NCBI RefSeq assembly: GCF_007556815.1
Contig: NZ_CP041745.1
Span: 3,759,001-3,823,000 of the forward strand
Reading direction: 5' to 3'
DNA: 64,000 nt
Source of the DNA: Paraburkholderia megapolitana
GTDB lineage: Bacteria; Pseudomonadota; Gammaproteobacteria; Burkholderiales; Burkholderiaceae
The notes under the pieces were generated by a model. The model ran no database searches, was not told where the DNA came from, and saw nothing but the letters and a program-made list of their open reading frames with translations. The position numbers and the translations under genes are program-made. Of the stretch, positions 1 to 64,000 are shown one piece after another (the first letter of the stretch is position 1; each line of letters begins with the position of its first letter).

Positions 1-1
1 G

Positions 2-739
2 GACCGTATCGGTCGCAAGCCGATCATTCTGGCCGGCTGCCTGATCGCGGCGCTGACCTACTTCCCGTTGTTCAAGGCGCTCACACACTATGCGAACCCG
101 GCACTGGAAGCCGCGACTCAACAGTCGCCGATCGTCGTGATTGCCGATCCGACCGAGTGCTCGTTCCAGTTCAACCCGGTGGGCACGGCGAAGTTCACGA
201 GTTCGTGCGACATCGCCAAGGGGGCGCTCTCGAAGGCCGGTCTGAACTACGACAACGTGGCCGCGCCGGCGGGAACGCTGGCGCAGATCAAGGTGGGCGA
301 TACGGTCGTCAACACCTATGACGGCAAGGCCGCCGACGCAAAGGATCAGGCCAAGGCATTCGACAAGACGCTCGGCAGCACGCTGAAAACCGCTGGCTAC
401 CCGGCGAAGGCGGACCCGGCGCAGTTGAACTGGCCGATGACCGTGGTGATCCTGACGATCCTCGTGATCTTCGTGACGATGGTGTACGGACCAATCGCGG
501 CGATGCTCGTGGAGATGTTCCCGACGCGCATCCGCTATACGTCGATGTCGCTGCCGTATCACATCGGCAATGGATGGTTCGGCGGCTTCCTGCCAGCGAC
601 CGCGTTCGCGATCGTCGCGGCGAAGGGCAATATTTACTCGGGGTTGTGGTATCCGATCGTGATCGCGCTGGCGACCTTCGTGATCGGTCTGATTTTCGTG
701 AAGGAGACCAAGGACTCCAATATCTACGCCAGCGATTGA
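2..739 (+). CDS. MFS transporter, C-terminal part (5' end outside window)
   Basis: This is the 3' part of a secondary transporter gene; the reading frame is open from base 2 and begins inside the gene. The first visible residues, DRIGRKP, are the classical major-facilitator loop motif, followed by a membrane segment. An unusually long polar loop follows (about residues 35-135 of the visible part), with two cysteines (ECSFQF and SSCDIA), and then the last three or four membrane helices. The terminal SMSLPYHIGNGWFGG region resembles the metabolite:H+ symporter subgroup (proline/betaine, shikimate or oxoglutarate carriers). The substrate cannot be told. The long loop should lie on the periplasmic side, where the cysteine pair could form a disulfide (inference). 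Confidence 0.9.
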   Translation, partial: DRIGRKPIILAGCLIAALTYFPLFKALTHYANPALEAATQQSPIVVIADPTECSFQFNPVGTAKFTSSCDIAKGALSKAGLNYDNVAAPAGTLAQIKVGDTVVNTYDGKAADAKDQAKAFDKTLGSTLKTAGYPAKADPAQLNWPMTVVILTILVIFVTMVYGPIAAMLVEMFPTRIRYTSMSLPYHIGNGWFGGFLPATAFAIVAAKGNIYSGLWYPIVIALATFVIGLIFVKETKDSNIYASD

Positions 740-787
740 GACTAAGGCGACGGGCTACGGCCCGGAGCGGAGTTCTGCAATGTGACG

Positions 788-810
788 GCCGGGGGTTGAC
801 AGCCCCCGGC
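788..810 (+). terminator. GC-rich hairpin after the MFS gene
   Basis: An 8-bp perfect stem (GCCGGGGG / CCCCCGGC) with a 7-base loop lies 48 bases after the MFS stop codon. No run of T follows, so it is a weak candidate for a factor-independent terminator. The loop contains the -35 box of the tRNA promoter. Confidence 0.35.
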
Positions 811-824
811 GTCGTCTTCATAAT
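796..824 (+). promoter_or_regulatory. Sigma-70 type promoter of tRNA-Met
   Basis: TTGACA at 796-801 is a perfect -35 box. It is followed after exactly 17 bases by CATAAT at 819-824, one mismatch from the -10 consensus. Transcription would begin near 831, a few bases before the mature tRNA end at 839. This is the strongest promoter match I found in the window. Confidence 0.78.
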
Positions 825-838
825 CTCGCCTCTCATAT

Positions 839-915
<77 letters not shown>

Positions 916-923
916 GTTTTATC

Positions 924-953
924 AAAGGGGTTACGCGTTTGCGTAACCCCTTT
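924..953 (+). terminator. Terminator after tRNA-Met, probably shared with the azlD operon
   Basis: A perfect 13-bp inverted repeat (AAAGGGGTTACGC, loop GTTT, GCGTAACCCCTTT) lies 8 bases after the tRNA. T and A runs flank the stem, so it could end transcription from both the tRNA (plus strand) and the convergent operon that finishes at 997 (minus strand). Confidence 0.75.
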
Positions 954-996
954 GCCGTTTACGGCGTCGTTCGAAGGCGCGAAAAAAGATACACCC

Positions 997-1308
997 CTAG
1001 ATAGACATCTGGACCAGGAAGTACACCAGGGTCGCCGCGCAGGTGGTGAGCACCAGTCCAATGCTTGTTGCAAACGTGACGACAGCCACCACCGAGATAG
1101 CGGCGATGGCTGCAACAGGCGCGGTGTGGATCTCGGTCCACGCGATGTACACCGCGAAGTTAAGAAATACAGCCATGGGTATTACCCGCTCGAGCAAGCT
1201 GTGTGCTGTGTCGTTCAGGCGCAGTCGAACGAACACGGGCAACACGCGCACGATCAGACTGGTGGCAAACAACGCCAAAATTGCCATGGCGTGCGAAGAA
1301 ACGCTCAT
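997..1308 (-). CDS. azlD: AzlD-type small subunit of amino-acid exporter
   Basis: This is a 103-residue, very hydrophobic protein with about four membrane segments, matching the size and character of AzlD. That protein is the small partner of the AzlC/AzlD exporter known for branched-chain amino acids and their analogues. The start is the ATG at 1308, which overlaps the azlC stop as ATGA; this coupling is why I reject the longer upstream reading. It is the last gene of the five-gene minus-strand operon that begins with the TVGG-repeat peptide. The context suggests that the exported compound is a product of the preceding enzymes rather than plain leucine or isoleucine (inference). Confidence 0.85.
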   Translation of the reverse strand: MSVSSHAMAILALFATSLIVRVLPVFVRLRLNDTAHSLLERVIPMAVFLNFAVYIAWTEIHTAPVAAIAAISVVAVVTFATSIGLVLTTCAATLVYFLVQMSI

Positions 1309-2021
1309 GCGCCAGCCCTCCACAGCCGCCACGTGCTGAAACAGATGCTTGGGAGCCAGAACCAGACCCGGCCTAACGTCCAGAACAGCACCAGCGCGAC
1401 CGCAACGCACAGACTGATTTCCGCGAGGCAGCGAAACCAGGGTGCCGTGATCTTTGGAACCCGAACCTTCATTTGACCAAAGGACAACACCAGCAACACA
1501 ACGCTAGCTGGAAACCCAAGATTCACTCCTTCACCAAGAAGACTGCGCGGAACCAGGCCAGCCACAAACCAGCCAGCGACGGTAGACAGGACCCATGTAC
1601 CGTAAATCGTCATGCGGATGACGAGAATGGAACTCTTCGGATCGCGCTCGTGCTCCAGCGCGTAAGCCTCGTCACCCAGTAGATGGGCAACGAAGGCGCG
1701 TTGCCCTGGAGCACGCGGCAAGCGCGACGCTGTGGCAAAGGCGATGGGTATGTATCGGCTATTGATCGAAACGGCCATCAGCAACATGGTCAGAATACCC
1801 AGTCCCTGATCTGCAAGCGGCAGCAGTGCGAACTGCCCACTCCCCGAGAATCCGAGCGCGCTGAAGAGAAAGACATCGAATGCGCTCCAGTTTGCCTGCG
1901 CAGCCAGCACACCAAAAAGCATGCAGATGGGGAGAATCGCTACCGCCGTAGGGACCGCCCGGACGAACGCCGGCCACATACCAACCGGCGCGACCGGTGA
2001 GGGATGCGTTTGCGTCGTCAT
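1305..2021 (-). CDS. azlC: AzlC-type large subunit of amino-acid exporter
   Basis: The 238-residue membrane protein shows the AzlC pattern: an early helix with GFSGSGQFALLPL, then LMAVSINSRYIPIA and a HLLGDEAYAL segment, with several further helices. AzlC and AzlD together export branched-chain amino acids and analogues such as azaleucine in characterised bacteria. The start codon at 2021 overlaps the stop of the dioxygenase gene as ATGA, and the stop overlaps the azlD start in the same way, so dioxygenase, azlC and azlD are probably translationally coupled. That coupling is the main reason to link export to the hydroxylase reaction. Confidence 0.88.
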   Translation of the reverse strand: MTTQTHPSPVAPVGMWPAFVRAVPTAVAILPICMLFGVLAAQANWSAFDVFLFSALGFSGSGQFALLPLADQGLGILTMLLMAVSINSRYIPIAFATASRLPRAPGQRAFVAHLLGDEAYALEHERDPKSSILVIRMTIYGTWVLSTVAGWFVAGLVPRSLLGEGVNLGFPASVVLLVLSFGQMKVRVPKITAPWFRCLAEISLCVAVALVLFWTLGRVWFWLPSICFSTWRLWRAGA

Positions 2022-2770
2022 GCGATTGCTTCTGTGGATAGCGTGGCCTCGCGAGCACGGCGCTCATGCGCGGGGCCATACGCACGTTTGTGCCAACGAT
2101 TGATCTCGATGACCCAGATGTCGCGATGCCCGAGCGTCCCTTGATCGGGAACGATATCGGTTGCGTAATGGATGTAGCGTTCATCGTCGATCAATATGGC
2201 CTGGTTCTCAGCGAGGATCTGACGATAAAGAACCTCACGCGACAATGGGTCGATGATTTGAGTTTCTCCGCCCACTACGTTGTGGCGCCCTGCGATAGCG
2301 ATCACGCTAAATTCGTGACCGTCGCGATGCGGCCCTTCGGGTACCGTGACGCCTTTGAATTCCGCGTTTGCTATCACCCGGATCTGATTGACGTTGAGGT
2401 GGTAGCTCTCGTTTCTGTCGACCGGCAAGACTTCGAGCACCGCGGACATCAAGGAAGAAGGATCGCATTCAAGCTGCTCGCGATGGCGCATTACGCCGCC
2501 AGCTTCGGCCAGCCGGATGTATTCGGCCGACTGGATGTACTTGCGTTGCGGCAGCAGCGCGAAGATCCATTGCCCCTCCTCCCGGTAGCCAAAGTACTGT
2601 GACAGGCGAATCTCGCGCAGTCGCTTCAGGCTATGTCCGTCTCGCGGCATATTGTCGAAGGACTCTAGTACCTGTTCCGACAGCGGCGGCGTATCGACGA
2701 CGGCATAGCCGTGGGTTTTGAAGTGGTCCGCACCGGTGACCGATGTATGTTCAAGGAAGTGTGTTTCCAT
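2018..2770 (-). CDS. 2-oxoglutarate/Fe(II) dioxygenase of the free amino-acid hydroxylase type
   Basis: This 250-residue protein carries the facial-triad pattern of a 2OG-Fe(II) oxygenase: HRD at residues 148-150 (GPHRDGHEF) and a distal His near 201 (ERYIHYATD). Size and motif spacing resemble the 2OG-Fe dioxygenase family that includes L-isoleucine 4-hydroxylase (I recall this as PF10014; not searched). Known members hydroxylate free aliphatic amino acids in the cytoplasm using oxygen and 2-oxoglutarate. The gene starts 20 bases after the radical SAM gene and ends in an ATGA overlap with azlC. Its substrate here could be a free branched amino acid, or Val/Thr residues made available from the repeat peptide; the sequence does not decide. 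Confidence 0.82.
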   Translation of the reverse strand: METHFLEHTSVTGADHFKTHGYAVVDTPPLSEQVLESFDNMPRDGHSLKRLREIRLSQYFGYREEGQWIFALLPQRKYIQSAEYIRLAEAGGVMRHREQLECDPSSLMSAVLEVLPVDRNESYHLNVNQIRVIANAEFKGVTVPEGPHRDGHEFSVIAIAGRHNVVGGETQIIDPLSREVLYRQILAENQAILIDDERYIHYATDIVPDQGTLGHRDIWVIEINRWHKRAYGPAHERRAREATLSTEAIA

Positions 2771-2790
2771 CGCGTGGTCTCTCTAATTGG

Positions 2791-4275
2791 TCAGGATGCC
2801 TGCAAGTCGAAGGTAGCAATTTCGAAAGGCTTCAGGGCTTCGATGTGCCTGCGCGTAATGCCACGGTAGAAATTGCAGGCCGATGGTTCGACGACGTCGA
2901 TGGCGCCATATTTCTTTTCGAGTGGGCCAAGACAAAGGCCGGCGCAGAAGCCCTCGATTTCGCATCCCCGACAGAAGTCCGGATTCTCGTGGCGTAGTTT
3001 GGCGTGCTCGACATAGGCGGGCGCATCGAGAAGGCCCGGACCCTGCTCAATCGAACCCAGTATGGTTGATCCCGCCTTGCAGGCGAAAACCGAGCCGTTT
3101 GGCTCGATGCTGAACTGCGCACCTTTGGCTGAGCAGTTCTTGAAACCGCGTTCGGAGACCGCGTCGTGGCCAAGCAACACCTGGAATATCTGATGCCAAT
3201 AGCCGGTCAAAACCACGCCGCGTTGTCGTCCGTACTCGACGACGCGCCACAGGCGATCGACAATGTTCTGTGCGCCGTAACGAGCGTAGAAGCTCGGATC
3301 AAAATCAACAACGACCCCGATCTCGCCTGCGCTCACATCGACGGCGAGGTCAACGATTGACTCGTCAAAATCGTTCCAGGTAGCCGATGTCAAGGCTGCG
3401 TTGATGGCAATACGGTTGCCTTTCGCCTGCAGACGTCGCAAGCCCTGCATGACCACCGGTGTGCTGTCTTCACCGTTCTTTAGTGGTCGACTTGGGCTCG
3501 TAGGTGAATCAAAGCTAACGCAAACCGCGACACGATGTCTTGCGAAAGTTTCGGCCACTTCGTCGGTGATCAGCGAACCATTCGTCACGGTTGAGTAGGC
3601 GATATGCATGTCATCGCGCTCACCATTGCCAAAGCGCTCAAGGACAGCTGCAATGGCCTTCCAGTTCAGCAGTGGCTCGCCTCCAAAGAACTGAATCATC
3701 ACACTTTGCACGCCCGACGAGCGTGAAGCCGCAAGAGCTTTTTCGACGTAGTGCACCGCATCGTGCGGCTTCATGTGCCTGTTCTTAGGATCGTATTGGT
3801 GTTCGAAGCGCTCCCTGGAGGCATACATCGAATCGTTGATATCGATCTTGATTTCATCCCGGGCTTTCAGCCGGCTAAGATCGACCTTGGCGACCTCAGC
3901 CTCTACCGACATCTCTTTTCCTTGAATGCCTTCGAAGCAATAAGTGCATCCAAAATTGCAGGCATTCGCCAGGATGAGCTGGATGATGTTGACCTTCTTC
4001 TCGACTTCGGTGGGCACAGATTGCTGCTGAGCCTCGTCGGTCACCAGGAAACCGCGCGCCAACAACTGCTGGACCAGTTCGGCCTCCCGGCAAGGAGGCT
4101 CACCATCAATCCATGATGCCGGCAGTACCCGACCTGCGCCGAATCCCTGCAGCACTTTATGCGCTGCATCGTCCAGCATGCATAGTCCGCCACGCTGGCG
4201 GTGATAAACGGCAGTGCGAGCATCTACAACGAGTTCAACAACGTCCGGGGACAAGGTATATCTATTGTTTGCCAT
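2791..4275 (-). CDS. Radical SAM/SPASM peptide maturase
   Basis: The 494-residue protein is a radical SAM enzyme with a C-terminal SPASM-type extension. Cys106, Cys110 and Cys113 (CNFGCTYC) are the CX3CX2C ligands of the SAM [4Fe-4S] cluster, and GGEPLLN (198-204) is the usual SAM-site motif. The C-terminal half has cysteines at about 381, 399, 435, 438, 444, 448 and 467, expected for auxiliary clusters. Residues 1-90 look like a small winged-helix recognition domain of the PqqD/RRE kind (low certainty). The ATG at 4275 was chosen because AAGAAGG lies 10 bases upstream and the preceding 18 codons read as leader-less noise. It follows the repeat-peptide gene directly, which is the standard arrangement of RiPP precursor and maturase. 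The reaction is unknown. Confidence 0.92.
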   Translation of the reverse strand: MANNRYTLSPDVVELVVDARTAVYHRQRGGLCMLDDAAHKVLQGFGAGRVLPASWIDGEPPCREAELVQQLLARGFLVTDEAQQQSVPTEVEKKVNIIQLILANACNFGCTYCFEGIQGKEMSVEAEVAKVDLSRLKARDEIKIDINDSMYASRERFEHQYDPKNRHMKPHDAVHYVEKALAASRSSGVQSVMIQFFGGEPLLNWKAIAAVLERFGNGERDDMHIAYSTVTNGSLITDEVAETFARHRVAVCVSFDSPTSPSRPLKNGEDSTPVVMQGLRRLQAKGNRIAINAALTSATWNDFDESIVDLAVDVSAGEIGVVVDFDPSFYARYGAQNIVDRLWRVVEYGRQRGVVLTGYWHQIFQVLLGHDAVSERGFKNCSAKGAQFSIEPNGSVFACKAGSTILGSIEQGPGLLDAPAYVEHAKLRHENPDFCRGCEIEGFCAGLCLGPLEKKYGAIDVVEPSACNFYRGITRRHIEALKPFEIATFDLQAS

Positions 4276-4319
4276 GCGCGTCAGACCTTCTTGCCTGGTT
4301 AGCGAGATACAGAAGTACA

Positions 4320-4350
4320 CGCGCCGCACGCGTTAAGCCTATGCGGCGCG
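4320..4350 (-). promoter_or_regulatory. Hairpin between precursor and maturase genes
   Basis: A perfect 9-bp GC stem (CGCGCCGCA at 4320-4328, TGCGGCGCG at 4342-4350) with a 13-base loop lies in the 83-base gap between the repeat-peptide stop and the radical SAM start. No T run follows on the minus strand. It could be an attenuator or mRNA-stability hairpin that lets the peptide be made in excess of the enzyme (inference from common RiPP operon design). Confidence 0.5.
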
Positions 4351-4358
4351 CGCAGGCC

Positions 4359-4556
4359 TTATTTGCTCAGACGGGTCTTGAGCAGCGTACGCTGCCCGCT
4401 GGACAGCGTGCCGCCCACGGTCCCGCCTACCGTACCACCCACGGTGCCACCGACAGTCCCACCAACCGTTCCACCTACAGTGCCGCCGACGGTCCCACCT
4501 ACTGTTCCGCCGACAGTCCCACCCACGGTGGAGATACTCAAAAAGTTGTCTTGCAT
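4359..4556 (-). CDS. TVGG-repeat peptide, putative RiPP precursor
   Basis: The 65-residue product consists of a 9-residue start (MQDNFLSIS), ten perfect tandem TVGG units, and a basic 16-residue tail (TLSSGQ, then RTLLKTRLSK). It has no cysteine and only one aromatic residue, Phe5, which lies outside the repeats. The ATG at 4556 has a weak ACGGGG ribosome site. An in-frame GTG at 4706 would add 50 residues but has no ribosome site, so I reject it. The gene is first in the minus-strand operon, directly before the radical SAM gene, so I call it the maturase substrate. With only nine residues before the repeats, recognition may use the C-terminal tail instead of a leader (inference). I recognise no described family. 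Confidence 0.78.
   Translation of the reverse strand: MQDNFLSISTVGGTVGGTVGGTVGGTVGGTVGGTVGGTVGGTVGGTVGGTLSSGQRTLLKTRLSK
4410..4529 (-). repeat. Ten 12-bp tandem units encoding TVGG, diversified only at wobble bases
   Basis: Ten consecutive 12-base units fill 4410-4529. Counted by eye, all 80 non-wobble bases are invariant, while the 40 wobble bases use all four nucleotides (14 G, 11 A, 9 C, 6 T on the plus strand), and no two of the ten units are identical. The array is therefore not a recent slippage product; the protein repeat has been kept while the DNA drifted. The antisense frame would read PPTV with the same wobble positions, so this pattern alone does not fix the strand. Confidence 0.95.
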
Positions 4557-5043
4557 GGAAATACCCCGTTGTGTTGAACATGGGCCAATGTCTGGCCCGC
4601 TGAATGCATCCGTTAGATCGGATACAAACTCTGGTTCGCGATGACTGGTAGCCAGGGGACGCAACGGGTAGTCGTGAACGCACGTGTCGTGCTCGTAACA
4701 AGACACTCTATTTGTACGCTACCGACGGGAGAGCCATGACGTTGTGTGTCGGTGGCACGTTGCCCGAGTCGGCGATAGTTTTGATCGTTCGTATGATTGG
4801 CACGCTATCACACGCTTTTTCTCTCGAGCAATGCAGTAGTTAATATTCCGTATATTTCACAAAAGTTAGCAACTCTTGAATTAGATCGCGGTTAGCATCG
4901 CTCTGTCGAAGCGTTCTCCGATATATCAATGGAACAGGGAAATTCTGACAGGCACTGCCGGAGACACTCAATAAAGAGCTTGAAACAAGCACAACATGAC
5001 GGCGTCCTGGCGCCCAACCGGCCCAATCGAATGCCAACCACAT
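4557..5043. other. AT-rich intergenic region upstream of the repeat-peptide operon
   Basis: No gene is supported in these 487 bases. The stretch is clearly AT-richer than its surroundings (24 G or C in the 60 bases from 4801). It must hold the promoter of the five-gene minus-strand operon, but I could not find a convincing -35/-10 pair at proper spacing. There is no transposase remnant or repeat of the tRNA 3' end here. Confidence 0.6.
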
Positions 5044-6342
5044 TCATCCCCCCACCAGTTGAACCAGCAACACCCCATTCAACACCAGCACTACCAGCGT
5101 TCCCAACACCGCACCGAGCGTCGTCACCCTACGGTTCCTGTGGCGTCCCATCAGATCGCCGCGCGACGTAAACCACACCAGCGCGATCATCGGCACCGGC
5201 AACGCGATACTCAACATCACCTGGCTCAATACCAGCGCACGGGTCGCATCGACCCCGCATGCCACGACGACAAACGCCGGCGCCATCGTAACCAGCCGCC
5301 GCACCCACACGGGAATGCGAAAACCAACAAAGCCCTGCATGATCATCTGACCGGCCATCGTACCGACCACCGAACTCGAGATACCCGATGCGATCAACGC
5401 CGCCAGAAACAGACCTGCTGCCGCCCCACCAAGCAACGGCGTCAACGTACGCCATGCGGTTTCGATACTGGCGATATCCGCGTGTCCGAAGTGAAATGCG
5501 CTCGACGCCATGATCACCATCGCCATGTTGATCAGCCCCGCGATACCGAGCGCAACCACGACTTCGAGATTCGAAAACGCGAGCAGCTTCGAGCATTCGC
5601 GATCAGTGCGCGGTCTCACGCGGTTTTGCGTCAACCCCGAATGCAGGAACAACACGTGCGGCATGACCGTCGCACCGATAATGCCGACGGAAATCGTCAA
5701 TGCATTACTGTCCGGGATGCGCGGCGTGAACGTGTGTACCACCACGGACGGCCAGTGCACCGGCGCGATCAGCAGTTCCGCGAGATACGACAGACCAATC
5801 ACACCGACAAGTGCCGCAATCACCAGCTCCAGTGGCCGAAAACCGAGCTTCTCGAATTGCAGCAGACCATAGGTGACGGCGGCGGTGATCAACATGCTGG
5901 GGATCATCGGCAGATGCAGCAATAGCGACACGCCGATCGCCCCACCTACAAACTCAGCGAGGTCTGTCGCCATCGCGGCGATTTCGCTCATCCCCCACAT
6001 CGCGATCACCCAACGGCGTGGCAACGATTCGCGGCATAACTCCGCCAGGTTGCGTCCCGTGACAAGTCCGAGTTTTGCAGACAACGACTGGAACAGCATC
6101 GCCACGATGTTGGCGAGCGCCACCACCCACAGCAGCGTATAGCCATAGCCCGCACCTGCCTGAATGTTGGTCGCGAAGTTGCCGGGGTCCATATAAGCGA
6201 TGGACGCAACCACCGCAGGCCCCACAAATGGCAGCACCGCACGCGCGCCACGCCGGCGCCCTGCGAGAGTTTCGCGGATATCGAAACAGGCCTGCTCGGT
6301 CAGCGTCTGCGGAACGATCGCTTCGCTCATCACTTCGTCCAT
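5044..6342 (-). CDS. mntH: Nramp-family manganese/divalent metal transporter
   Basis: The 432-residue protein is an inner-membrane Nramp carrier that imports Mn2+ (or Fe2+) with protons. The first membrane helix carries the metal-binding DPGNFATN motif (about residues 52-59), and helix 6 carries MPHVLFLHS, where the His and Met shape metal binding. Around eleven hydrophobic segments are present, the expected fold and length. A second ATG four codons downstream (6330) is an alternative start, and neither has a strong ribosome site. The gene stands alone, 101 bases from the convergent-side neighbour, and no MntR box was identified. Confidence 0.92.
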   Translation of the reverse strand: MDEVMSEAIVPQTLTEQACFDIRETLAGRRRGARAVLPFVGPAVVASIAYMDPGNFATNIQAGAGYGYTLLWVVALANIVAMLFQSLSAKLGLVTGRNLAELCRESLPRRWVIAMWGMSEIAAMATDLAEFVGGAIGVSLLLHLPMIPSMLITAAVTYGLLQFEKLGFRPLELVIAALVGVIGLSYLAELLIAPVHWPSVVVHTFTPRIPDSNALTISVGIIGATVMPHVLFLHSGLTQNRVRPRTDRECSKLLAFSNLEVVVALGIAGLINMAMVIMASSAFHFGHADIASIETAWRTLTPLLGGAAAGLFLAALIASGISSSVVGTMAGQMIMQGFVGFRIPVWVRRLVTMAPAFVVVACGVDATRALVLSQVMLSIALPVPMIALVWFTSRGDLMGRHRNRRVTTLGAVLGTLVVLVLNGVLLVQLVGG

Positions 6343-6442
6343 GACGACTCCAGTACGGTGTCACGATTGCCTTACCCGGTGCAACAACTGAAGCCCGCAA
6401 CGCACTAGCGATAATGCGTGGCGGGTCCTGTGCACGCGTCGT

Positions 6443-7420
6443 TCAGGCGCTCATGTTGAGCGTGCCGTTCACACCGCTTGGGAAGAAACCGCCCTTCATC
6501 GCCGCGGTGCTCGTCAGGTACACGATATTGAGCACGTTGCCGTAGCCGCGGCTGTAGGCAAGTCCGTTGCTGTCGAGCGGCACGATGTTGGAGGTGCCCG
6601 GTGTGCTGCCGGAGATGCCCTGATCGTCGTTGCCGACCTGATCGAGACTCGCGCGCGCGGCCGAGATCGCGTTAGCCGCACTGATCAGGCTCGTCATGTC
6701 GATGCCTTTCGAGTACAGCACCGTCCGCACGAGGCCGGCGTGATACGCCTCCGCAGCGAGAATGCCAGCGGCCGCTTCGAGGAAGGTCTTGTTGCTGATC
6801 AGAGGCGATGCACCCTTATAAGCTGTGACACCGACATCCTCGAAGATGAACGCGCCGAGCAGGAAATTGTTGTCGCTCGCATACGGATTGAATGCGGTGC
6901 CCGAGGCAACGAGTCCGGCAGCACGCGCAGCAACCGAGAACGCACCATTCGGATCGGTACCGCCGATATCGATCGCGGGCTGCGCGACCGCGGCCGATCC
7001 GAGCGCGCTGCGCAGGAACGTTACGTGCTCGCGTTCGTCTTTGGCGATTTCGTTTGCATACGCCTGTACCACCGGATCCTGGAACGGTACCTGCTGCCCC
7101 GGAATCACCGCACCCGGCGTGCCGACGCCAGTAGTCATACCTGCGGGCAAACCGCTGCCCGTAGTCGCATACGAGTAGAACTGCGATTCGAGGTATTCGA
7201 GATTCAATGCGAAGTTGAGAATTTCCGCATCGGTCGGTGCCGCCGCTGCGGATGCGATCGTTCCAGAGCCGCCCCCACACGCGCTAATGAGCGTACCGCC
7301 CACCAGCCCCAGGCCAAGGCCGCCTGCGTTTCTGAAAAACTGCCGGCGCTGCAAACGCCGCTCGACACGGCGGTCAAACACATCGATAAGCGCTGCTGAA
7401 TCGGTTTTGACATCGGACAT
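6443..7420 (-). CDS. Exported ferritin-like (desiccation-type) protein
   Basis: The 325-residue protein begins with a Tat-like export signal (RRQFFRNAGGLGLGLVGG) that ends in a lipobox-like ISACGGG, so it is probably exported and perhaps lipid-anchored. The mature part starts with ILNFALNLEYLESQFYSYA and contains NEIAKDEREHVTFLRSALG and AAEAYHAGLVRT, the Glu/His helix pattern of ferritin-like four-helix bundles. Bacterial relatives are annotated as ferritin-like or desiccation-related proteins; iron storage is not proven for them. The start is the ATG at 7420, seven bases after GGAG. It is divergent from the fasciclin gene. Confidence 0.85.
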   Translation of the reverse strand: MSDVKTDSAALIDVFDRRVERRLQRRQFFRNAGGLGLGLVGGTLISACGGGSGTIASAAAAPTDAEILNFALNLEYLESQFYSYATTGSGLPAGMTTGVGTPGAVIPGQQVPFQDPVVQAYANEIAKDEREHVTFLRSALGSAAVAQPAIDIGGTDPNGAFSVAARAAGLVASGTAFNPYASDNNFLLGAFIFEDVGVTAYKGASPLISNKTFLEAAAGILAAEAYHAGLVRTVLYSKGIDMTSLISAANAISAARASLDQVGNDDQGISGSTPGTSNIVPLDSNGLAYSRGYGNVLNIVYLTSTAAMKGGFFPSGVNGTLNMSA

Positions 7421-7802
7421 GACCATGCTCCTCAGAGACTTCGCAAGGGATGCCGCGAAACTCACCATCACGACGCACGCGCGGAGGCAACAGGACAGCA
7501 AGCGCGATGCAATGACGCAAATCGCGGACGCAAAGACTCCCTCCCGTTCAGCGAAGAACGAAAACGTATCGCGCAGAGAAAGCGAGTCCTCAATCGACCT
7601 TACGAGTCGAGCGAACCGTTGGATGCAGTCTGCTGCAAAGAAATGATCAGGACGTCGATGGACTCTTAAGGGGCAGACTCTGTCGCACGCATCCGCAACT
7701 GCCTCGTGTTCTTTGTCGCCATCGATGAATCCAATCCTCCCCTCACGCCGTATATAAGTTCGACACAGCGCAATCGAGCGCTGCGCGCTGAGGAGACCCA
7801 TC
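7421..7802. other. Divergent promoter region, ferritin-like / fasciclin genes
   Basis: These 382 bases separate two divergent genes for exported proteins and must carry both promoters. I see no gene in it. No clear operator palindrome or strong sigma-70 match was found. Confidence 0.5.
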
Positions 7803-8357
7803 ATGAGAAGTACTGCCTTCGTTACCGCTGTCGCGCTGTCGATGGCTGCGAGCAGCGTATTTGCCGCGGGCCAGACCGTGATGGTCGGCGGTCAGGCCAT
7901 GTACCCCACCAAAGACATCGTCGACAACGCCGTCAATTCCGCCGATCACACGACGCTGGTCGCTGCGGTAAAGGCGGCCGGGCTCGTCGATACGCTAAAA
8001 AGCGCGGGGCCCTTTACGGTTTTCGCACCAACCAACGAAGCGTTTTCTGCGCTCCCGGCTGGAACCGTGGACAACCTCGTCAAACCCGAGAACAAGGCAA
8101 CGCTGACCAGCATCCTCACGTATCACGTGTTGCCGGGACGTTACGACTTTCGCAAGCTCGATCAGGCAATCAGGGAGGGAGGAGGCAAGGCCGAACTGAA
8201 GACCGTCAACGGCGAGACGCTAACGTTCGCCGAGAACGGTCCCCACAATATCGTCGTGATGGATGCGGTAGGACACACCGCCGACATTTCCACCTATGAC
8301 GTCTACCAGAGCAACGGGGTCATCATGGTGGTCGACAAGGTGCTGATGCCAAAGTGA
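7803..8357 (+). CDS. Secreted fasciclin (FAS1) domain protein
   Basis: The 184-residue protein has a classical signal peptide (MRSTAFVTAVALSMAASSVFA, cleavage after about residue 21) and a single FAS1 domain. The conserved FAS1 blocks are visible: GPFTVFAPTNEAFSALP near residues 68-84, LTYHVLPGRY near 100, and the closing GVIMVVDKVLMPK. FAS1 domains mediate adhesion or cell-surface contact, and in bacteria their partner is often unknown. GAGGAG lies upstream of the ATG. The divergent ferritin-like gene suggests joint involvement in an envelope stress function (inference). Confidence 0.93.
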   Translation: MRSTAFVTAVALSMAASSVFAAGQTVMVGGQAMYPTKDIVDNAVNSADHTTLVAAVKAAGLVDTLKSAGPFTVFAPTNEAFSALPAGTVDNLVKPENKATLTSILTYHVLPGRYDFRKLDQAIREGGGKAELKTVNGETLTFAENGPHNIVVMDAVGHTADISTYDVYQSNGVIMVVDKVLMPK

Positions 8358-8400
8358 ACGGTGCTGCCGGTCGACCCACGGTGTTAGTGAGTCAAGTCGA

Positions 8401-9015
8401 CTAATCCTTCGACGGACCGGCACGCTTCCACTTCTCGAGCGCACTCACCCCCGGCACCGGCTCAAAACTCATCAACGCCTTCTCCATATCCGCACCATGC
8501 GCGTTCTCCCAGTCGCCCAGCAACTGCGCCGTCTTATGCAGATCCTCACCATAGAACCGATGAGAGAAGATCAGCGCATAGCCAACCCCATCCATCAGCA
8601 CGAAGCGCGTAAAGACACCTTCGACCACACCCGGTGCCGCCATCATCGACGCGATGAAATGCTCGGCGGGACGATCCGGTGTCCTTGGAACGGAGCGTGT
8701 CTTCAGCACCGCGCCTTTCGCTTTAGTAGAGTCGAGCAACGAGTTCGCGGCGCTCGCAAGATCATCCGCGGTCTTGACGCCGCGATAGATAACGACCGAC
8801 ACCATGTCGCTCCACGTGTCGAGATTCGTCTGCCCCGGCGGCGTGAATTCGAACAGCGTGTCGTCGCTCCAGCGGAAGAAGTAATCCGCCCCGTTGAAGC
8901 GAAACGCAGATCGCTCAGCCGTTTGCGCAGCAACAAAACGAAAATGCGCCGTCGATACCAGCGCAATACCACCGACGATCAACCGCCGCCGCTTGAGCAT
9001 CAAGGTCTGCTGCAT
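8401..9015 (-). CDS. Exported protein of unknown function
   Basis: The 204-residue protein starts with a basic, twin-arginine-containing leader (KRRRLIVGGIALVSTAHF) that ends near FVAAQ, so it is probably exported. The mature part (FRFNGADYFFRWSDDTLFEFTPPG) has no motif I recognise, no cysteines and no further membrane segment. The start is the ATG at 9015; the longer upstream reading is arginine/serine-rich and unlike protein. It lies 43 bases from the convergent fasciclin gene. I do not assign a function. Confidence 0.7.
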   Translation of the reverse strand: MQQTLMLKRRRLIVGGIALVSTAHFRFVAAQTAERSAFRFNGADYFFRWSDDTLFEFTPPGQTNLDTWSDMVSVVIYRGVKTADDLASAANSLLDSTKAKGAVLKTRSVPRTPDRPAEHFIASMMAAPGVVEGVFTRFVLMDGVGYALIFSHRFYGEDLHKTAQLLGDWENAHGADMEKALMSFEPVPGVSALEKWKRAGPSKD

Positions 9016-9106
9016 GATCGCCTCTCCATGTTTAAACGACAAAACGCCAGCCTCACGATCTGATTGAATCAGTTCGCGAGACTGGCGAGTGACTGCCTGC
9101 AACCGC

Positions 9107-10084
9107 CTAGTTCTGGATGAACGTATTGAGTGACGAGCACAGGAAACCCGTGCATCCGGTCGCGAGGAAGTACAGCGCCGCTGGCGTCGAACCGAACGCG
9201 AGCTCACCGAGATACGCTTCGCTCTGCGCACCCTGCGCATTCGCCTGCTGGATGAATGCAGTGCTGGTTGGCTGCGGAGTCTGCGACAGGTAGGTGAAGG
9301 TCGGTGATTGCGTCTGGTCCTTCACGTAGACCGCCACCGAGTCAGTACCGAAACCTAGGGGTCCCTTGAAGCGGTAACCCTTCGCGCCTTCATTGTTAGC
9401 CTGTGTGACGAAGTCGCCGACGCCCTGCGCTGGCGCCACGGCATCGTACGCGTACTTCGAAGCCGACGAGTTGTCCTTCATGTAGAGCGAGGTGTTCGCC
9501 GAGTCGAGTTGAACCGGACCGTAGTACCAGTATCCGCTCTGACCTTGCGCGTTCGCCTGGGTCAGGAAAGCGGCCGAACTGGTCGGTGAGGCTGCCGCGG
9601 CATAGCTATACGTCGCGGACGAATTGCCCTGGTGACGATAGAGATTGCCAAGCGTCAGCGGGCCCTCGTAGCGGAAGCCCTTTGCGCCCTCCTGGTTTGC
9701 CTGCGCGAGAAATCCCGCCTGCGTAGCGTCGGCGTTCTGGAACTCGTAGCTATACGTATTGGCACCGTCGTTGATGAAGACATTCATGGCGGTGGTCCCG
9801 CCATTGTCCGAAAAGCCCAGGTCGGCGATATAGCGGTAGCCCTTCGCACCTTCTGCATTCAACTGGGCAAGGACCGAGGTCGCATCGCTCGGAGCCGCCA
9901 GTGTTTCATACATCATCGTCCGTACGGACCCGCCGCCCGATGTCGGGCCAGTGCCGGAGCCGCCGGTTCCGGAGGTACCGCTCCCGGTGTGGCTGCTGTC
10001 TCCACCCGAACTGTCGCTGACGCCATCCCCTCCGCACGCGGCCAGTGCCAGACATGCTGCAATCACGACGATCTTTGGACTCAT
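9107..10084 (-). CDS. Repeat lipoprotein with five about 50-residue units
   Basis: The 325-residue protein has a lipoprotein signal (CLALAACGGD, lipidated Cys near residue 17), a Gly/Ser/Thr linker to about residue 53, and then five tandem units. Each unit begins with a variant of FLAQANQEGAKGFRY, at residues 71, 125, 173, 225 and 277, and ends in a pair of aromatic-rich strands such as YSYEF. The C-terminus has two cysteines (GCTGFLCSS). The fold is probably a repeated beta module on the outer membrane. I know no function for it; it stands alone with its own promoter region upstream. Confidence 0.8.
   Translation of the reverse strand: MSPKIVVIAACLALAACGGDGVSDSSGGDSSHTGSGTSGTGGSGTGPTSGGGSVRTMMYETLAAPSDATSVLAQLNAEGAKGYRYIADLGFSDNGGTTAMNVFINDGANTYSYEFQNADATQAGFLAQANQEGAKGFRYEGPLTLGNLYRHQGNSSATYSYAAAASPTSSAAFLTQANAQGQSGYWYYGPVQLDSANTSLYMKDNSSASKYAYDAVAPAQGVGDFVTQANNEGAKGYRFKGPLGFGTDSVAVYVKDQTQSPTFTYLSQTPQPTSTAFIQQANAQGAQSEAYLGELAFGSTPAALYFLATGCTGFLCSSLNTFIQN
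9110..9874 (-). repeat. Five tandem protein-level repeats in the lipoprotein
   Basis: Residues 71-325 are built from five units of 48 to 54 residues that share a Q-x-N-x-(E/Q)-G-(A/Q)-x-x-x-x-(Y/F) core, with an aromatic strand and an adjacent hydrophobic (A/G/V)-x-L-x-F-G piece. The last unit is the most diverged (SEAYLGELAFG). Confidence 0.8.
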
Positions 10085-11051
10085 CTTTTTCCCCTGGTTG
10101 TAATTAGCCGGTTCTTCCTGGACGCCTTGTCAGGAAGCAGAACCTGTAAACCCGACGTCGGTGGCGTCGACGTACCACTGGTAAAAATTAACAATCCCGA
10201 ATCCCGTGAAATTTCAACGACAAGATTGGTGCCTGTCGATTCATCGCACGGTGAATTCGAAAACAATAACGATCATCTATCTGGTTTTTTTAAAAAAATT
10301 TCGACCGCCTTAATCTAACTTTATTTGATACGGGTGTAGAAATTTCCGGGAAACTGGAATCTCAGTTGAAAAGAACAGAATGGGAGGTTCATTGCACGCG
10401 CACGTCGCAAAAGAGAACGATTAGTCTCATATCCAAATTTCTGGGACCATCAGCCCCGAAAGCCTTACCAGACAAGGCTTTGACCCCCTCTACGCAGCCC
10501 GCACGGCAACCCGAAAAGCCACATTTGGCGCACTTCTGCGAGACAGGCGTGTATGTAAATACGACCGTTTTGCTTACAGATCGCACGGTAGCGAAGGAAC
10601 TTGAACACCGCCAGTGCGATTACTCGAATAACTCATTCCCTTCGATGCAACCCACCGTCGAGCGCCCGTGTTGCAGTATCTTTTATAAAACATCGCTAGA
10701 TGGACTTGCATATCGCTTCAAAACAAGCCAGGATTGTGGCCTGAAACAAAGCAATCCGGACTGATTCTCTTGGTGAGCCACGCCCGCAACCGGGGTTAAT
10801 TAATTTCAGTGCGTCATTTCGAGGAAGCAGGCAGAAACCGGAGTAACGGTACCGGCCTTACCACTCAAAGTAAGGCGACATCGATTCGCTGACGGGGACC
10901 CGGGCAAAATGAAAACATCAATCGGTTGAACGCTGGGCTCGACGCCCTGTAAAAAATGAACGCACGCCGTACTTCACGGCCGTGTCGCCTGCCGCGGAAG
11001 CCACCGCGGCCTAAAGCATCCGTAGCACCGACCTTTGCGCAGGATTGCCTC
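10085..11051. other. Long region without a convincing gene
   Basis: This 967-base stretch is AT-richer than its flanks and has no reading frame with normal composition, ribosome site or recognisable product. A 7-T/7-A tract at 10285-10298 (an AT palindrome) sits in its first third. The right end must contain the promoter of the LysR gene at 11052. Confidence 0.5.
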
Positions 11052-12008
11052 ATGCACTCACTGGATCTCAACCTGTTACAGGCTCTCGATGTGCTCCTCG
11101 AAGAAGGCAGCGTCGTCGCAGCGGCAGCGCGAGTCCATCTCAGCCCGCCGGCGATGAGCCGCACGCTCAGCCGGATTCGCGAGATGGTCGGCGACCCTGT
11201 GCTGGTTCGCGCCGGCAGCCGGCTCGTGCCGACACCACGCGCGGAAGAACTGCGGCCGCAAGTGCGTGCGTTGCTCGAAGAAGCGCGGCGCATGCTGGTG
11301 CCGACTGCGACCGATTTCACCCAGCTCAGCCGCGTGTTCACGTTGCGCGCAACCGATGCCATCGCAGCAACGATCGGGCCGCGGCTCGCCGAGCGGATTC
11401 GCGCCGAGGCGCCGAACGTCTCGCTGCAATTCGTCACTCATGGCGAAGACACCGTAGATATCCTGCGCGACGGTGAGGTCGATCTAGAGATCGGTGTGCT
11501 CGGCGACGTGGCGCCGGAAATCCGCTCGGAAACGCTCTACGTCGAGCATCTGGTCGGTGTGGTGCGGGCGGATCATCCGATGCTCACGGGTTCGATCACG
11601 GCGCAGCAATTCGCTGCAGCCGGGCATATTTCGTTTACGCGCCGGGGCCGCACACCAGGGCCCGTCGATGCCGCGCTGGCTCAACTCGGCCTGACCCGCT
11701 CGATCGTCCTCGCCGTGCAACACGCAAACGCGGCACTTCTGGCCGCGGCGAACAGCGATCTGGTAGCGGTGGTCGGCGACGACCTGGCGCGTCGCGCCGA
11801 GCGCTTGCGGCTCGCCGTCGCGGTGTTCAATCTGCCGTTCGATACGCCGGAGATCCCGGTCGCCTTCGCGTGGCATCGCCGTATGGATACGGACCCGGCG
11901 CACCGCTGGCTACGCGATCACGTGAAAGCGATCACTGCCGTGCCGTCGGGTATGAATGGGGCGGTAAGAAACTTTAGTCGCCCAGAAACGCACGCAGCCG
12001 CGCATTGA
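11052..12008 (+). CDS. LysR-family transcriptional regulator
   Basis: The 318-residue protein opens with the LysR winged-helix DNA-binding domain (LDLNLLQALDVLLEEGSV, then AAARVHLSPPAMSRTLSRI at about residues 22-40), followed by a periplasmic-binding-type effector domain. The ATG at 11052 is chosen because the domain starts there, as in nearly all LysR proteins; upstream codons are Arg/Pro-rich. Its end overlaps the convergent hydrolase gene by 35 bases. It may control the neighbouring acyl-CoA gene set, but it is not divergent from that operon, so the target is uncertain. Confidence 0.92.
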   Translation: MHSLDLNLLQALDVLLEEGSVVAAAARVHLSPPAMSRTLSRIREMVGDPVLVRAGSRLVPTPRAEELRPQVRALLEEARRMLVPTATDFTQLSRVFTLRATDAIAATIGPRLAERIRAEAPNVSLQFVTHGEDTVDILRDGEVDLEIGVLGDVAPEIRSETLYVEHLVGVVRADHPMLTGSITAQQFAAAGHISFTRRGRTPGPVDAALAQLGLTRSIVLAVQHANAALLAAANSDLVAVVGDDLARRAERLRLAVAVFNLPFDTPEIPVAFAWHRRMDTDPAHRWLRDHVKAITAVPSGMNGAVRNFSRPETHAAAH

Positions 12009-12876
12009 CGCGATCGGGGAACTCGTGATGCACCCAGTGCGACCCTTCCTCGATTCGTTCGACGCGTAGATCCGACACGTATTCGTCGAGCCCATCCAGC
12101 AGGCCAGGCAATAACGCCGTGTCCCGCATACCCCAGATCACGAGCGTCGGCACGTCGACGCGGTGGTTGCCGCTGTCGATCTCGAAGCCATCGATACCCT
12201 CGCTGTCCGGCCCCGGCGCATGCAAACGACTCGCGCGATACCAGTTCAGGCTGCCGGTCAACGCACCTGGCTGCGACCACGCTTCGACGTAGGCGTCGCG
12301 CGTCGCGTCGCTCACCTCACGACCACCGACTCCCCACGTATCGAACATCCGCTGTAGCCGCGCATAGCGGTTTTCCGCGAGCAATGCCTCGGCGCGTTCC
12401 TGGCGAAACACGAGCACATACTCACTCGCCTTGCGCTGCGCCGCGTTGTCCTTCAGTTCGCGGTACATCAGACACGGATGCGGCGCATTGATGATGACGA
12501 GCTTGCGCACCTGTTGCGGGTACCGCGCGGCGTGGTCCCATGCAATCACGCCGCCCCAGTCGTGCGCGACGACGAAGACCGGCCCCGCATCGAGGTGCGC
12601 GATGAACTGCTGCAAGTCCTCGACGAGTACGCGCGACCGGTACGAGGCAACATCGGGCGATTTCCCGGAGAGGTTATAGCCGCGCATGTCGACGGCGACG
12701 ACCCGGTAGTGATCCGACAACGCACGCAACTGCGCTTCCCAGCCAAACCAGAACTCGGGAAAGCCGTGGATGAAGAGCAGCGTCGGCCCCTCACCCGCAG
12801 TGACGTAATGCAGCGTCGTGCCGTTCACGTCGGCAAAACGATGTTCGAGTGAGTCGATCCACGGTTGCTGCGTCAT
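11974..12876 (-). CDS. Alpha/beta hydrolase (epoxide hydrolase / haloacetate dehalogenase type)
   Basis: The 300-residue enzyme has the oxyanion motif HGFPEFWFGW (about 37-46) and the nucleophile elbow VAHDWGGVIAWD, where Asp is the nucleophile as in epoxide hydrolases and haloalkane dehalogenases. The acid is likely in the VIWGMRDTALLP segment and the base is His in EEGSHWVHHE. These enzymes open epoxides or displace halides through an ester intermediate; the true substrate is not shown. The ATG at 12876 (MTQQPWIDSLEHRF) is preferred to one 12 codons upstream. It is the last gene of a six-gene minus-strand operon with acyl-CoA enzymes. Confidence 0.88.
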   Translation of the reverse strand: MTQQPWIDSLEHRFADVNGTTLHYVTAGEGPTLLFIHGFPEFWFGWEAQLRALSDHYRVVAVDMRGYNLSGKSPDVASYRSRVLVEDLQQFIAHLDAGPVFVVAHDWGGVIAWDHAARYPQQVRKLVIINAPHPCLMYRELKDNAAQRKASEYVLVFRQERAEALLAENRYARLQRMFDTWGVGGREVSDATRDAYVEAWSQPGALTGSLNWYRASRLHAPGPDSEGIDGFEIDSGNHRVDVPTLVIWGMRDTALLPGLLDGLDEYVSDLRVERIEEGSHWVHHEFPDRVNARLRAFLGD

Positions 12877-12915
12877 ACGTGCTCCTTCCAGTAGTCGCCG
12901 GTCATGGCGCAAGAA

Positions 12916-14133
<1,218 letters not shown>

Positions 14134-14208
14134 CGTCTGCTCTCGTTGTCTGGTTGGGTTGAGTGGTAGTGGCTGGCGCAGCGTGCGTCGGCCGTGTGTG
14201 TCGTCAGG

Positions 14209-15282
14209 TCAAGAAGCCATCGCGCGTTCCGCACAACGCCAGGCCACATCGGCGAGTTGCGCAGCGCGTCCGCCGGCTTCGCGTGCATGCCGGCTGCTCG
14301 CGTTGCCATCGATTGCGCGCTTCATGATTCCTTGCAAAATGCCCACGCCGCGGAACAGGTTGTAGGCAAGGTAGAAATTCCATTCGGCTTCGCTCACGGC
14401 GGGCACGCCGGCGCGTTCGCAATAGCGTTCGACGAAATCGCGTTCGAGCGGAATGCCGAGCGCCTGCAGTTGCGCATCGTCGATGGGACCGAGGCCGCGG
14501 AAGCCATCCGCCGGCAGATGCCATGCGAGACACAGATAGGAAAAGTCAGCGAGCGGATCGCCGAGCGTCGACAGCTCCCAGTCCAGCACCGCGACGATGC
14601 GCGGCTCGACCGGATCGAAGATCACGTTGTCGATGCGAAAGTCGCCGTGCACGACCGACACGCGCTCGCTAGCAGGCACATGAGCCGGCAACCATTCGAT
14701 CAACCGCTCCATCGATTCGATGCGCTGCGTTTCGGACGCACGGTACTGGTGCGTCCAGCGCTTGATCTGCCTCACGAAATAGTTGCCCTTCGCACCGTAA
14801 TCGTCGAGGCCGAGCGCGCTGACATCCAGCCTATGCAGCGCGGCCATCACGCGATTCAGTTCGTCGAACATCGCGCTGCGTTGTGCGGGCGTTGCATCGG
14901 GCAGACGGCTTTGCCAGTTCACATGCCCGTCCACACAGGCCATCACATAGAACTCGGAGCCGATCACCGATGCGTCGCTGCAATAGCAGAACACCTCCGG
15001 CACCGGCACTTCGGTATCGCGCAACGCGGACAGCACGCGGTACTCGCGATCGATTGCATGTGCGGACGGCAACAACTGGCCCGCCGGTTTTCTGCGCAGC
15101 ACATAGCGACGCGACGGCGTAGTGAGCAGGTACGTCGGGTTCGACTGGCCGCCCGAAAAGCGGCTGTATTCGAGCGGCCCTGCAAAGCCGTCGAGATGTT
15201 GTTCGAGATACGTCGCGAGCGCCTCGATATCGAGGCGGTGAGCGGGGTCCACGGTCGCGGCAAGAGGCAGGGCGTCGGTCAT
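14209..15282 (-). CDS. APH-family phosphotransferase (hydroxyacyl-CoA kinase-like)
   Basis: The 357-residue protein is a kinase of the aminoglycoside-phosphotransferase fold. SVVHGDFRIDNVIFD (about residues 210-224) is the catalytic loop, with Asp as base, and VLDWELSTLGDPLADF is the metal-binding DWE motif. An N-terminal nucleotide-binding lobe is present (FSGGQSNPTYLL, YVLRRKP). An antibiotic-resistance role is unlikely: the gene sits between an acyl-CoA dehydrogenase and an SDR, the arrangement seen in the kinase/dehydrogenase couple acting on 4-hydroxyacyl-CoA. The spacing of 27 bases to the SDR and 75 to the dehydrogenase fits one operon. Confidence 0.88.
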   Translation of the reverse strand: MTDALPLAATVDPAHRLDIEALATYLEQHLDGFAGPLEYSRFSGGQSNPTYLLTTPSRRYVLRRKPAGQLLPSAHAIDREYRVLSALRDTEVPVPEVFCYCSDASVIGSEFYVMACVDGHVNWQSRLPDATPAQRSAMFDELNRVMAALHRLDVSALGLDDYGAKGNYFVRQIKRWTHQYRASETQRIESMERLIEWLPAHVPASERVSVVHGDFRIDNVIFDPVEPRIVAVLDWELSTLGDPLADFSYLCLAWHLPADGFRGLGPIDDAQLQALGIPLERDFVERYCERAGVPAVSEAEWNFYLAYNLFRGVGILQGIMKRAIDGNASSRHAREAGGRAAQLADVAWRCAERAMAS

Positions 15283-15309
15283 GCGAGTACAGGTCGAGTA
15301 AGGGATAAA

Positions 15310-16140
15310 TTAACCAGCGACGTGAGTAGGCGTGCGGTCAAGCAGAATGTCCTGCATCCGCGTTTCGATCGACGCCTTGATCTTCGGATGCGTCAGGATG
15401 TAGAACTTGCCCGCCTTCACACCGTCGAGCGTGATGCGCGCAATATCGGCCGCGCTCAGTCGCCCTGCGCGAATCGCCTGGCGAGCACGTTCCGCGTACG
15501 GTGCGGCACCCGGGTTGCGTTCGCCGAACTCGGCGGGCCGGCGCTCTTCCGCATCGGCGATACCGGTGTTCACGAACGCCGGGCAAAGCACCGACACGCC
15601 GACGTGCGGCGCATGCGTCTGCAGCTCGTGATACAGACATTCGGAGATCGCGACGACACCGTACTTGCTTGCACAGTAGACGCCTGAACCTTCGTAAGCA
15701 CCGAGCCCCGCCGCCGATGCGGTATTCACCACGTGGCACGGTTCTCCTGAAGCCAACATGCCCGGCACGAAGCTGCGGATGCCGTGCGCAACACCCATCA
15801 GGTTGATACCGAGCACCCATTGCCAGTCGTCGAGCGTGGTGCTCCACAACGGGCCGGTCGTACCGACGCCCGCGTTGTTGAACAGCAGATGCACCGCGCC
15901 GAAACGCGCGATAGACGCTTGCGCGAGTGCATCGACGGATTCCTGTTTCGACACATCGCAACGCACTTCGAGTGCCTGTGCGCCATCGGGCAACAGCGAA
16001 TGCGTGTGCTTCAAACCGGCTTCGTCGATATCGGCGAGTACGACCCGCATGCCTTCGGCCGCACAGAGGATCGCCAGTTCGCGACCGAAGCCGCTCGCCG
16101 CGCCTGTGACAACCGCCACCTTGTTCTTGAGATCTTCCAT
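15310..16140 (-). CDS. Short-chain dehydrogenase/reductase
   Basis: The 276-residue SDR has the NAD(P) motif VTGAASGFGRELA (residues 11-23), the NNAG strand and the catalytic YCASKYG (Tyr-x-x-x-Lys). The acidic residue after the second strand (LADID) favours NAD+. It probably oxidises a hydroxyl group of an acyl-CoA intermediate, from its place between the kinase gene and a second SDR 13 bases upstream. The ATG at 16140 was selected because it begins the Rossmann domain; an upstream in-frame extension is non-protein-like. Confidence 0.9.
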   Translation of the reverse strand: MEDLKNKVAVVTGAASGFGRELAILCAAEGMRVVLADIDEAGLKHTHSLLPDGAQALEVRCDVSKQESVDALAQASIARFGAVHLLFNNAGVGTTGPLWSTTLDDWQWVLGINLMGVAHGIRSFVPGMLASGEPCHVVNTASAAGLGAYEGSGVYCASKYGVVAISECLYHELQTHAPHVGVSVLCPAFVNTGIADAEERRPAEFGERNPGAAPYAERARQAIRAGRLSAADIARITLDGVKAGKFYILTHPKIKASIETRMQDILLDRTPTHVAG

Positions 16141-16153
16141 GGATCGCTGAGCC

Positions 16154-16921
16154 TCAGGTTGCGAGAAAACCGCCGTCGACGTTGATGCAAGAGCCGGTCG
16201 TAAAGGCGGAGGCATCCGACGCGAGGTACAGCACGGTGCCGGCCATTTCATCGGGCGCAGCGATCCGGCCGAGCGGAATACGCTTGAGCGCTTCGTCGCG
16301 CGCCTGCGGATCGTCGACCAGCGCAGCCGCAAAGCGCGTTGCAGTCGGACCAGGCAGCAGCGCGTTGACGCGCACGCCTTGCGCACCGCATTCGGCAGCG
16401 AACGTTTTCGTCATCGAGATCACCGCAGCCTTGGTGATCGAATAAATACCGATCATCGGAACTGGCACGACGCCCGCGATCGACGCAACGTTGATGATGC
16501 TGCCGCGCCCCTGTTTTGCCATCCGTTTGGCCGCACGCGCACACATGAAGAAATAGCCGCGGATGTTCACGTCGACGGTCTTGTTGAACGCGTCGATGGT
16601 GGTGTCGACCGTGGGACCGAAGTACGGATTGGCCGCTGCGTTATTGACGAGAACATCGAGTGCGAGGCCACGGCTGTCGAGAAACTCGAACAGCCCTTCA
16701 ATCTGCTCGAGATCGCCGATATGACAGGCGTACACATCGGCCTTGCCGCCGGCAGCGCGAATGCGCTCGGCGACTGCTTCGCATGCTTGCGCCTTGCGGC
16801 TGCTCAAAATCACGTGAGCGCCATGCGCCGCGAGCGTGATGGCGATCTGCTCGCCGATGCCGCGGCTTGCACCTGTGACCAGCGCGACGCGGCCGGTCAG
16901 ATCGAACAACGTGTTGTCCAT
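16154..16921 (-). CDS. Short-chain dehydrogenase/reductase
   Basis: The 255-residue SDR shows VTGASRGIGEQIA (14-26), VNNAAANPYFG and the active-site GIYSITKAAV (Tyr-x-x-x-Lys). It has the classical length and ends in the common GSCINVDGGFLAT. The basic residues after strand two (SSRKAQ) suggest NADP(H) preference (inference). It differs clearly from the adjacent SDR, so the two probably act on different intermediates of the same pathway. Confidence 0.92.
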   Translation of the reverse strand: MDNTLFDLTGRVALVTGASRGIGEQIAITLAAHGAHVILSSRKAQACEAVAERIRAAGGKADVYACHIGDLEQIEGLFEFLDSRGLALDVLVNNAAANPYFGPTVDTTIDAFNKTVDVNIRGYFFMCARAAKRMAKQGRGSIINVASIAGVVPVPMIGIYSITKAAVISMTKTFAAECGAQGVRVNALLPGPTATRFAAALVDDPQARDEALKRIPLGRIAAPDEMAGTVLYLASDASAFTTGSCINVDGGFLAT

Positions 16922-16988
16922 TGTCGTGTTCCTGGAATGGTTCGAATGTTTTGGTCGAGCGCCCGCACATTGCCGTGCGTGGAAGCGC

Positions 16989-17675
16989 CTAGCGGTAAGT
17001 CAGCAACGCCGGATCGCGCGCCCAGTCAACATGGGCTGTGCAGTTCAGCGAATCGAGGCTGCGGCGGCCGCGCGTGAATCGCACACGCGTCACACTGGTG
17101 TTCGCGAGCGACCAGTTCAGCCGGCCCATCGCTTCGTCGGTCAGATTCATCAGGTGCTGGCAGATCGTGGCGATCACGCCACCCGAGGTGAACAGCACGA
17201 TCGATTTCGCGGGCTGCGCGTCGTCGGTGATCGAGGCGAAGCCGTCGAGGCAGCGTTCGCGAAAGTGTCGCCACGACTCGATGTAATCGGCGTCGTGCTC
17301 ACCGCTCGTCCAGCGCGTCACGGCGCTGAGGAACGTGCGTTGCAATGCGGCGGGCGTAGTGTCGATATCGGCCGCACCGATCGCGCGCTGGTACACCGTC
17401 AACACATCCTCGTGATCGAACTCGTCGAAGCGTTCGTCGACGGTACTCGCGACAACGACATCGCTTGCGGGTTCGAGCAACTGCCGCGCCCAGCCTTCGA
17501 CCGTCTCGCGATGACGGCGCATCGAGCCGCTCACCACGCGGTCCACCGGCAGCGCACAGGCACTGAACCAGCGGCCAAGCGTGCCGGCCTGCGCGAAGCC
17601 GAGCGTCGACAACCGGTCGTAGTCGTCGCTACCAAACGATGCCTGCCCGTGCCTGATGAGTAAAAGCTGTGCCAT
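16989..17675 (-). CDS. Histidine phosphatase family protein
   Basis: The 228-residue protein starts with LLLIRHGQASFG, the RHG catalytic motif of the phosphoglycerate-mutase-like phosphatases; the second active-site His lies in the IVLFTSGGVIATICQHL region. A good GGAGG lies before the ATG. As first gene of the minus-strand acyl-CoA operon, it could remove phosphate from a small metabolite or CoA ester. Its presence with an APH kinase in one operon is notable. Confidence 0.88.
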   Translation of the reverse strand: MAQLLLIRHGQASFGSDDYDRLSTLGFAQAGTLGRWFSACALPVDRVVSGSMRRHRETVEGWARQLLEPASDVVVASTVDERFDEFDHEDVLTVYQRAIGAADIDTTPAALQRTFLSAVTRWTSGEHDADYIESWRHFRERCLDGFASITDDAQPAKSIVLFTSGGVIATICQHLMNLTDEAMGRLNWSLANTSVTRVRFTRGRRSLDSLNCTAHVDWARDPALLTYR

Positions 17676-17754
17676 GTACCGCCTCCTATCGACAGACTAA
17701 GGAGGCAGGTAGAATGCGTCAAATGAATAGATTGAATCCACTTCAACCCATTTC

Positions 17755-18654
17755 ATGCATATATCCAAAACCGACCTGAATCTCTTCGTGGTCCTCGAAA
17801 GCATCTATGCGCAGGGCGGGATAACGCGCGCGGCGGATCAGTTGAATTTGAGCCAGTCCGCGGTCAGTCACGCGCTGAACCGGCTGCGCGAGCTGCTCGG
17901 CGACCCGCTGTTCGAACGGCACGGACACGCGATGGTGCCGACGCCGTTCACGCGCTCGATCATCGGGCGCGTGCGCGACGCGCTGCACACGCTCGAACTG
18001 ACGCTGCACGAAACCGATCGCTTCGATGTCGAGTCGACGGTGCGGCGTTTTTCTCTTGGGGTGCGCGATGTGCTCGAAGCGGTCGTGTTGCCGCCGGTGA
18101 TGAAACAGATCGTCGCTGCGAGCCCGTCGCTCGACGTCGCCACCGCGCAGCACGATCGCCGCACGCTGGAGGCCGATCTGCTGGCCGGCACCTTCGATGC
18201 CGCGATCGACGCGCTGTTGCCGGTTCCGCAGACGGTGCGCACCGCCCACCTCGCCTCAGACGGTCTCGTTGTGCTAAGCAGGCGCGGCCATCCGCAGGTA
18301 GGCCGGCGTCTGACGCTCGACACCTATGTCGGCGCCCAGCATGTGCTTGTCACGAGCCGACGCCGCGGGCTCGGCATGGAGGACATGGAACTGGTGAAGC
18401 TCGGTTTGCAGCGGCAGGTGCGGCTGCGCTGCATGCATTACTTCGCGGCCTGCCGCGTGGTGAGCGAAACCGACCTGCTGCTAACGATGCCGGGACGCTA
18501 CGCCCAACTGCTCAACGAACTGTTCGACAACGTGATGCATCCGTGCCCGCTCGATGGCGCATCCGCCGATGCCTATCTCTACTGGCATGCGAACGCGGAT
18601 GCGGACCCGGCGAATGCGTGGTTCCGGCAGAAGATTGTCGATGCGTTTGTGTAG
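17755..18654 (+). CDS. LysR-family regulator, divergent from the acyl-CoA operon
   Basis: The 299-residue regulator carries the LysR helix-turn-helix near its start (GGITRAADQLNLSQSAVSHALNRL, quoted in part) and the standard effector domain. Only 79 bases separate its ATG from the divergent histidine-phosphatase start, the typical LysR arrangement for control of the neighbouring operon. It is therefore the best candidate regulator for 17675-11974. The spacer holds AT-rich T-N11-A candidates, but none that stands out. Confidence 0.93.
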   Translation: MHISKTDLNLFVVLESIYAQGGITRAADQLNLSQSAVSHALNRLRELLGDPLFERHGHAMVPTPFTRSIIGRVRDALHTLELTLHETDRFDVESTVRRFSLGVRDVLEAVVLPPVMKQIVAASPSLDVATAQHDRRTLEADLLAGTFDAAIDALLPVPQTVRTAHLASDGLVVLSRRGHPQVGRRLTLDTYVGAQHVLVTSRRRGLGMEDMELVKLGLQRQVRLRCMHYFAACRVVSETDLLLTMPGRYAQLLNELFDNVMHPCPLDGASADAYLYWHANADADPANAWFRQKIVDAFV

Positions 18655-18669
18655 CGCGCGCGGCCTGCT

Positions 18670-19338
18670 TCAATCCGGATACTCAAGCCGCGGATACCAG
18701 TCAGTCCCGCGACCCTCCGGCGTCATATCGAAGCCAGGATCCGCCGTGTCGGAGCCCATCTCTCCACTCCAGAAGTGGCGCACCGTACCGTCGCGGCGCG
18801 TGAACACGTTGAGCGCCGGATCGTCGCCGCCCTCGCTGTTAAGCCCGTAATAATCGCGGCTGTACTGGCCGTCGGTATCGCAATACAGCTTGACGTCGCG
18901 CCAGCCGCGCTCTTTCTTGAACGCCACAAGACGCTCGATCGGTGAACGCGCCACCACCGCAAGCGCCACCCGTTGCCCGATGTCGCGAGCTTCGCCGTTC
19001 CATGCGCCGAGCAGCGACGTACACATCGGACACGGGCGCTCGCGTTGCGGACCGAACATATAGCTGTAGACGACCAATGTCTCTTTGTCGCCGAACAGGC
19101 CGGCGAGATCGAGCGGACCGCCTGCCTCGCCCTGGAACCGATAGTTGCCAGTCACCTGCCCGCCTGGCGGAAGCGCGCGACGCTGCGCCGCAACCCGTTC
19201 GATGTGTCGGCGCAATTCGATCTCTTCGGCGAGCAGCGCATTGCGCGCACGGCGGTAGTCCGCGCTTTCGTTCGGGAACGTTACGCCGTTGCGCTTCACC
19301 AGTTCGACAGCGGGGACGAGGGGCGAGTCGTGCGTCAT
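18670..19338 (-). CDS. DUF899-family thioredoxin-like protein
   Basis: The 222-residue protein matches the DUF899 type: an N-terminal helical RRARNALLAEEIELRRHIE segment, then a thioredoxin-like core with a CPMCTSLLGAW motif and the RGWRDVKLYCDTDGQ region. The family is structurally thioredoxin-like, and its reaction is not established. It converges on the LysR gene with 15 bases between the stops and lies 48 bases after the glutathione transferase gene, so the two may form a small stress-related unit. Confidence 0.85.
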   Translation of the reverse strand: MTHDSPLVPAVELVKRNGVTFPNESADYRRARNALLAEEIELRRHIERVAAQRRALPPGGQVTGNYRFQGEAGGPLDLAGLFGDKETLVVYSYMFGPQRERPCPMCTSLLGAWNGEARDIGQRVALAVVARSPIERLVAFKKERGWRDVKLYCDTDGQYSRDYYGLNSEGGDDPALNVFTRRDGTVRHFWSGEMGSDTADPGFDMTPEGRGTDWYPRLEYPD

Positions 19339-19386
19339 GTCAGTCTCCTGTGAGTGAATGAATTCGTTGCGAAGCTGATCGCCGGG

Positions 19387-20046
19387 TCAATCGCGATCGG
19401 GTGCGCCGAGCGGAAACAGCGGGCGGTACGGACGCGCTTCATCGACCGCACGCACCACCGACGGCCGCGCCAGCAACCGCTGCCGGTAAGCGATCACATT
19501 GCGCAACGACGGGTCGATGCGATGCGTCCAGTCGGCATAGAACAGGAACGGTGCGGCGCCACAATCGGCGAGGCTGAAGCGCTCGCCGGCTGCCCATTCG
19601 CGATCGGCCATCTGCTTGTCGAGCCATACATATGCCGTGTCGAGCATCGTGCGCGCGTCGGTGACGCCGCGAGGGTCACGCTCTGTCTCCGGTCTCAGGG
19701 AGTCGAACACGACTTTCTGCTGCGGCGTCGAGATGTAGTTGTCGAAGAAGCGGTCCATGCTGCGCACTTCGAGTGCGGCGCGAGGATCGGCGGGCAATAG
19801 CGGCGCTGGTCCCGGATGGTAAAGGCCCAGATACTCGATGATGGTCGTCGCCTCGGTCACGACGCGCCCATCGTCCACGAGGAGCGGAAAGCGCTTCATC
19901 GGCCACAACGCAGCGAATTCTTCGAGCAGTTGCGGGTTCTCGTGCGATAACTGCCGCCATTCGAACGGCGTGCCGTTTTCGTAGAGCGCGATCAAAACCT
20001 TCTGGGAATACGAGGAAAACGGGTGTGCGTAGAGTTTCAAGGCCAT
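19387..20046 (-). CDS. Glutathione S-transferase
   Basis: The 219-residue protein has the thioredoxin-fold N-terminal domain (LYAHPFSSYSQKVLIALYENG) with Ser residues at the place of the catalytic group, the KRFPLLVDDG strand and the EATTIIEYL glutathione-contact region, then the all-helical domain containing SLADCGAAPFL. It conjugates or transfers glutathione in the cytoplasm; the substrate is unknown. The ATG at 20046 begins the fold; the upstream in-frame extension is low-complexity and was rejected. Confidence 0.92.
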   Translation of the reverse strand: MALKLYAHPFSSYSQKVLIALYENGTPFEWRQLSHENPQLLEEFAALWPMKRFPLLVDDGRVVTEATTIIEYLGLYHPGPAPLLPADPRAALEVRSMDRFFDNYISTPQQKVVFDSLRPETERDPRGVTDARTMLDTAYVWLDKQMADREWAAGERFSLADCGAAPFLFYADWTHRIDPSLRNVIAYRQRLLARPSVVRAVDEARPYRPLFPLGAPDRD

Positions 20047-20339
20047 CGTCGTCACCTTCGGTGGAAAAGTTGTGTTTACCTGACGACGAGCGGGACGGAC
20101 ACGAATCGACAGCGCCACAGGAATTTTTTTAGCTTTTTTAGCGATCGTCGCGCGGCAACGCTGACCTGCCTTGTAGAGTCGCAGGCACAGCATGGCGAAC
20201 GGAAAGCTAATCGAAAGATGTTTTCTCAGCGCCAGGCTACGCCGCGTCGAACGACATAAGCGATATGAAGTGCGCCAGCCCCCACCCCCGGTTTTGCTAT
20301 ATTGCCCCCTTACCTCACCACCTTCCCACCCCAGCCACC

Positions 20340-20792
20340 ATGCGCGTCGGCCGCCCCGTTCCCTCGCTGCCACAACCCGTCTGCGACTACTGCGGCGCGA
20401 AAGCCCGCTTCGTCAGCTCCGGTGAAGACGGCTATCCCTACCGCGACGATCACGGTCCGTTATGGATCTGCACGCCGTGCGAGGCGTGGATCGGTATCTT
20501 CCCGCGCAGCACGCGGCGCGTGCCGCTCGGCCGTCTCGCCAACGCCGAGCTGCGTGACTGGAAAGCGCGCTTGCATGCCGCGCTCGAACCGATGGTGCAA
20601 GCCAAGGTCCGCCGCGACGGCAGCAACGTCTTCGAAGCGCGCGCCAAAGGTTACCGGTGGCTCGCGGGCGAAATGAAAATCGACGAAGACCAGTGCACCA
20701 TCCATCAGCTCGACGCCGATCAATGCAAGGCCGCGATCGACATCATCGAGCGCTTCGAGCGGAGTCGCCGCGGCGATAACAGCGCGTCATAG
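20340..20792 (+). CDS. Small zinc-finger protein (DUF3268-like)
   Basis: The 150-residue protein has a pair of CxxC knuckles (CDYCGAKARF near residue 14 and CTPCEAWIG near 45) that should bind one zinc, followed by a basic helical tail with MVQAKVRRDG and an EDQCTIHQLD segment. The layout resembles the DUF3268 zinc-finger family (recalled, not searched). The start is the ATG at 20340, the first before the zinc-knuckle domain. No partner gene is evident. Confidence 0.78.
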   Translation: MRVGRPVPSLPQPVCDYCGAKARFVSSGEDGYPYRDDHGPLWICTPCEAWIGIFPRSTRRVPLGRLANAELRDWKARLHAALEPMVQAKVRRDGSNVFEARAKGYRWLAGEMKIDEDQCTIHQLDADQCKAAIDIIERFERSRRGDNSAS

Positions 20793-20990
20793 ACCGACCG
20801 GCCCCGCCTGCGCCCGCCTTCAAAACCCACCGACACAATTTGTGCAACGCAGCGCCAAGCTGCGCAAAAAGTACCACTGCGAAGATTCTTTTGAAGTGGT
20901 GAGCAGTGTTTCCTGAGCACTACAGTGCAGTCGACCGATGCGATCCAACGCGCATCGGCCGGACAGCGAAAAACAAATCAGGAGACAACT

Positions 20991-22265
20991 GTGAACACGA
21001 TTCGATCTTTGGCGGCCTGTGCTGTGATCGGCGCGACCGTACCCGCCGCGGCGCTCGCGCAAACCTGCAACGTACCGGTGCTCAGAGTGCTGGCGCAGAA
21101 AAGTCTGGGCCTGTCGGTGATGGAGAAGTCGCTGCCCGACTACGAGAAACGCAGCGGTACGAAGGTCGAAATCAATTACTTCGGCGAAAACGACCGGCGT
21201 GCGAAGTCGCGGCTCGATGCATCGACGGGTGCGGGTTCGTATCAGATCTACTACGTCGACGAAGCGAATCTCGCCGAATTTGCATCGGCAGGCTGGGTCG
21301 TGCCGCTGCTCAAGTACTACCCGAAGGACTACGACTACAACGACTTCCTGCCGGGCCGTCGCGCGGTCGCGAACTACAAGGGCGTGGCCTATTTCGCACC
21401 GCTGATCGGCGGTGGCGATTTCCTGTTCTATCGGCGCGATCTGCTCGAAAAAGCGCATCTGCCAGTGCCAAAGACACTCGACGAACTCGTCGCCGACATC
21501 AAGAAACTCAACGCACCACCCAACATGTACGGCTGGGTCGCGCGCGGCCAGCGCGGCTCGGGCATGAACGTCTGGCGCTGGGCGCCGTTCATGCTCGCCG
21601 AAGGCGGCACGTGGACCGACAAGAACCAGCAGCCCGCGTTCGATTCGCCGGCCGCGGTCAAGGCCACGCAGCTCTATAGCGAGCTGTTCAAGTACGCGCC
21701 GCCGGGCGCCGCGACTTACGACTGGAGCAACGCGCTCGAAGCGTTCCGCTCGGGCAAGGTCGCCTTCATGATCGAGTCGACGCCGTTCGCGGACTGGATG
21801 GAAGACCCGACCAAATCGAGCGTGGCCGACAAGGTCGGTTATGTGCGGCCGCCGGCGCCGTTGCCGTCCGCTGCTTATGGTCATGGTCTCGCGATCTCGT
21901 CGGTTGGGGCGAAGGACGAATGCACGCGCCAGGCCGCGGGTAAGTTCATCGCATGGGCGACCAGCAAGGACCAGGAGCAGGCCCGTCTGCGCGACAACGT
22001 GTTCAGCGACTACAACCGCACGAGCACGATTCAGAGCGATTACTTCCAGAAACATGTGAAGCCGCAAATTCTGAGCGGCCTGAACGACACCAACCCGGTC
22101 ACCAAAGTGACGATCTGGGCGAGCCCGCAGTGGCCCGATATCGGCGACAACCTCGGTATCGCGCTCGAAGAGATCTTCACGGGCACACAACCCGACGTGC
22201 AAAGCACGCTGACCGACGCGGTGCAGTACGCGAAGGATGCGATGGAACACGGCGCGAAGAAGTAG
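20991..22265 (+). CDS. Polyol/sugar ABC transporter, periplasmic binding protein
   Basis: The 424-residue protein is a family 1 solute-binding protein with a signal peptide (start to ALAQ, about 25 residues). It begins at a GTG (20991) preceded by AGGAGA. Features include VEINYFGENDRRAKSRL in the first lobe and FRSGKVAFMIESTPFADW in the hinge region. It captures the substrate in the periplasm for the two permeases and the ATPase encoded downstream. The polyol dehydrogenase and xylulokinase in the same operon suggest a pentitol or hexitol ligand. It is first in the operon, with a 198-base leader region. Confidence 0.92.
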   Translation: MNTIRSLAACAVIGATVPAAALAQTCNVPVLRVLAQKSLGLSVMEKSLPDYEKRSGTKVEINYFGENDRRAKSRLDASTGAGSYQIYYVDEANLAEFASAGWVVPLLKYYPKDYDYNDFLPGRRAVANYKGVAYFAPLIGGGDFLFYRRDLLEKAHLPVPKTLDELVADIKKLNAPPNMYGWVARGQRGSGMNVWRWAPFMLAEGGTWTDKNQQPAFDSPAAVKATQLYSELFKYAPPGAATYDWSNALEAFRSGKVAFMIESTPFADWMEDPTKSSVADKVGYVRPPAPLPSAAYGHGLAISSVGAKDECTRQAAGKFIAWATSKDQEQARLRDNVFSDYNRTSTIQSDYFQKHVKPQILSGLNDTNPVTKVTIWASPQWPDIGDNLGIALEEIFTGTQPDVQSTLTDAVQYAKDAMEHGAKK

Positions 22266-22322
22266 CACGCGTGATCTTGCAAGCAATCGCAGGCCGCTCG
22301 CGCGGCGCTGCTGGAGACATCG

Positions 22323-23201
22323 ATGTTCAATCGCGGTAAAACGAGTCTGCCCTGGGTGTTTCTCGGGCCGCCGCTCGCCATCATGGCGCTGCTCGGCCTG
22401 ATCCCGACTATCGCAGCGATCAACCTCGCGCTGAAAAACCGCGTACTGCGCTATCCCGACAGCGAATACGTCTGGCTGCGCAACTTCGCGCGGTTGATGT
22501 CGGATCGCCGCTTTCTGAATGCGATCCAGGTATCGGCGGTCTGGGAAATCGTCACAGTGGTCGGCGCGGTCGCTGTCGGTGTGCTACTCGCCATCTATCT
22601 GTTCGAGCGGATTCACGGGCGCATGCGCAACGTCATCGCGCTGCTGCTGATCATGCCGGTGCTACTGCCGCGTGTGTCGGCCGCGTTTATCTGGAAGTTC
22701 ATGTACTCGCCGCTGACCGGCATCCTGAGCTGGGCGCTCGGCGCGGTCGGCATCGAGAACACCGCGTTCCTGTCGAACCCGCATGCCGCACTGTATGCGA
22801 TCGCGCTGGTCGACATCTGGCAGTGGGGCCTCTTCTTCGCAGTGGTCGTCCTGAAGCTGCTCGAAACGCTGCCGCCCGAACCGCTCGAAGCCGCGCGCCT
22901 CGACTACGCATCGACGTGGCAGGTGTACGCGTACATCGCGCTGCCGATGCTCAAGGTGCCGATCATGAGCCTCGTCTTCATCAAGATGGTCGAGTCGCTG
23001 CGCTCGTTCGACCTGATCTACGTGATGACCAAAGGCGGCCCCGGCATCGCCACCGAAACGCTCGACATGTACGCGTACTCGCAAGGCATCGGCCTGTCGG
23101 GCAAGGTCTCGTACGCATCGAGCATGGCCGTGCTGATGATGATCGCCACCACAGCCATCTTTACGTTGATCTGGAAGCGGGTGAACAAATGGGAAGACTG
23201 A
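22323..23201 (+). CDS. Polyol/sugar ABC transporter permease (MalF type)
   Basis: The 292-residue inner-membrane protein has six predicted helices and the ABC permease cytoplasmic loop (EPLEAARLDYASTWQVYAYI, the EAA motif that contacts the ATPase). It pairs with the second permease, whose gene overlaps its end by 13 bases. The gene begins 57 bases after the binding-protein gene. Sugar-type assignment rests on the family and on the catabolic genes in the same operon. Confidence 0.93.
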   Translation: MFNRGKTSLPWVFLGPPLAIMALLGLIPTIAAINLALKNRVLRYPDSEYVWLRNFARLMSDRRFLNAIQVSAVWEIVTVVGAVAVGVLLAIYLFERIHGRMRNVIALLLIMPVLLPRVSAAFIWKFMYSPLTGILSWALGAVGIENTAFLSNPHAALYAIALVDIWQWGLFFAVVVLKLLETLPPEPLEAARLDYASTWQVYAYIALPMLKVPIMSLVFIKMVESLRSFDLIYVMTKGGPGIATETLDMYAYSQGIGLSGKVSYASSMAVLMMIATTAIFTLIWKRVNKWED

Positions 23202-24001
23202 TTTCGCGCAGTGTGACGGTGGCGGTCGGCGGCGCGATTGCGATCGTTGCGGTGTTCCCGATTTTCTGGGCGCTGCTCAACTCGCTGAAGAATCTGCTCG
23301 ATATCGTCACGCCGACGCCGCGTTTTTTCTTCACCCCGACACTCGACAACTACCGCCAGGTGCTGTCGAGTCCCGAGGTACTGATCGGCCTCGGCAACAG
23401 CATTGCGATTGTCGGTAGCTCGGTGCTGATCGGTGCGCTGCTCGGTGTACCGGCCGCCTACGTGATCGCCCGCTTTCACATACCGGGCAAGCGCGACATC
23501 CAGTTCTTCCTGCTGTCGCTGCGCTTCCTGCCGCCGGTCGCGGTCGCCATTCCTTTGATCGCGATCTGGGTCGACCTCGGTCTGTACGACACGAAGCTAT
23601 CGATGATCGTCACGTATCTGCTCGTCACGCTATCGACCATCACGTGGCTGTCGATCCCGGTGTTCCAGCGTCTGCCGCGCGAAGTCGAGGAAGCGGCGAC
23701 GCTCGACGGTTACGGTCCGTACGCAGTGTTCTGGCGCATCGCGCTGCCGATCTGCTCGAACACGCTGATGGGTGGCATCGTCTTCAGCTTCGTGCTGGTC
23801 TGGAACGAACTGATGATCGCGCTCGCCCTCACTTCATCCCGCAGCGCGACGCTGCCCGTCGTCGCCTCCGCATTCACGTCGCTCGGACAGGAAGTACCGT
23901 GGGGTGTGATCAATGCGTCGACGGTGCTGCTCGCGCTGCCCCCACTGATTTTCGTCGGCATTCTGAGCCGGCTGTTGAACTCGATGCTCAAAGGCAAGTA
24001 A
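23189..24001 (+). CDS. Polyol/sugar ABC transporter permease (MalG type)
   Basis: The 270-residue partner permease has six helices and the EAA loop [20 protein letters not shown], with [11 protein letters not shown] after it. The ATG at 23189 lies inside the end of the first permease gene, giving translational coupling; longer in-frame readings are shadows of that gene. Its stop TAA overlaps the AGGAGA ribosome site of the dehydrogenase gene. Confidence 0.92.
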
Positions 24002-24011
24002 GGAGACGGTA

Positions 24012-25046
24012 GTGAAAGCTCTGGTACTCGAACAGGCACGCAAACTGGCGCTGCGCGACATCGACATTCCGCTCGAAGTCGGTCCGCGCGACGTGAAGAT
24101 CAAGATTCATACGGTCGGTGTGTGCGGTAGCGACGTGCATTACTACACGCATGGACGCATCGGCCCATTCAAGGTGGACAGCCCGATGGTGCTCGGGCAT
24201 GAGGCTTCGGGCACGGTGGTCGAAACCGGTCACGAGGTCACGCATCTGCGTGTCGGCGACCGTGTGTGCATGGAGCCCGGTGTTCCGCAGTTCGATTCGC
24301 CGGCTACGATGCGCGGCCTCTACAACCTCGATCCCGCCGTGCGCTTCTGGGCGACGCCGCCCGTTCACGGTTGCCTCACGCCGTACGTCGTGCATCCGGC
24401 AGCGTTCACGTTCAGGCTGCCGGACAACGTGTCGTTCGCGGAAGGCGCGATCGTCGAGCCGCTGTCGATCGGGTTGCAGGCCGCGAAAAAAGCCGCGATG
24501 AAACCGGGCGATGTCGCCGTGGTGATCGGCGCGGGCACGATCGGCGCGATGACTGCGCTAGCCGCGCTCGCGGGCGGCGCATCGCGCGTGATTCTCGCCG
24601 ACGTGATCAAGGAGAAGCTTGCGCTGTTTGCGAACCACGCTGCAGTCACGACGGTCGACGTGCGCGCACATTCGCTGCTCGAAGCAGTGCGCGCAGCGAC
24701 CGGCGACTGGGGCGCGGACGTAGTCTTCGAAGCGAGCGGCAACGCAAAGGTCTACGACACCCTGATCGATCTGCTATGTCCCGGTGGCTGCGCGGTACTG
24801 GTCGGCATGCCGGTCGACCCGGTCCCGCTCGACGTCGTTGCACTGCAAGCGAAGGAAGCACGCATCGAATCGGTGTTCCGCTACGCGAACATCTTTCCGC
24901 GCGCGCTCGCCTTGATCAGCTCGGGGATGATCGACGTGAAGCCGTTCATCTCGCGCAAGTTCGCGTTCGCCGACGGCCTGCGCGCATTCGAAGAGGCGGC
25001 GGCGGGACATCCGCACGACGTCAAGATCCAGATCGAAATGGACTGA
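24012..25046 (+). CDS. Zinc-dependent polyol (xylitol/sorbitol-type) dehydrogenase
   Basis: The 344-residue medium-chain dehydrogenase has the catalytic zinc region [17 protein letters not shown] and [12 protein letters not shown], a Glu in the [11 protein letters not shown] segment, and the NAD site [15 protein letters not shown]. These are the hallmarks of the sorbitol/xylitol dehydrogenase branch, which oxidises a secondary alcohol of a polyol to a ketose with NAD+. It begins at GTG (24012) after a strong AGGAGA. With xylulokinase in the operon, the likely product is D-xylulose, from xylitol or D-arabitol (inference). Confidence 0.92.
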
Positions 25047-25048
25047 CC

Positions 25049-26227
25049 ATGGCACAGATCGTTTGCAAGGGACTCACGAAGCGCTACGACGGCGGACCGC
25101 CGGTATTGCATCCGCTCGACCTGCAGATTCGCGACGGCGAGTTCGTCGTGCTGCTGGGCCCATCCGGCTGCGGCAAGTCGACGATGCTGCGGATGATCGC
25201 CGGTCTCGAGGACATCACCGGTGGCGAGCTGTCGATCGGCGGCGCGGTCGTCAACGCGCTGCCCGCACGCGAGCGCAACGTCGCGATGGTGTTCCAGAAC
25301 TACGCGCTCTATCCGCACATGACGGTGTACGACAACATTGCGTTCGGCCTGCGCCGGTTGAAAGTGCCCGCGCCCGAAATCGACCGGCGCGTGCGCGAGG
25401 TCGCGGCGGTGCTGAGTCTCGATGCGATGCTCGAACGCAAACCGCGCGCGATGTCGGGCGGACAGCAGCAGCGCGCGGCGATCGCACGCGCGATGATCAA
25501 GACGCCCGCGGTGTTCCTGTTCGACGAACCGCTGTCGAATCTCGATGCCAAGCTGCGCGCGCAACTGCGCGGCGACATCAAGCGGCTGCATCAGCGGCTC
25601 AAGACGACGACGGTCTACGTCACGCACGATCAGCTCGAAGCGATGACACTCGCCGACCGCGTGATCCTGATGCGCGGCGGCCATATCGAACAGGCCGGTA
25701 CGCCGTCCGATATGTATCACTACCCGCATACGGTCTTCGCGGCAGGATTCATCGGCACGCCGGCGATGAATTTCATCGACGCCACCATCAGCATCGAAAA
25801 TGGCGTGCCGCATGCGCGCTGTCATGACCGCAGTTGGCCGCTCGCGGCACCGCGATTCGCCGGTTTGCAAGCGGGGCAGGCGGTCAAGCTGGCGATCCGG
25901 CCGAACTATCTGAAGATCGCCGAGGGCCATGCGCCGTGGCCGCTGCGGATCGACGGCCGGATCGAACTGGTCGAGTTGCTCGGCGCCGAAGCGCTCGTCA
26001 GCTTCGATTTCGCGGGTGAAAAGCTGGCCGCGCTGGTCCCTGCGAATGCGGTGCCGACGCTCGGCGACATGGTAACGTTCCACTTCGAAGACAGAGAACT
26101 GCACGTTTTCGACGGGCAAACCGGGCGCAACGTCACGCTGCCGGCTATATCGCCGGGCACGCAGCAAGCGCCGGTGCATACACCGGACACGCCCGCAACA
26201 CCGCAGCGGGCACAGCCCGCGGCCTGA
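25049..26227 (+). CDS. Polyol/sugar ABC transporter ATPase (UgpC/MalK type)
   Basis: The 392-residue ATPase has Walker A GPSGCGKST (about residues 36-44), the Q-loop VFQNYALYPHM, the signature MSGGQQQRAA, Walker B VFLFDEP and the switch His THDQLEA. The C-terminal TOBE/regulatory domain is present, and the protein ends in a Pro/Thr-rich tail. It powers the two permeases. The ATG at 25049 lies 3 bases after the dehydrogenase stop, so these genes are translated in tight sequence. Confidence 0.95.
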   Translation: MAQIVCKGLTKRYDGGPPVLHPLDLQIRDGEFVVLLGPSGCGKSTMLRMIAGLEDITGGELSIGGAVVNALPARERNVAMVFQNYALYPHMTVYDNIAFGLRRLKVPAPEIDRRVREVAAVLSLDAMLERKPRAMSGGQQQRAAIARAMIKTPAVFLFDEPLSNLDAKLRAQLRGDIKRLHQRLKTTTVYVTHDQLEAMTLADRVILMRGGHIEQAGTPSDMYHYPHTVFAAGFIGTPAMNFIDATISIENGVPHARCHDRSWPLAAPRFAGLQAGQAVKLAIRPNYLKIAEGHAPWPLRIDGRIELVELLGAEALVSFDFAGEKLAALVPANAVPTLGDMVTFHFEDRELHVFDGQTGRNVTLPAISPGTQQAPVHTPDTPATPQRAQPAA

Positions 26228-26289
26228 GTTGCCAGCGAGGTGCAAGCAAGGCGCAAGCGGTCGTAGCAGCGCAGTGGAGGAACGACGCA

Positions 26290-27168
26290 ATGAATCCCGA
26301 TCTCGAAGTCGTACATACGCGGCGCGACGAAACCTTTCGCGCCTGGGTGCACGGCTATCCGCACGATGTCGCCAAGTGGCACTTCCACCCCGAGTACGAA
26401 ATTCACCTGATCAGCGCGTCGACTGGCAAATTCTTCGTCGGCGACCATATCGGGCAGTTTGCGCCCGGCAACCTCGTCGTCACCGGACCGAACCTGCCGC
26501 ATAACTGGATCAGCGAGATCGGGCCGGGCGAATGCGTGCCGTCGCGCGATATCGTGCTGCAGTTTTCGCGCGAAGCCGTGCAGCAGATGGTGGCGGCCTT
26601 CACGGAACTACAGCCGGTGGTCGGCATGATCGACGATGCTTCGCGCGGCCTGCAGTTTCCCGATCACGTCGGCCTCGCGCTCGTTCCGCTGATGATGGAA
26701 CTCGCTGACGCGCACGGTTGCCACCGCGTCGAGTTGCTGATGTCGCTGTTCGACCGGCTGTCGTCCTGCTCCGACCGGCGTGTGCTCGCCGGGCCTGCGT
26801 ATCACATCGATGCACAACGTTACATGTCGTCGACGATCAATCAGGTACTCTCCTACATCCAGCAGAACTTGCCGGGCACGCTGCGCGAAACCGATGTTGC
26901 GGATCTGGTCGGCATGAGCGTCAGCACGTTTACGCGTTTTTTCCGCCGCCAGACGGGTTCGACCTTCGTGCAGTACCTGAACCGGCTCCGTCTGAACGAA
27001 GCATGCGAACTGCTGATGTGTTCGACGCTGAGCGTGACCGATATCTGTTACCGGGTCGGCTTCAACAACCTGTCGAACTTCAACCGACAGTTTCGCGCCA
27101 TGAAAGGCATGCCGCCGTCGCAGTTTCGCGCGCTGCATCAACTGAACGAACACATGATCGCTGCCTGA
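26290..27168 (+). CDS. AraC-family regulator within the polyol operon
   Basis: The 292-residue regulator has an N-terminal cupin sensor (VAKWHFHPEYEIHLI, metal-type His pattern) and a C-terminal double helix-turn-helix: the DVADLVGMSVSTFTRFFRR region (about 200-220) and VTDICYRVGFNNLSNFNRQF (about 250-270). It is expected to sense the polyol or a product and activate the operon it lies in. The gene sits 62 bases after the ATPase gene and 49 bases before xylB, so it may be made from the operon mRNA and set up feedback (inference). Confidence 0.93.
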   Translation: MNPDLEVVHTRRDETFRAWVHGYPHDVAKWHFHPEYEIHLISASTGKFFVGDHIGQFAPGNLVVTGPNLPHNWISEIGPGECVPSRDIVLQFSREAVQQMVAAFTELQPVVGMIDDASRGLQFPDHVGLALVPLMMELADAHGCHRVELLMSLFDRLSSCSDRRVLAGPAYHIDAQRYMSSTINQVLSYIQQNLPGTLRETDVADLVGMSVSTFTRFFRRQTGSTFVQYLNRLRLNEACELLMCSTLSVTDICYRVGFNNLSNFNRQFRAMKGMPPSQFRALHQLNEHMIAA

Positions 27169-27217
27169 TGCGCAATTGCGCCGGGTCCCTCTCTTACTAT
27201 TATTTCGACGCCTCTCC

Positions 27218-28684
27218 ATGACCTTTCTTGGAATCGACCTCGGCACTTCTGAGGTTAAAGCGGTCCTGACCGACGACGGCTCCGCGCCGCTGGCAACCGC
27301 CAATGCTCCGCTCATCGTCGACCATCCGCATCCGCACTGGTCCGAACAAAGCCCGCAAGCGTGGTGGCACGCAACGCTCGATGCCATCGCCGCGATTCGC
27401 GCGGCGCACCCCACCGGCTTCGCGGCGCTGCGCGGCATCGGGCTGTCGGGACAGATGCACGGTGCGACGCTGCTGGACCGCAGCGGCCAGGTGCTGCGCC
27501 CCGCGATCCTCTGGAACGACACGCGCGCGTTCGCCGAGTGCGTCGAACTCGAAGCGCTGGTGCCCGAATCGCGGACCATCACCGGCAATCTCGCGATGCC
27601 TGGCTTCACCGCGCCGAAACTGTTATGGCTCGCGAAATACGAAGCATCGGTGTTTCGCGCCATACATAAAGTGCTGCTGCCGAAGGATTACGTCGCGTGG
27701 CGGCTGACGGGCGAGTTCACGTCGGACATGTCGGATGCATCGGGCACGCTGTGGGTCGATGTCGCGAAGCGCGACTGGTCGGACCGGATGCTGAGCGCCA
27801 CCGGTCTGTCGCGCGAGCAGATGCCGAATCTCGTCGAAGGCAGTGCGCCGGCTGCACAGTTGCGCGATGGGCTGCGTCGGGAATGGGGTATCGAGGGTCC
27901 GGTCACGCTGTGCGGTGGCGCGGGCGACAACGCGGCCAGTGCGATCGGCATGGGCGTCGTCGGCGCGGGTGGCGCATTCCTGTCGCTGGGTACGTCGGGC
28001 GTGCTGTTCTCCGGCACCGACCGCTTTGCACCGAACCCGGAACAGGGCGTGCATGCGTTCTGCCATGCGCTGCCCGAGCGCTGGCATCAGATGAGCGTGA
28101 TTCTCTCAGCGGCTGCGAGTCTCGGCTGGCTCTCGCAGGTCGCGCACACCGCCGTCTCCACATTGCCGGAACTGGCCGCACAGGTCGCTCCAGCCAGCGC
28201 CCCGATCTTCCTGCCGTATCTGAACGGCGAGCGCACACCGCACAACGACGCTAACGCACGCGGCATGTTCTGGGGACTCTCGGCCGCCCATACGACCGCC
28301 GATCTTGCCTACAGCGTGATGGAAGGCGTCGCGTTCGCGATGGCCGATGGCTATGCCGCGCTGCAGGGTGCGGGCACGACGCTCGAACAGGCCTCGTTTA
28401 TCGGCGGTGGCTCGCGTAGCCGCTTCTGGGCGCAACTGTGCGCGACCGCGATGGGTGTGACGATGCGCCGGCATGCGAGCAGCGATATCGGTGCGGCGCT
28501 CGGCGCGGCGCGGCTCGCGCGGCTCGCGGTTACGCAGGATACGGTGGCCGAGGTTTGCACTGCGCCGCCGGTCATCGAGTCGTGCGAACCGGACCGCGCG
28601 TCGGAGCCGTTGCTCGCGCAACGTCTTGCTCGTTATCGCAGGTTGTATGTGGCGCTGAAGCCGGAGTTTGCTGCGGTTGGGTAG
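27218..28684 (+). CDS. xylB: Xylulokinase
   Basis: The 488-residue FGGY kinase has the N-terminal FLGIDLGTSEVKAVLTDDG phosphate site, the GLSGQMHGATLLD motif typical of xylulokinases (substrate contacts QMH), the WNDTRA segment and the C-terminal FIGGGSRSRFWAQL ATP site. It phosphorylates D-xylulose to xylulose 5-phosphate for the pentose phosphate pathway. The ATG at 27218 opens the kinase fold; an earlier in-frame start adds 14 unlike residues. As the last operon gene, it fits the dehydrogenase product. Confidence 0.95.
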   Translation: MTFLGIDLGTSEVKAVLTDDGSAPLATANAPLIVDHPHPHWSEQSPQAWWHATLDAIAAIRAAHPTGFAALRGIGLSGQMHGATLLDRSGQVLRPAILWNDTRAFAECVELEALVPESRTITGNLAMPGFTAPKLLWLAKYEASVFRAIHKVLLPKDYVAWRLTGEFTSDMSDASGTLWVDVAKRDWSDRMLSATGLSREQMPNLVEGSAPAAQLRDGLRREWGIEGPVTLCGGAGDNAASAIGMGVVGAGGAFLSLGTSGVLFSGTDRFAPNPEQGVHAFCHALPERWHQMSVILSAAASLGWLSQVAHTAVSTLPELAAQVAPASAPIFLPYLNGERTPHNDANARGMFWGLSAAHTTADLAYSVMEGVAFAMADGYAALQGAGTTLEQASFIGGGSRSRFWAQLCATAMGVTMRRHASSDIGAALGAARLARLAVTQDTVAEVCTAPPVIESCEPDRASEPLLAQRLARYRRLYVALKPEFAAVG

Positions 28685-28832
28685 CGCGTGGGGTGCCCGG
28701 CGCCGCATGGGCAGGGCGGCGCGCGGATCTGCGTACGTCGCGGCGGCTGATCTGCGTGCGCGCGCGCCGCGCACCGACGCGAAGGTCCGCGCATTCAGCG
28801 CGATGCTCGACTAATTCAGCTCACGATGCTCG

Positions 28833-29954
28833 TTATGCGTCGGCCAGAGAAAACTCGCGCGCTTCGGCGTAGCGCTTGCTGAAGATCTTCATGAACGACG
28901 CGAGCACGCTAGCCTCGTGCTCGGTCAACGCGTTGTACAGCGACGCACGCACGCCGCCAATCGACCGATGTCCTTCCAGTCCATGCAGCCCCGCATCACG
29001 CGCCTCCTGCAGAAACTGCGCGGTTAGTTCGGGCGTCTGGCATTTGAACGCGACGTTCATCACCGAACGCGATTCGCGCTCGGCATGCGCGCTGTAAAAC
29101 TCGGGCTCAGCATCGAGCACGTCATAGAGCAGACTCGCCTTGCGCCGGTTCACTGCATCGAGACCTTCGAGATCGCCGAACGTTTCGCGCATCCAGCGCG
29201 TCACCAGCAAGACGATGTAAATAGAGAAGACAGGCGGCGTGTTATAGATCGACCGCGCAGCGATGTGGGTCCGGTAATCGAGAATATTCGCGAGGCCTAT
29301 TTGCGCCCGTTCGACCAGATCCTCGCGCAGAATCGCGATCGTGACGCCGGCCGGGCCGAGGTTTTTCTGTGCATGTGCATAGATCATCGCGTAGCGAGAG
29401 ATGTCGACGGGTCGCGACATGAAGTCGGAGGACATGTCGCAGAACACGGGAACATCACCGGCGAACAGCCCGTCGGTTACCTGTAATCCTTCCACCGTTT
29501 CGTTCGAAACGTAATGCAGGTAGCTCGTACGCGAATCGATGTCGAGTTCCGCGGCCTTCGGCATCCGGCGAAAGCCGCTCGATTCGCCATCCCACACGAT
29601 GCGCATGCCCGACCCCACCCCGGAATCCGACATGCTCTTGCGGCTCCAGTATCCCGACGAAACATACGAAGGCGGGCTCTCGCCCATGCCGCCGAAATTC
29701 ATCGCCAGCATCGCGAACTGCAACGTGCTGCCGCCTTGCAGAAAGAGCACGTGATAGTTCTGCGGAACCTTGAGCAGGTGGCGGATGTTCGCTTCGGCTT
29801 CGTCCATGACCTCGCGAAACCAGTCGGAACGGTGGCTGATTCCGAGCACCGAAAGACCGACCTCGGGTACCTCCAGGATGGCCTGCTGCGCTTGCATCAG
29901 GACTGGTAGAGGAAGCGCGCCGGGTCCGCCGGAGAAGTTGTACTGAAGGTTCAT
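28833..29954 (-). CDS. serC: Phosphoserine aminotransferase
   Basis: The 373-residue class V aminotransferase has the N-terminal NFSGGPGALP (phosphate contact), GGSTLQFAM, and the PLP-binding lysine in YAHAQKNLGPAGVTI. It converts 3-phosphohydroxypyruvate and glutamate to phosphoserine in serine synthesis, and the equivalent step of pyridoxine synthesis. The ATG at 29954 has GAGGAA just upstream; the longer upstream reading lacks family resemblance. It is divergent from the TPR/ATP-grasp gene. Confidence 0.95.
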   Translation of the reverse strand: MNLQYNFSGGPGALPLPVLMQAQQAILEVPEVGLSVLGISHRSDWFREVMDEAEANIRHLLKVPQNYHVLFLQGGSTLQFAMLAMNFGGMGESPPSYVSSGYWSRKSMSDSGVGSGMRIVWDGESSGFRRMPKAAELDIDSRTSYLHYVSNETVEGLQVTDGLFAGDVPVFCDMSSDFMSRPVDISRYAMIYAHAQKNLGPAGVTIAILREDLVERAQIGLANILDYRTHIAARSIYNTPPVFSIYIVLLVTRWMRETFGDLEGLDAVNRRKASLLYDVLDAEPEFYSAHAERESRSVMNVAFKCQTPELTAQFLQEARDAGLHGLEGHRSIGGVRASLYNALTEHEASVLASFMKIFSKRYAEAREFSLADA

Positions 29955-30190
29955 GTGTTCCTCGCCTGAGAGATTCGCGGTATCGCGCACCACCACACTG
30001 CCGATAACGAAGCATGAATCAAACGGCGTTTGGCACAGCGCCCGATGCGAAGAAGGGTTATCACACGCGAAGGCACGCAAATGATGCGGGCGAGCGGGAT
30101 TCGGGACGCTCTTTCGCATTCTCGCCAGTGTTCAAGACGTGCCGTCGATACCCTGTGGTGATTCCCTTCGACTTCCGGATCGGCCCACTC

Positions 30191-31576
30191 ATGTCCATCG
30201 ACGCTCTCGTCTTACAGGCGGCCAGGCACTCCCACGCGGGGCAGCTCGATCTCGTGGAACCGCTGTTGCTACAGATACTCGCCGTCGAGCCGCAGCATCA
30301 GATAGCGTGCCTCGAACTCGCGCGAGTGATGATACTGAGCGGCCGCTACGACGAAGCCGTCGCTGTGCTCGACCCGCTGGCGGACCACGCGCATAGCGGT
30401 GCCGAAGTGCATCGACGGCTCGCACTGGCTCATTCGTTTGCGGATAGAAAAAGCGCTGCGCTCATCCACTACCGGCGTGCCCTTGAACTTGAACCCGACA
30501 ACGGACAGGTCCTGCACAGCATCGCCAATCTCGAGCAGGCGCTGGGACTCGCCGACGAAGCCGCGATTACCTATCGCCGCGCAGTCGAAGTAAAACCGCT
30601 GTGGACAATGCCCGCTGCCGTGTCGCCGCCGGAATTCCGCGTCTTGTGGATGTTCTCGCCGGGCGCGGGCAACACGCCGCCGGATTATTTCGTTAGTCGG
30701 GCGCGCTTCGAAAGCAGCATCCTTACCGTGCTCGACGACTTCGAGTACGACATCGATCTGCTGCGCAGCCACGCGGACGTGGTCGTCAACCTGGTTTCCG
30801 ATGTCGATCAGAGTCGCGCGATTCTGGGCACGGTGGAAGCGCTCGCGGAACGTATCGGCAGGCCGGTACTCAATCATCCGCGACTCATCACCGGTACGGA
30901 TCGGGCTTCGATTTCGACGCGTCTTGCGGGAACGCCCGGCTGTGTCGTTCCGCGTACACGCACGTTTTCGAATGTCGACCTGCTGCAGATGCCGAACAAA
31001 AACGAAACGTCGGAACTACAGTTCCCGTTGCTGGTGCGACGCGCCGGCACGCACGGCGGCGAAGACTTCGAGAAAGTCGGCGATAGCAATCAACTCAATG
31101 AGTTTGTGAGTCGCATTGGCGAGTCGGATTACTACATCACTCCGTTCGTCGATTACCGGTCCGACGACGGGTATTTCCGCAAGTACCGGTTCATCTTCGT
31201 GGGCGACGAAATTCTCCCGTATCACCTCGCAATCGATGACAAGTGGAAGATCCATCATGTGACGACATCGATGGCTGACATTCAATGGATGCAGGACGAA
31301 GAACGGGCGTTCCTCGACGACCCGTGGCGTGTTTTCGCAGCGCCCCAGCAAGCGGCATTACGCGCGATCCGGAATACCATCGGCCTCGATTACTTCGGCA
31401 TCGACTGTGCGCTGACGCCTGCAGGCGAGGTCGTCGTGTTCGAGGTCAACGCGACGATGCTGGTGCACGGCAAGAACGACAGCTTTCCGTACAAGAGCGA
31501 AGCGGTTAACCGGATCAGGCAGCAATTCCATTCATTGCTCGCGGGAACGGCACACGAGGCACTGAGCGTCACGTAG
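30191..31576 (+). CDS. TPR protein with C-terminal ATP-grasp-like domain
   Basis: The 461-residue protein starts with three or four TPR-like helical repeats (residues 1-135: HQIACLELARVMILSGRYDEA, quoted in part; then ALIHYRRALELEPDNGQ and AITYRRAVEVKP). The rest resembles a RimK-like ATP-grasp fold: VRRAGTHGGEDFEKV looks like the nucleotide lysine/glycine loop, and DYFGIDCALTPAGEVVVFEVNATM looks like the metal-binding acidic strands (D and E/N). Such enzymes join a carboxylate to an amine using ATP. The ligated partners are unknown. The ATG at 30191 opens the TPR region. Confidence 0.8.
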   Translation: MSIDALVLQAARHSHAGQLDLVEPLLLQILAVEPQHQIACLELARVMILSGRYDEAVAVLDPLADHAHSGAEVHRRLALAHSFADRKSAALIHYRRALELEPDNGQVLHSIANLEQALGLADEAAITYRRAVEVKPLWTMPAAVSPPEFRVLWMFSPGAGNTPPDYFVSRARFESSILTVLDDFEYDIDLLRSHADVVVNLVSDVDQSRAILGTVEALAERIGRPVLNHPRLITGTDRASISTRLAGTPGCVVPRTRTFSNVDLLQMPNKNETSELQFPLLVRRAGTHGGEDFEKVGDSNQLNEFVSRIGESDYYITPFVDYRSDDGYFRKYRFIFVGDEILPYHLAIDDKWKIHHVTTSMADIQWMQDEERAFLDDPWRVFAAPQQAALRAIRNTIGLDYFGIDCALTPAGEVVVFEVNATMLVHGKNDSFPYKSEAVNRIRQQFHSLLAGTAHEALSVT

Positions 31577-31585
31577 CCCGTCGCT

Positions 31586-32263
31586 TTATCCTTCGATCCG
31601 CTCGCGCGTCACACCGAGCAGCGCCGCCATCGCCTGACGCGCAAGCGCTGCATCGCGATCGCGAATCGCATCGAACACCGCCGTGTGCTCAGCCAGCGAT
31701 GCATTGAACACCCCAGCGCGTTTCGCATTCAAACGCAGCTGCGCTTCGAGCGTGCGCTCGATCAGCGTACCGAGCGGCACCAACAACTCATTGCTGCACG
31801 CGGCCAGCACGCTCAGGTGAAACTGCAGATCGGCGCGCACCCATTCATCGACGTTGCGCGCTTCGACCATCTCCGTATGAGCCGCTTCGAGTTCGGCAAA
31901 CGTCTCGTCGTCGTGCGACGCCGCGGCCAGCGATGCCGCATACGGCTCGATCATTTCGCGCATCTCCTGCAGCTTGAGCGCAAACGCCACCGGCGGCGCC
32001 ACCCGCGAGTACCAGTCGAGCAGATCCGCATCGAGGAGATTCCACGCGGTGCGCGGCCGCACACGCGTACCGATGCGCGGGCGCGATTCGATCAGCCCTT
32101 TCGACGTCAACGTCCGCAGCGCCTCGCGTAGCACCGTGCGGCTCACGCCGAACGCATCCATCAGCTCCGCTTCGCGCGGCAGGATCGATTCGGGCGCGTA
32201 GTCGCCACGCAGGATGGCGGTTGCGAGTTCATGCGCGACGCGGCCGTGCAGATCGTGCTGAAT
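31586..32263 (-). CDS. GntR/FadR-family regulator with an ATT start codon
   Basis: The 225-residue regulator has a GntR winged helix (HGRVAHELATAILRGDYAPE, then LPREAELMDAFGVSRTVLREALRTL) and an FadR-type helical effector domain with Asp/His metal residues (RADLQFHLSVLAA, SLAEHTAVFDAI). The first ATG in frame (32161) would remove the first half of the DNA-binding domain. No ATG, GTG or TTG occurs between there and the upstream stop. An ATT at 32263 lies six bases after AGGAGA and begins the domain as expected, so I take it as the start. It probably controls the divergent galactonate genes. Confidence 0.87.
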   Translation of the reverse strand: MQHDLHGRVAHELATAILRGDYAPESILPREAELMDAFGVSRTVLREALRTLTSKGLIESRPRIGTRVRPRTAWNLLDADLLDWYSRVAPPVAFALKLQEMREMIEPYAASLAAASHDDETFAELEAAHTEMVEARNVDEWVRADLQFHLSVLAACSNELLVPLGTLIERTLEAQLRLNAKRAGVFNASLAEHTAVFDAIRDRDAALARQAMAALLGVTRERIEG

Positions 32264-32331
32264 GGCTGTTCTCCTGTTGAATGAGGCGGGCTTCTTTGCG
32301 CTTGTATCGAGCCACGTCCCAAATAATACCG

Positions 32332-32350
32332 AATAGTACTATTAATAGTA
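32332..32350. promoter_or_regulatory. Overlapping palindromes, operator candidate for the GntR regulator
   Basis: Two perfect palindromes overlap here: AATAGTACTATT (32332-32343) and TACTATTAATAGTA (32337-32350). They lie in the AT-rich spacer between the divergent GntR and dgoD genes, 69 bases before the regulator start and 117 before dgoD. The position and symmetry fit a dimeric repressor site; binding is an inference. Confidence 0.65.
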
Positions 32351-32466
32351 TTAAACGTCGATTTTGTGTAGTATTTCACTCCTCTGGGGCTGCGAGCCTG
32401 CCCGAACGGCACGCCCATCCGCGCCCCACGCTCAACATTGCAGCTGCGCGACAAGGAGACGCCGCC

Positions 32467-33615
32467 ATGAAAATCACCCGAATCGAGACCTTTATCGTTC
32501 CCCCGCGCTGGTGCTTCGTGAAGGTCGAAACCGACGCAGGCATCGTCGGTTGGGGCGAGCCGGTCGTGGAAGGCCGCGCGCATACGGTCGCAGCCGCCGT
32601 CGACGAACTCTCCGATTATCTGATCGGCAAAGACCCGCTGCTGATCGAAGATCACTGGCAGGTGATGTATCGCGCGGGCTTCTATCGCGGCGGCCCGATC
32701 TCGATGAGCGCGATTGCCGGGGTCGACCAGGCGCTGTGGGACATCAAGGGCAAGCATCACGGGGTGCCGGTGCATGCACTGCTCGGCGGCCAGGTGCGCG
32801 ATCGCATCAAGGTGTATTCGTGGATCGGCGGCGACCGTCCCAGCGATGTCGCGAACAACGCGCGCGCCGTAGTCGAGCGCGGCTTCAAGGCGATCAAGAT
32901 GAACGGCTCGGAAGAGCTGCAGATCATCGATACCTTCGACAAGGTGCAAGGCGTCATCAACAACGTCGCCGCGGTGCGTGAGGCGGTCGGACCGAACGTC
33001 GGCATCGGCGTGGACTTCCATGGCCGCGTGCACAAGCCGATGGCCAAGGTGCTCGCGAAGGAACTCGATCCGTACAAGCTGATGTTCATCGAAGAACCGG
33101 TGCTGTCGGAGAACGTCGAGGCACTGCGCGACATCGTCAACCAGACCAGCACGCCGATCGCTCTCGGCGAGCGTCTGTATTCGCGCTGGGATTTCAAGCA
33201 CATCCTCGCCGGCGGCTACGTCGACATCATCCAGCCCGATGCGTCGCATGCGGGCGGGATCACCGAGTGCCGTAAGATCGCATCGATGGCCGAAGCGTAC
33301 GACGTCGCGCTTGCGCTGCACTGCCCGCTCGGTCCGATTGCACTTGCCACCTGTCTGCAGATCGACGCGGTCAGCTACAACGCGTTCATCCAGGAGCAGA
33401 GCCTCGGGATTCACTACAACCAGGGCAACGATCTGCTCGACTACATCCGCAACCCGGAAGTCTTCAAGTATGAAGACGGCTTCGTGTCGATTCCGCAAGG
33501 CCCTGGTCTCGGTATCGATGTGAACGAAGAGAAGGTGCGCGAGATGGCGAAGGTGGGTCATCGCTGGCGCAATCCGGTATGGCGTCACGCGGACGGTAGC
33601 GTCGCGGAATGGTAA
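32467..33615 (+). CDS. dgoD: D-galactonate dehydratase
   Basis: The 382-residue enolase-superfamily enzyme has exactly the length of the E. coli DgoD protein. Metal ligands are visible as GVDFHGR (Asp), FIEEPV (Glu) and ALGERLY (Glu), and a catalytic His in ALHCPLGP. It removes water from D-galactonate to give 2-dehydro-3-deoxygalactonate. The ATG follows AAGGAG. The downstream MFS gene overlaps its stop by 7 bases, and no dgoK/dgoA kinase or aldolase is in the window, so the rest of the pathway must be encoded elsewhere. Confidence 0.93.
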
Positions 33616-34925
33616 GTCAGCAGGTTGGTGAGGCGGAAAACGCGACGCCGCGCGCGACCGGCAAACGGCATCGCCTGCTCGCGATGCTGTTCGTCACCGT
33701 CGTCATCACCTATCTGGACCGCAGCAACCTGTCGATTGCAGCGACCGCGATCGGTCGTCAGCTCGCGCTGACGCCTACACAACTCGGGCTCGTGTTCTCC
33801 GCGTTCGGCTGGTCGTATGCGCTGCTGCAGATTCCGGGCGGCATGCTCGTCGATCGCACGCGTCCGCGGCTGATGATGGCGGCGATCGTCGGACTGTGGT
33901 CGCTCGCGACGATCCTGCAGGGTTTCGCGGGCGCATTCATCGCGCTGCTGTCGCTGCGTGTGTTGCTCGGCGTACTCGAAGCCCCCGCCTACCCGACGCT
34001 GAACCGCGTCGTCACCACCTGGTTTCCCGACAGCGAGCGCGCCCGCGCCATCGCGATCTATACGTCAGGGCAATATGTCGGCCTCGCGTTTCTCACACCG
34101 CTTCTGGTGCTGACGCAGGAACGCTTCGGCTGGCACGGTGTGTTCGTGCTGACCGGCTTGGTGGGTGTGGTGTGGGCCTTCGTCTGGTATGCGCTGTATC
34201 GCGATCCGTCCGACGCGCAGGGCATCAACCAGCAGGAACTCGATGCGATCCGCGCGGGAGGCGGGCTCGTCGAACTCGGCGAAGCCGGCAACGCGAACGC
34301 CGCGCGCCGCCGCTATACGGCAAGCGACTGGCGCGCCGTGCTCGGCAACCGCAAGCTGTGGGGTGTGTACGTCGGCCAGATCGCGGTGACGTCGACGCTG
34401 TGGTTCTTCCTCACGTGGTTCCCGACCTACCTCGTCAAATACCGCCACATGGACTTCCTGAAAGCCGGGTTCATGGCGGCCGTGCCGTTTCTCGCCGCGT
34501 TCGTCGGCATTCTCGTGTCGGGGCTGCTGTCCGACTGGATGATCCGCCGCGGCGCGTCGGCGACTGTCGCGCGCAAGGTGCCGATTGTCAGTGGGTTGTT
34601 GCTGTCGACGGCGATCGTCGGCGCGAATTATGTCGAGACGCCGTCGATGGTCATCGTCTTCATGGCGATCGCGTTCTTCGGCAGCGGCTTCGCATCGATC
34701 ACGTGGGTGCTCGTTTCATCGATGGCGAAGAAGGAACTGCTCGGTCTCACCGGCGGCATGTTCAACCTGATGGGCAACCTGTCGTCGATCTGCGTACCTA
34801 TCGTGATCGGCCTGCTCGTGAAGGGCGACGACTTCGCGCCCGCTCTGGTGTTCATGAGCGCGGTCGGCGTGGTCGGCGCGCTGTCGTATCTGTTCGTCGT
34901 CGGACGGATCGAGCGGATCGAATAG
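33609..34925 (+). CDS. MFS sugar-acid transporter (galactonate-type)
   Basis: The 438-residue protein has twelve predicted helices and anion:cation symporter hallmarks: [15 protein letters not shown] in helix 1, then [22 protein letters not shown]. This subgroup imports galactonate, glucarate and related hexonates with protons. Its start lies inside the end of dgoD, so transport and dehydration are translationally coupled, which points to D-galactonate as cargo (inference). Confidence 0.92.
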
Positions 34926-35042
34926 ACCGCTGCTGACGTTACGGCACATCGTGTGGGCGGCCCGGCAGTTACGTAACATCGAGGGCCGGAACCGCTTCCG
35001 CTGCCGCTTCTTACTCCCTCCCTCATCCCACCTCTGTTCTGC

Positions 35043-35066
35043 AAAGCCTTGTCAAACAAGGCTTTT
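35043..35066 (+). terminator. Rho-independent terminator after the galactonate operon
   Basis: A 10-bp stem (AAAGCCTTGT / ACAAGGCTTT) with a 3-base loop ends in a short T run. It lies 118 bases after the MFS stop codon. Confidence 0.75.
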
Positions 35067-35147
35067 CTGCGTTCCGCCCAGCCACCCGCATCAACCTGGC
35101 CCGCTCTTTGCTCGATAGGAATAAAACAGCAATTCGAGAGGCAGGCA

Positions 35148-35450
35148 ATGGGCGAGTTTCTTCCCGACTATCTGATCCGCGAACAGGCGGCGGTCGGCAC
35201 GCTAGTGGTATTCGCGATCCTGCGCGTGATCGCCGCGATGGTTGCGTACGAACGCGGCTGGCGCATCGCGACCGTCGATAAATGTTTCATTGCGGCTGTC
35301 GCGCTCTACTGCGTGCCGCAACTGTTCGATCTGCTCACGCATCTGTACACGGCGCGCGTTGCCTCGGCGGAACTGGAAGGCAAGATTGCGGGCGGCGCGA
35401 TTGCGTTGTTCTGTGCGCCGATCGTGGGTCACAAGCTGGGTTATGAATAG
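35148..35450 (+). CDS. Small membrane protein of unknown function
   Basis: The 100-residue product has three hydrophobic stretches (AAVGTLVVFAILRVIAAMVAY, quoted to 20 as AVGTLVVFAILRVIAAMVAY; KCFIAAVALYCVPQLF; AGGAIALFCAPIVG) and charged ends. The ATG at 35148 follows a GAGAGGCAGG purine stretch. I recognise no family; coding is judged from codon use and the clean start. No partner gene is evident. Confidence 0.6.
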   Translation: MGEFLPDYLIREQAAVGTLVVFAILRVIAAMVAYERGWRIATVDKCFIAAVALYCVPQLFDLLTHLYTARVASAELEGKIAGGAIALFCAPIVGHKLGYE

Positions 35451-35509
35451 ATTGTCCGCTGCGTTCCCCGGTTTTCGCGCGGTTTTCGGATAACGAACGC
35501 TCACGCACC

Positions 35510-35725
35510 ATGACATACGCCACAACGACCACCGCATACCAACCCGGCGACGTGCTGACGCTGAAATCAGGCGGACGTCCGATGACCGCCACCTGGGTAG
35601 GACCGGTCCTCTTCGCGTCGGGCACCTGGCTGATCTGCCAGTGGTTCGGCGACGACGGCGAACTGCATCAGGAGATGTTTCCGGGAGAAACGCTGGAACG
35701 GGTGCACGACGCGCTCGTAGCATGA
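35510..35725 (+). CDS. YodC/DUF2158-like small protein
   Basis: The 71-residue protein has the layout of the YodC/DUF2158 family: an initial GDVLTLKSGGRPMTATWVG, a central aromatic CQWF segment, and a C-terminal helix (GETLERVHDALVA). Members are cytoplasmic and uncharacterised; they look like a small SH3-like barrel. A terminator follows at 35771. Confidence 0.82.
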   Translation: MTYATTTTAYQPGDVLTLKSGGRPMTATWVGPVLFASGTWLICQWFGDDGELHQEMFPGETLERVHDALVA

Positions 35726-35770
35726 CGAGCAGTATGGGACAGCCGGCTCCCCGCCGGGTGACCGTGTGTT

Positions 35771-35804
35771 TGCGCCGCATAGCCACGCTGTGCGGCGCAT
35801 TTTT
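35771..35804 (+). terminator. Rho-independent terminator
   Basis: A perfect 9-bp stem (TGCGCCGCA at 35771-35779, TGCGGCGCA at 35791-35799) is followed by five T. It would end the YodC-like transcript. Confidence 0.85.
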
Positions 35805-36125
35805 GTCGGCGCTGTCACGTTGATCGCTGTCGGCGCCGTCTTTGCCTTGAACGCCAATCTCAAGAGTCGGGGCTTCCACCAGACTCAGAGTCCCCGACAA
35901 AGTGCGTGACATAAATTCAGATTCTCACGCTCTTTGCACCGCATACTGCCGCGCCCATTTGACATGTTCTGTCTCAACTTGGCTGGCTACGTATGTTTCG
36001 TGATCGAAATCATGACATCTCGCATCGAGAATCGCACCCGCGTTGCTCGTTGTGCTTGCCGTCAATGCTGTGGGTAACTGGTACGAGCAGGTCATTCGCT
36101 CGGGCAACTCATTGAACGGTGATTT

Positions 36126-37400
36126 ATGAAAAAAGCTAAATGGTCGCTGACCGGGCTGTTCCTGGTTCTCGTTTTGTCGGCATGTGGTGGAGACGATAGC
36201 GACTCGTCTCAAACGACAGTGGGCAGTCCGGCTGACAAGAGCGAGGTTTCGCAGACGCCCCCTGATGGGCCGGCCTCCTCTCCGGGAAACGATCTACCTT
36301 CGGCAGCGGCAGGTTCTGTCCCGGCGGCTCCATCGGATTCCAATCCGTCCTCGGCTTCGAGTGTGCCTGACAGCACATCCACACCCGCGCCAGGTGTCGC
36401 ATCTGGAACCAGCCCCGACGCGGCGCCCCAGCAAGCCGCAGCGGACGGAACGGAATGCTACACGCTGAAAGACGCTACCCCTCCCACAAGCAGCACAACC
36501 GCCGAAGTCACCCTGTTTCCCGCGCGAGGCGCCGCGCAAGTCCTCGATTACAGGGTGTTGGGAGATCCGAACTCAGCGGGGTTTTGCTACGCGAATTACC
36601 GGCGCGCGCTGGTCGGACTTCCCGCTCTACAGCCTCGATCCGAACTCGCCGAAGCAGCACAAAGCCATACGGATTACCTGCTGATGCATCGCACGACCGG
36701 GCACGGTGAGGATCCGGGCCCGGGTTTCACGGGAGCAACGTCGGGTGACCGTATCCGGAGGTTGTACCCGACCAACTATACCGGCGAAGTGACGACACAT
36801 AACTATCAGCGGAGGTCGCGCTCGAGCGCACCGCCCCGACTGCCGTCGAACGACACGCTGATCGCCAACCTGATCAACGCACCGTTTCATCGGATGACGC
36901 TGCTTGGGAACTTCAGATCGGGAGGAACGGGATACGCTGAAGACATCACTCAGCCGGTCGAGGGGAGTGGTAGTACTAGCGGCGATTTCTACCAGACGAT
37001 CAATCTGGCGGACAGGCTTAAAATCGGCAGCGATTCGCAACTCCTTGCCTATCCATACGACGGTCAAACCGATGTGCCGGCGAGTTGGACCAATAACGAG
37101 CACCCGGATCCTGCCCCCGGGCATGCGAAAGAAACGTTAGGCTACCCGGTTTCAATCCAGTCACTTAGCCGCCGCCTCCTGCTTGCAGTGACTTCCTTCA
37201 CGCTGGCCGATGCGTCGGGTAACGACGTGCCATGCCTGAAGGTCGACAGCAGCAGCGAAGGCTTCGACGATGAATTGCACGGCAAGGCAATTTGCACGCC
37301 ATTAACGCCGCTAGCTGCCCAAACGACGTATGTGGTCAACCTGCAGGGCACACTGGGCTCGCGGCCAGTGGACCTCACGTGGAGCTTTACGACAAAGTGA
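36126..37400 (+). CDS. Lipoprotein with a CAP/SCP-like domain
   Basis: The 424-residue protein has a lipoprotein signal (FLVLVLSACGGD, lipidated Cys about residue 20), a long Ser/Pro-rich linker (to about 105), and a CAP-superfamily core. The CAP pattern is FCYANYRRALVGLPALQPRS, a HTDYLL helix and the later HGEDPG. A Big-type immunoglobulin-like strand set ends the protein (FTLADASGND, AAQTTYVVNLQGTLG). CAP proteins are mostly secreted and diverse in function, so none is assigned. The nearest upstream terminator is at 35771; the 320 bases between hold no gene. Confidence 0.8.
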   Translation: MKKAKWSLTGLFLVLVLSACGGDDSDSSQTTVGSPADKSEVSQTPPDGPASSPGNDLPSAAAGSVPAAPSDSNPSSASSVPDSTSTPAPGVASGTSPDAAPQQAAADGTECYTLKDATPPTSSTTAEVTLFPARGAAQVLDYRVLGDPNSAGFCYANYRRALVGLPALQPRSELAEAAQSHTDYLLMHRTTGHGEDPGPGFTGATSGDRIRRLYPTNYTGEVTTHNYQRRSRSSAPPRLPSNDTLIANLINAPFHRMTLLGNFRSGGTGYAEDITQPVEGSGSTSGDFYQTINLADRLKIGSDSQLLAYPYDGQTDVPASWTNNEHPDPAPGHAKETLGYPVSIQSLSRRLLLAVTSFTLADASGNDVPCLKVDSSSEGFDDELHGKAICTPLTPLAAQTTYVVNLQGTLGSRPVDLTWSFTTK

Positions 37401-37540
37401 CCGGCACGCCATCCGCTCCCTGGCGTTGGGATATGCGGTAGCGAATGGCGGGACTGGCTTCTGGCCCGGGCATTCCTCCAGACTCACGCACCGACTCGCG
37501 TCCCGCCTCCCGGCGTCGTCATATGTCGCATGACCGCCGG

Positions 37541-38470
37541 TCAACCGACCAGCGCGGCGAACCCCGGCACACTGTGCGACAACGCCGCAGCCGCAACGAA
37601 CACACCGATCATCGCCAGCGCCTCGAAGTACAGCAGGTTGACGACCGTGTGCGCATCCACGGTCGACGCGGTGCGGCGTAACCGCGGCAGCGCAGAGAAG
37701 CGGCTGAACGCGGCGAACAGCAGCGCCAGCGCGACGAGTGCGAGCTTGAGCAGCAACACGTGACCCCAGGTGCTTGTCCAGATCACATCAAGCGAGCCGC
37801 CTGAGCCGCGCGCAGTATTGAACGCGCCGGTTGCAAGCACGAACACGAACGCCACCAGCGAGACACTCGATAACTGCACCCCGGTGCGAATCAACACGCC
37901 GCGCGCCGTCGACGCACCAAGCGTCGGCAACACCGAGAGACCGGCCGCGATCACGAGGCCGCCCCATACGCCGGTCGCGAGAACGTGCAGCGTATGCACG
38001 CCGATCGCTGCGGAGACAACGCCCGCATCGGCCGCGTGTCCAAGCGATGCCTTGCCCGCCGCCACCACGATCACCGCGAGCCACAGCAACGCGTTGCGCA
38101 GCGTACCGTGGTCCGCCAGTGCGGTGAGCAGCAACAGCACCGCGCCCGCGAACGCGACACCCCACGCATGCCCGACATGCGTCTGCACGAGCACCGTGGG
38201 TATCACACCGAACGCGGCCGGCAACGCACTACCGCTCATCGACGCAGCCTCGTACCACAGCCAGCCGAGGTCGGCGAGCAGCAACACGATCGTCGCGGCC
38301 CGCATCGAGCGTTGCGCGCGCAGCCATGCGGGTCGCCCCGGTGCGACCGCGGTGCGCGCATCTTTCTCGAGCCACGCGCCGAGCAGCGCGGAGCCGAGCG
38401 CAAAAGCAAACGCGACATTCATGAGCGCGGCCATGGCGACCTGCCCGATCCACAGTCCGTCCGGCCTCAT
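37541..38470 (-). CDS. copD: Copper resistance protein CopD
   Basis: The 309-residue inner-membrane protein has eight or so helices with the CopD character (AHGVGVHTLHVLATGVWGGL-like segments: HTLHVLATGVWGGLVIAAG, THVGHAWGVAFAG). Its start overlaps the copC stop as ATGA. CopC and CopD work together: CopC binds copper in the periplasm, and CopD is thought to move it across the inner membrane. The conserved His residues in the membrane segments support copper handling. Confidence 0.9.
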   Translation of the reverse strand: MRPDGLWIGQVAMAALMNVAFAFALGSALLGAWLEKDARTAVAPGRPAWLRAQRSMRAATIVLLLADLGWLWYEAASMSGSALPAAFGVIPTVLVQTHVGHAWGVAFAGAVLLLLTALADHGTLRNALLWLAVIVVAAGKASLGHAADAGVVSAAIGVHTLHVLATGVWGGLVIAAGLSVLPTLGASTARGVLIRTGVQLSSVSLVAFVFVLATGAFNTARGSGGSLDVIWTSTWGHVLLLKLALVALALLFAAFSRFSALPRLRRTASTVDAHTVVNLLYFEALAMIGVFVAAAALSHSVPGFAALVG

Positions 38471-38847
38471 TTGACGATGAACCCATAGTCGCCCTGGGTG
38501 CGGTGACCGTCGGTCGCGACCGCATTCCAGTGCACGCTGTAGCGCCCCGGCGCGAGCGACGGCGTCAACGCGACGTGCATGGCCTTGCGGTCATCGGCAT
38601 CAACCGCTGACGCACCCGCGCTAATCTGCCTGCCCGCCGCATCGCTCACGACGATCTTGCTGAAAGCCGGTTCGAGCGGCTCGCTAAAGCGCATCGTCAC
38701 CTGGGTGGGCGCGGCGACTTCCGCGTCGGGCGCGGGGTCACGCGCAGTCGGCAACGCGTGAGCGAAAGCAGTGGACGCTACGGCAAACGCCGCAACGCCG
38801 GTTGCCAGCGCTCGCAGGAACGGGCGGAACGAATCGGAGATGGTCAT
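38467..38847 (-). CDS. copC: Periplasmic copper-binding protein CopC
   Basis: The 126-residue protein has a signal peptide ending at ASTAFA, so the mature protein begins with HALPTARDPAPDAEV, giving the N-terminal His used in Cu(II) binding. The rest matches the CopC beta-sandwich (RFSEPLEPAFSKIVVSD, then HWNAVATDGHRTQGDYGFIV), which supplies the second His and acidic ligands. The ATG at 38847 is used; a TTG three codons upstream is an alternative. Confidence 0.9.
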   Translation of the reverse strand: MTISDSFRPFLRALATGVAAFAVASTAFAHALPTARDPAPDAEVAAPTQVTMRFSEPLEPAFSKIVVSDAAGRQISAGASAVDADDRKAMHVALTPSLAPGRYSVHWNAVATDGHRTQGDYGFIVK

Positions 38848-39272
38848 TGGGAACAAACGAAGAGACGTATTGAAAGAGAAAACGAAGGATCGCGTAAGCG
38901 ATCTGGAAACACCAGACTCGCGGAAATATGGCGAGCAACGCGGTTACCGGAACGCACCCGGGGAGCGCCCGCGCCGCGGAACCGGCAGTGTACGCTTCGA
39001 TGGCGCCGCTGCGCGCCGGTTCAATCGATCTGCCAGCGGGTCTCGGCGTATCCAGGCCATGCCTGCACGAAAACACTCGACGGCCGGCCCCACAAGCGCA
39101 ATCGACCGCTCCAGCCACGCTGCGTCAAACCGCCGCATGGACGTTTGCGGCCCGATCCATGTCGGATCGCGCAAATAGTCACCATCACCCATCGATGATA
39201 GAATGCTGCGTCGCCGCAGCGCCGGCTACTTTTTCTCACCGAGCCGTTCGAAGTTCGGTCAGGTCCCCGCTC
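38848..39272. other. Intergenic region between copC and the cytochrome genes
   Basis: These 425 bases separate divergent genes and hold no supported coding region. It must contain the promoters of copCD (minus) and of the cytochrome pair (plus). No clear copper-responsive palindrome was identified. Confidence 0.5.
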
Positions 39273-40007
39273 ATGATGGAGTTACGCGTGTCTTCAAGAC
39301 GCATTTTCCGCCCATTGCTCGCCCTTCTGCTGATCGGCTGTGCAGGCGTCTATAGCGCTGCGAATGCGCAGACCCAACCCAAGGCTCCGGACACGATGGA
39401 AGCGCGCGTGCAAGCCTGCGCCGCGTGTCACGGCGTGCATGGGCAGGGGACTGACAACGATTACTTCCCGCGGCTTGCGGGCAAACCGGCCGACTATCTG
39501 TACAACCAGCTCGTGAACTTCCGCGAAGCTCGCCGCCGGTATCCGCCCATGAATTACCTCGTCACGTATCTCTCGGACGACTACCTGCACGACATCGCGA
39601 CGTACTTCTCGCAGCAACGCCCGCCGTATCCGGCACCGGCCACGCCGAGCGTATCGACCTCGACGCTTGCGCGCGGCCGGGAAATCGTGCTGAACGGCGA
39701 TGCGTCGAAGCAGATTCCCGCTTGCGCGGCCTGTCACGGCAAGGTGCTGACCGGTATGCAACCGGCCATCCCGGGTCTCGTGGGCCTGCATGCCGACTAC
39801 ATCAGCGCGCAGCTCGGCTCGTGGCGCTCGGGTACGCGTCATGCCGTCGAACCCGATTGTATGCACACCATTGCCACGCGTCTGACCGACGATGACGTGA
39901 ATGCCGTCGCCGCCTGGCTGTCCTCGCAGCATGCTCCGCAAAACCCCGTGCCGGCTCCGGCTGGCTCGATGAAGACTCCGCTTGCCTGCGGCAGCGAACC
40001 GCAATAA
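39273..40007 (+). CDS. Periplasmic diheme cytochrome c (c4-like)
   Basis: The protein (244 residues from 39273) has a signal peptide ending at AANAQ and two c-type haem sites, QACAACHGVHG and PACAACHGKVL, each on one of two similar domains, with Met-containing segments (YPPMNYLV, TGMQPAIPG) as likely axial ligands. This is the plan of cytochrome c4, an electron carrier. The start is uncertain: ATG at 39273 or 39276, or the GTG at 39288, which has the best ribosome site (GGAG seven bases upstream). It lies 21 bases before the triheme cytochrome gene. Confidence 0.88.
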   Translation: MMELRVSSRRIFRPLLALLLIGCAGVYSAANAQTQPKAPDTMEARVQACAACHGVHGQGTDNDYFPRLAGKPADYLYNQLVNFREARRRYPPMNYLVTYLSDDYLHDIATYFSQQRPPYPAPATPSVSTSTLARGREIVLNGDASKQIPACAACHGKVLTGMQPAIPGLVGLHADYISAQLGSWRSGTRHAVEPDCMHTIATRLTDDDVNAVAAWLSSQHAPQNPVPAPAGSMKTPLACGSEPQ

Positions 40008-40028
40008 GGCACCGGGAGAGATAACCAA

Positions 40029-41326
40029 ATGAAACGCAAGTCCCTGTTCGCTCTTTCGGCTGTCGTCGTTGTTGCAGCCGCCGCGCTCGTCCCGGTCCTG
40101 TGGTCGGGCGGCGATCACCTGCATAACGGCACGGCCGTTGCAGCCACGCCCGCCGACCAGGCCGCGCTGATCAAGCAGGGCGAGTACCTCGCCCGCGCCG
40201 GCGACTGTATCGCGTGCCATACGGTACGCGGCGGCAAGGAATTCGCCGGCGGCCTGCCGATGGCGACGCCGTTCGGCACGATGTACACGCCGAACATCAC
40301 GCCTGACGATCAATTCGGTATCGGCAAGTGGAGCCAGGACGACTTCTACCGCGCGCTGCATACGGGCCGGTCGAAGGACGGCAGCCTGCTGTATCCGGGC
40401 TTCCCGTTCACGAGCTACACGAAGGTCACGCGCGCCGATTCGGACGCGATCTACGCGTACCTGCGCTCGGTTTCGCCGGTGTCGCTGCCGAGCCGTCCGC
40501 ATGAACTGCGCTTCCCGTTCAACAACCGCAACCTGCTGATCGGCTGGCGCACGCTGTTCTTCCGCGAAGGCGAGTACAAGGCGGATCCGACCAAATCGGT
40601 CGAGTGGAATCGCGGTGCGTATCTGATCGAAGGTCTCGGTCACTGCAGCATGTGCCACACGTCGATCAACATGATGGGCGGCCCGGTCAGCTCGGCGGCG
40701 TTTGCCGGCGGCCTGATTCCGCTGCAGAACTGGTACGCGCCGTCGCTGACGTCGAACAAGGAAGCCGGCCTCGGCGACTGGGACATCAAGGACATCTCCG
40801 ACCTGCTGAAGACCGGTGTGTCGCAGCGTGGCGCGGTGTTCGGCCCGATGGCGGAAGTCGTGCACAACAGCTTGCAGTATCTGTCGGACGACGATATCAA
40901 GGCGATGTCGACGTACCTGAAGACGATTCCGCAGAAGGACGAAGCGCCGGAATCGCTGCAGCTGCAAACGTCGCCGCAGCTCGCCAGCCAGCTCGCGGAA
41001 CAGGGCAAGAAGATCTACCTCGACAACTGCGCGAAGTGTCACGCAGCAAACGGTCTTGGTATGCCCCGCACTTCCCGCCGCTCGCGAATAATCCGTCCAT
41101 TCAGATGCCGTCGGCGGTCAACCCGATCCGCATGGTGCTCAACGGCGGTTATCCGCCCAGCACGTTCGGCAATCCGAAGCCGTACGGGATGCCGCCGTTC
41201 GCGCAGTCGCTGTCGAACCAGGAAGTCGCTGCTGTCGTGACGTACATTCGCCAGACGTGGGGCAACCACGGCACGGCCGTGTCGCCGCAACAGGTCAGCG
41301 ATCTGCGTTCGGCGCCGCTCGACTGA
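40029..41326 (+). pseudogene. Triheme cytochrome c (alcohol dehydrogenase cytochrome subunit type), frameshifted
   Basis: The gene encodes a membrane-anchored cytochrome with three haem sites, CIACH (60-64), CSMCH (206-210) and CAKCH (334-338), as in the cytochrome subunit of periplasmic alcohol or sugar dehydrogenases. After NGLGMP (about residue 346) the frame becomes arginine-rich nonsense to a stop at 41240. The proper ending (PHFPPLANNPSIQM to SDLRSAPLD) continues in the frame one base back to 41326. Adding one C to the CCCC run at 41064-41067 restores the whole protein of 432 residues, including the Met of PKPYGMPPF, a likely haem ligand. It is either a real mutation or a sequencing error in a homopolymer. 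Confidence 0.82.
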
Positions 41327-41344
41327 TAGCGCCCGATCGCATCG

Positions 41345-41386
41345 GGGCGCGGCCTGCGAGCATCGCGGCCGCGCCCTTCGTTTTTT
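41345..41386 (+). terminator. Rho-independent terminator after the cytochrome operon
   Basis: A 10-bp stem (GGGCGCGGCC / GGCCGCGCCC) with a 12-base loop is followed by TTCG and six T. It lies 19 bases after the last cytochrome stop. Confidence 0.88.
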
Positions 41387-41458
41387 GCAGGACCATAGGA
41401 TGAAACGTGCGCAAGACGGCATGACGATGCGCACAGCAAACAGGTAGAGGAGCTACGC

Positions 41459-42079
41459 GTGCACGTTGGTGAGCGGTTCAACAGTATTACCCACCTCGTC
41501 GGCGCGGTGCTGTCGGTGGCGGGACTGGCGACGCTCGTCACGATGGGCGCGCTGCAGGGCGACGCATATAAGGTCGTCAGCTTCAGTGTGTACGGTGCGA
41601 TGTTGCTCACGCTGTACGCGATCTCGACGCTCTATCACAGCGTTCGCAGTCCGCGGCTCAAAGCGGTATTGCAGAAGTGCGATCATTCGGCGATTTACCT
41701 GCTGATCGCCGGCAGCTACACGCCGTTCACGCTCGTCACCTTGCGCGGACCGTGGGGCTGGTCGCTTTTCGGCGTAAGCTGGGGGCTCGCCGTTCTCGGC
41801 ATCGTGCAGGAACTCACGCTCGGGCGCCGCACCCGTAGCGTCTCGATGGTGCTGTATGTATTGATGGGATGGCTCGCGCTCGTAGCCGTCCGCCCGCTGG
41901 TCGAAGCCTTACCGGCCGCAGGCACCGCATGGCTCGTCGCCGGCGGTCTTATCTATAGCGCCGGCATTTACTTCTTCATCAACGACGAGCGCATCCGGCA
42001 TGGGCATGGCATCTGGCACCTGTTCGTGCTGGCCGGCAGCCTGTGTCAATTCGTCACCGTCGCGCGCTATGTCGCGTGA
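41459..42079 (+). CDS. Hemolysin III / PAQR-family membrane protein
   Basis: The 206-residue protein has seven predicted helices and the family His pattern: NSITHLVGA in helix 1, STLYHSV after helix 2, and the closing RHGHGIWHLFVL. These His residues bind a metal, and related proteins are hydrolases acting on membrane lipids (for the animal PAQR proteins); the bacterial function is unproven. It begins at GTG (41459) after GAGGAG. The gene stands alone before rhlE. Confidence 0.9.
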   Translation: MHVGERFNSITHLVGAVLSVAGLATLVTMGALQGDAYKVVSFSVYGAMLLTLYAISTLYHSVRSPRLKAVLQKCDHSAIYLLIAGSYTPFTLVTLRGPWGWSLFGVSWGLAVLGIVQELTLGRRTRSVSMVLYVLMGWLALVAVRPLVEALPAAGTAWLVAGGLIYSAGIYFFINDERIRHGHGIWHLFVLAGSLCQFVTVARYVA

Positions 42080-42276
42080 TGCCTATCGCGGCGAATGCAA
42101 CTTAACGCCAGTCGACGTGTCTGCATAGCGCGTCGATGCATCCGGCACGCACACCGCGCGCCGCCCGTTTTCCCTGCGACCGGCCAGCAAGCCGAAGCCC
42201 GCGCGCATCTCGAGTCGAGACGCGCCAACCGGCAACATTTGCGCCTGTCGCTCCAATTGCATTGCAAAGAGTATTT

Positions 42277-43845
42277 ATGTCATTTGATTCCCTCGGTTTG
42301 TCCGAACCCCTCGTCCGTGCCGTGCACGAACTGGGCTACACGTCCCCTACGCCGATCCAGTTGCAGGCGATCCCCGCGGTCCTGAACGGCGGCGATCTGC
42401 TGGCCGGCGCACAGACCGGCACCGGCAAGACCGCCGGCTTCACGCTGCCCATCCTGCAACGCCTGACCGGCATGCCGCCGCACGCATCGGGCAAGCGCGT
42501 CGTGCGCGCCCTGATCCTCACGCCGACGCGTGAACTCGCCGCCCAGGTCGAGGAAAGCGTGCGGGCGTACGGCAAATATCTGAAGCTGAAGTCGACCGTG
42601 ATGTTCGGCGGCGTCGGCATCAATCCGCAGATCGATGCGCTGCGCCGCGGCGTCGACATCGTCGTCGCGACGCCCGGGCGTCTGCTCGATCACATGCAGC
42701 AGAAGACCATCGATCTGTCGCATATCGAGATCCTCGTGCTCGACGAAGCCGACCGCATGCTCGATATGGGCTTCATCCACGACATCAAGCGTGTACTCGC
42801 GAAGCTGCCGCCGAAGCGGCAGAACCTGCTGTTCTCCGCAACGTTCTCCGATGAAATCAAGACGCTCGCCGACAACCTGCTCGATTCGCCGGCGCTGATC
42901 GAAGTCGCGCGTCGCAATACCACAGCCGAACTCGTCGCGCAGAAGATTCACCCGGTCGATCGCGATCGTAAGCGCGAGATGCTCACGCATCTGATCCGTC
43001 AGTACAACTGGTTCCAGGTGCTCGTGTTCACGCGTACCAAGCACGGTGCGAACCGTCTTGCCGAACAGCTCGGTAAGGACGGCATCAGCGCGCTCGCAAT
43101 TCACGGCAACAAGAGTCAGTCCGCACGCACACGGGCGCTCGCCGAGTTCAAGGACGGCACGCTGCAGGTGCTGGTGGCCACCGACATCGCTGCACGCGGT
43201 ATCGATATCGACCAGTTGCCGCACGTGGTCAACTTCGACCTGCCGAACGTGCCCGAAGACTACGTGCACCGTATTGGTCGTACCGGCCGTGCGGGTGCGA
43301 CGGGCGAAGCGATCTCGCTCGTGTGCGTCGACGAGTTGCAACTGCTGAAGGACATCGAGAAGCTGATCAAGCGTGCGGTGCCGCAGGAAGTGATTCCGGG
43401 CTTCGAACCGGATCCGACCGCGAAGCCCGAACCGATCCTGCGTCGCAGCCAGGGTGCTGGCGGCGGAGGTGGACGTCAGCCGCGTCAGAGCCAGGGTGCG
43501 CCGAAGCGTGAAGGTGGATCGGGATCGGCCAAGCCAGCGCCGCGTTCAGGTCAACGGCCGGCTGCCGGTGGCGCGCAGCAAGCCAAGCCAAAGGCGCAAG
43601 GCGGTGGTGCGAAGCCTGCTCATGCTGCGAAGGCAGGGACGACGCAAGGCCAGCCTCGCAAGGATGCACCGCGTAGTCAGGACAAGCCGCGCGCGGCCTC
43701 GCACGACACAGGCGGTGCTGCACAGCATGCGCCGCGGAAACCGTCGAACAATGCAGGCGCGCTGCTCAGTGGTAATCGTCCGCGTGGTACTGGCAACACC
43801 AACCCGGGTGGCGTGCCGCGCAACGGCGGGCAACGCGGCCGGTAA
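42277..43845 (+). CDS. rhlE: DEAD-box RNA helicase RhlE
   Basis: The 522-residue helicase has the full motif set: Q motif [18 protein letters not shown], Ia PTRELA, Ib TPGR, II DEAD, III SAT, V ARGID and [10 protein letters not shown]. After about residue 375 it continues as a basic, Gly/Ala/Pro/Gln-rich, low-complexity tail, as in RhlE of Burkholderia, which should bind RNA loosely. It unwinds RNA in ribosome and mRNA turnover. The ATG at 42277 opens the Q-motif domain; the upstream reading frame is open but unrelated. Confidence 0.95.
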
Positions 43846-43909
43846 TGGCGTTGTTCTGAAGCAGGTTGTGTCGCTTGCTGTTGTGTGACCGCGGTGCTGC
43901 TAGCAGCAG

Positions 43910-44449
43910 CTAGCCACCGCGCGTTGCGGCATCGGCGGCACGCTTCAGATCACCGATCTGTTGCTCCCAACGCGCGAGCACCGCAGCGCTATCCGCGCCC
44001 AGTTCAAACGAAATCCCACCTGTCAGCCGTGCGTAACCCACGCGCTGCACTTCGCCCGTCTCGATCGATCCGATGAAGTATGCGAGCGTCGCATCGGTCG
44101 CCGCGAGCGGCGCCATGCGAAGCTGCACCTGATAAAACGCCTCATCGAATACAAACGTCAACGCCGCGCGGCCACGCTGCGCGAGTACGCGCGCCGCTCG
44201 CGATTGCGGCCAGAGCGCGATGCTGAGTCGTTGCGCATCGGGCGCGTATAGCTCGCCCGGTCCGAGCAATGAAGTGCGAGTCGAACCGCTTGCATCGACA
44301 GTCACGAGCGATGTAGTGAAGCCCATCTTCGCGACCAGCGACGTGCCATCGAACAACTCGCGCAATGGTTGCGGCCATGCATCGAAGGTCTGCTGTTCAA
44401 GCATGCGTTCGCGGTTAGAAGACGCGGAGGAAGCGGAAGAATCGGACAT
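43910..44449 (-). CDS. Uncharacterised protein, possible flavin split-barrel
   Basis: The 179-residue product has a polar Ser/Ala-rich N-terminus, then a region (MGFTTSLVTVDASGSTRTSL, GELYAPDAQRLSIALWPQ, GRAALTFVFDEAFYQVQLRM) whose strand order recalls the pyridoxamine 5'-phosphate oxidase split barrel. Resemblance is weak, and no cofactor residue is certain. The ATG at 44449 avoids the unlike 33-residue extension. The gene converges on rhlE. Confidence 0.62.
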   Translation of the reverse strand: MSDSSASSASSNRERMLEQQTFDAWPQPLRELFDGTSLVAKMGFTTSLVTVDASGSTRTSLLGPGELYAPDAQRLSIALWPQSRAARVLAQRGRAALTFVFDEAFYQVQLRMAPLAATDATLAYFIGSIETGEVQRVGYARLTGGISFELGADSAAVLARWEQQIGDLKRAADAATRGG

Positions 44450-44563
44450 CGACAGTTCCTTGGCGACGGTCTGCAACGAGAATGGCCCGCTAAAGCGGGC
44501 CATGTAAGTAGCGGTTGCCGGTTGCGCACGGCACCTTAAGCGCCGCACGAAATACCCGGTAAA

Positions 44564-45388
44564 TCAGCGGAAAAACACGTGCTGCGTGATCTTAGCCAGC
44601 GGATAGTGAACACCAGGCTGAATCTTCGCAGGCAGATCGAGCGGCTTGAGCAGCATCTTCACGCACATGTCGGCCGACAGATTACGCCGCACCAGCGCAT
44701 TGACGCGCGCCGCTTTCTCGCGGTTATAAGCCGAATCGTGCACGCGCTCCGGATAGCGAATCGCGAACACGTGACGCAGCGCAATCTCCGAGTCCTCGTT
44801 CTTGATTTCCATCACGCGGCGCATCAACGCACCGAGCACGGCAAGCCGGCCATTGCCTTCAATCTTGTTGTACTTCTTGAAATATTTGAAAAAGTGCTTG
44901 TAGTGACGGACTTCGTCGGTGCGGATGTTGTCGGTGATCTCTTTGAGCACCGGCTCATCCGAGCACTCGCCGATCGCACGATACAACGTCGCCGTGCCGG
45001 TCTCGACCACACAGCGTGCAACCAGTTCGAGCGCACGCGTCTTTTCGAAATCTTCCACGGAACAGGTCTTCGAATACTCTTCGAAGAAACTGCGGAACGC
45101 CGTATCCCAGTCGAATTCCGGCCACACGTAGGCAATGTAAGTTTTCAGCGCCCGGCCGTGTTGCAGCTCTTCGGGTTCCCACTCGTTGTTGAGCCACGCC
45201 GAAACTTCCGGATCGCCGTTAAAAAATGTACTGAGGTTGGCCGTGTAGAGGTCGGAGCCGCTTTCGATGAAGGACGATGCGCACAGCAGCAGCAGCAGAT
45301 CTTCGTTGGCGACCGCGCGCTGACGGTCGATGCGGGTCAGGTCGATATCCTCAATACGCCATGGCATTACATGGTTGGGTGTTTGCAT
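44564..45388 (-). CDS. Ferritin-like diiron protein
   Basis: The 274-residue, mainly helical protein carries two Glu/His iron patterns: EPEELQHGRAL (about residue 78) and DEVRHYKHFFKYF (about residue 160), with further Glu residues in ARCVVETGTATLYRAI. This fits a diiron four-helix bundle related to oxygenases and desaturases; the substrate is not known. The ATG at 45388 (MQTPNHVMPWRIED) is used rather than a TTG 15 codons upstream. GGGAGC lies 10 bases before it. Confidence 0.8.
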   Translation of the reverse strand: MQTPNHVMPWRIEDIDLTRIDRQRAVANEDLLLLLCASSFIESGSDLYTANLSTFFNGDPEVSAWLNNEWEPEELQHGRALKTYIAYVWPEFDWDTAFRSFFEEYSKTCSVEDFEKTRALELVARCVVETGTATLYRAIGECSDEPVLKEITDNIRTDEVRHYKHFFKYFKKYNKIEGNGRLAVLGALMRRVMEIKNEDSEIALRHVFAIRYPERVHDSAYNREKAARVNALVRRNLSADMCVKMLLKPLDLPAKIQPGVHYPLAKITQHVFFR

Positions 45389-45624
45389 TCTCTGGTGCTC
45401 CCAAAACTGTATTGACTCGCGGAGCTTGCTCAAACGCCTCGTTTCGCCCGGCGGCCCACCGTGTCAAATACAGCGCTTTGAAATTGGTAACCCGTTTCTA
45501 TCTTGCATCTTAGCTGGTGTTACGCAAATGTGCAGATATGCCAGCACAGACCGTGCCGGCTTTCGGCAGTTCCTTCCATAGACGATCGAATTCTTTCGAA
45601 TCAAAACGACAGGAGTCCGGCGCA

Positions 45625-45656
45625 TAAAAAAACAGGCGGCCCGATGTCGGGCCGCC
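45625..45656 (-). terminator. Rho-independent terminator of the MFS gene
   Basis: Read on the minus strand, a 10-bp stem (GGCGGCCCGA / TCGGGCCGCC) with a 2-base loop is followed by TG and seven T. It lies 55 bases after the stop of the MFS gene that ends at 45712. Confidence 0.85.
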
Positions 45657-45711
45657 CGTGGATTCTACCGGCAATCGCGCTGCGAATGTCCGGTACGTAA
45701 GGTCTGGCGAG

Positions 45712-47064
45712 TTACCGATGGCGCCGCATGCGCCACCCGACAATCACAAGAGACACCCCCGACAGCACCGCAGCCGCCAGCACGTAATAGCTCGGTGCGA
45801 GCTTGTCGCCGGTCAAATGGATGAAAGTCTCTACTATTGTCGGTGCGAAGCCGCCGAAGATCGTGACGCCGATGCTGTAGCCGATCGACAGCCCGGTCGA
45901 GCGCACGCGGGTCGGAAAAATCTCAGCGAGCAGCGCTGGCATCGGTCCTGAGTAAGCGGCCTTGAAGATACCGGCCATCGCTTGCAGCAACAATAGCCAG
46001 CCAATGGTCGGGTGACGTTGCAGCAGCGCGAACATCGGATAGATCAGCGTGCCCATTAGCACCGATGTCGTCAGCATGATCCTGATCCGGCCAATGCGGT
46101 CGGACAGCGCGCCCATTACCGGCGACAGCAGGAACTGCAAGCCGCCGTTCAACACCACGACGCCGAACGAAGCCGCGGCCGCCATATGCAGCTGCTTGAC
46201 CGCATACATCGGCATGTAGAGCTGCAGCACGTACACGCCGACCGTCGACTGGGCAACGATGCCGATCGCAAGAATCAGGTTCGCCCACTGGTTGCCGAAC
46301 GAAACCGGATTTTTTTCGGTGGTGTCCTGTGGCGCTGCGGCCCGCTCGCGCTGTGCCGCGACGAACTCGGGCGTCTCGTCCAGATGCGCGCGAATGTAAT
46401 ACCCCACCGGCCCGATCAGCAGACCGAAGATGAACGGGATGCGCCAGCCCCAGCTGGTCAGCGATTCAGGCGACATCCATACCGTCAGCAGCGAGCCGAA
46501 TGCGGCCGCCGTAATCGCCGCGAGACCCTGGCTCGCGAATTGCCAGCTCGCGTAATAGCCTCGACGGGTCGGGCTATGCTCGACCATGAACGCCGTCGCA
46601 CTGCCGAATTCGCCGCCCACCGCAAAGCCTTGCACGAGTCGCGCGAACAGCACGAGAAGCGGTGCCGCGATGCCGATCGACGCATACGACGGCATGACCG
46701 CCATCGCGAACGTGCCGACCATCATCAGCGCGATGGCAAGCGTCAGCGCCGCCTTACGACCCTTTCGGTCGCCATAGATACCGAGCACGACCGCGCCCAA
46801 CGGACGCATCAGGAACGAGATGCCGAAGGTGGCGATCGCGAGCAGAGTGGAGAGCCACTCGTCGTGCAACGGGAAGAACTGCTTCGCGATGATCGCGGCG
46901 AAATAGCCGTAAACGAGGAAATCGAACCATTCGAGGGCATTACCGACCGACGACGAAAACACAATCCGCCGCACCGTGGCTCGCGATAACGGCGCAGATA
47001 GATGCGGCACGGGAGGTACGGAAGATACGGCGGGCGTCGCGGATTGCGGCGTCGAAGGGATCAT
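45712..47064 (-). CDS. MFS transporter, metabolite:H+ symporter subgroup
   Basis: The 450-residue carrier begins with a Ser/Pro-rich cytoplasmic tail, then twelve helices. Typical blocks are SVGNALEWFDFLVYGYFA in helix 1, RPLGAVVLGIYGDRKGRK in the loop after helix 2-3, and LVQGFAVGGEFGSA in helix 4, which mark the shikimate/proline/oxoglutarate symporter subgroup. It imports an organic acid or betaine with protons; the substrate is unassigned. The ATG has a good AGGAG. The gene runs in the same direction as the upstream gamma-glutamyltransferase gene. Confidence 0.93.
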   Translation of the reverse strand: MIPSTPQSATPAVSSVPPVPHLSAPLSRATVRRIVFSSSVGNALEWFDFLVYGYFAAIIAKQFFPLHDEWLSTLLAIATFGISFLMRPLGAVVLGIYGDRKGRKAALTLAIALMMVGTFAMAVMPSYASIGIAAPLLVLFARLVQGFAVGGEFGSATAFMVEHSPTRRGYYASWQFASQGLAAITAAAFGSLLTVWMSPESLTSWGWRIPFIFGLLIGPVGYYIRAHLDETPEFVAAQRERAAAPQDTTEKNPVSFGNQWANLILAIGIVAQSTVGVYVLQLYMPMYAVKQLHMAAAASFGVVVLNGGLQFLLSPVMGALSDRIGRIRIMLTTSVLMGTLIYPMFALLQRHPTIGWLLLLQAMAGIFKAAYSGPMPALLAEIFPTRVRSTGLSIGYSIGVTIFGGFAPTIVETFIHLTGDKLAPSYYVLAAAVLSGVSLVIVGWRMRRHR

Positions 47065-47174
47065 CGGGAGGTCTCCTGCCCGCTCCTGGGTGAGCGGGTC
47101 TGCTTATCCGGTATGGCTATTCCGGCGAACGATGCAAATCGTATATCTGGTTTTCGGGCGGGATCGAACCGTCG

Positions 47175-47209
47175 CGCGGTGCGTCCCGGGGGAACGGGGA
47201 CGCACCGCG
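47175..47209 (-). terminator. Strong hairpin after the gamma-glutamyltransferase gene
   Basis: A perfect 13-bp stem (arms 47175-47187 and 47197-47209, loop of 9 bases) lies between the ggt stop and the MFS start. No T run follows on the minus strand, so it may terminate with Rho or stabilise the mRNA 3' end. Confidence 0.5.
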
Positions 47210-47239
47210 GCGAAAACCGGCCTAATGGTTCATACCGTT

Positions 47240-48877
47240 TCAGAAGCCGGCAGCCAGTCCGTCGCGGCGGCTGTCGCTGGCGGCCACATAGCCGCGTTCC
47301 GGCTCGTTGCGGTCGAGCTTCCAGATGTACTGGCCGGAGCCAAAGTCCATATAGGGATCGTCGACGGACTTGATCGTGTGGCCGAGACCTTCGAGCGCCT
47401 TCGCCGTATCCGCATCGAGCGTCGACTCGACGTCGATCGTGAAGTCGCGGTTGACCTTCCAGCGCGGCGCATCGCAGGCCGCCTGCGGTTGCTGGCCGTA
47501 ATCGAGCATCCGCACGATCGACTGCAGATGGCCTTGCGGCTGCATGTCGCCGCCCATCACGCCGAAACTCATCACCGCCTCCTGGCGGCCGTCGACCTGC
47601 TGCGTCAGGAACGCCGGAATGATCGTGTGGAACGGCCGCTTGCCGCCTTCGACGACATTCGGCGACTTCGGATCCATCGAGAAACCGCAGCCGCGGTTCT
47701 GCAGCGCAATCCCCGTGTCGGGCACGACGACGCCTGAGCCGAAGCCCATGTAGTTCGACTGGATGAAGCTCACCATCATGCCGTTCTCGTCGGCGGCGGA
47801 CATGTAGATCGTCCCGCCGGCCTGCGGCATGCCGAAGTCGAAATGCGTCGCGCGTTTCGGATCGATGAGCTTCGCGCGCGACTTCAGGTAGGCGTCATCG
47901 AGCATCTGTTCGGGCGTCACGTCCATCGAGCGCGGGTCGGCCACATACTGGTAGACATCGGCAAACGCGAGCTTCATCGCTTCGATCTGCAGATGCTGCG
48001 ACTCGATTCTGTCGACGGTCAGCGTATTCATATCGAACTGCTCGAGGATGCCGAGTGCGATCAGCGCCGCAATGCCCTGCCCGTTCGGCGGAATTTCATG
48101 AACGGTATAGCCGCGATAATCCTTGCCGATCGGTTCAACCCAGTCCGCACGATAGCCGCGCAGATCGCCGGTCGTCATCGCACCGCCGCCTTCGCGCGAA
48201 AACGCGGCGATGCGCTCGGCAATCTCGCCTTCGTAGTACGCACGCGGACCTTGTTCGGCGAGCAGGCGCAAGGTCTTCGCGTGGCCGGGCAAGCGCACCA
48301 GTTCGCTGACTTCAGGCGCGCGGCCGCGCGGCATGAAGGTCTGCGCGAAACCGGGTTGGTCCTTCAGATCGGGGATGGCCGCTGCCCATTTGTAAGCAAC
48401 GATGCTCGCCACCGCATGACCGCGCTCGGCGATTTCGATGGCCGGCTCCATCAGGTCGGCAAACGGCAGCGAGCCGAATTTCTCGTGCAGCGCTTCCCAG
48501 CCCGCGATCACACCCGGCACCGTGACGGTGTCCCAGCCGCGCTTTGGCTGCTTCGCGAGGCCGCCTTCTTCGCCGTATTTACGCTTGAAGTAGTCGACGT
48601 TCCACGCCGCCGGCGACACACCCGATGCGTTCAACCCATGCAGCTTCTTGCCGTCCCACACGAGCGCAAACGCATCGCCGCCCAGGCCGCACGACACCGG
48701 TTCGACGACCGTGATCGCCGCCGCAGCGGCAATCGCTGCGTCGACCGCGTTGCCGCCCTTCCAGAGCATCCGTAACCCGGCCTGGGCCGCGAGCGGGTGC
48801 GAAGTCGAAACGATATTGCGCGCGAATACGGGCAGACGCGGCGTCGGATACGGGTTTTGCCAGTTGAAGCGGGTCAT
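47240..48877 (-). CDS. ggt: Gamma-glutamyltransferase family protein
   Basis: The 545-residue N-terminal-nucleophile enzyme has the propeptide cleavage site in AGGTIYMSAADENG, with Thr356 as the predicted nucleophile that splits the chain in two. Other blocks are LGGDAFALVWDGK near the start and SNYMGFGSGVV, GCGFSMDP and KRPFHTIIPAF after the cleavage site. These enzymes hydrolyse or transfer gamma-glutamyl groups. No signal peptide is visible, unlike the periplasmic E. coli enzyme, so a cytoplasmic role (for example in gamma-glutamyl amine use) is possible. The motif THYS is replaced by TIYM, which often marks the non-glutathione branch. Confidence 0.9.
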   Translation of the reverse strand: MTRFNWQNPYPTPRLPVFARNIVSTSHPLAAQAGLRMLWKGGNAVDAAIAAAAAITVVEPVSCGLGGDAFALVWDGKKLHGLNASGVSPAAWNVDYFKRKYGEEGGLAKQPKRGWDTVTVPGVIAGWEALHEKFGSLPFADLMEPAIEIAERGHAVASIVAYKWAAAIPDLKDQPGFAQTFMPRGRAPEVSELVRLPGHAKTLRLLAEQGPRAYYEGEIAERIAAFSREGGGAMTTGDLRGYRADWVEPIGKDYRGYTVHEIPPNGQGIAALIALGILEQFDMNTLTVDRIESQHLQIEAMKLAFADVYQYVADPRSMDVTPEQMLDDAYLKSRAKLIDPKRATHFDFGMPQAGGTIYMSAADENGMMVSFIQSNYMGFGSGVVVPDTGIALQNRGCGFSMDPKSPNVVEGGKRPFHTIIPAFLTQQVDGRQEAVMSFGVMGGDMQPQGHLQSIVRMLDYGQQPQAACDAPRWKVNRDFTIDVESTLDADTAKALEGLGHTIKSVDDPYMDFGSGQYIWKLDRNEPERGYVAASDSRRDGLAAGF

Positions 48878-49173
48878 GTCGAAGGCTCTCGGAAAACGCG
48901 GCCCGACCGTATCGCACGGCGGGACCGCTAAAGGAATGCAGAAGCGGAGAACGGAAGATTGCAGCGCGAACCGCCGCTAAAAACAAATTCATTTATCAAA
49001 TGAATAAATGCGCTGGGCATCTGAGTAAGTCGCGCGCGAGGCGGCGGATGTCGCGCAGCTGGGCAGACAACCCGCGGGAAGGTTTTACAATACGCTCACT
49101 TTGCGCTCAAACTTCGCGCTCACTTCGCCAACCCTCGCTCGCGTGCGTGGCACGCGCTGCACACCAGAACGCC

Positions 49174-49953
49174 ATGACCCGAGACCCTCGCCTGACCCTC
49201 AACGCGCGCCAACAGGAACTGCTCGAGTGGGTGCAACGCGACGGCTTCGTCACCGTGGAGGATCTCGCGGCCCATTTCGACGTGACGCCGCAGACGATCC
49301 GGCGCGACGTGAACTGGCTCGCGGATATGAACCTGCTGCGCCGCTATCACGGCGGCGCCAGTCTGCCGACCAGTTCGGAGAACGTCTCGTACACCGCGCG
49401 CCAGCGGATGTTCCACGAAGAGAAACGGCGCATCGCCGCGTTAGTGGCGACTCACATTCCCGACCAGGCGTCGCTGTTCATCAATCTCGGCACCACAACT
49501 GAGGAAGTCGCGCGCGCGCTGAACCGTCATCGCGGGCTGAGAGTGATCACCAACAACCTGAACGTCGCAAGCATGATGAGCGGCTATCCGGACTGCGAGG
49601 TGCTGGTCACGGGCGGGATCGTACGGCCGTGGGACAAGGGGATCGTCGGCGAACTGGCGATCGACTTTATCCGCCAGTTCAAGGTCGATTTCGCGATCAT
49701 CGGCACGTCGAGCATCGAACCCGACGGCACGCTGCGTGACTTCGACACGCGGGAAGTGCGCGTCGCCGAGGCGATCATCGAGCACGCACGCACCGCATTT
49801 CTCACCGCCGATCACTCGAAGTTCGGCCGCCCGGCACTCGTTCGGCAGGGCCATCTGAACCAGATCGATGCGCTGTTCACCGACGCCCCACCGCCCGCCG
49901 AGATGGACGAAACGCTCGCAAGCGCCGGCATCCAGGTCTACGTCGCCACGTAA
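49174..49953 (+). CDS. glpR: DeoR-family glycerol-3-phosphate repressor GlpR
   Basis: The 259-residue repressor has a DeoR helix-turn-helix (FVTVEDLAAHFDVTPQTIRR, about residues 24-43) and the sugar-phosphate sensing domain (LFINLGTTTEEVARAL, GTSSIEPDGTLRDFD). Length and pattern match GlpR, which leaves DNA on binding glycerol 3-phosphate. The glpDKF operon lies 4.8 kb downstream on the same strand, with two palindromic GlpR-like sites before glpD. The gap to it holds only a lectin protein and a lipoprotein. Confidence 0.9.
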   Translation: MTRDPRLTLNARQQELLEWVQRDGFVTVEDLAAHFDVTPQTIRRDVNWLADMNLLRRYHGGASLPTSSENVSYTARQRMFHEEKRRIAALVATHIPDQASLFINLGTTTEEVARALNRHRGLRVITNNLNVASMMSGYPDCEVLVTGGIVRPWDKGIVGELAIDFIRQFKVDFAIIGTSSIEPDGTLRDFDTREVRVAEAIIEHARTAFLTADHSKFGRPALVRQGHLNQIDALFTDAPPPAEMDETLASAGIQVYVAT

Positions 49954-50237
49954 GCTTCGCTGTGCAGCCATGTTGCAGCGCACGCTAAACTTCGAGTGAA
50001 ATCAAGGATTTGGCTGCTCAGCCCGACCGCCGCTCCATATGACAGTTGTCAAATGGAAAATTTTACGGGGCGGGTTTGGCGTTCTCTATTGGGTTGACTA
50101 AACTCCAGTTCCCCGACGCATGTCCGCCCGCTGCGTCGGCGGCATACGCTGCCCTCGCGCATGCATCGCCCCGCGGTTCGCGCCAGCCCCAGGCTGGCTG
50201 TTCTGGTGATACGGGTGCAGTTCACACGGAGAAAACG

Positions 50238-50435
50238 ATGCTGAGTCCGCATGAATTCGCCACACTGTTGCTAGTGAAAGACGCTCCGAATCAGGTCGAG
50301 ATGGAGCGGGATGAACTGGATGCCCTGCTCGAACGACAGCTCGTTCAGCTCGAAAAGCTCGCATCCGGTCTGCGCCAATGGAGTCTCACCGAAACCGGCG
50401 ATACCGCGCTCCGGGCGATCAAACGGTTGTCCTGA
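50238..50435 (+). CDS. Small uncharacterised protein
   Basis: The 65-residue protein (MLSPHEFATLLLVKDAPNQV as the first 20) is acidic and helix-rich, with two short helices before a C-terminal winged-helix-like LTETGDTALRAIKRLS. ACGGAGAAAACG before the ATG gives a plausible ribosome site. I recognise no named family. The tail LTETG looks like the end of a short winged helix. Confidence 0.68.
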   Translation: MLSPHEFATLLLVKDAPNQVEMERDELDALLERQLVQLEKLASGLRQWSLTETGDTALRAIKRLS

Positions 50436-50586
50436 TTCCCCTCCGGCGCGGCTTGATGCCCGCGCCGGGACCCTGCCACGTCGGTTGCGCCGGAATGGAT
50501 CGGCGCGCCGATCCAGCACGCGCAATATGCGTGCTCTGCCTAAACACACCTAAGCGCACCTGAGCGCACCTTAGCCCGGCACCGCC

Positions 50587-53500
50587 TTACCCCGCCGGCT
50601 GACCCGGTGCAGACGGTTGACTGTCTGCGATCAGATTGATCGGCGGCATGATGCCCGCGTCCAGCAATGCCTGATCGAACTGGGCCGCATTCTGCTTCAT
50701 CGGACGGCTCTCCCATTCACCATCGGCCGCTTTCAGCGCACTCGCGACCGCATCGGCCTGCTTCGGCGTCAGCGAATTGAGCCACGCGACCATTTGCGAT
50801 TGCGGCGCCTTCGCGTCGTGGAAATACTGCGTGAGGAACGAGCCGGCGGTCGGTGCATTCGCGTCGAAACTGAACGAATGCTTGGCCAGTTGCGCGGCGA
50901 TGTCGGGTTTCACGCCGATCGCGACGAGATATTGCTGGTCGTTGCCGTCGAACGCATGCGAATGGTTTTCCGCGCTGCCGATGGTGAACACGCCCGCGCC
51001 CGCCAGCATGACCACGGCTCCGATGCCGGTCCAGCCGACCGCGCCCATACCGATGCCGAGTATCGTTTCAACGCCCGCCGCCTCGCCCCCCGCGGCCAGC
51101 AGGAAAGCCGCGTCGCCCGCCACGCTGAGCGTCTCGCCGGCCGCATGCTCGTAGTCGCCCGGTGTTTGCGCGTCGGTAAAATACGTGACCGCGTTAGCCG
51201 CGTCGATGCCGAGATAAGCGAGGTCCGCCGTATCGCGAAACGCGCCACCGGCCGCGACTTTTAGCGCCTTCTTCGCACCATCCGATATGCTCATGCCGTC
51301 GACGGCGCTCGACAACCGGTTGAGGGCTGCCGCGATCGGCGTCTGCCCGGAACCGGGACGCACGGTCGCGAGCGCGCCGCTGTTGGGCAGCACGGCAGCC
51401 ATCGACTGCGACAGACCGAACAGATCGTGCTGCGCGGCGTACGTGCCGTCCTCGATGATGTTCGCGACGGTGTGCGGTTCCGTGCTGATGTTGTCGAGAC
51501 AGAATGCCCCGTTCTGCAGGAACAGATAGCCGCTGACGCCCTTGTTGACGCGCTCGAGGATAGTGTTGAAATTCTTGCCGTCCGAGCTCAGCAACAGATT
51601 CTTCACCGGGTCGGGCAGCTTGTCGCGCAGGCCGAATTTGGCGAGGCTCGCCGGCATCGTCGACGGGTCCTGGACTAACAGCGCCTTCAGCGATTGATAG
51701 ATCACGTTGCGCGACGAACGCTGGAACCACAGCGTATTCGTGACCGTCGTATTGCGCGTGGTCGAATTGCCCGCTTGCGCAGCACCGGCGAACGTCGGCA
51801 CGGCGTCGAGCGCGCGCATGACGCTCGGCGTGGCCTGCACCGCGCCCGGCGTGACGTCGCGCGGCGCGTCGTGATTGAAACCGGCCACGCCGTTCAGGTC
51901 CGGCGAGTAAGCCGCGACCGCCATCTGCATGCTGTTGTATTGCTCCTGCTGCGCGAGTTCCTGCAGACCATCGGCATTGAGCTTCTTCGCGTCGGCCGGA
52001 TTGTCGGCGAGCAGCTTCTGGATAGCCGCCTGCTGCTCGGCTGCCGTGCTGTCGCCGCCCCAGTCCTGCAACGGCACGCCGATGAACTGCGCGTCCTGCG
52101 CGGTCTGGCTGTTGAGGTTTTTCACCGAACTGGAGAACGCGTCGATACCAGCGCGCGCAGCATCGACCGCCACCCCCTGCGTCGCCGTATCGTTGCTCAG
52201 CGTCGCCTTCGCCGCGACGGCCAGCGCGAGCGATACGTTGCCCTGCGCCGCGCCGTTTTCGAGCACCTTGAACAGCACCGGCGGGTCGCCAATCAATTGC
52301 GGCGTGTTCTGCATGCTGCCCGATGCGTCGATCACGTCGGCGGCGATCTGATCCACCGCCGCCTTGCCCATGCCGGGATGCCCCTGATCGCTCTCCACCG
52401 CGTGCTGACAGGCAGCGGAGAGATCGTCGGTGATGGAGATCGAATCCGGATCGCTCCACTGAATGCCGTCGAGGCTCTTCTTGACGACCGCCTGAATGCG
52501 CGGATCCGACATGATTTGCCCCACCTGCCCGGGCGTCATGGTCTGCGGATCGGTCATCTGGTTCAGCGCTTTCATCGCCGCGGCCGCGCCGCCCTTGTTG
52601 TAAGCGTCCTGAACCGTCTTGACCGGATTGTCGATCAGCACCTGCTGCTGGGCGTTCTTGATGCCCTGCTCGACCGCTTTCGCGAACTGCGGATTGCCGC
52701 CTGCGTAAGTGAGGTAGACACCGCCGCGCGCAGAAATATCGCCGACCGCCGCATCGCCCTGATCCTTGCCGACGAACGCGACGATCTGCTGCTGCGTGAG
52801 GCTCTGCACCTGCGACCAGTTGCCCGCGGCGGCGGCCTTGTCGATTGCGCCGAGCTGATCGGGTGTGCGGCCCTGGGCGTTGAGATCGGCCGCGTATCTG
52901 GCAACTGCGGCATCCACCGCCGTACTCAGCGTCGGATCGTTCGGCGCGCGCTGCTTGATCGAGTTTGCCAGTTGCGTCAGGTCCGGCACGGCCTGCTGCG
53001 TACCCGCGTAGTCGAACTCCGTGTAGATCGTCGCGGTAAGTTGCTGCTCGTCGGTGGTCTTTTTGGCCGGGTCTGGTTCGTGTTCGGCCGCGTAGAGTTG
53101 CTGGCGCTCCTGCTCCAGCATGCCGAGCCGCGTCGAGTCGAGCACGGTCACGGTCTTGCCGTCCGAGATGTAGTAGACCGCGTTGCTGGGATTCGCCGGC
53201 CGGTTGCCGAATGGCTGCCGGTCGAGATACGGCGTGGCCGCGAGATTCTTGTTCAGCAGCGGCGTGGCGTCGACGAGATCCTTGCCGTCGAACACGTGAC
53301 TCTTTTGCAGCACGGTCCACGCCGATTCGCCGTTGGTGAGCGTGTATTGCTGTTCGCCGAGAGGCGGCAGGCCCGGTGCGAAGAGCCCGACCGTCGCAGG
53401 CGGTTGCACCTCGGTAGTCGGTGCCGTGCCGGGGTCGGGCGTATCGACCGTCATGGCCGCCGTACCGGAACTCCACGCACTTGCCGGCGGTGCCTTGTCG

Positions 53501-54003
53501 CCTTTCGCGTTCGCCTTGTAGATGACCGCGTTACCGTCGTTCTGAACCATCAGGCTCGCGCCGGGCGAGCCGTTCGTCTTGCTGACCCAGACCGGTTGCG
53601 TGCCCTTGAGGATGACGAGGTTGCCGTCCTTCTGCATGACCGCCGACTGCGCGCCACTGCCCGCCGTGCCGGACGACCACAGCGCCTTGTGGTTCGCCAG
53701 ATCGTAAAGGACCAGATTACCGTCCTGCTGCATCTTCAGTTCGTACTGGCCGTTCGCGGAGCGGATGTCCTGGCCCGCTTTGAGCGTCGTGCCCGCGGCC
53801 AGCTGGCCGGCGATGGTGCCCGGCGGCTGGCTCGGTGGATTGGAGGGCGGCGTCGCGGGCGCGGACGGCGCCGCTGCCGCTGGGGCGGGGCTCGCAGATG
53901 GCGATGGTTTCTGGCCCGGTGGTAGCGGCACAGGTCCCGGCGAAGGCTGCGGCGGCGTCGGCAGGCCGACGGAGGACGAGAAGGGATAGAAACCGACTGA
54001 CAT
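50587..54003 (-). CDS. Large protein with N-terminal bulb-type lectin domain
   Basis: The 1138-residue protein starts with a 60-residue Pro/Ser/Ala-rich tail, then a mannose-lectin type (bulb lectin) domain with three carbohydrate-site motifs of the QxDGNxVxY kind (residues 93-100, 124-131 and 154-162; the middle one is degenerate). A LysM-like stretch (YTLTNGESAWTVLQKSHVFDG) follows, then about 800 residues of Ala/Gln/Asp-rich, mostly helical sequence. Near the C-terminus is a 45-residue hydrophobic segment (about 965-1009). There is no signal peptide, so export, if any, would need a dedicated secretion system. The function is unknown; an effector or surface-attachment role is possible. Confidence 0.85.
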   Translation of the reverse strand: MSVGFYPFSSSVGLPTPPQPSPGPVPLPPGQKPSPSASPAPAAAAPSAPATPPSNPPSQPPGTIAGQLAAGTTLKAGQDIRSANGQYELKMQQDGNLVLYDLANHKALWSSGTAGSGAQSAVMQKDGNLVILKGTQPVWVSKTNGSPGASLMVQNDGNAVIYKANAKGDKAPPASAWSSGTAAMTVDTPDPGTAPTTEVQPPATVGLFAPGLPPLGEQQYTLTNGESAWTVLQKSHVFDGKDLVDATPLLNKNLAATPYLDRQPFGNRPANPSNAVYYISDGKTVTVLDSTRLGMLEQERQQLYAAEHEPDPAKKTTDEQQLTATIYTEFDYAGTQQAVPDLTQLANSIKQRAPNDPTLSTAVDAAVARYAADLNAQGRTPDQLGAIDKAAAAGNWSQVQSLTQQQIVAFVGKDQGDAAVGDISARGGVYLTYAGGNPQFAKAVEQGIKNAQQQVLIDNPVKTVQDAYNKGGAAAAMKALNQMTDPQTMTPGQVGQIMSDPRIQAVVKKSLDGIQWSDPDSISITDDLSAACQHAVESDQGHPGMGKAAVDQIAADVIDASGSMQNTPQLIGDPPVLFKVLENGAAQGNVSLALAVAAKATLSNDTATQGVAVDAARAGIDAFSSSVKNLNSQTAQDAQFIGVPLQDWGGDSTAAEQQAAIQKLLADNPADAKKLNADGLQELAQQEQYNSMQMAVAAYSPDLNGVAGFNHDAPRDVTPGAVQATPSVMRALDAVPTFAGAAQAGNSTTRNTTVTNTLWFQRSSRNVIYQSLKALLVQDPSTMPASLAKFGLRDKLPDPVKNLLLSSDGKNFNTILERVNKGVSGYLFLQNGAFCLDNISTEPHTVANIIEDGTYAAQHDLFGLSQSMAAVLPNSGALATVRPGSGQTPIAAALNRLSSAVDGMSISDGAKKALKVAAGGAFRDTADLAYLGIDAANAVTYFTDAQTPGDYEHAAGETLSVAGDAAFLLAAGGEAAGVETILGIGMGAVGWTGIGAVVMLAGAGVFTIGSAENHSHAFDGNDQQYLVAIGVKPDIAAQLAKHSFSFDANAPTAGSFLTQYFHDAKAPQSQMVAWLNSLTPKQADAVASALKAADGEWESRPMKQNAAQFDQALLDAGIMPPINLIADSQPSAPGQPAG

Positions 54004-54176
54004 GCAGACCTCTCCCAGAACACGTTGAACACGTGCGCCCGCTCAGGCGACCTCTAGTTATAGCGGTGCAAGGGGGAAAGCTTGAGGCCTGCGTTTCGTA
54101 GCCCTACCGTGAAAAGGCGGCGCGATATGCGGATGGACTACCCGTCTCGCGCGCGAAGTGGAAAGCGCGTCAATCT

Positions 54177-54551
54177 TCAGCCGCTACGCAAGGTGGGATC
54201 GACGGCCGCCCGCCAGCTCAACGCCTTCACCCGTTGATCGAGCAGGAACGCGACCCACTGGTTGCGCGCCTGCGGGTCGCTGCTCGCGCCAAGCGTGGCG
54301 TAGTGCTGCGCCAGCGTAGTCTGGAAGCCGCAGAACCCGTCCTTCGATAACCCGCCATGACGGCTCGCCACATAAGCATCGAACACCGTCGAATACACGC
54401 CCTGCGCGTCGCTGCCGTAGTCCACGCTCTGGGTGCCGCACATCTGCTGAAGCGCCGCGAATGAAGGCGCGCCCCATGTCCCGCCGAGCTGCGGCGTCCC
54501 CACACATCCCGCGACCAGCGCCGCGGCGCCGATCATCCAGATTCCACGCAT
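54177..54551 (-). CDS. Small lipoprotein, unknown function
   Basis: The 124-residue protein has a short lipoprotein signal (MIGAAALVAGCVG, lipidated Cys about residue 16) and a mature part with cysteines in LQQMCGTQS and DGFCGFQTT that could pair. Frame choice is supported by the lipobox; a second open frame over the same bases is Arg-rich and rejected. It lies 173 bases upstream of the lectin gene on the same strand. Confidence 0.72.
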   Translation of the reverse strand: MRGIWMIGAAALVAGCVGTPQLGGTWGAPSFAALQQMCGTQSVDYGSDAQGVYSTVFDAYVASRHGGLSKDGFCGFQTTLAQHYATLGASSDPQARNQWVAFLLDQRVKALSWRAAVDPTLRSG

Positions 54552-54667
54552 GATTCACCTCAAGAAAGCTGCTGCCGAGAGTATCGTCCGCGGCAACCGG
54601 TTGCGCCAGTCACCAGACTTCCCCGATTCTCCAGATGAACTTTACTTTTTCGAATTTGTTCATTAAA

Positions 54668-54698
54668 GTTCGAAAACGAACACTATCGGTTCGATAGT
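54668..54698 (+). promoter_or_regulatory. Two abutting palindromes, GlpR operator candidate
   Basis: GTTCG-AAAA-CGAAC (54668-54681) is an inverted repeat close to the E. coli GlpR consensus core (TTCG around CGAA). Directly next to it, ACTATCG-gtt-CGATAGT (54682-54698) is a second inverted repeat with 7-bp arms. They end 40 bases before the glpD start, a position where a repressor would block transcription. Confidence 0.8.
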
Positions 54699-54738
54699 TT
54701 TTCCTTCATGTTTCCTTTATGGACTGGGAGCACAGCCG

Positions 54739-56271
54739 GTGACGCAAGGTTCTAGATACGACCTGCTCGTCGTGGGCGGCGGAATCAACGGTGCGGGCAT
54801 TGCCCGCGACGCCGCCGGTCGCGGTTTGTCGGTGCTGCTCTGCGAGCAGCACGACCTCGCGGCACACACCTCGTCGTGCAGCACCAAGCTGATTCACGGC
54901 GGCCTGCGCTACCTGGAGTATCGCGAGTTCGGGCTCGTGCGCAAGGCGCTGCAGGAGCGTGAAACGCTGCTGCGCGCCGCGCCGCACATCATGTGGCCGC
55001 TGCGCTTCGTGATGCCCCACATGCCCGATCTGCGGCCCGCCTGGCTGATCCGCGCGGGTCTCTTTCTCTACGATCACCTGGCCCGGCGCGAACTGCTGCC
55101 CGGCTCCCGCGGCATCGACATGCGGCGCCATCCGGCGGGCGCCCCGCTCGTCGAATCGATCAAACGCGGCTTTGTCTATTCCGACGGCTGGGTCGATGAC
55201 GCCCGCCTCGTCGTGCTGAATGCGCTCGACGCGCAGGAGCACGGCGCAACGGTACTCACCCGCACGAAGCTGATCGGCGCCGTGCGCGCCGGCGGCGAAT
55301 GGCACGCGCAACTCCAGCAGGAGGACGGCAGCGTGCTCGACGTACGCGCCGGGGCGATCGCCAACGCGGCGGGCCCGTGGGTCGGCGAGCTGCTGCATGG
55401 CCCGCTGGGACGCGGCGCGCATCACAGCGTACGGCTCGTGAAAGGCAGCCATATCGTCGTACCCAAACTGTTCGACCACGACCACGCGTACATCTTCCAG
55501 AACCCGGACAAGCGGATCATCTTCGCGATTCCGTACGAACACGACTTCACGCTGATCGGCACCACCGACATCGAATATCACGGCGACCCCGCTGAAGTTT
55601 CGATCACGCCGGATGAAATCCAGTACCTGTGCGATTCGATCAACCGTTACTTCCGTCGGCAGATCGCACCGCGCGACGTGAGCTGGACTTATTCCGGCGT
55701 GCGCCCGCTGCTCGAAGACGAGAACGCGGACAACCCGTCGGCGGTGACGCGCGACTACCGGCTCGAACTCGACGCACCGTCCGGCGAAGCACCGCTGCTG
55801 TCGGTGTTCGGCGGCAAGATCACAACCTTCCGCAAGCTCGCCGAAGAAGCCGTCGACGAACTCGCCCGCGCGTTGCAGAAGAACGCCCCCGCGTGGACCG
55901 CCGCGCGCGCGCCGCTGCCCGGCGGCGATATCGCCGGAGCCAACTTCAAGCGCTTTCTCGCGCAGTTCCAGCAGCAATACTCGTGGCTGCCGGCCGCGCT
56001 CGCGCACCGCTATGCGCGCGCCTACGGCACACGCGCATCGAAGGTGATCGGCAACGCACGTTCGCTCGACGATCTCGGCCAGGCATTCACACCGGGCCTG
56101 TACGAATCCGAGCTGCGCTATCTGCGCGACATCGAATGGGCACGCAGCTCAAAAGACGTGCTGTGGCGCCGTTCGAAGCTCGGTCTGCACGTCGAAGCGG
56201 GCACGCTTGAGCGCGTGGCCGGTGAAATCGACGCGTGGTTCGCACGCGAACCGGCCGGCCAGCACGCATAA
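54739..56271 (+). CDS. glpD: Aerobic glycerol-3-phosphate dehydrogenase
   Basis: The 510-residue membrane-associated flavoenzyme has the FAD site DLLVVGGGINGAGIARDAAG at its start, the HTSSCSTKLIHGGLRYLE motif, IPYEHDFTLIGTTDIEY and GKITTFRKLAEEA. It oxidises glycerol 3-phosphate to dihydroxyacetone phosphate and gives electrons to ubiquinone. It begins at GTG (54739), eight bases after GGAG. It opens the glpD-glpK-glpF operon. Confidence 0.95.
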   Translation: MTQGSRYDLLVVGGGINGAGIARDAAGRGLSVLLCEQHDLAAHTSSCSTKLIHGGLRYLEYREFGLVRKALQERETLLRAAPHIMWPLRFVMPHMPDLRPAWLIRAGLFLYDHLARRELLPGSRGIDMRRHPAGAPLVESIKRGFVYSDGWVDDARLVVLNALDAQEHGATVLTRTKLIGAVRAGGEWHAQLQQEDGSVLDVRAGAIANAAGPWVGELLHGPLGRGAHHSVRLVKGSHIVVPKLFDHDHAYIFQNPDKRIIFAIPYEHDFTLIGTTDIEYHGDPAEVSITPDEIQYLCDSINRYFRRQIAPRDVSWTYSGVRPLLEDENADNPSAVTRDYRLELDAPSGEAPLLSVFGGKITTFRKLAEEAVDELARALQKNAPAWTAARAPLPGGDIAGANFKRFLAQFQQQYSWLPAALAHRYARAYGTRASKVIGNARSLDDLGQAFTPGLYESELRYLRDIEWARSSKDVLWRRSKLGLHVEAGTLERVAGEIDAWFAREPAGQHA

Positions 56272-56426
56272 CACCGTTCGCGACGGGCTGCGCGGCTAAC
56301 GCCGCGTGATCGCCGCGCCTGCGGAATCCGTAACAAGCATCACGGCAGTTGCATCACTAGAACAACAAGCCGTTCCGAGCGCCGGACACCCTCCGGCTCA
56401 TCATGAAAACGCATGGAGAAGAGACA

Positions 56427-57926
<1,500 letters not shown>

Positions 57927-57997
57927 CGCTGACGCGCAGGGCGTTCGCGCCCTCGTCTGCCGATCAGATTCGTTCATCCAATTCAGGAGCATTTTCG

Positions 57998-58852
57998 ATG
58001 TCAACCATCACTCAACAATTAGCGAGGCGTCAGTTCATAGGAGAACTGATCTCTGAGGCCATTGCGGTCCTGATCATCATCGCTTTCGGCGATTCGGTCG
58101 CGTGCATGTACGTGCTTTACGATCCGAGTCCCTATGTGAACGCCTATTGGGGCGTCTGTATGGCATGGGGGCTGGCGGTGACGATTGCGATCTACGTCAC
58201 AGGCTCGATTTCAGGTACGCATGCGAATCCCGCGGTCACACTGGCACTGGCGCTGTTCCGCGGCTTCTCATGGCGCAAGGTGTTGCCGTACTGGGTCGCG
58301 CAGGTGATCGGCGGTGTGCTGGGCGCAGTCCTCGTCTACACGCTGTATGCGCCGGTAATCGACCACTTCAACACGCTGCATCATCTGACGCGCGCGGACG
58401 GCGGCGCAGCCGGCGTGTTCTTCACGCACCCGGGCCTCGCCATCACACCGATGCACGCGTTCTCCGACGAAGTGATCCTGACTGCGCTGCTGCTGTTCGG
58501 CATCTTTGCGATCACCGAGCAGTTCAACGAAATGGCGCCCAAGGCGAATGTCGGCGCGTTGATGATCGGCTTTCTCGTGGCAACACTCGGTGCGTCGATG
58601 GGATATCTCGAAGCGTGGGCGATGAACCCCGCTCGCGATTTCGGACCGCGTCTGTTCGCTTACTTTGCCGGTTGGGGTTCGTCCGCGCTGCCGTCGCCCG
58701 ATAACTTCTGGTGGATTCCGATCGTTGCGCCGTTGATCGGCGGTGTGATTGGCGGCGGGGCTTATCAGTTGCTGATCCACCCGTTCCTGCCGGCGCGTGT
58801 GCGGGCGCTTCAGGGTGAAAAGACGATCGAAGCGCGTGCGGAGCAGATCTAA
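57998..58852 (+). CDS. glpF: Glycerol uptake facilitator (aquaglyceroporin)
   Basis: The 284-residue channel has six helices and the two pore NPA motifs, THANPAVTLAL (about residues 72-82) and WAMNPARDFGPRL (about residues 205-217); Asp after the second NPA is the aquaglyceroporin type. It lets glycerol diffuse in, and GlpK traps it. The start follows AGGAGC, 71 bases after glpK. The relaxed order dehydrogenase, kinase, facilitator differs from the E. coli glpFK arrangement. Confidence 0.95.
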   Translation: MSTITQQLARRQFIGELISEAIAVLIIIAFGDSVACMYVLYDPSPYVNAYWGVCMAWGLAVTIAIYVTGSISGTHANPAVTLALALFRGFSWRKVLPYWVAQVIGGVLGAVLVYTLYAPVIDHFNTLHHLTRADGGAAGVFFTHPGLAITPMHAFSDEVILTALLLFGIFAITEQFNEMAPKANVGALMIGFLVATLGASMGYLEAWAMNPARDFGPRLFAYFAGWGSSALPSPDNFWWIPIVAPLIGGVIGGGAYQLLIHPFLPARVRALQGEKTIEARAEQI

Positions 58853-58977
58853 CCCGTCAGCCTCGTCGAGGTGAATGGAGCGGCGCATCAGGCGGCACGG
58901 AACGACGGCACGCGTAAAGCACGTATCATGACGCTTTTACGCGTGGCGGATGTTCCGCCCGCCTCTTCTTTTGCCGC

Positions 58978-59664
58978 ATGATCGACCATCTCATCTGTGA
59001 CTGCGACGGCGTACTCGTCGACAGCGAAATCATTGCCGACCGCGTGATGTTCGACACGCTGACCGCGCTCTTTCCCGCGCTCGATTTCAAGCCGGTCGTC
59101 AAGACCGCCTTCGGCCAGCAGACCTCGCGCTTTCTCGCGGGCGTCGAAGCATCGTTGAATATCAAACTGCCCGCTGATTTCCTCGAAACCGTCGAGCGCA
59201 ACACCGAAGTCGAACTCGCCAGGTCACTCAGTCCGATCAACGGTGTGCGCGAGGCGCTGCACCGGATAACGCTGCCGGCTGCCGTCGTATCGAACAGTCA
59301 CCTCGCACGCGTGACCGCATCCGTGCGACGGGCGGGGCTCAGCGATGTGTTTGCGGAACGCATCTTCAGCGCCGAACAGGTCGCGCGACCGAAGCCCTAC
59401 CCCGACGTTTATCTGTTCGCTGCGCAACAGCTCGGCGTTGCTCCCGATCGCTGCGTGGTCGTCGAGGACAGCATCGCCGGATTGAATGCGGCGAGCGCGG
59501 CGGGGATGAAAACGATTGCGTTCGTCGGTGCGAGTCATATTCCGTCGGGATACGCCGACGTGCTGCGCAAGATCGGTATCACGCGCATCATCGAGCGCAT
59601 GGACGAGTTGCCCCCGCTCGTCGAAGCGGGCGTGCGCGGCGAGTTCGGCAGCGCGCAGTCTTAA
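58978..59664 (+). CDS. HAD-family phosphatase
   Basis: The 228-residue hydrolase has motif I DCDGVLVDSE (nucleophile Asp), motif II VVSNSH (Ser/Asn type), a Lys in RPKPYPDVYLF and acidic motif IV VVVEDSIAGLNAA, with a helical cap of the beta-phosphoglucomutase/phosphatase type. It dephosphorylates a small metabolite; the substrate is unknown. The gene has its own terminator at 59689. Confidence 0.93.
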   Translation: MIDHLICDCDGVLVDSEIIADRVMFDTLTALFPALDFKPVVKTAFGQQTSRFLAGVEASLNIKLPADFLETVERNTEVELARSLSPINGVREALHRITLPAAVVSNSHLARVTASVRRAGLSDVFAERIFSAEQVARPKPYPDVYLFAAQQLGVAPDRCVVVEDSIAGLNAASAAGMKTIAFVGASHIPSGYADVLRKIGITRIIERMDELPPLVEAGVRGEFGSAQS

Positions 59665-59688
59665 GCGCGGTCCGTTCGATAAGCGCGA

Positions 59689-59729
59689 GAAAGCCCGATG
59701 GCACGATAGTGCTACCGGGCTTTCGTTTT
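59689..59729 (+). terminator. Rho-independent terminator after the HAD gene
   Basis: A 9-bp stem (GAAAGCCCG / CGGGCTTTC) with an 18-base loop is followed by G and four T. It may also serve the convergent ribB transcript, since the complementary strand ends in A-rich and T-rich flanks. Confidence 0.75.
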
Positions 59730-59751
59730 GCTACCTGAGCGCGGCTTCCGA

Positions 59752-60510
59752 TCAGGCGCAGTCTTCGCAATACTCGCGTGCGGCTGCCAGCGCCGTGCGG
59801 AATTCAACCAGCTCGGCGATCGTCAGGATCGGCAGATTGTGTTTCGCCGCGAAGCGTTCGACCTCCGCGCCGCGCGTCATCGTGCCATCCTCGTTCATCA
59901 GTTCGCATAGCACGCCGGCCGGTTGCAGGCCCGCAAGGATCGCGAGATCGACGGTCCCTTCGGTATGGCCGCGCCGCGCCAGCACGCCGCCCGGCATTGC
60001 ACGCAACGGAAACACGTGCCCCGGTCGAACGATGTCGGCGGGTTGTGCGTGCCTGGCGATTGCGGCGCGTATCGTCGTCACGCGATCGACAGCCGATACG
60101 CCGGTCGTCACGCCATCGCGTGCTTCGATCGATACCGTGAACGCCGTGCCGTGACGACTCTCGTTGTTGATCGACATCGGCGGCAATTCGAGCGCGCGGA
60201 TTTTCTCGTCGGGCAGACACAGGCACACGATGCCGCTGCATTCGCGGATCAGCAGTGCCATGGTTTCGACGCTCAGGCGTTCGGCGGACACGATCAGATC
60301 GGCTTCGTTCTCGCGATCGTGATCGTCCTGCAACACGACCGCGCGACCGTCGCGCATCGCCTGCAATGCGGCGGCGATACGTGGGGGCACAGGTTCTAAA
60401 ACGAGTTGAGGAAGATCGGCGAACGCATCGGGGGCGATCGTCGTGGGTGCTGGAAAGGCAGCAATGGAAGAAACCGCGGAAACAGCGGAAACAGCAGTAG
60501 CAAGAGACAT
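59752..60510 (-). CDS. ribB: 3,4-dihydroxy-2-butanone 4-phosphate synthase
   Basis: The 252-residue enzyme has the RibB core: [16 protein letters not shown] (acidic Mg2+ site), [16 protein letters not shown], and [21 protein letters not shown]. It converts ribulose 5-phosphate to the four-carbon unit used for riboflavin. There is an N-terminal extension of about 35 Ala/Pro-rich residues before the usual start. The ATG at 60510 gives the best-supported start. The FMN riboswitch lies just upstream, so expression falls when flavin is plentiful. This gene stands apart from other rib genes, a known arrangement. Confidence 0.93.
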
Positions 60511-60671
60511 GTGAAACGCTCCTCGCGAGAGTTGGGCGAAAAACGTTTCAGGGCATTGCAAACAGGCAGAACGTATCCCGCGAGCCGCACCGCGAACGGC
60601 ACGACCGCAAACCGCCACTCGCCGCCAAACCAGGCCGACAGTGCAACGGAACGCACATGACTATCTGCACA

Positions 60672-60863
60672 TCTTCTTCCATCCGGACTATGACCGTCGG
60701 CTCTGGCATCGCACCAGATCTGCTGACCCCGTTTCGTCTAACGATGCCGTGAGGCTTCGCAAGACAGAACAACACGGGCGCTCGCGGGCTCGTCGGCTCG
60801 CGCAGTGATGACTGCGCTGCCGGCATACCGCCGGTGGGGAATTTCACCCCGCCCTGAAGACGC
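60672..60863 (-). ncRNA. FMN riboswitch (RFN element) controlling ribB
   Basis: Read on the minus strand, the segment shows the conserved RFN pieces in order: GGGCGGGGTGAAATTCCCCA, CCGGCGGTATGCCGG, a variable arm, GTCAGCAGATCTGGTG, then CCAGAGCCGACGGTCATAGT and CCGGATGGAAGAAGA. These are the FMN-binding helices and the closing stem. It begins near 60863 and ends about 160 bases before the ribB start, in agreement with an aptamer followed by an expression platform. Confidence 0.95.
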
Positions 60864-61013
60864 ACTGATTGCCGGACCGAATGTCCGGCCGGCAAAGGAT
60901 ACAACAGCCACGCACGTCATGCTGCGCGGCAAGAGCAGATTAGAGGCTTGAATCTGCACCCAGGCATGTGCCCGAATCGGGGCACATCTGCGGGCCACAG
61001 GGATTCGCAAATA

Positions 61014-61751
61014 TCACCGGCCCGCGTCGGCCACACGTTCCGCCGCATGCCGCAGCGTTTCGGGCGGCACGTCCCAGCGCGGCGGCGTTTCCGCATTGAG
61101 CGTCACGCGAAACGCGCGTGCTTCGGTGTCGCCGGGATTGCGCAGGCTGTACGGCTGGTCCGCATCGAAGACGATTGCGTCGCCAGTGGCGAGCAACTGT
61201 CGCTGCTCGTGCACGCTCACTTCGAGCGTGCCTTCGCTGACTACGAGGTTGACCGTCGTACCTGGCGCGCGGCGCGTGCCGGGTTCCGTGTGCAGCGGTG
61301 CAATACGCAATTCGTGAAACTCGGCGGCGGCGGGCTCTGCATCGGGGTACAGCGAGCGCGCCGAATAGCGGCCATCCGCACTGACGACGCGAGCCGCGCG
61401 ATCGGCGGGAAGATGTTCGAAACCGTTCAGCGCGTGCCGTCGCAGAAACGCGGACACCGACACCTTCAGTGCAGCTGCGACCTTGCAGAGCACCTTGATC
61501 GACGGCACGCTGCGCGCCGATTCGATCTGCGCGAGCATCGCGCGGGACACACCGGATGCACGCGCCAGCGCATCGAGCGACAGTTGCCGTTCTGCGCGCA
61601 ATCGCGCGAGATTCACACCGACGAGATGCTCGAGCGTATCGAACGATTCGTTGCTGCGCGAACCGTCATGAACGAAATGCGTACCCTGATGAGCGGACAG
61701 GGCTGCGGCCTCAGCCGCGGGATCGCGAACCAGCGCAAGCGGGGAATGCAT
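61014..61751 (-). CDS. XRE-family regulator with cupin sensor
   Basis: The 245-residue regulator has an XRE helix-turn-helix (LARASGVSRAMLAQIESARS, about residues 60-79) after a 45-residue polar start, and a C-terminal cupin (VNLVVSEGTLEVSV, ATGDAIVFDADQPYSL) that would bind a small ligand or metal. This domain pair is common in regulators of amino-acid, polyamine or fluctuating catabolic genes. Its target is unknown; the nearby MFS exporter runs in the same direction, with about 200 bases between them. Confidence 0.9.
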   Translation of the reverse strand: MHSPLALVRDPAAEAAALSAHQGTHFVHDGSRSNESFDTLEHLVGVNLARLRAERQLSLDALARASGVSRAMLAQIESARSVPSIKVLCKVAAALKVSVSAFLRRHALNGFEHLPADRAARVVSADGRYSARSLYPDAEPAAAEFHELRIAPLHTEPGTRRAPGTTVNLVVSEGTLEVSVHEQRQLLATGDAIVFDADQPYSLRNPGDTEARAFRVTLNAETPPRWDVPPETLRHAAERVADAGR

Positions 61752-61949
61752 GATTGCCTCCAGGAGCGCCGCCGGAAGGCGGACGAGCGTTAGTGGAGGC
61801 TAGACTAGCATCGCGTTTCGCCGCGCCCAACGAAGTTATCTTCACACTGTTATCAGCATCGCGGAGGACGATTCTGAGAATGCTTGTGCGAATTTCTTAT
61901 AAGGCGCGCGCTGGATGAAACATCATGCCGGCGGCATAAAGCGTCACAG

Positions 61950-63113
61950 TTACGCCTGCTGCACTACCGCCGAAGGCGCATCCATCCGCGCTGCAATCCA
62001 CGTCAACAGCAACGCGGCAACAGTCACCGCAGCCGCGACCCACGGCAGCATGTCGAGCCCGTAGCCATGACCGATCGCGAGACCACCGAGCCACGCACCG
62101 CCCGCATTGCCGACATTGAACGCGCCGATATTCAACGTCGACGCCAGATTCGGTGCCGCCGTCGCCTTCTCGACAACGCGCATCTGTAGCGGCGGCACGG
62201 TCGCAAACGCCGCGATGCCCCAGATAAACACGGTCACCGCGGCCGCAACCTGCGAATGGCTCGTGTGTGCAAAGACCACCATCACGACGGCGAGCGTGAC
62301 CAGGATGCCCATCAGCGAAGGCATCAACGCGCGGTCCGCCAGCTTGCCGCCAAGCGTATTGCCGATCGTCAGACCGATACCGAACAGCACGAGAATCAGC
62401 GTCACGCCGTGCGGCGAGAAACCGCTCACCTGTTCGAGGATCGGCGCGATGTAGGTGAACACGACGAACACACCACCGAACCCGAGCACCGTCATCAGCA
62501 GCGCGATCCAGACCTGCGGGTCTTTCAGCACCCGCACTTCGTGACCGAGACCGGCCGGCCCCGTGTCATGCCGGTTCGGCACGAGCGCGGCCACACCGGC
62601 AAGCGAAATCACGCCGAGCAGCGAGACGATCCAGAACGCCATGCGCCAGCCGAACAACTGCCCGATAAACGTGCCAAACGGCACACCGAGCACGTTCGCG
62701 AGCGTGAGCCCGGTGAACATCAATGCAATCGCACTGGCGCGCTTTTCCTGCGGCACGAGCGACGCGGCAACCACCGCACCGATACCGAAGAACGAGCCGT
62801 GCGCAAACGACGTAACGACGCGCGCGATCATCAGCACCGTATAGCCGGACGCCACCGCGCACAGCACGTTGCCGACGATAAACACGCCCATCAACAGCTG
62901 TAACGCGAGCTTGCGCGGCATCTTGCTAGTGATAGCGGCGAGCAGCGGCGCACCGACCGCGACGCCGAGCGCATAGCCGCTCACAAGCAAACCGGCGGAC
63001 GGCAGCGAAACAGCGAGATCGTGCGCAACCTCGGGCAGCAGGCCCATGATCACGAACTCGGTGGTACCGATAGCGAACGCACTGATGGCGAGCGCAAGGA
63101 GCGGGATAGGCAT
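61950..63113 (-). CDS. MFS exporter, AraJ-like
   Basis: The 387-residue carrier of twelve helices begins LLALAISAFAIGTTEFVIMG and contains RVVTSFAHGSFFGIGAVVAA and LTLANVLGVPFGTFIGQ, the pattern of the sugar/drug efflux (AraJ-type) group. It uses the proton gradient to expel sugars or drugs; the substrate is not shown. The VOC gene ends 17 bases upstream, so the two are likely one transcript. Confidence 0.93.
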   Translation of the reverse strand: MPIPLLALAISAFAIGTTEFVIMGLLPEVAHDLAVSLPSAGLLVSGYALGVAVGAPLLAAITSKMPRKLALQLLMGVFIVGNVLCAVASGYTVLMIARVVTSFAHGSFFGIGAVVAASLVPQEKRASAIALMFTGLTLANVLGVPFGTFIGQLFGWRMAFWIVSLLGVISLAGVAALVPNRHDTGPAGLGHEVRVLKDPQVWIALLMTVLGFGGVFVVFTYIAPILEQVSGFSPHGVTLILVLFGIGLTIGNTLGGKLADRALMPSLMGILVTLAVVMVVFAHTSHSQVAAAVTVFIWGIAAFATVPPLQMRVVEKATAAPNLASTLNIGAFNVGNAGGAWLGGLAIGHGYGLDMLPWVAAAVTVAALLLTWIAARMDAPSAVVQQA

Positions 63114-63130
63114 CGAAGTTTCTCCAGATT

Positions 63131-63526
63131 TCAGGGGCGCGCAGGATGCACGTTGTGCAGGGCCGTCACAAACTCGATGACGACGCCCGGCGCCAGCGCA
63201 ACGAACAATTGCAATTCACCGGCGAGCGGAACCTCGGCGCGCTGGGAATCGACCTTGGCAGCAGCGAGCCGCGCAAGCAGCGCGTCCCACTCGGCGGCGG
63301 TATCGAGTCGAAACGCGACATGGTCGATACGCGGCGTCGCACGAGCGGTCGAACCAGGCACCGTCGCCGCGACCAGATGGATCGCTGGACGGCCATCCGC
63401 ATACAGCCAGTCGCCGTCGATCCCGAACGGCGGCCGCGCGCCGCGCACGAGCCCGACCACGTCGACGAAAAACCGCCGCGCGCCTTCGAGATCGGGAGTA
63501 ACGATCGTTGCGTGATCGAGATGCAT
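63131..63526 (-). CDS. VOC-family (glyoxalase/dioxygenase superfamily) protein
   Basis: The 131-residue protein has two beta-alpha-beta modules of the vicinal-oxygen-chelate fold: LDHATIVTPDLEGARRFFVD (metal His) and RIDHVAFRLD (second His), and VVIEFVTAL with the metal Glu. Such proteins act as glyoxalases, dioxygenases or antibiotic-binding proteins; the role is unassigned. The ATG at 63526 starts the fold; the longer upstream reading is rejected. It is divergent from the LysR gene and precedes the MFS exporter, which suggests a detoxification unit (inference). Confidence 0.9.
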   Translation of the reverse strand: MHLDHATIVTPDLEGARRFFVDVVGLVRGARPPFGIDGDWLYADGRPAIHLVAATVPGSTARATPRIDHVAFRLDTAAEWDALLARLAAAKVDSQRAEVPLAGELQLFVALAPGVVIEFVTALHNVHPARP

Positions 63527-63640
63527 GAGACGACACCGCTCCGGCAAAAAGCCATTCAGAAGTGCGGATTGTCCGCGTTGCGCGTCAATTTGATAATTGG
63601 CGTAGCATTTGAATCATTTTCAAATTATTTGGAATAATCG

Positions 63641-64000
63641 ATGGACAATCTCGGCGATATCCGCCTGTTCGTCGAGGCCGCGCAGCTGGGCGGCCTGTCC
63701 GCGGCGGGCCGCAAGCTCGGTCTCACGCCGGCGGCCGCCAGCGCGCGGCTCGCCAAGCTGGAAGCGCAACTGAAAGCGCGGCTCTTCGAGCGCACGACTC
63801 GCCAGTTGCGCCTCACCGACGAAGGCCGTCTGTATCTGAGCTGCTGCCAGCAGGCACTGCAGGCGCTAGACGACGCCGAAGCCGCGCTGCAGGCGGGCCA
63901 GAACGTCGTACGCGGCAAGGTACGGATCTCGGCCACTTCCGATTTCGGCCGCAACCTGCTGATGCACTGGCTCGACGAGTTCAACGAGCTTTACCCCGAG
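63641..64000 (+). CDS. LysR-family regulator, N-terminal part (cut by window end)
   Basis: The first 120 residues show the LysR helix-turn-helix (LRLFVEAAQLGGL-like start: IRLFVEAAQLGGLSAAGRKL, then LTPAAASARLAKLEAQLKAR) and the first strand of the effector domain (VRGKVRISATSDFG). The reading frame is open to the window end. The 114-base spacer separates it from the divergent VOC gene, and this regulator probably controls the VOC/MFS pair. Confidence 0.93.
   Translation, partial: MDNLGDIRLFVEAAQLGGLSAAGRKLGLTPAAASARLAKLEAQLKARLFERTTRQLRLTDEGRLYLSCCQQALQALDDAEAALQAGQNVVRGKVRISATSDFGRNLLMHWLDEFNELYPE

Follow-up and report, generated by a model that had tools for sequence, protein, structure and literature searches.

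The 64,000-nucleotide stretch of Paraburkholderia megapolitana DNA analysed here (the window) holds, at positions 997-4556, an operon of five minus-strand genes, delineated by ORF calls and family scans. It is a further copy of the tvgABCDE set, which is already described but was not recognised as such in a first-pass annotation. In the paper of Kostenko et al. (2022; PMC9062424), who named the genes, TvgA is the precursor peptide, TvgB a radical SAM enzyme, TvgC a putative dioxygenase, and TvgD and TvgE are membrane proteins; the roles of TvgC and TvgD/TvgE and the final product are left undecided there. What is new here is evidence bearing on that product, drawn from downstream modules that are swapped between relatives of the operon. 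The reading that we think rather probable is that TvgA would be a consumable scaffold, from which cyclopropylglycine (CPG) would be released, with TvgC as its likely hydroxylase and TvgD/TvgE as its likely exporter. A review (PMC11002830) restates the tvg system and, in its accessible part, names no product. The open-licence literature that we searched yielded neither a published link of tvg to a free amino acid or a non-ribosomal peptide synthetase (NRPS), nor a paper combining 'radical SAM', 'AzlC' and 'RiPP'.

The operon and its products

The five genes, their order, the gaps of 83 bases between tvgA and tvgB and of 20 bases between tvgB and tvgC, and two ATGA overlaps (tvgC/tvgD at 2018-2021, tvgD/tvgE at 1305-1308) had all been pointed out in the first-pass annotation, and are reproduced from the ORF coordinates (Table 1). 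An open GTG at 4329 provides tvgB with an alternative start.

Table 1. Features of the tvg operon in the window
Feature	Position	Strand	Basis
tvgA, precursor peptide, 65 aa, ten TVGG units	4359..4556	-	ORF, repeat count
Ten TVGG units, TvgA residues 10-49, predicted CPG sites	4410..4529	-	Units counted; chemistry by orthology (PMC9062424)
TvgA C-terminal tail motif L-x3-L-[ST]-[KR]	4362..4382	-	20/20 TvgA peptides examined
tvgB, predicted radical SAM/SPASM cyclopropylglycine synthase, 494 aa from ATG	2791..4275	-	Domains, motifs, fold
TvgB motifs: CxxxCxxC = C106/C110/C113; GYWHQI = 358-363	within 2791..4275	-	
tvgC, Fe(II)/2-oxoglutarate oxygenase PF10014, HrmJ/BelL-like, 250 aa	2018..2770	-	Pfam, alignment
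tvgD, AzlC-family permease, 238 aa	1305..2021	-	Pfam PF03591
tvgE, AzlD-like small membrane partner, 103 aa	997..1308	-	Homologue P0256

The ten units of TvgA are perfect at the protein level, while all ten 12-base DNA units are distinct, with a mean of 2.89 differences over 12 positions, close to the 3.0 calculated for third bases that are random in all four codons. The first and second codon positions are invariant across the ten units, and the third positions display 4, 4, 2 and 4 different bases. The repeat is not due to chance: with variation confined to third codon positions, it is the protein repeat that is under selection, and recent duplication of DNA is not its origin. The tail motif ends every peptide of the window and of 19 relatives, with one extra residue behind it in a single case, and the first unit holds Ile instead of Val in 13 of these 20 peptides. 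Distant peptides use other spacers, GTIAGTIGG (locus L027) and GTIGSVS (locus L029), so that GT[VI] alone is common to the tvg and the distant repeats.

TvgB matches Radical_SAM (PF04055, E 5.2e-12, above the cut-off) and, slightly below the 21.5-bit cut-off of Pfam, SPASM (PF13186, 19.0 bits). A profile built from 30 homologues matches structure 8vpo at E 3.1e-129, and the same entry, titled TigE, is the best structural match of the AlphaFold model (pLDDT 80.7). The GYWHQI motif is invariant in the 30 aligned homologues (G358 Y359 W360), its GYW aligns with that of 8vpo, and GYW is kept in 19/19 full relatives. In the work on TigE this motif is said to mark cyclopropyl synthases, where it reportedly supplies a Tyr ligand to the auxiliary cluster. 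By analogy, TvgB of the window is predicted to be a cyclopropylglycine synthase. Assignment to other maturase families was tried and rejected: TvgB scores 86.8 bits against a cut-off of 340 as a PapB-type ranthipeptide maturase (NF047865), and 42.4 bits against 310 as a GrrM/OscB maturase of Gly-rich repeats (TIGR04261); it matched 60 NCBIfam models, and the 25 listed are all far under their cut-offs.

The chemistry is established for an orthologue only: TvgB of Halomonas anticariensis converts TVGG valines into CPG in vitro, a change of -2 Da per unit (PMC9062424). The evidence consists of MS, NMR and a synthetic standard; the assay peptide was mainly synthetic, with four repeats, and up to three modifications were seen. 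Thr and Gly were ruled out there as modification sites. The first-pass annotation, which proposed modified Val or Thr residues, was right in treating the peptide as an enzyme substrate, with its valines as the likely targets.

TvgC belongs to PF10014 (2OG-Fe_Oxy_2, E 5.6e-31, above the Pfam cut-off), a family with members that hydroxylate free Leu, Ile and Thr. H148-x-D150...H201 and R216 are invariant in 33 aligned sequences, in which homologues of at least 53% identity separate from those at 33-42%. The closest solved relatives, at 36% identity, are HrmJ and BelL, which act on free amino acids; the entries 9dq0 and 8jms are nearly identical over the region aligned and count as one witness, not two. 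IDO is 19% identical to TvgC.

TvgD matches AzlC (PF03591) at E 1.9e-26, with 93.6 bits against a cut-off of 32.1, and stays under the cut-off of the narrower azlC equivalog of NCBIfam (28.9 bits against 332). TvgE of the window lacks a match to AzlD (PF05437), as do four of the five homologues scanned, and the fifth (L015) is under the cut-off at E 0.011. A homologue of 47% identity, P0256, carries PF05437 and weakly suggests that TvgE of the window is AzlD-like too.

As to its genomic setting, the operon sits in a lineage-specific segment. Stretches of kin (L124-L126) run parallel to the window as far as 918-921, immediately behind a tRNA-Met (839-915), and colinearity resumes at 31590; between these breakpoints the window has 30.7 kb that include the operon, and the kin carry 0.5-2.3 kb in their place. 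GC content is 57.4% in the operon, 62.1% in the window and 60.2% and 59.5% in the flanking stretches, which is a weak signal. None of 34 further genomes of the genus has a close copy, although 6 of them give weak matches (E 3.5e-6 or weaker); 24 genomes of the order lack one as well, and 398 other genomes of the order give no match at E 1e-60. The segment, the lack of close copies in kin and the GC content together fit horizontal gain. Plasmids were considered as the carrier and set aside: the top-ranked tblastn match has 30% identity, and all 23 records are below 60%.

Relatives and their exchanged modules

A scan of species genomes yielded 152 pattern matches and 105 relatives, with 80 loci kept. 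Full analysis covers the 19 loci L008-L026, of at least 62% identity, from Beta-, Gamma- and Alphaproteobacteria; L027-L030 and the damaged L031 and L032 were inspected too and are left out of the 19. The 19 are not independent, TvgB of L015 and L025 being identical over 493/493 residues, and L026 is counted as present despite broken tvgB and tvgC frames. In L031 we find the last third of tvgB, with no match to tvgC, tvgD or tvgE, while in L032 a deletion fuses tvgB and tvgC, a short TVGG peptide and azlC/azlD-like genes being kept. Loci L033-L087 show at most 33% identity, except for L070 (40% over about 60 residues) and L073 (34%); L033 and L034, the two of these 55 that were scanned for the TGYWH pattern, lack it. 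A family of AraC-type regulators (scanned in L010 and L014) lies near 13 of the 19 operons, preceding tvgA on the same strand in 12 loci and following the operon in L022.

The TVGG peptide, TvgB and TvgC are each present in 19/19 full relatives, and AzlC in 16/19. The co-occurrence check proposed in the first-pass annotation thus gives a mixed answer, association with the maturase being complete for the peptide and the dioxygenase and incomplete for AzlC. Two of the three loci without AzlC carry an NRPS module, which fits a small amino-acid product. These are L023 (Massilia sp. Root335) and L024 (Pseudoduganella namucuonensis), where tblastn finds no azlC or azlD and where tvgC is followed by a TauD-family oxygenase, a full-length threonine dehydratase and an NRPS. 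Farther along, the contig of L024 has HlyD-family, MFS and thioesterase genes, as well as an MbtH-like ORF identified by eye; in the Massilia genome HlyD, MFS and thioesterase are on a separate contig, which starts inside an NRPS. The threonine dehydratases of the two clusters, 90% identical to each other, are extra copies, each genome having a second one at 68-70% identity to the query; this would fit resistance to a branched-chain antimetabolite, or a role in supply. By motif, the code of the second adenylation domain in the NRPSs L089/L090 reads D-A-F-W-A-G-G-T-F, one change away from what we take to be a valine code, a lead rather than evidence; we know of no code that the first adenylation domain would match.

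Other loci differ in other ways. On the 9-kb scaffold of L009 (Pseudomonas sp. URMO17WK12:I2), azlC and an azlD-like gene are followed by a TauD-type oxygenase (54% identical to that of L024), an O-carbamoyltransferase and a LysE translocator; among the solved relatives of the TauD-type oxygenase are clavaminate synthases and enzymes that hydroxylate asparagine, arginine or lysine. In L018 (Rhizorhapis) a second 2OG enzyme, related to WelO5, stands where azlC would be, and HlyD and MFS genes, 27-28% identical to those of L091, lie upstream and divergent from tvgA. Such HlyD/MFS pumps are not tied to amino acids and are uninformative about the product either way. In the more distant L027 (Actinocrinis), a pair of ATP-grasp genes lies immediately upstream of the GTIAGTIGG peptide and two maturases; one of the pair carries LAL_C2, which gives this relative an L-amino-acid ligase gene. 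The NRPS, carbamoyltransferase and ligase variants are rare (2, 1 and 1 loci); among L008-L032 the oxygenase, carbamoyltransferase, threonine dehydratase and ligase occur in the named loci only, and LysE-like genes are also found far off in L020 and L027. Different as their chemistry is, amino-acid exporters, L-amino-acid ligases, NRPSs and O-carbamoyltransferases could all use a free hydroxylated amino acid. A Streptomyces plasmid (L088), with a GYW enzyme beside carbamoyltransferases, was set aside, as no repeat peptide is present among its annotated small genes examined.

Free amino acid or modified peptide

The reading of TvgA as a scaffold draws on these swapped modules, all of them able to handle free amino acids. 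By orthology, TvgB would convert the valines of TvgA into CPG; host peptidases would then cut the modified peptide, freeing the CPG that TvgC would hydroxylate and that the AzlC/AzlD-like pair TvgD/TvgE would export. A single TvgA would provide an unusual amino acid in up to about ten copies, and this product might act as an antimetabolite of branched-chain amino acids. Export of a small amino-acid product by AzlCD, as the first-pass annotation had it, fits the evidence. Several observations go against the scaffold. As already remarked in that annotation, the operon encodes no peptidase, so that release depends on an unnamed host enzyme. TvgC is only 36% identical to HrmJ/BelL and 19% to IDO, and a shared fold is no proof of a shared substrate. 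The export step has to contend with the three relatives out of 19 that lack AzlC, and with the HlyD and MFS genes found instead near L018 and L024. The NRPS, carbamoyltransferase and ligase variants come from few loci, L009 being a short scaffold, and TvgE is weak as an AzlD. Finally, a pure dispenser of valine would not need the Ile of the first unit.

PMC9062424 carries a different expectation, that TvgC oxidises the peptide and that TvgD/TvgE hydrolyse and export the product. That TvgC would act on the intact CPG peptide, which TvgD and TvgE would cut and export, agrees with the make-up of the operon, its five genes forming one tight unit in which TvgC accompanies TvgA and TvgB in 19/19 relatives. 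We consider it unlikely, however: the Pfam scan detects no peptidase domain in TvgD or TvgE, the nearest characterised relatives of TvgC act on free amino acids, and in L023 and L024 AzlC is missing and an NRPS follows. The product might also be a short peptide such as Thr-CPG or a tetrapeptide of TVGG type, which a host protease would release and TvgC would oxidise before its export. Indeed, the tetrad is nearly exactly conserved, Thr and both Gly included, where a need for Val alone would permit drift; ATP-grasp or NRPS neighbours could extend a dipeptide too, and the HlyD/MFS pumps of L018 and L024 could have cargo other than amino acids. Yet AzlCD and LysE are, by family, exporters of amino acids, the tetrad is perhaps conserved merely for recognition by TvgB, and in L027 and L029 nothing beyond GT[VI] survives the change of spacers, all of which makes a short peptide quite unlikely. 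That TvgC has a substrate other than CPG, for example free threonine or isoleucine, with an operon that joins two unrelated reactions, could appeal to the free amino acids hydroxylated within PF10014; we find it very improbable, as TvgC is present in all 19 loci with a full TvgB and as its homologues of at least 53% identity stand apart from the others.

Going one step beyond the scaffold reading, the TVG clusters might be ribosomal amino-acid foundries, in which the encoded repeat peptide would serve solely to be modified and broken up, giving many molecules of hydroxy-CPG. These would leave the cell as an antimetabolite or, in Massilia and Pseudoduganella, enter an NRPS as building blocks, the ribosome thereby providing the NRPS with monomers. 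We put this forward tentatively, its chances being somewhat short of even. If the scaffold reading is right, RiPPs of the repeat-peptide type can furnish amino-acid exporters, ligases and NRPSs with monomers, and TvgB together with TvgC would give access to hydroxylated cyclopropylglycine, which interests chemists as a building block.

Comparison with known systems

The pairing of a PF10014 hydroxylase of free amino acids with an amino-acid exporter in one operon has a precedent in the IDO operon of B. thuringiensis and, with an exporter whose presence depends on the bacterium, in the Hil operons. They differ from tvg in their substrates, isoleucine and its derivative, in having neither precursor peptide nor radical SAM enzyme, and in the family of the exporter. 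The cyclopropanases HrmJ and BelL (hormaomycin, belactosin) share with TvgC its fold and the metal-binding H-x-D...H, and they serve pathways in which an NRPS or ATP-grasp product receives a cyclopropyl amino acid. By contrast, HrmJ and BelL themselves close the ring, on free 6-nitronorleucine coming from BelK/HrmI, whereas the tvg ring is made on the peptide by TvgB, as PMC9062424 describes for the orthologue. No BelK/HrmI partner is found among the five genes of the window operon.

Closer in its chemistry, the TigB/TigE system also combines a repeat peptide with a radical SAM/SPASM enzyme bearing GYW, the top structural match to TvgB. It reportedly differs in its units, TIGSVS, and in converting Ile to methyl-CPG. 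In L029, a locus related to TigB/TigE, the maturases come as a pair, and tblastn detects none of TvgC, AzlC and AzlD. The nearest counterpart is L014, Halomonas (Litchfieldella) anticariensis FP35 (DSM 16096), the strain of PMC9062424, which has the same five genes, the same TVGG repeat and the same layout as the window, the TvgB proteins being 72% identical over residues 6-494. The two operons differ in their repeats, both having ten TVGG units and L014 also one TIGG and one TVSG, and in what lies upstream, mntH in the window and AraC-type regulator genes in L014.

Peptide features and genomic setting

A C-terminal tail, L-x3-L-[ST]-[KR], is common to all 20 TvgA peptides, those of the window and of the 19 full relative loci (L008 to L026). 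The first repeat unit contains isoleucine in 13 of them, while the subsequent units nearly all carry valine; in the peptide of the window the first unit, too, has valine.

The tvg operon is located, together with mntH, within a 30.7-kb segment adjoining a tRNA-Met gene. Comparison with three kin genomes finds 0.5-2.3 kb standing in its place. Our reading of the open reading frames suggests that the segment also comprises a sugar ABC transporter set; no integrase stood out among the open reading frames listed. Elsewhere in the same genome, outside the window, there is a second PF10014 protein (E 4.4e-67), of the family of the TvgC oxygenase.

Positions of the features discussed
Stretch	Feature	Positions
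Window	tRNA-Met	839-915
Window	30.7-kb segment	916-31589
Window	TvgA C-terminal tail	4362-4382
Window	TvgA first repeat unit	4518-4529
L009	tvgABCDE-adjoining genes	4855-8389
L023	tvgABC-NRPS locus	10249-15167
L027	Peptide, maturase and ATP-grasp genes	3518-9458
L032	tvgB/tvgC fusion	7799-10195
L088	Genes around the radical SAM enzyme	7890-11286
L127 (own genome)	Second PF10014 protein	C3:2147253-2147831

Degraded and distant loci

Of tvgB, L031 retains just the final third. In L032 a deletion has left the 5' part of tvgB running into the 3' part of tvgC, yet the azlC/azlD-like genes and a short TVGG peptide are kept. Among distant relatives, Actinocrinis (L027) encodes a peptide with GTIAGTIGG repeats together with two maturases, and ATP-grasp genes, one of the L-amino-acid ligase type, lie alongside; in L028, L029 and L030, short GTIG-type repeat peptides are followed by two maturase genes in tandem. 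On a Streptomyces plasmid (L088), genes for a carbamoyltransferase, a phytanoyl-CoA dioxygenase and an MFS protein adjoin a GYW-bearing radical SAM enzyme; no repeat peptide was seen among the annotated small genes read there.

Exchanged or added downstream genes

Immediately 3' of tvgABCDE, Pseudomonas sp. URMO17WK12:I2 (L009) encodes an oxygenase, an O-carbamoyltransferase and a LysE exporter. In Massilia sp. Root335 (L023) and Pseudoduganella namucuonensis (L089 and L090), tvgABC shares its cluster with genes for a TauD-type oxygenase, for an additional threonine dehydratase and for an NRPS. This arrangement is a RiPP/NRPS hybrid cluster, of which the open-licence literature searched yielded no description.
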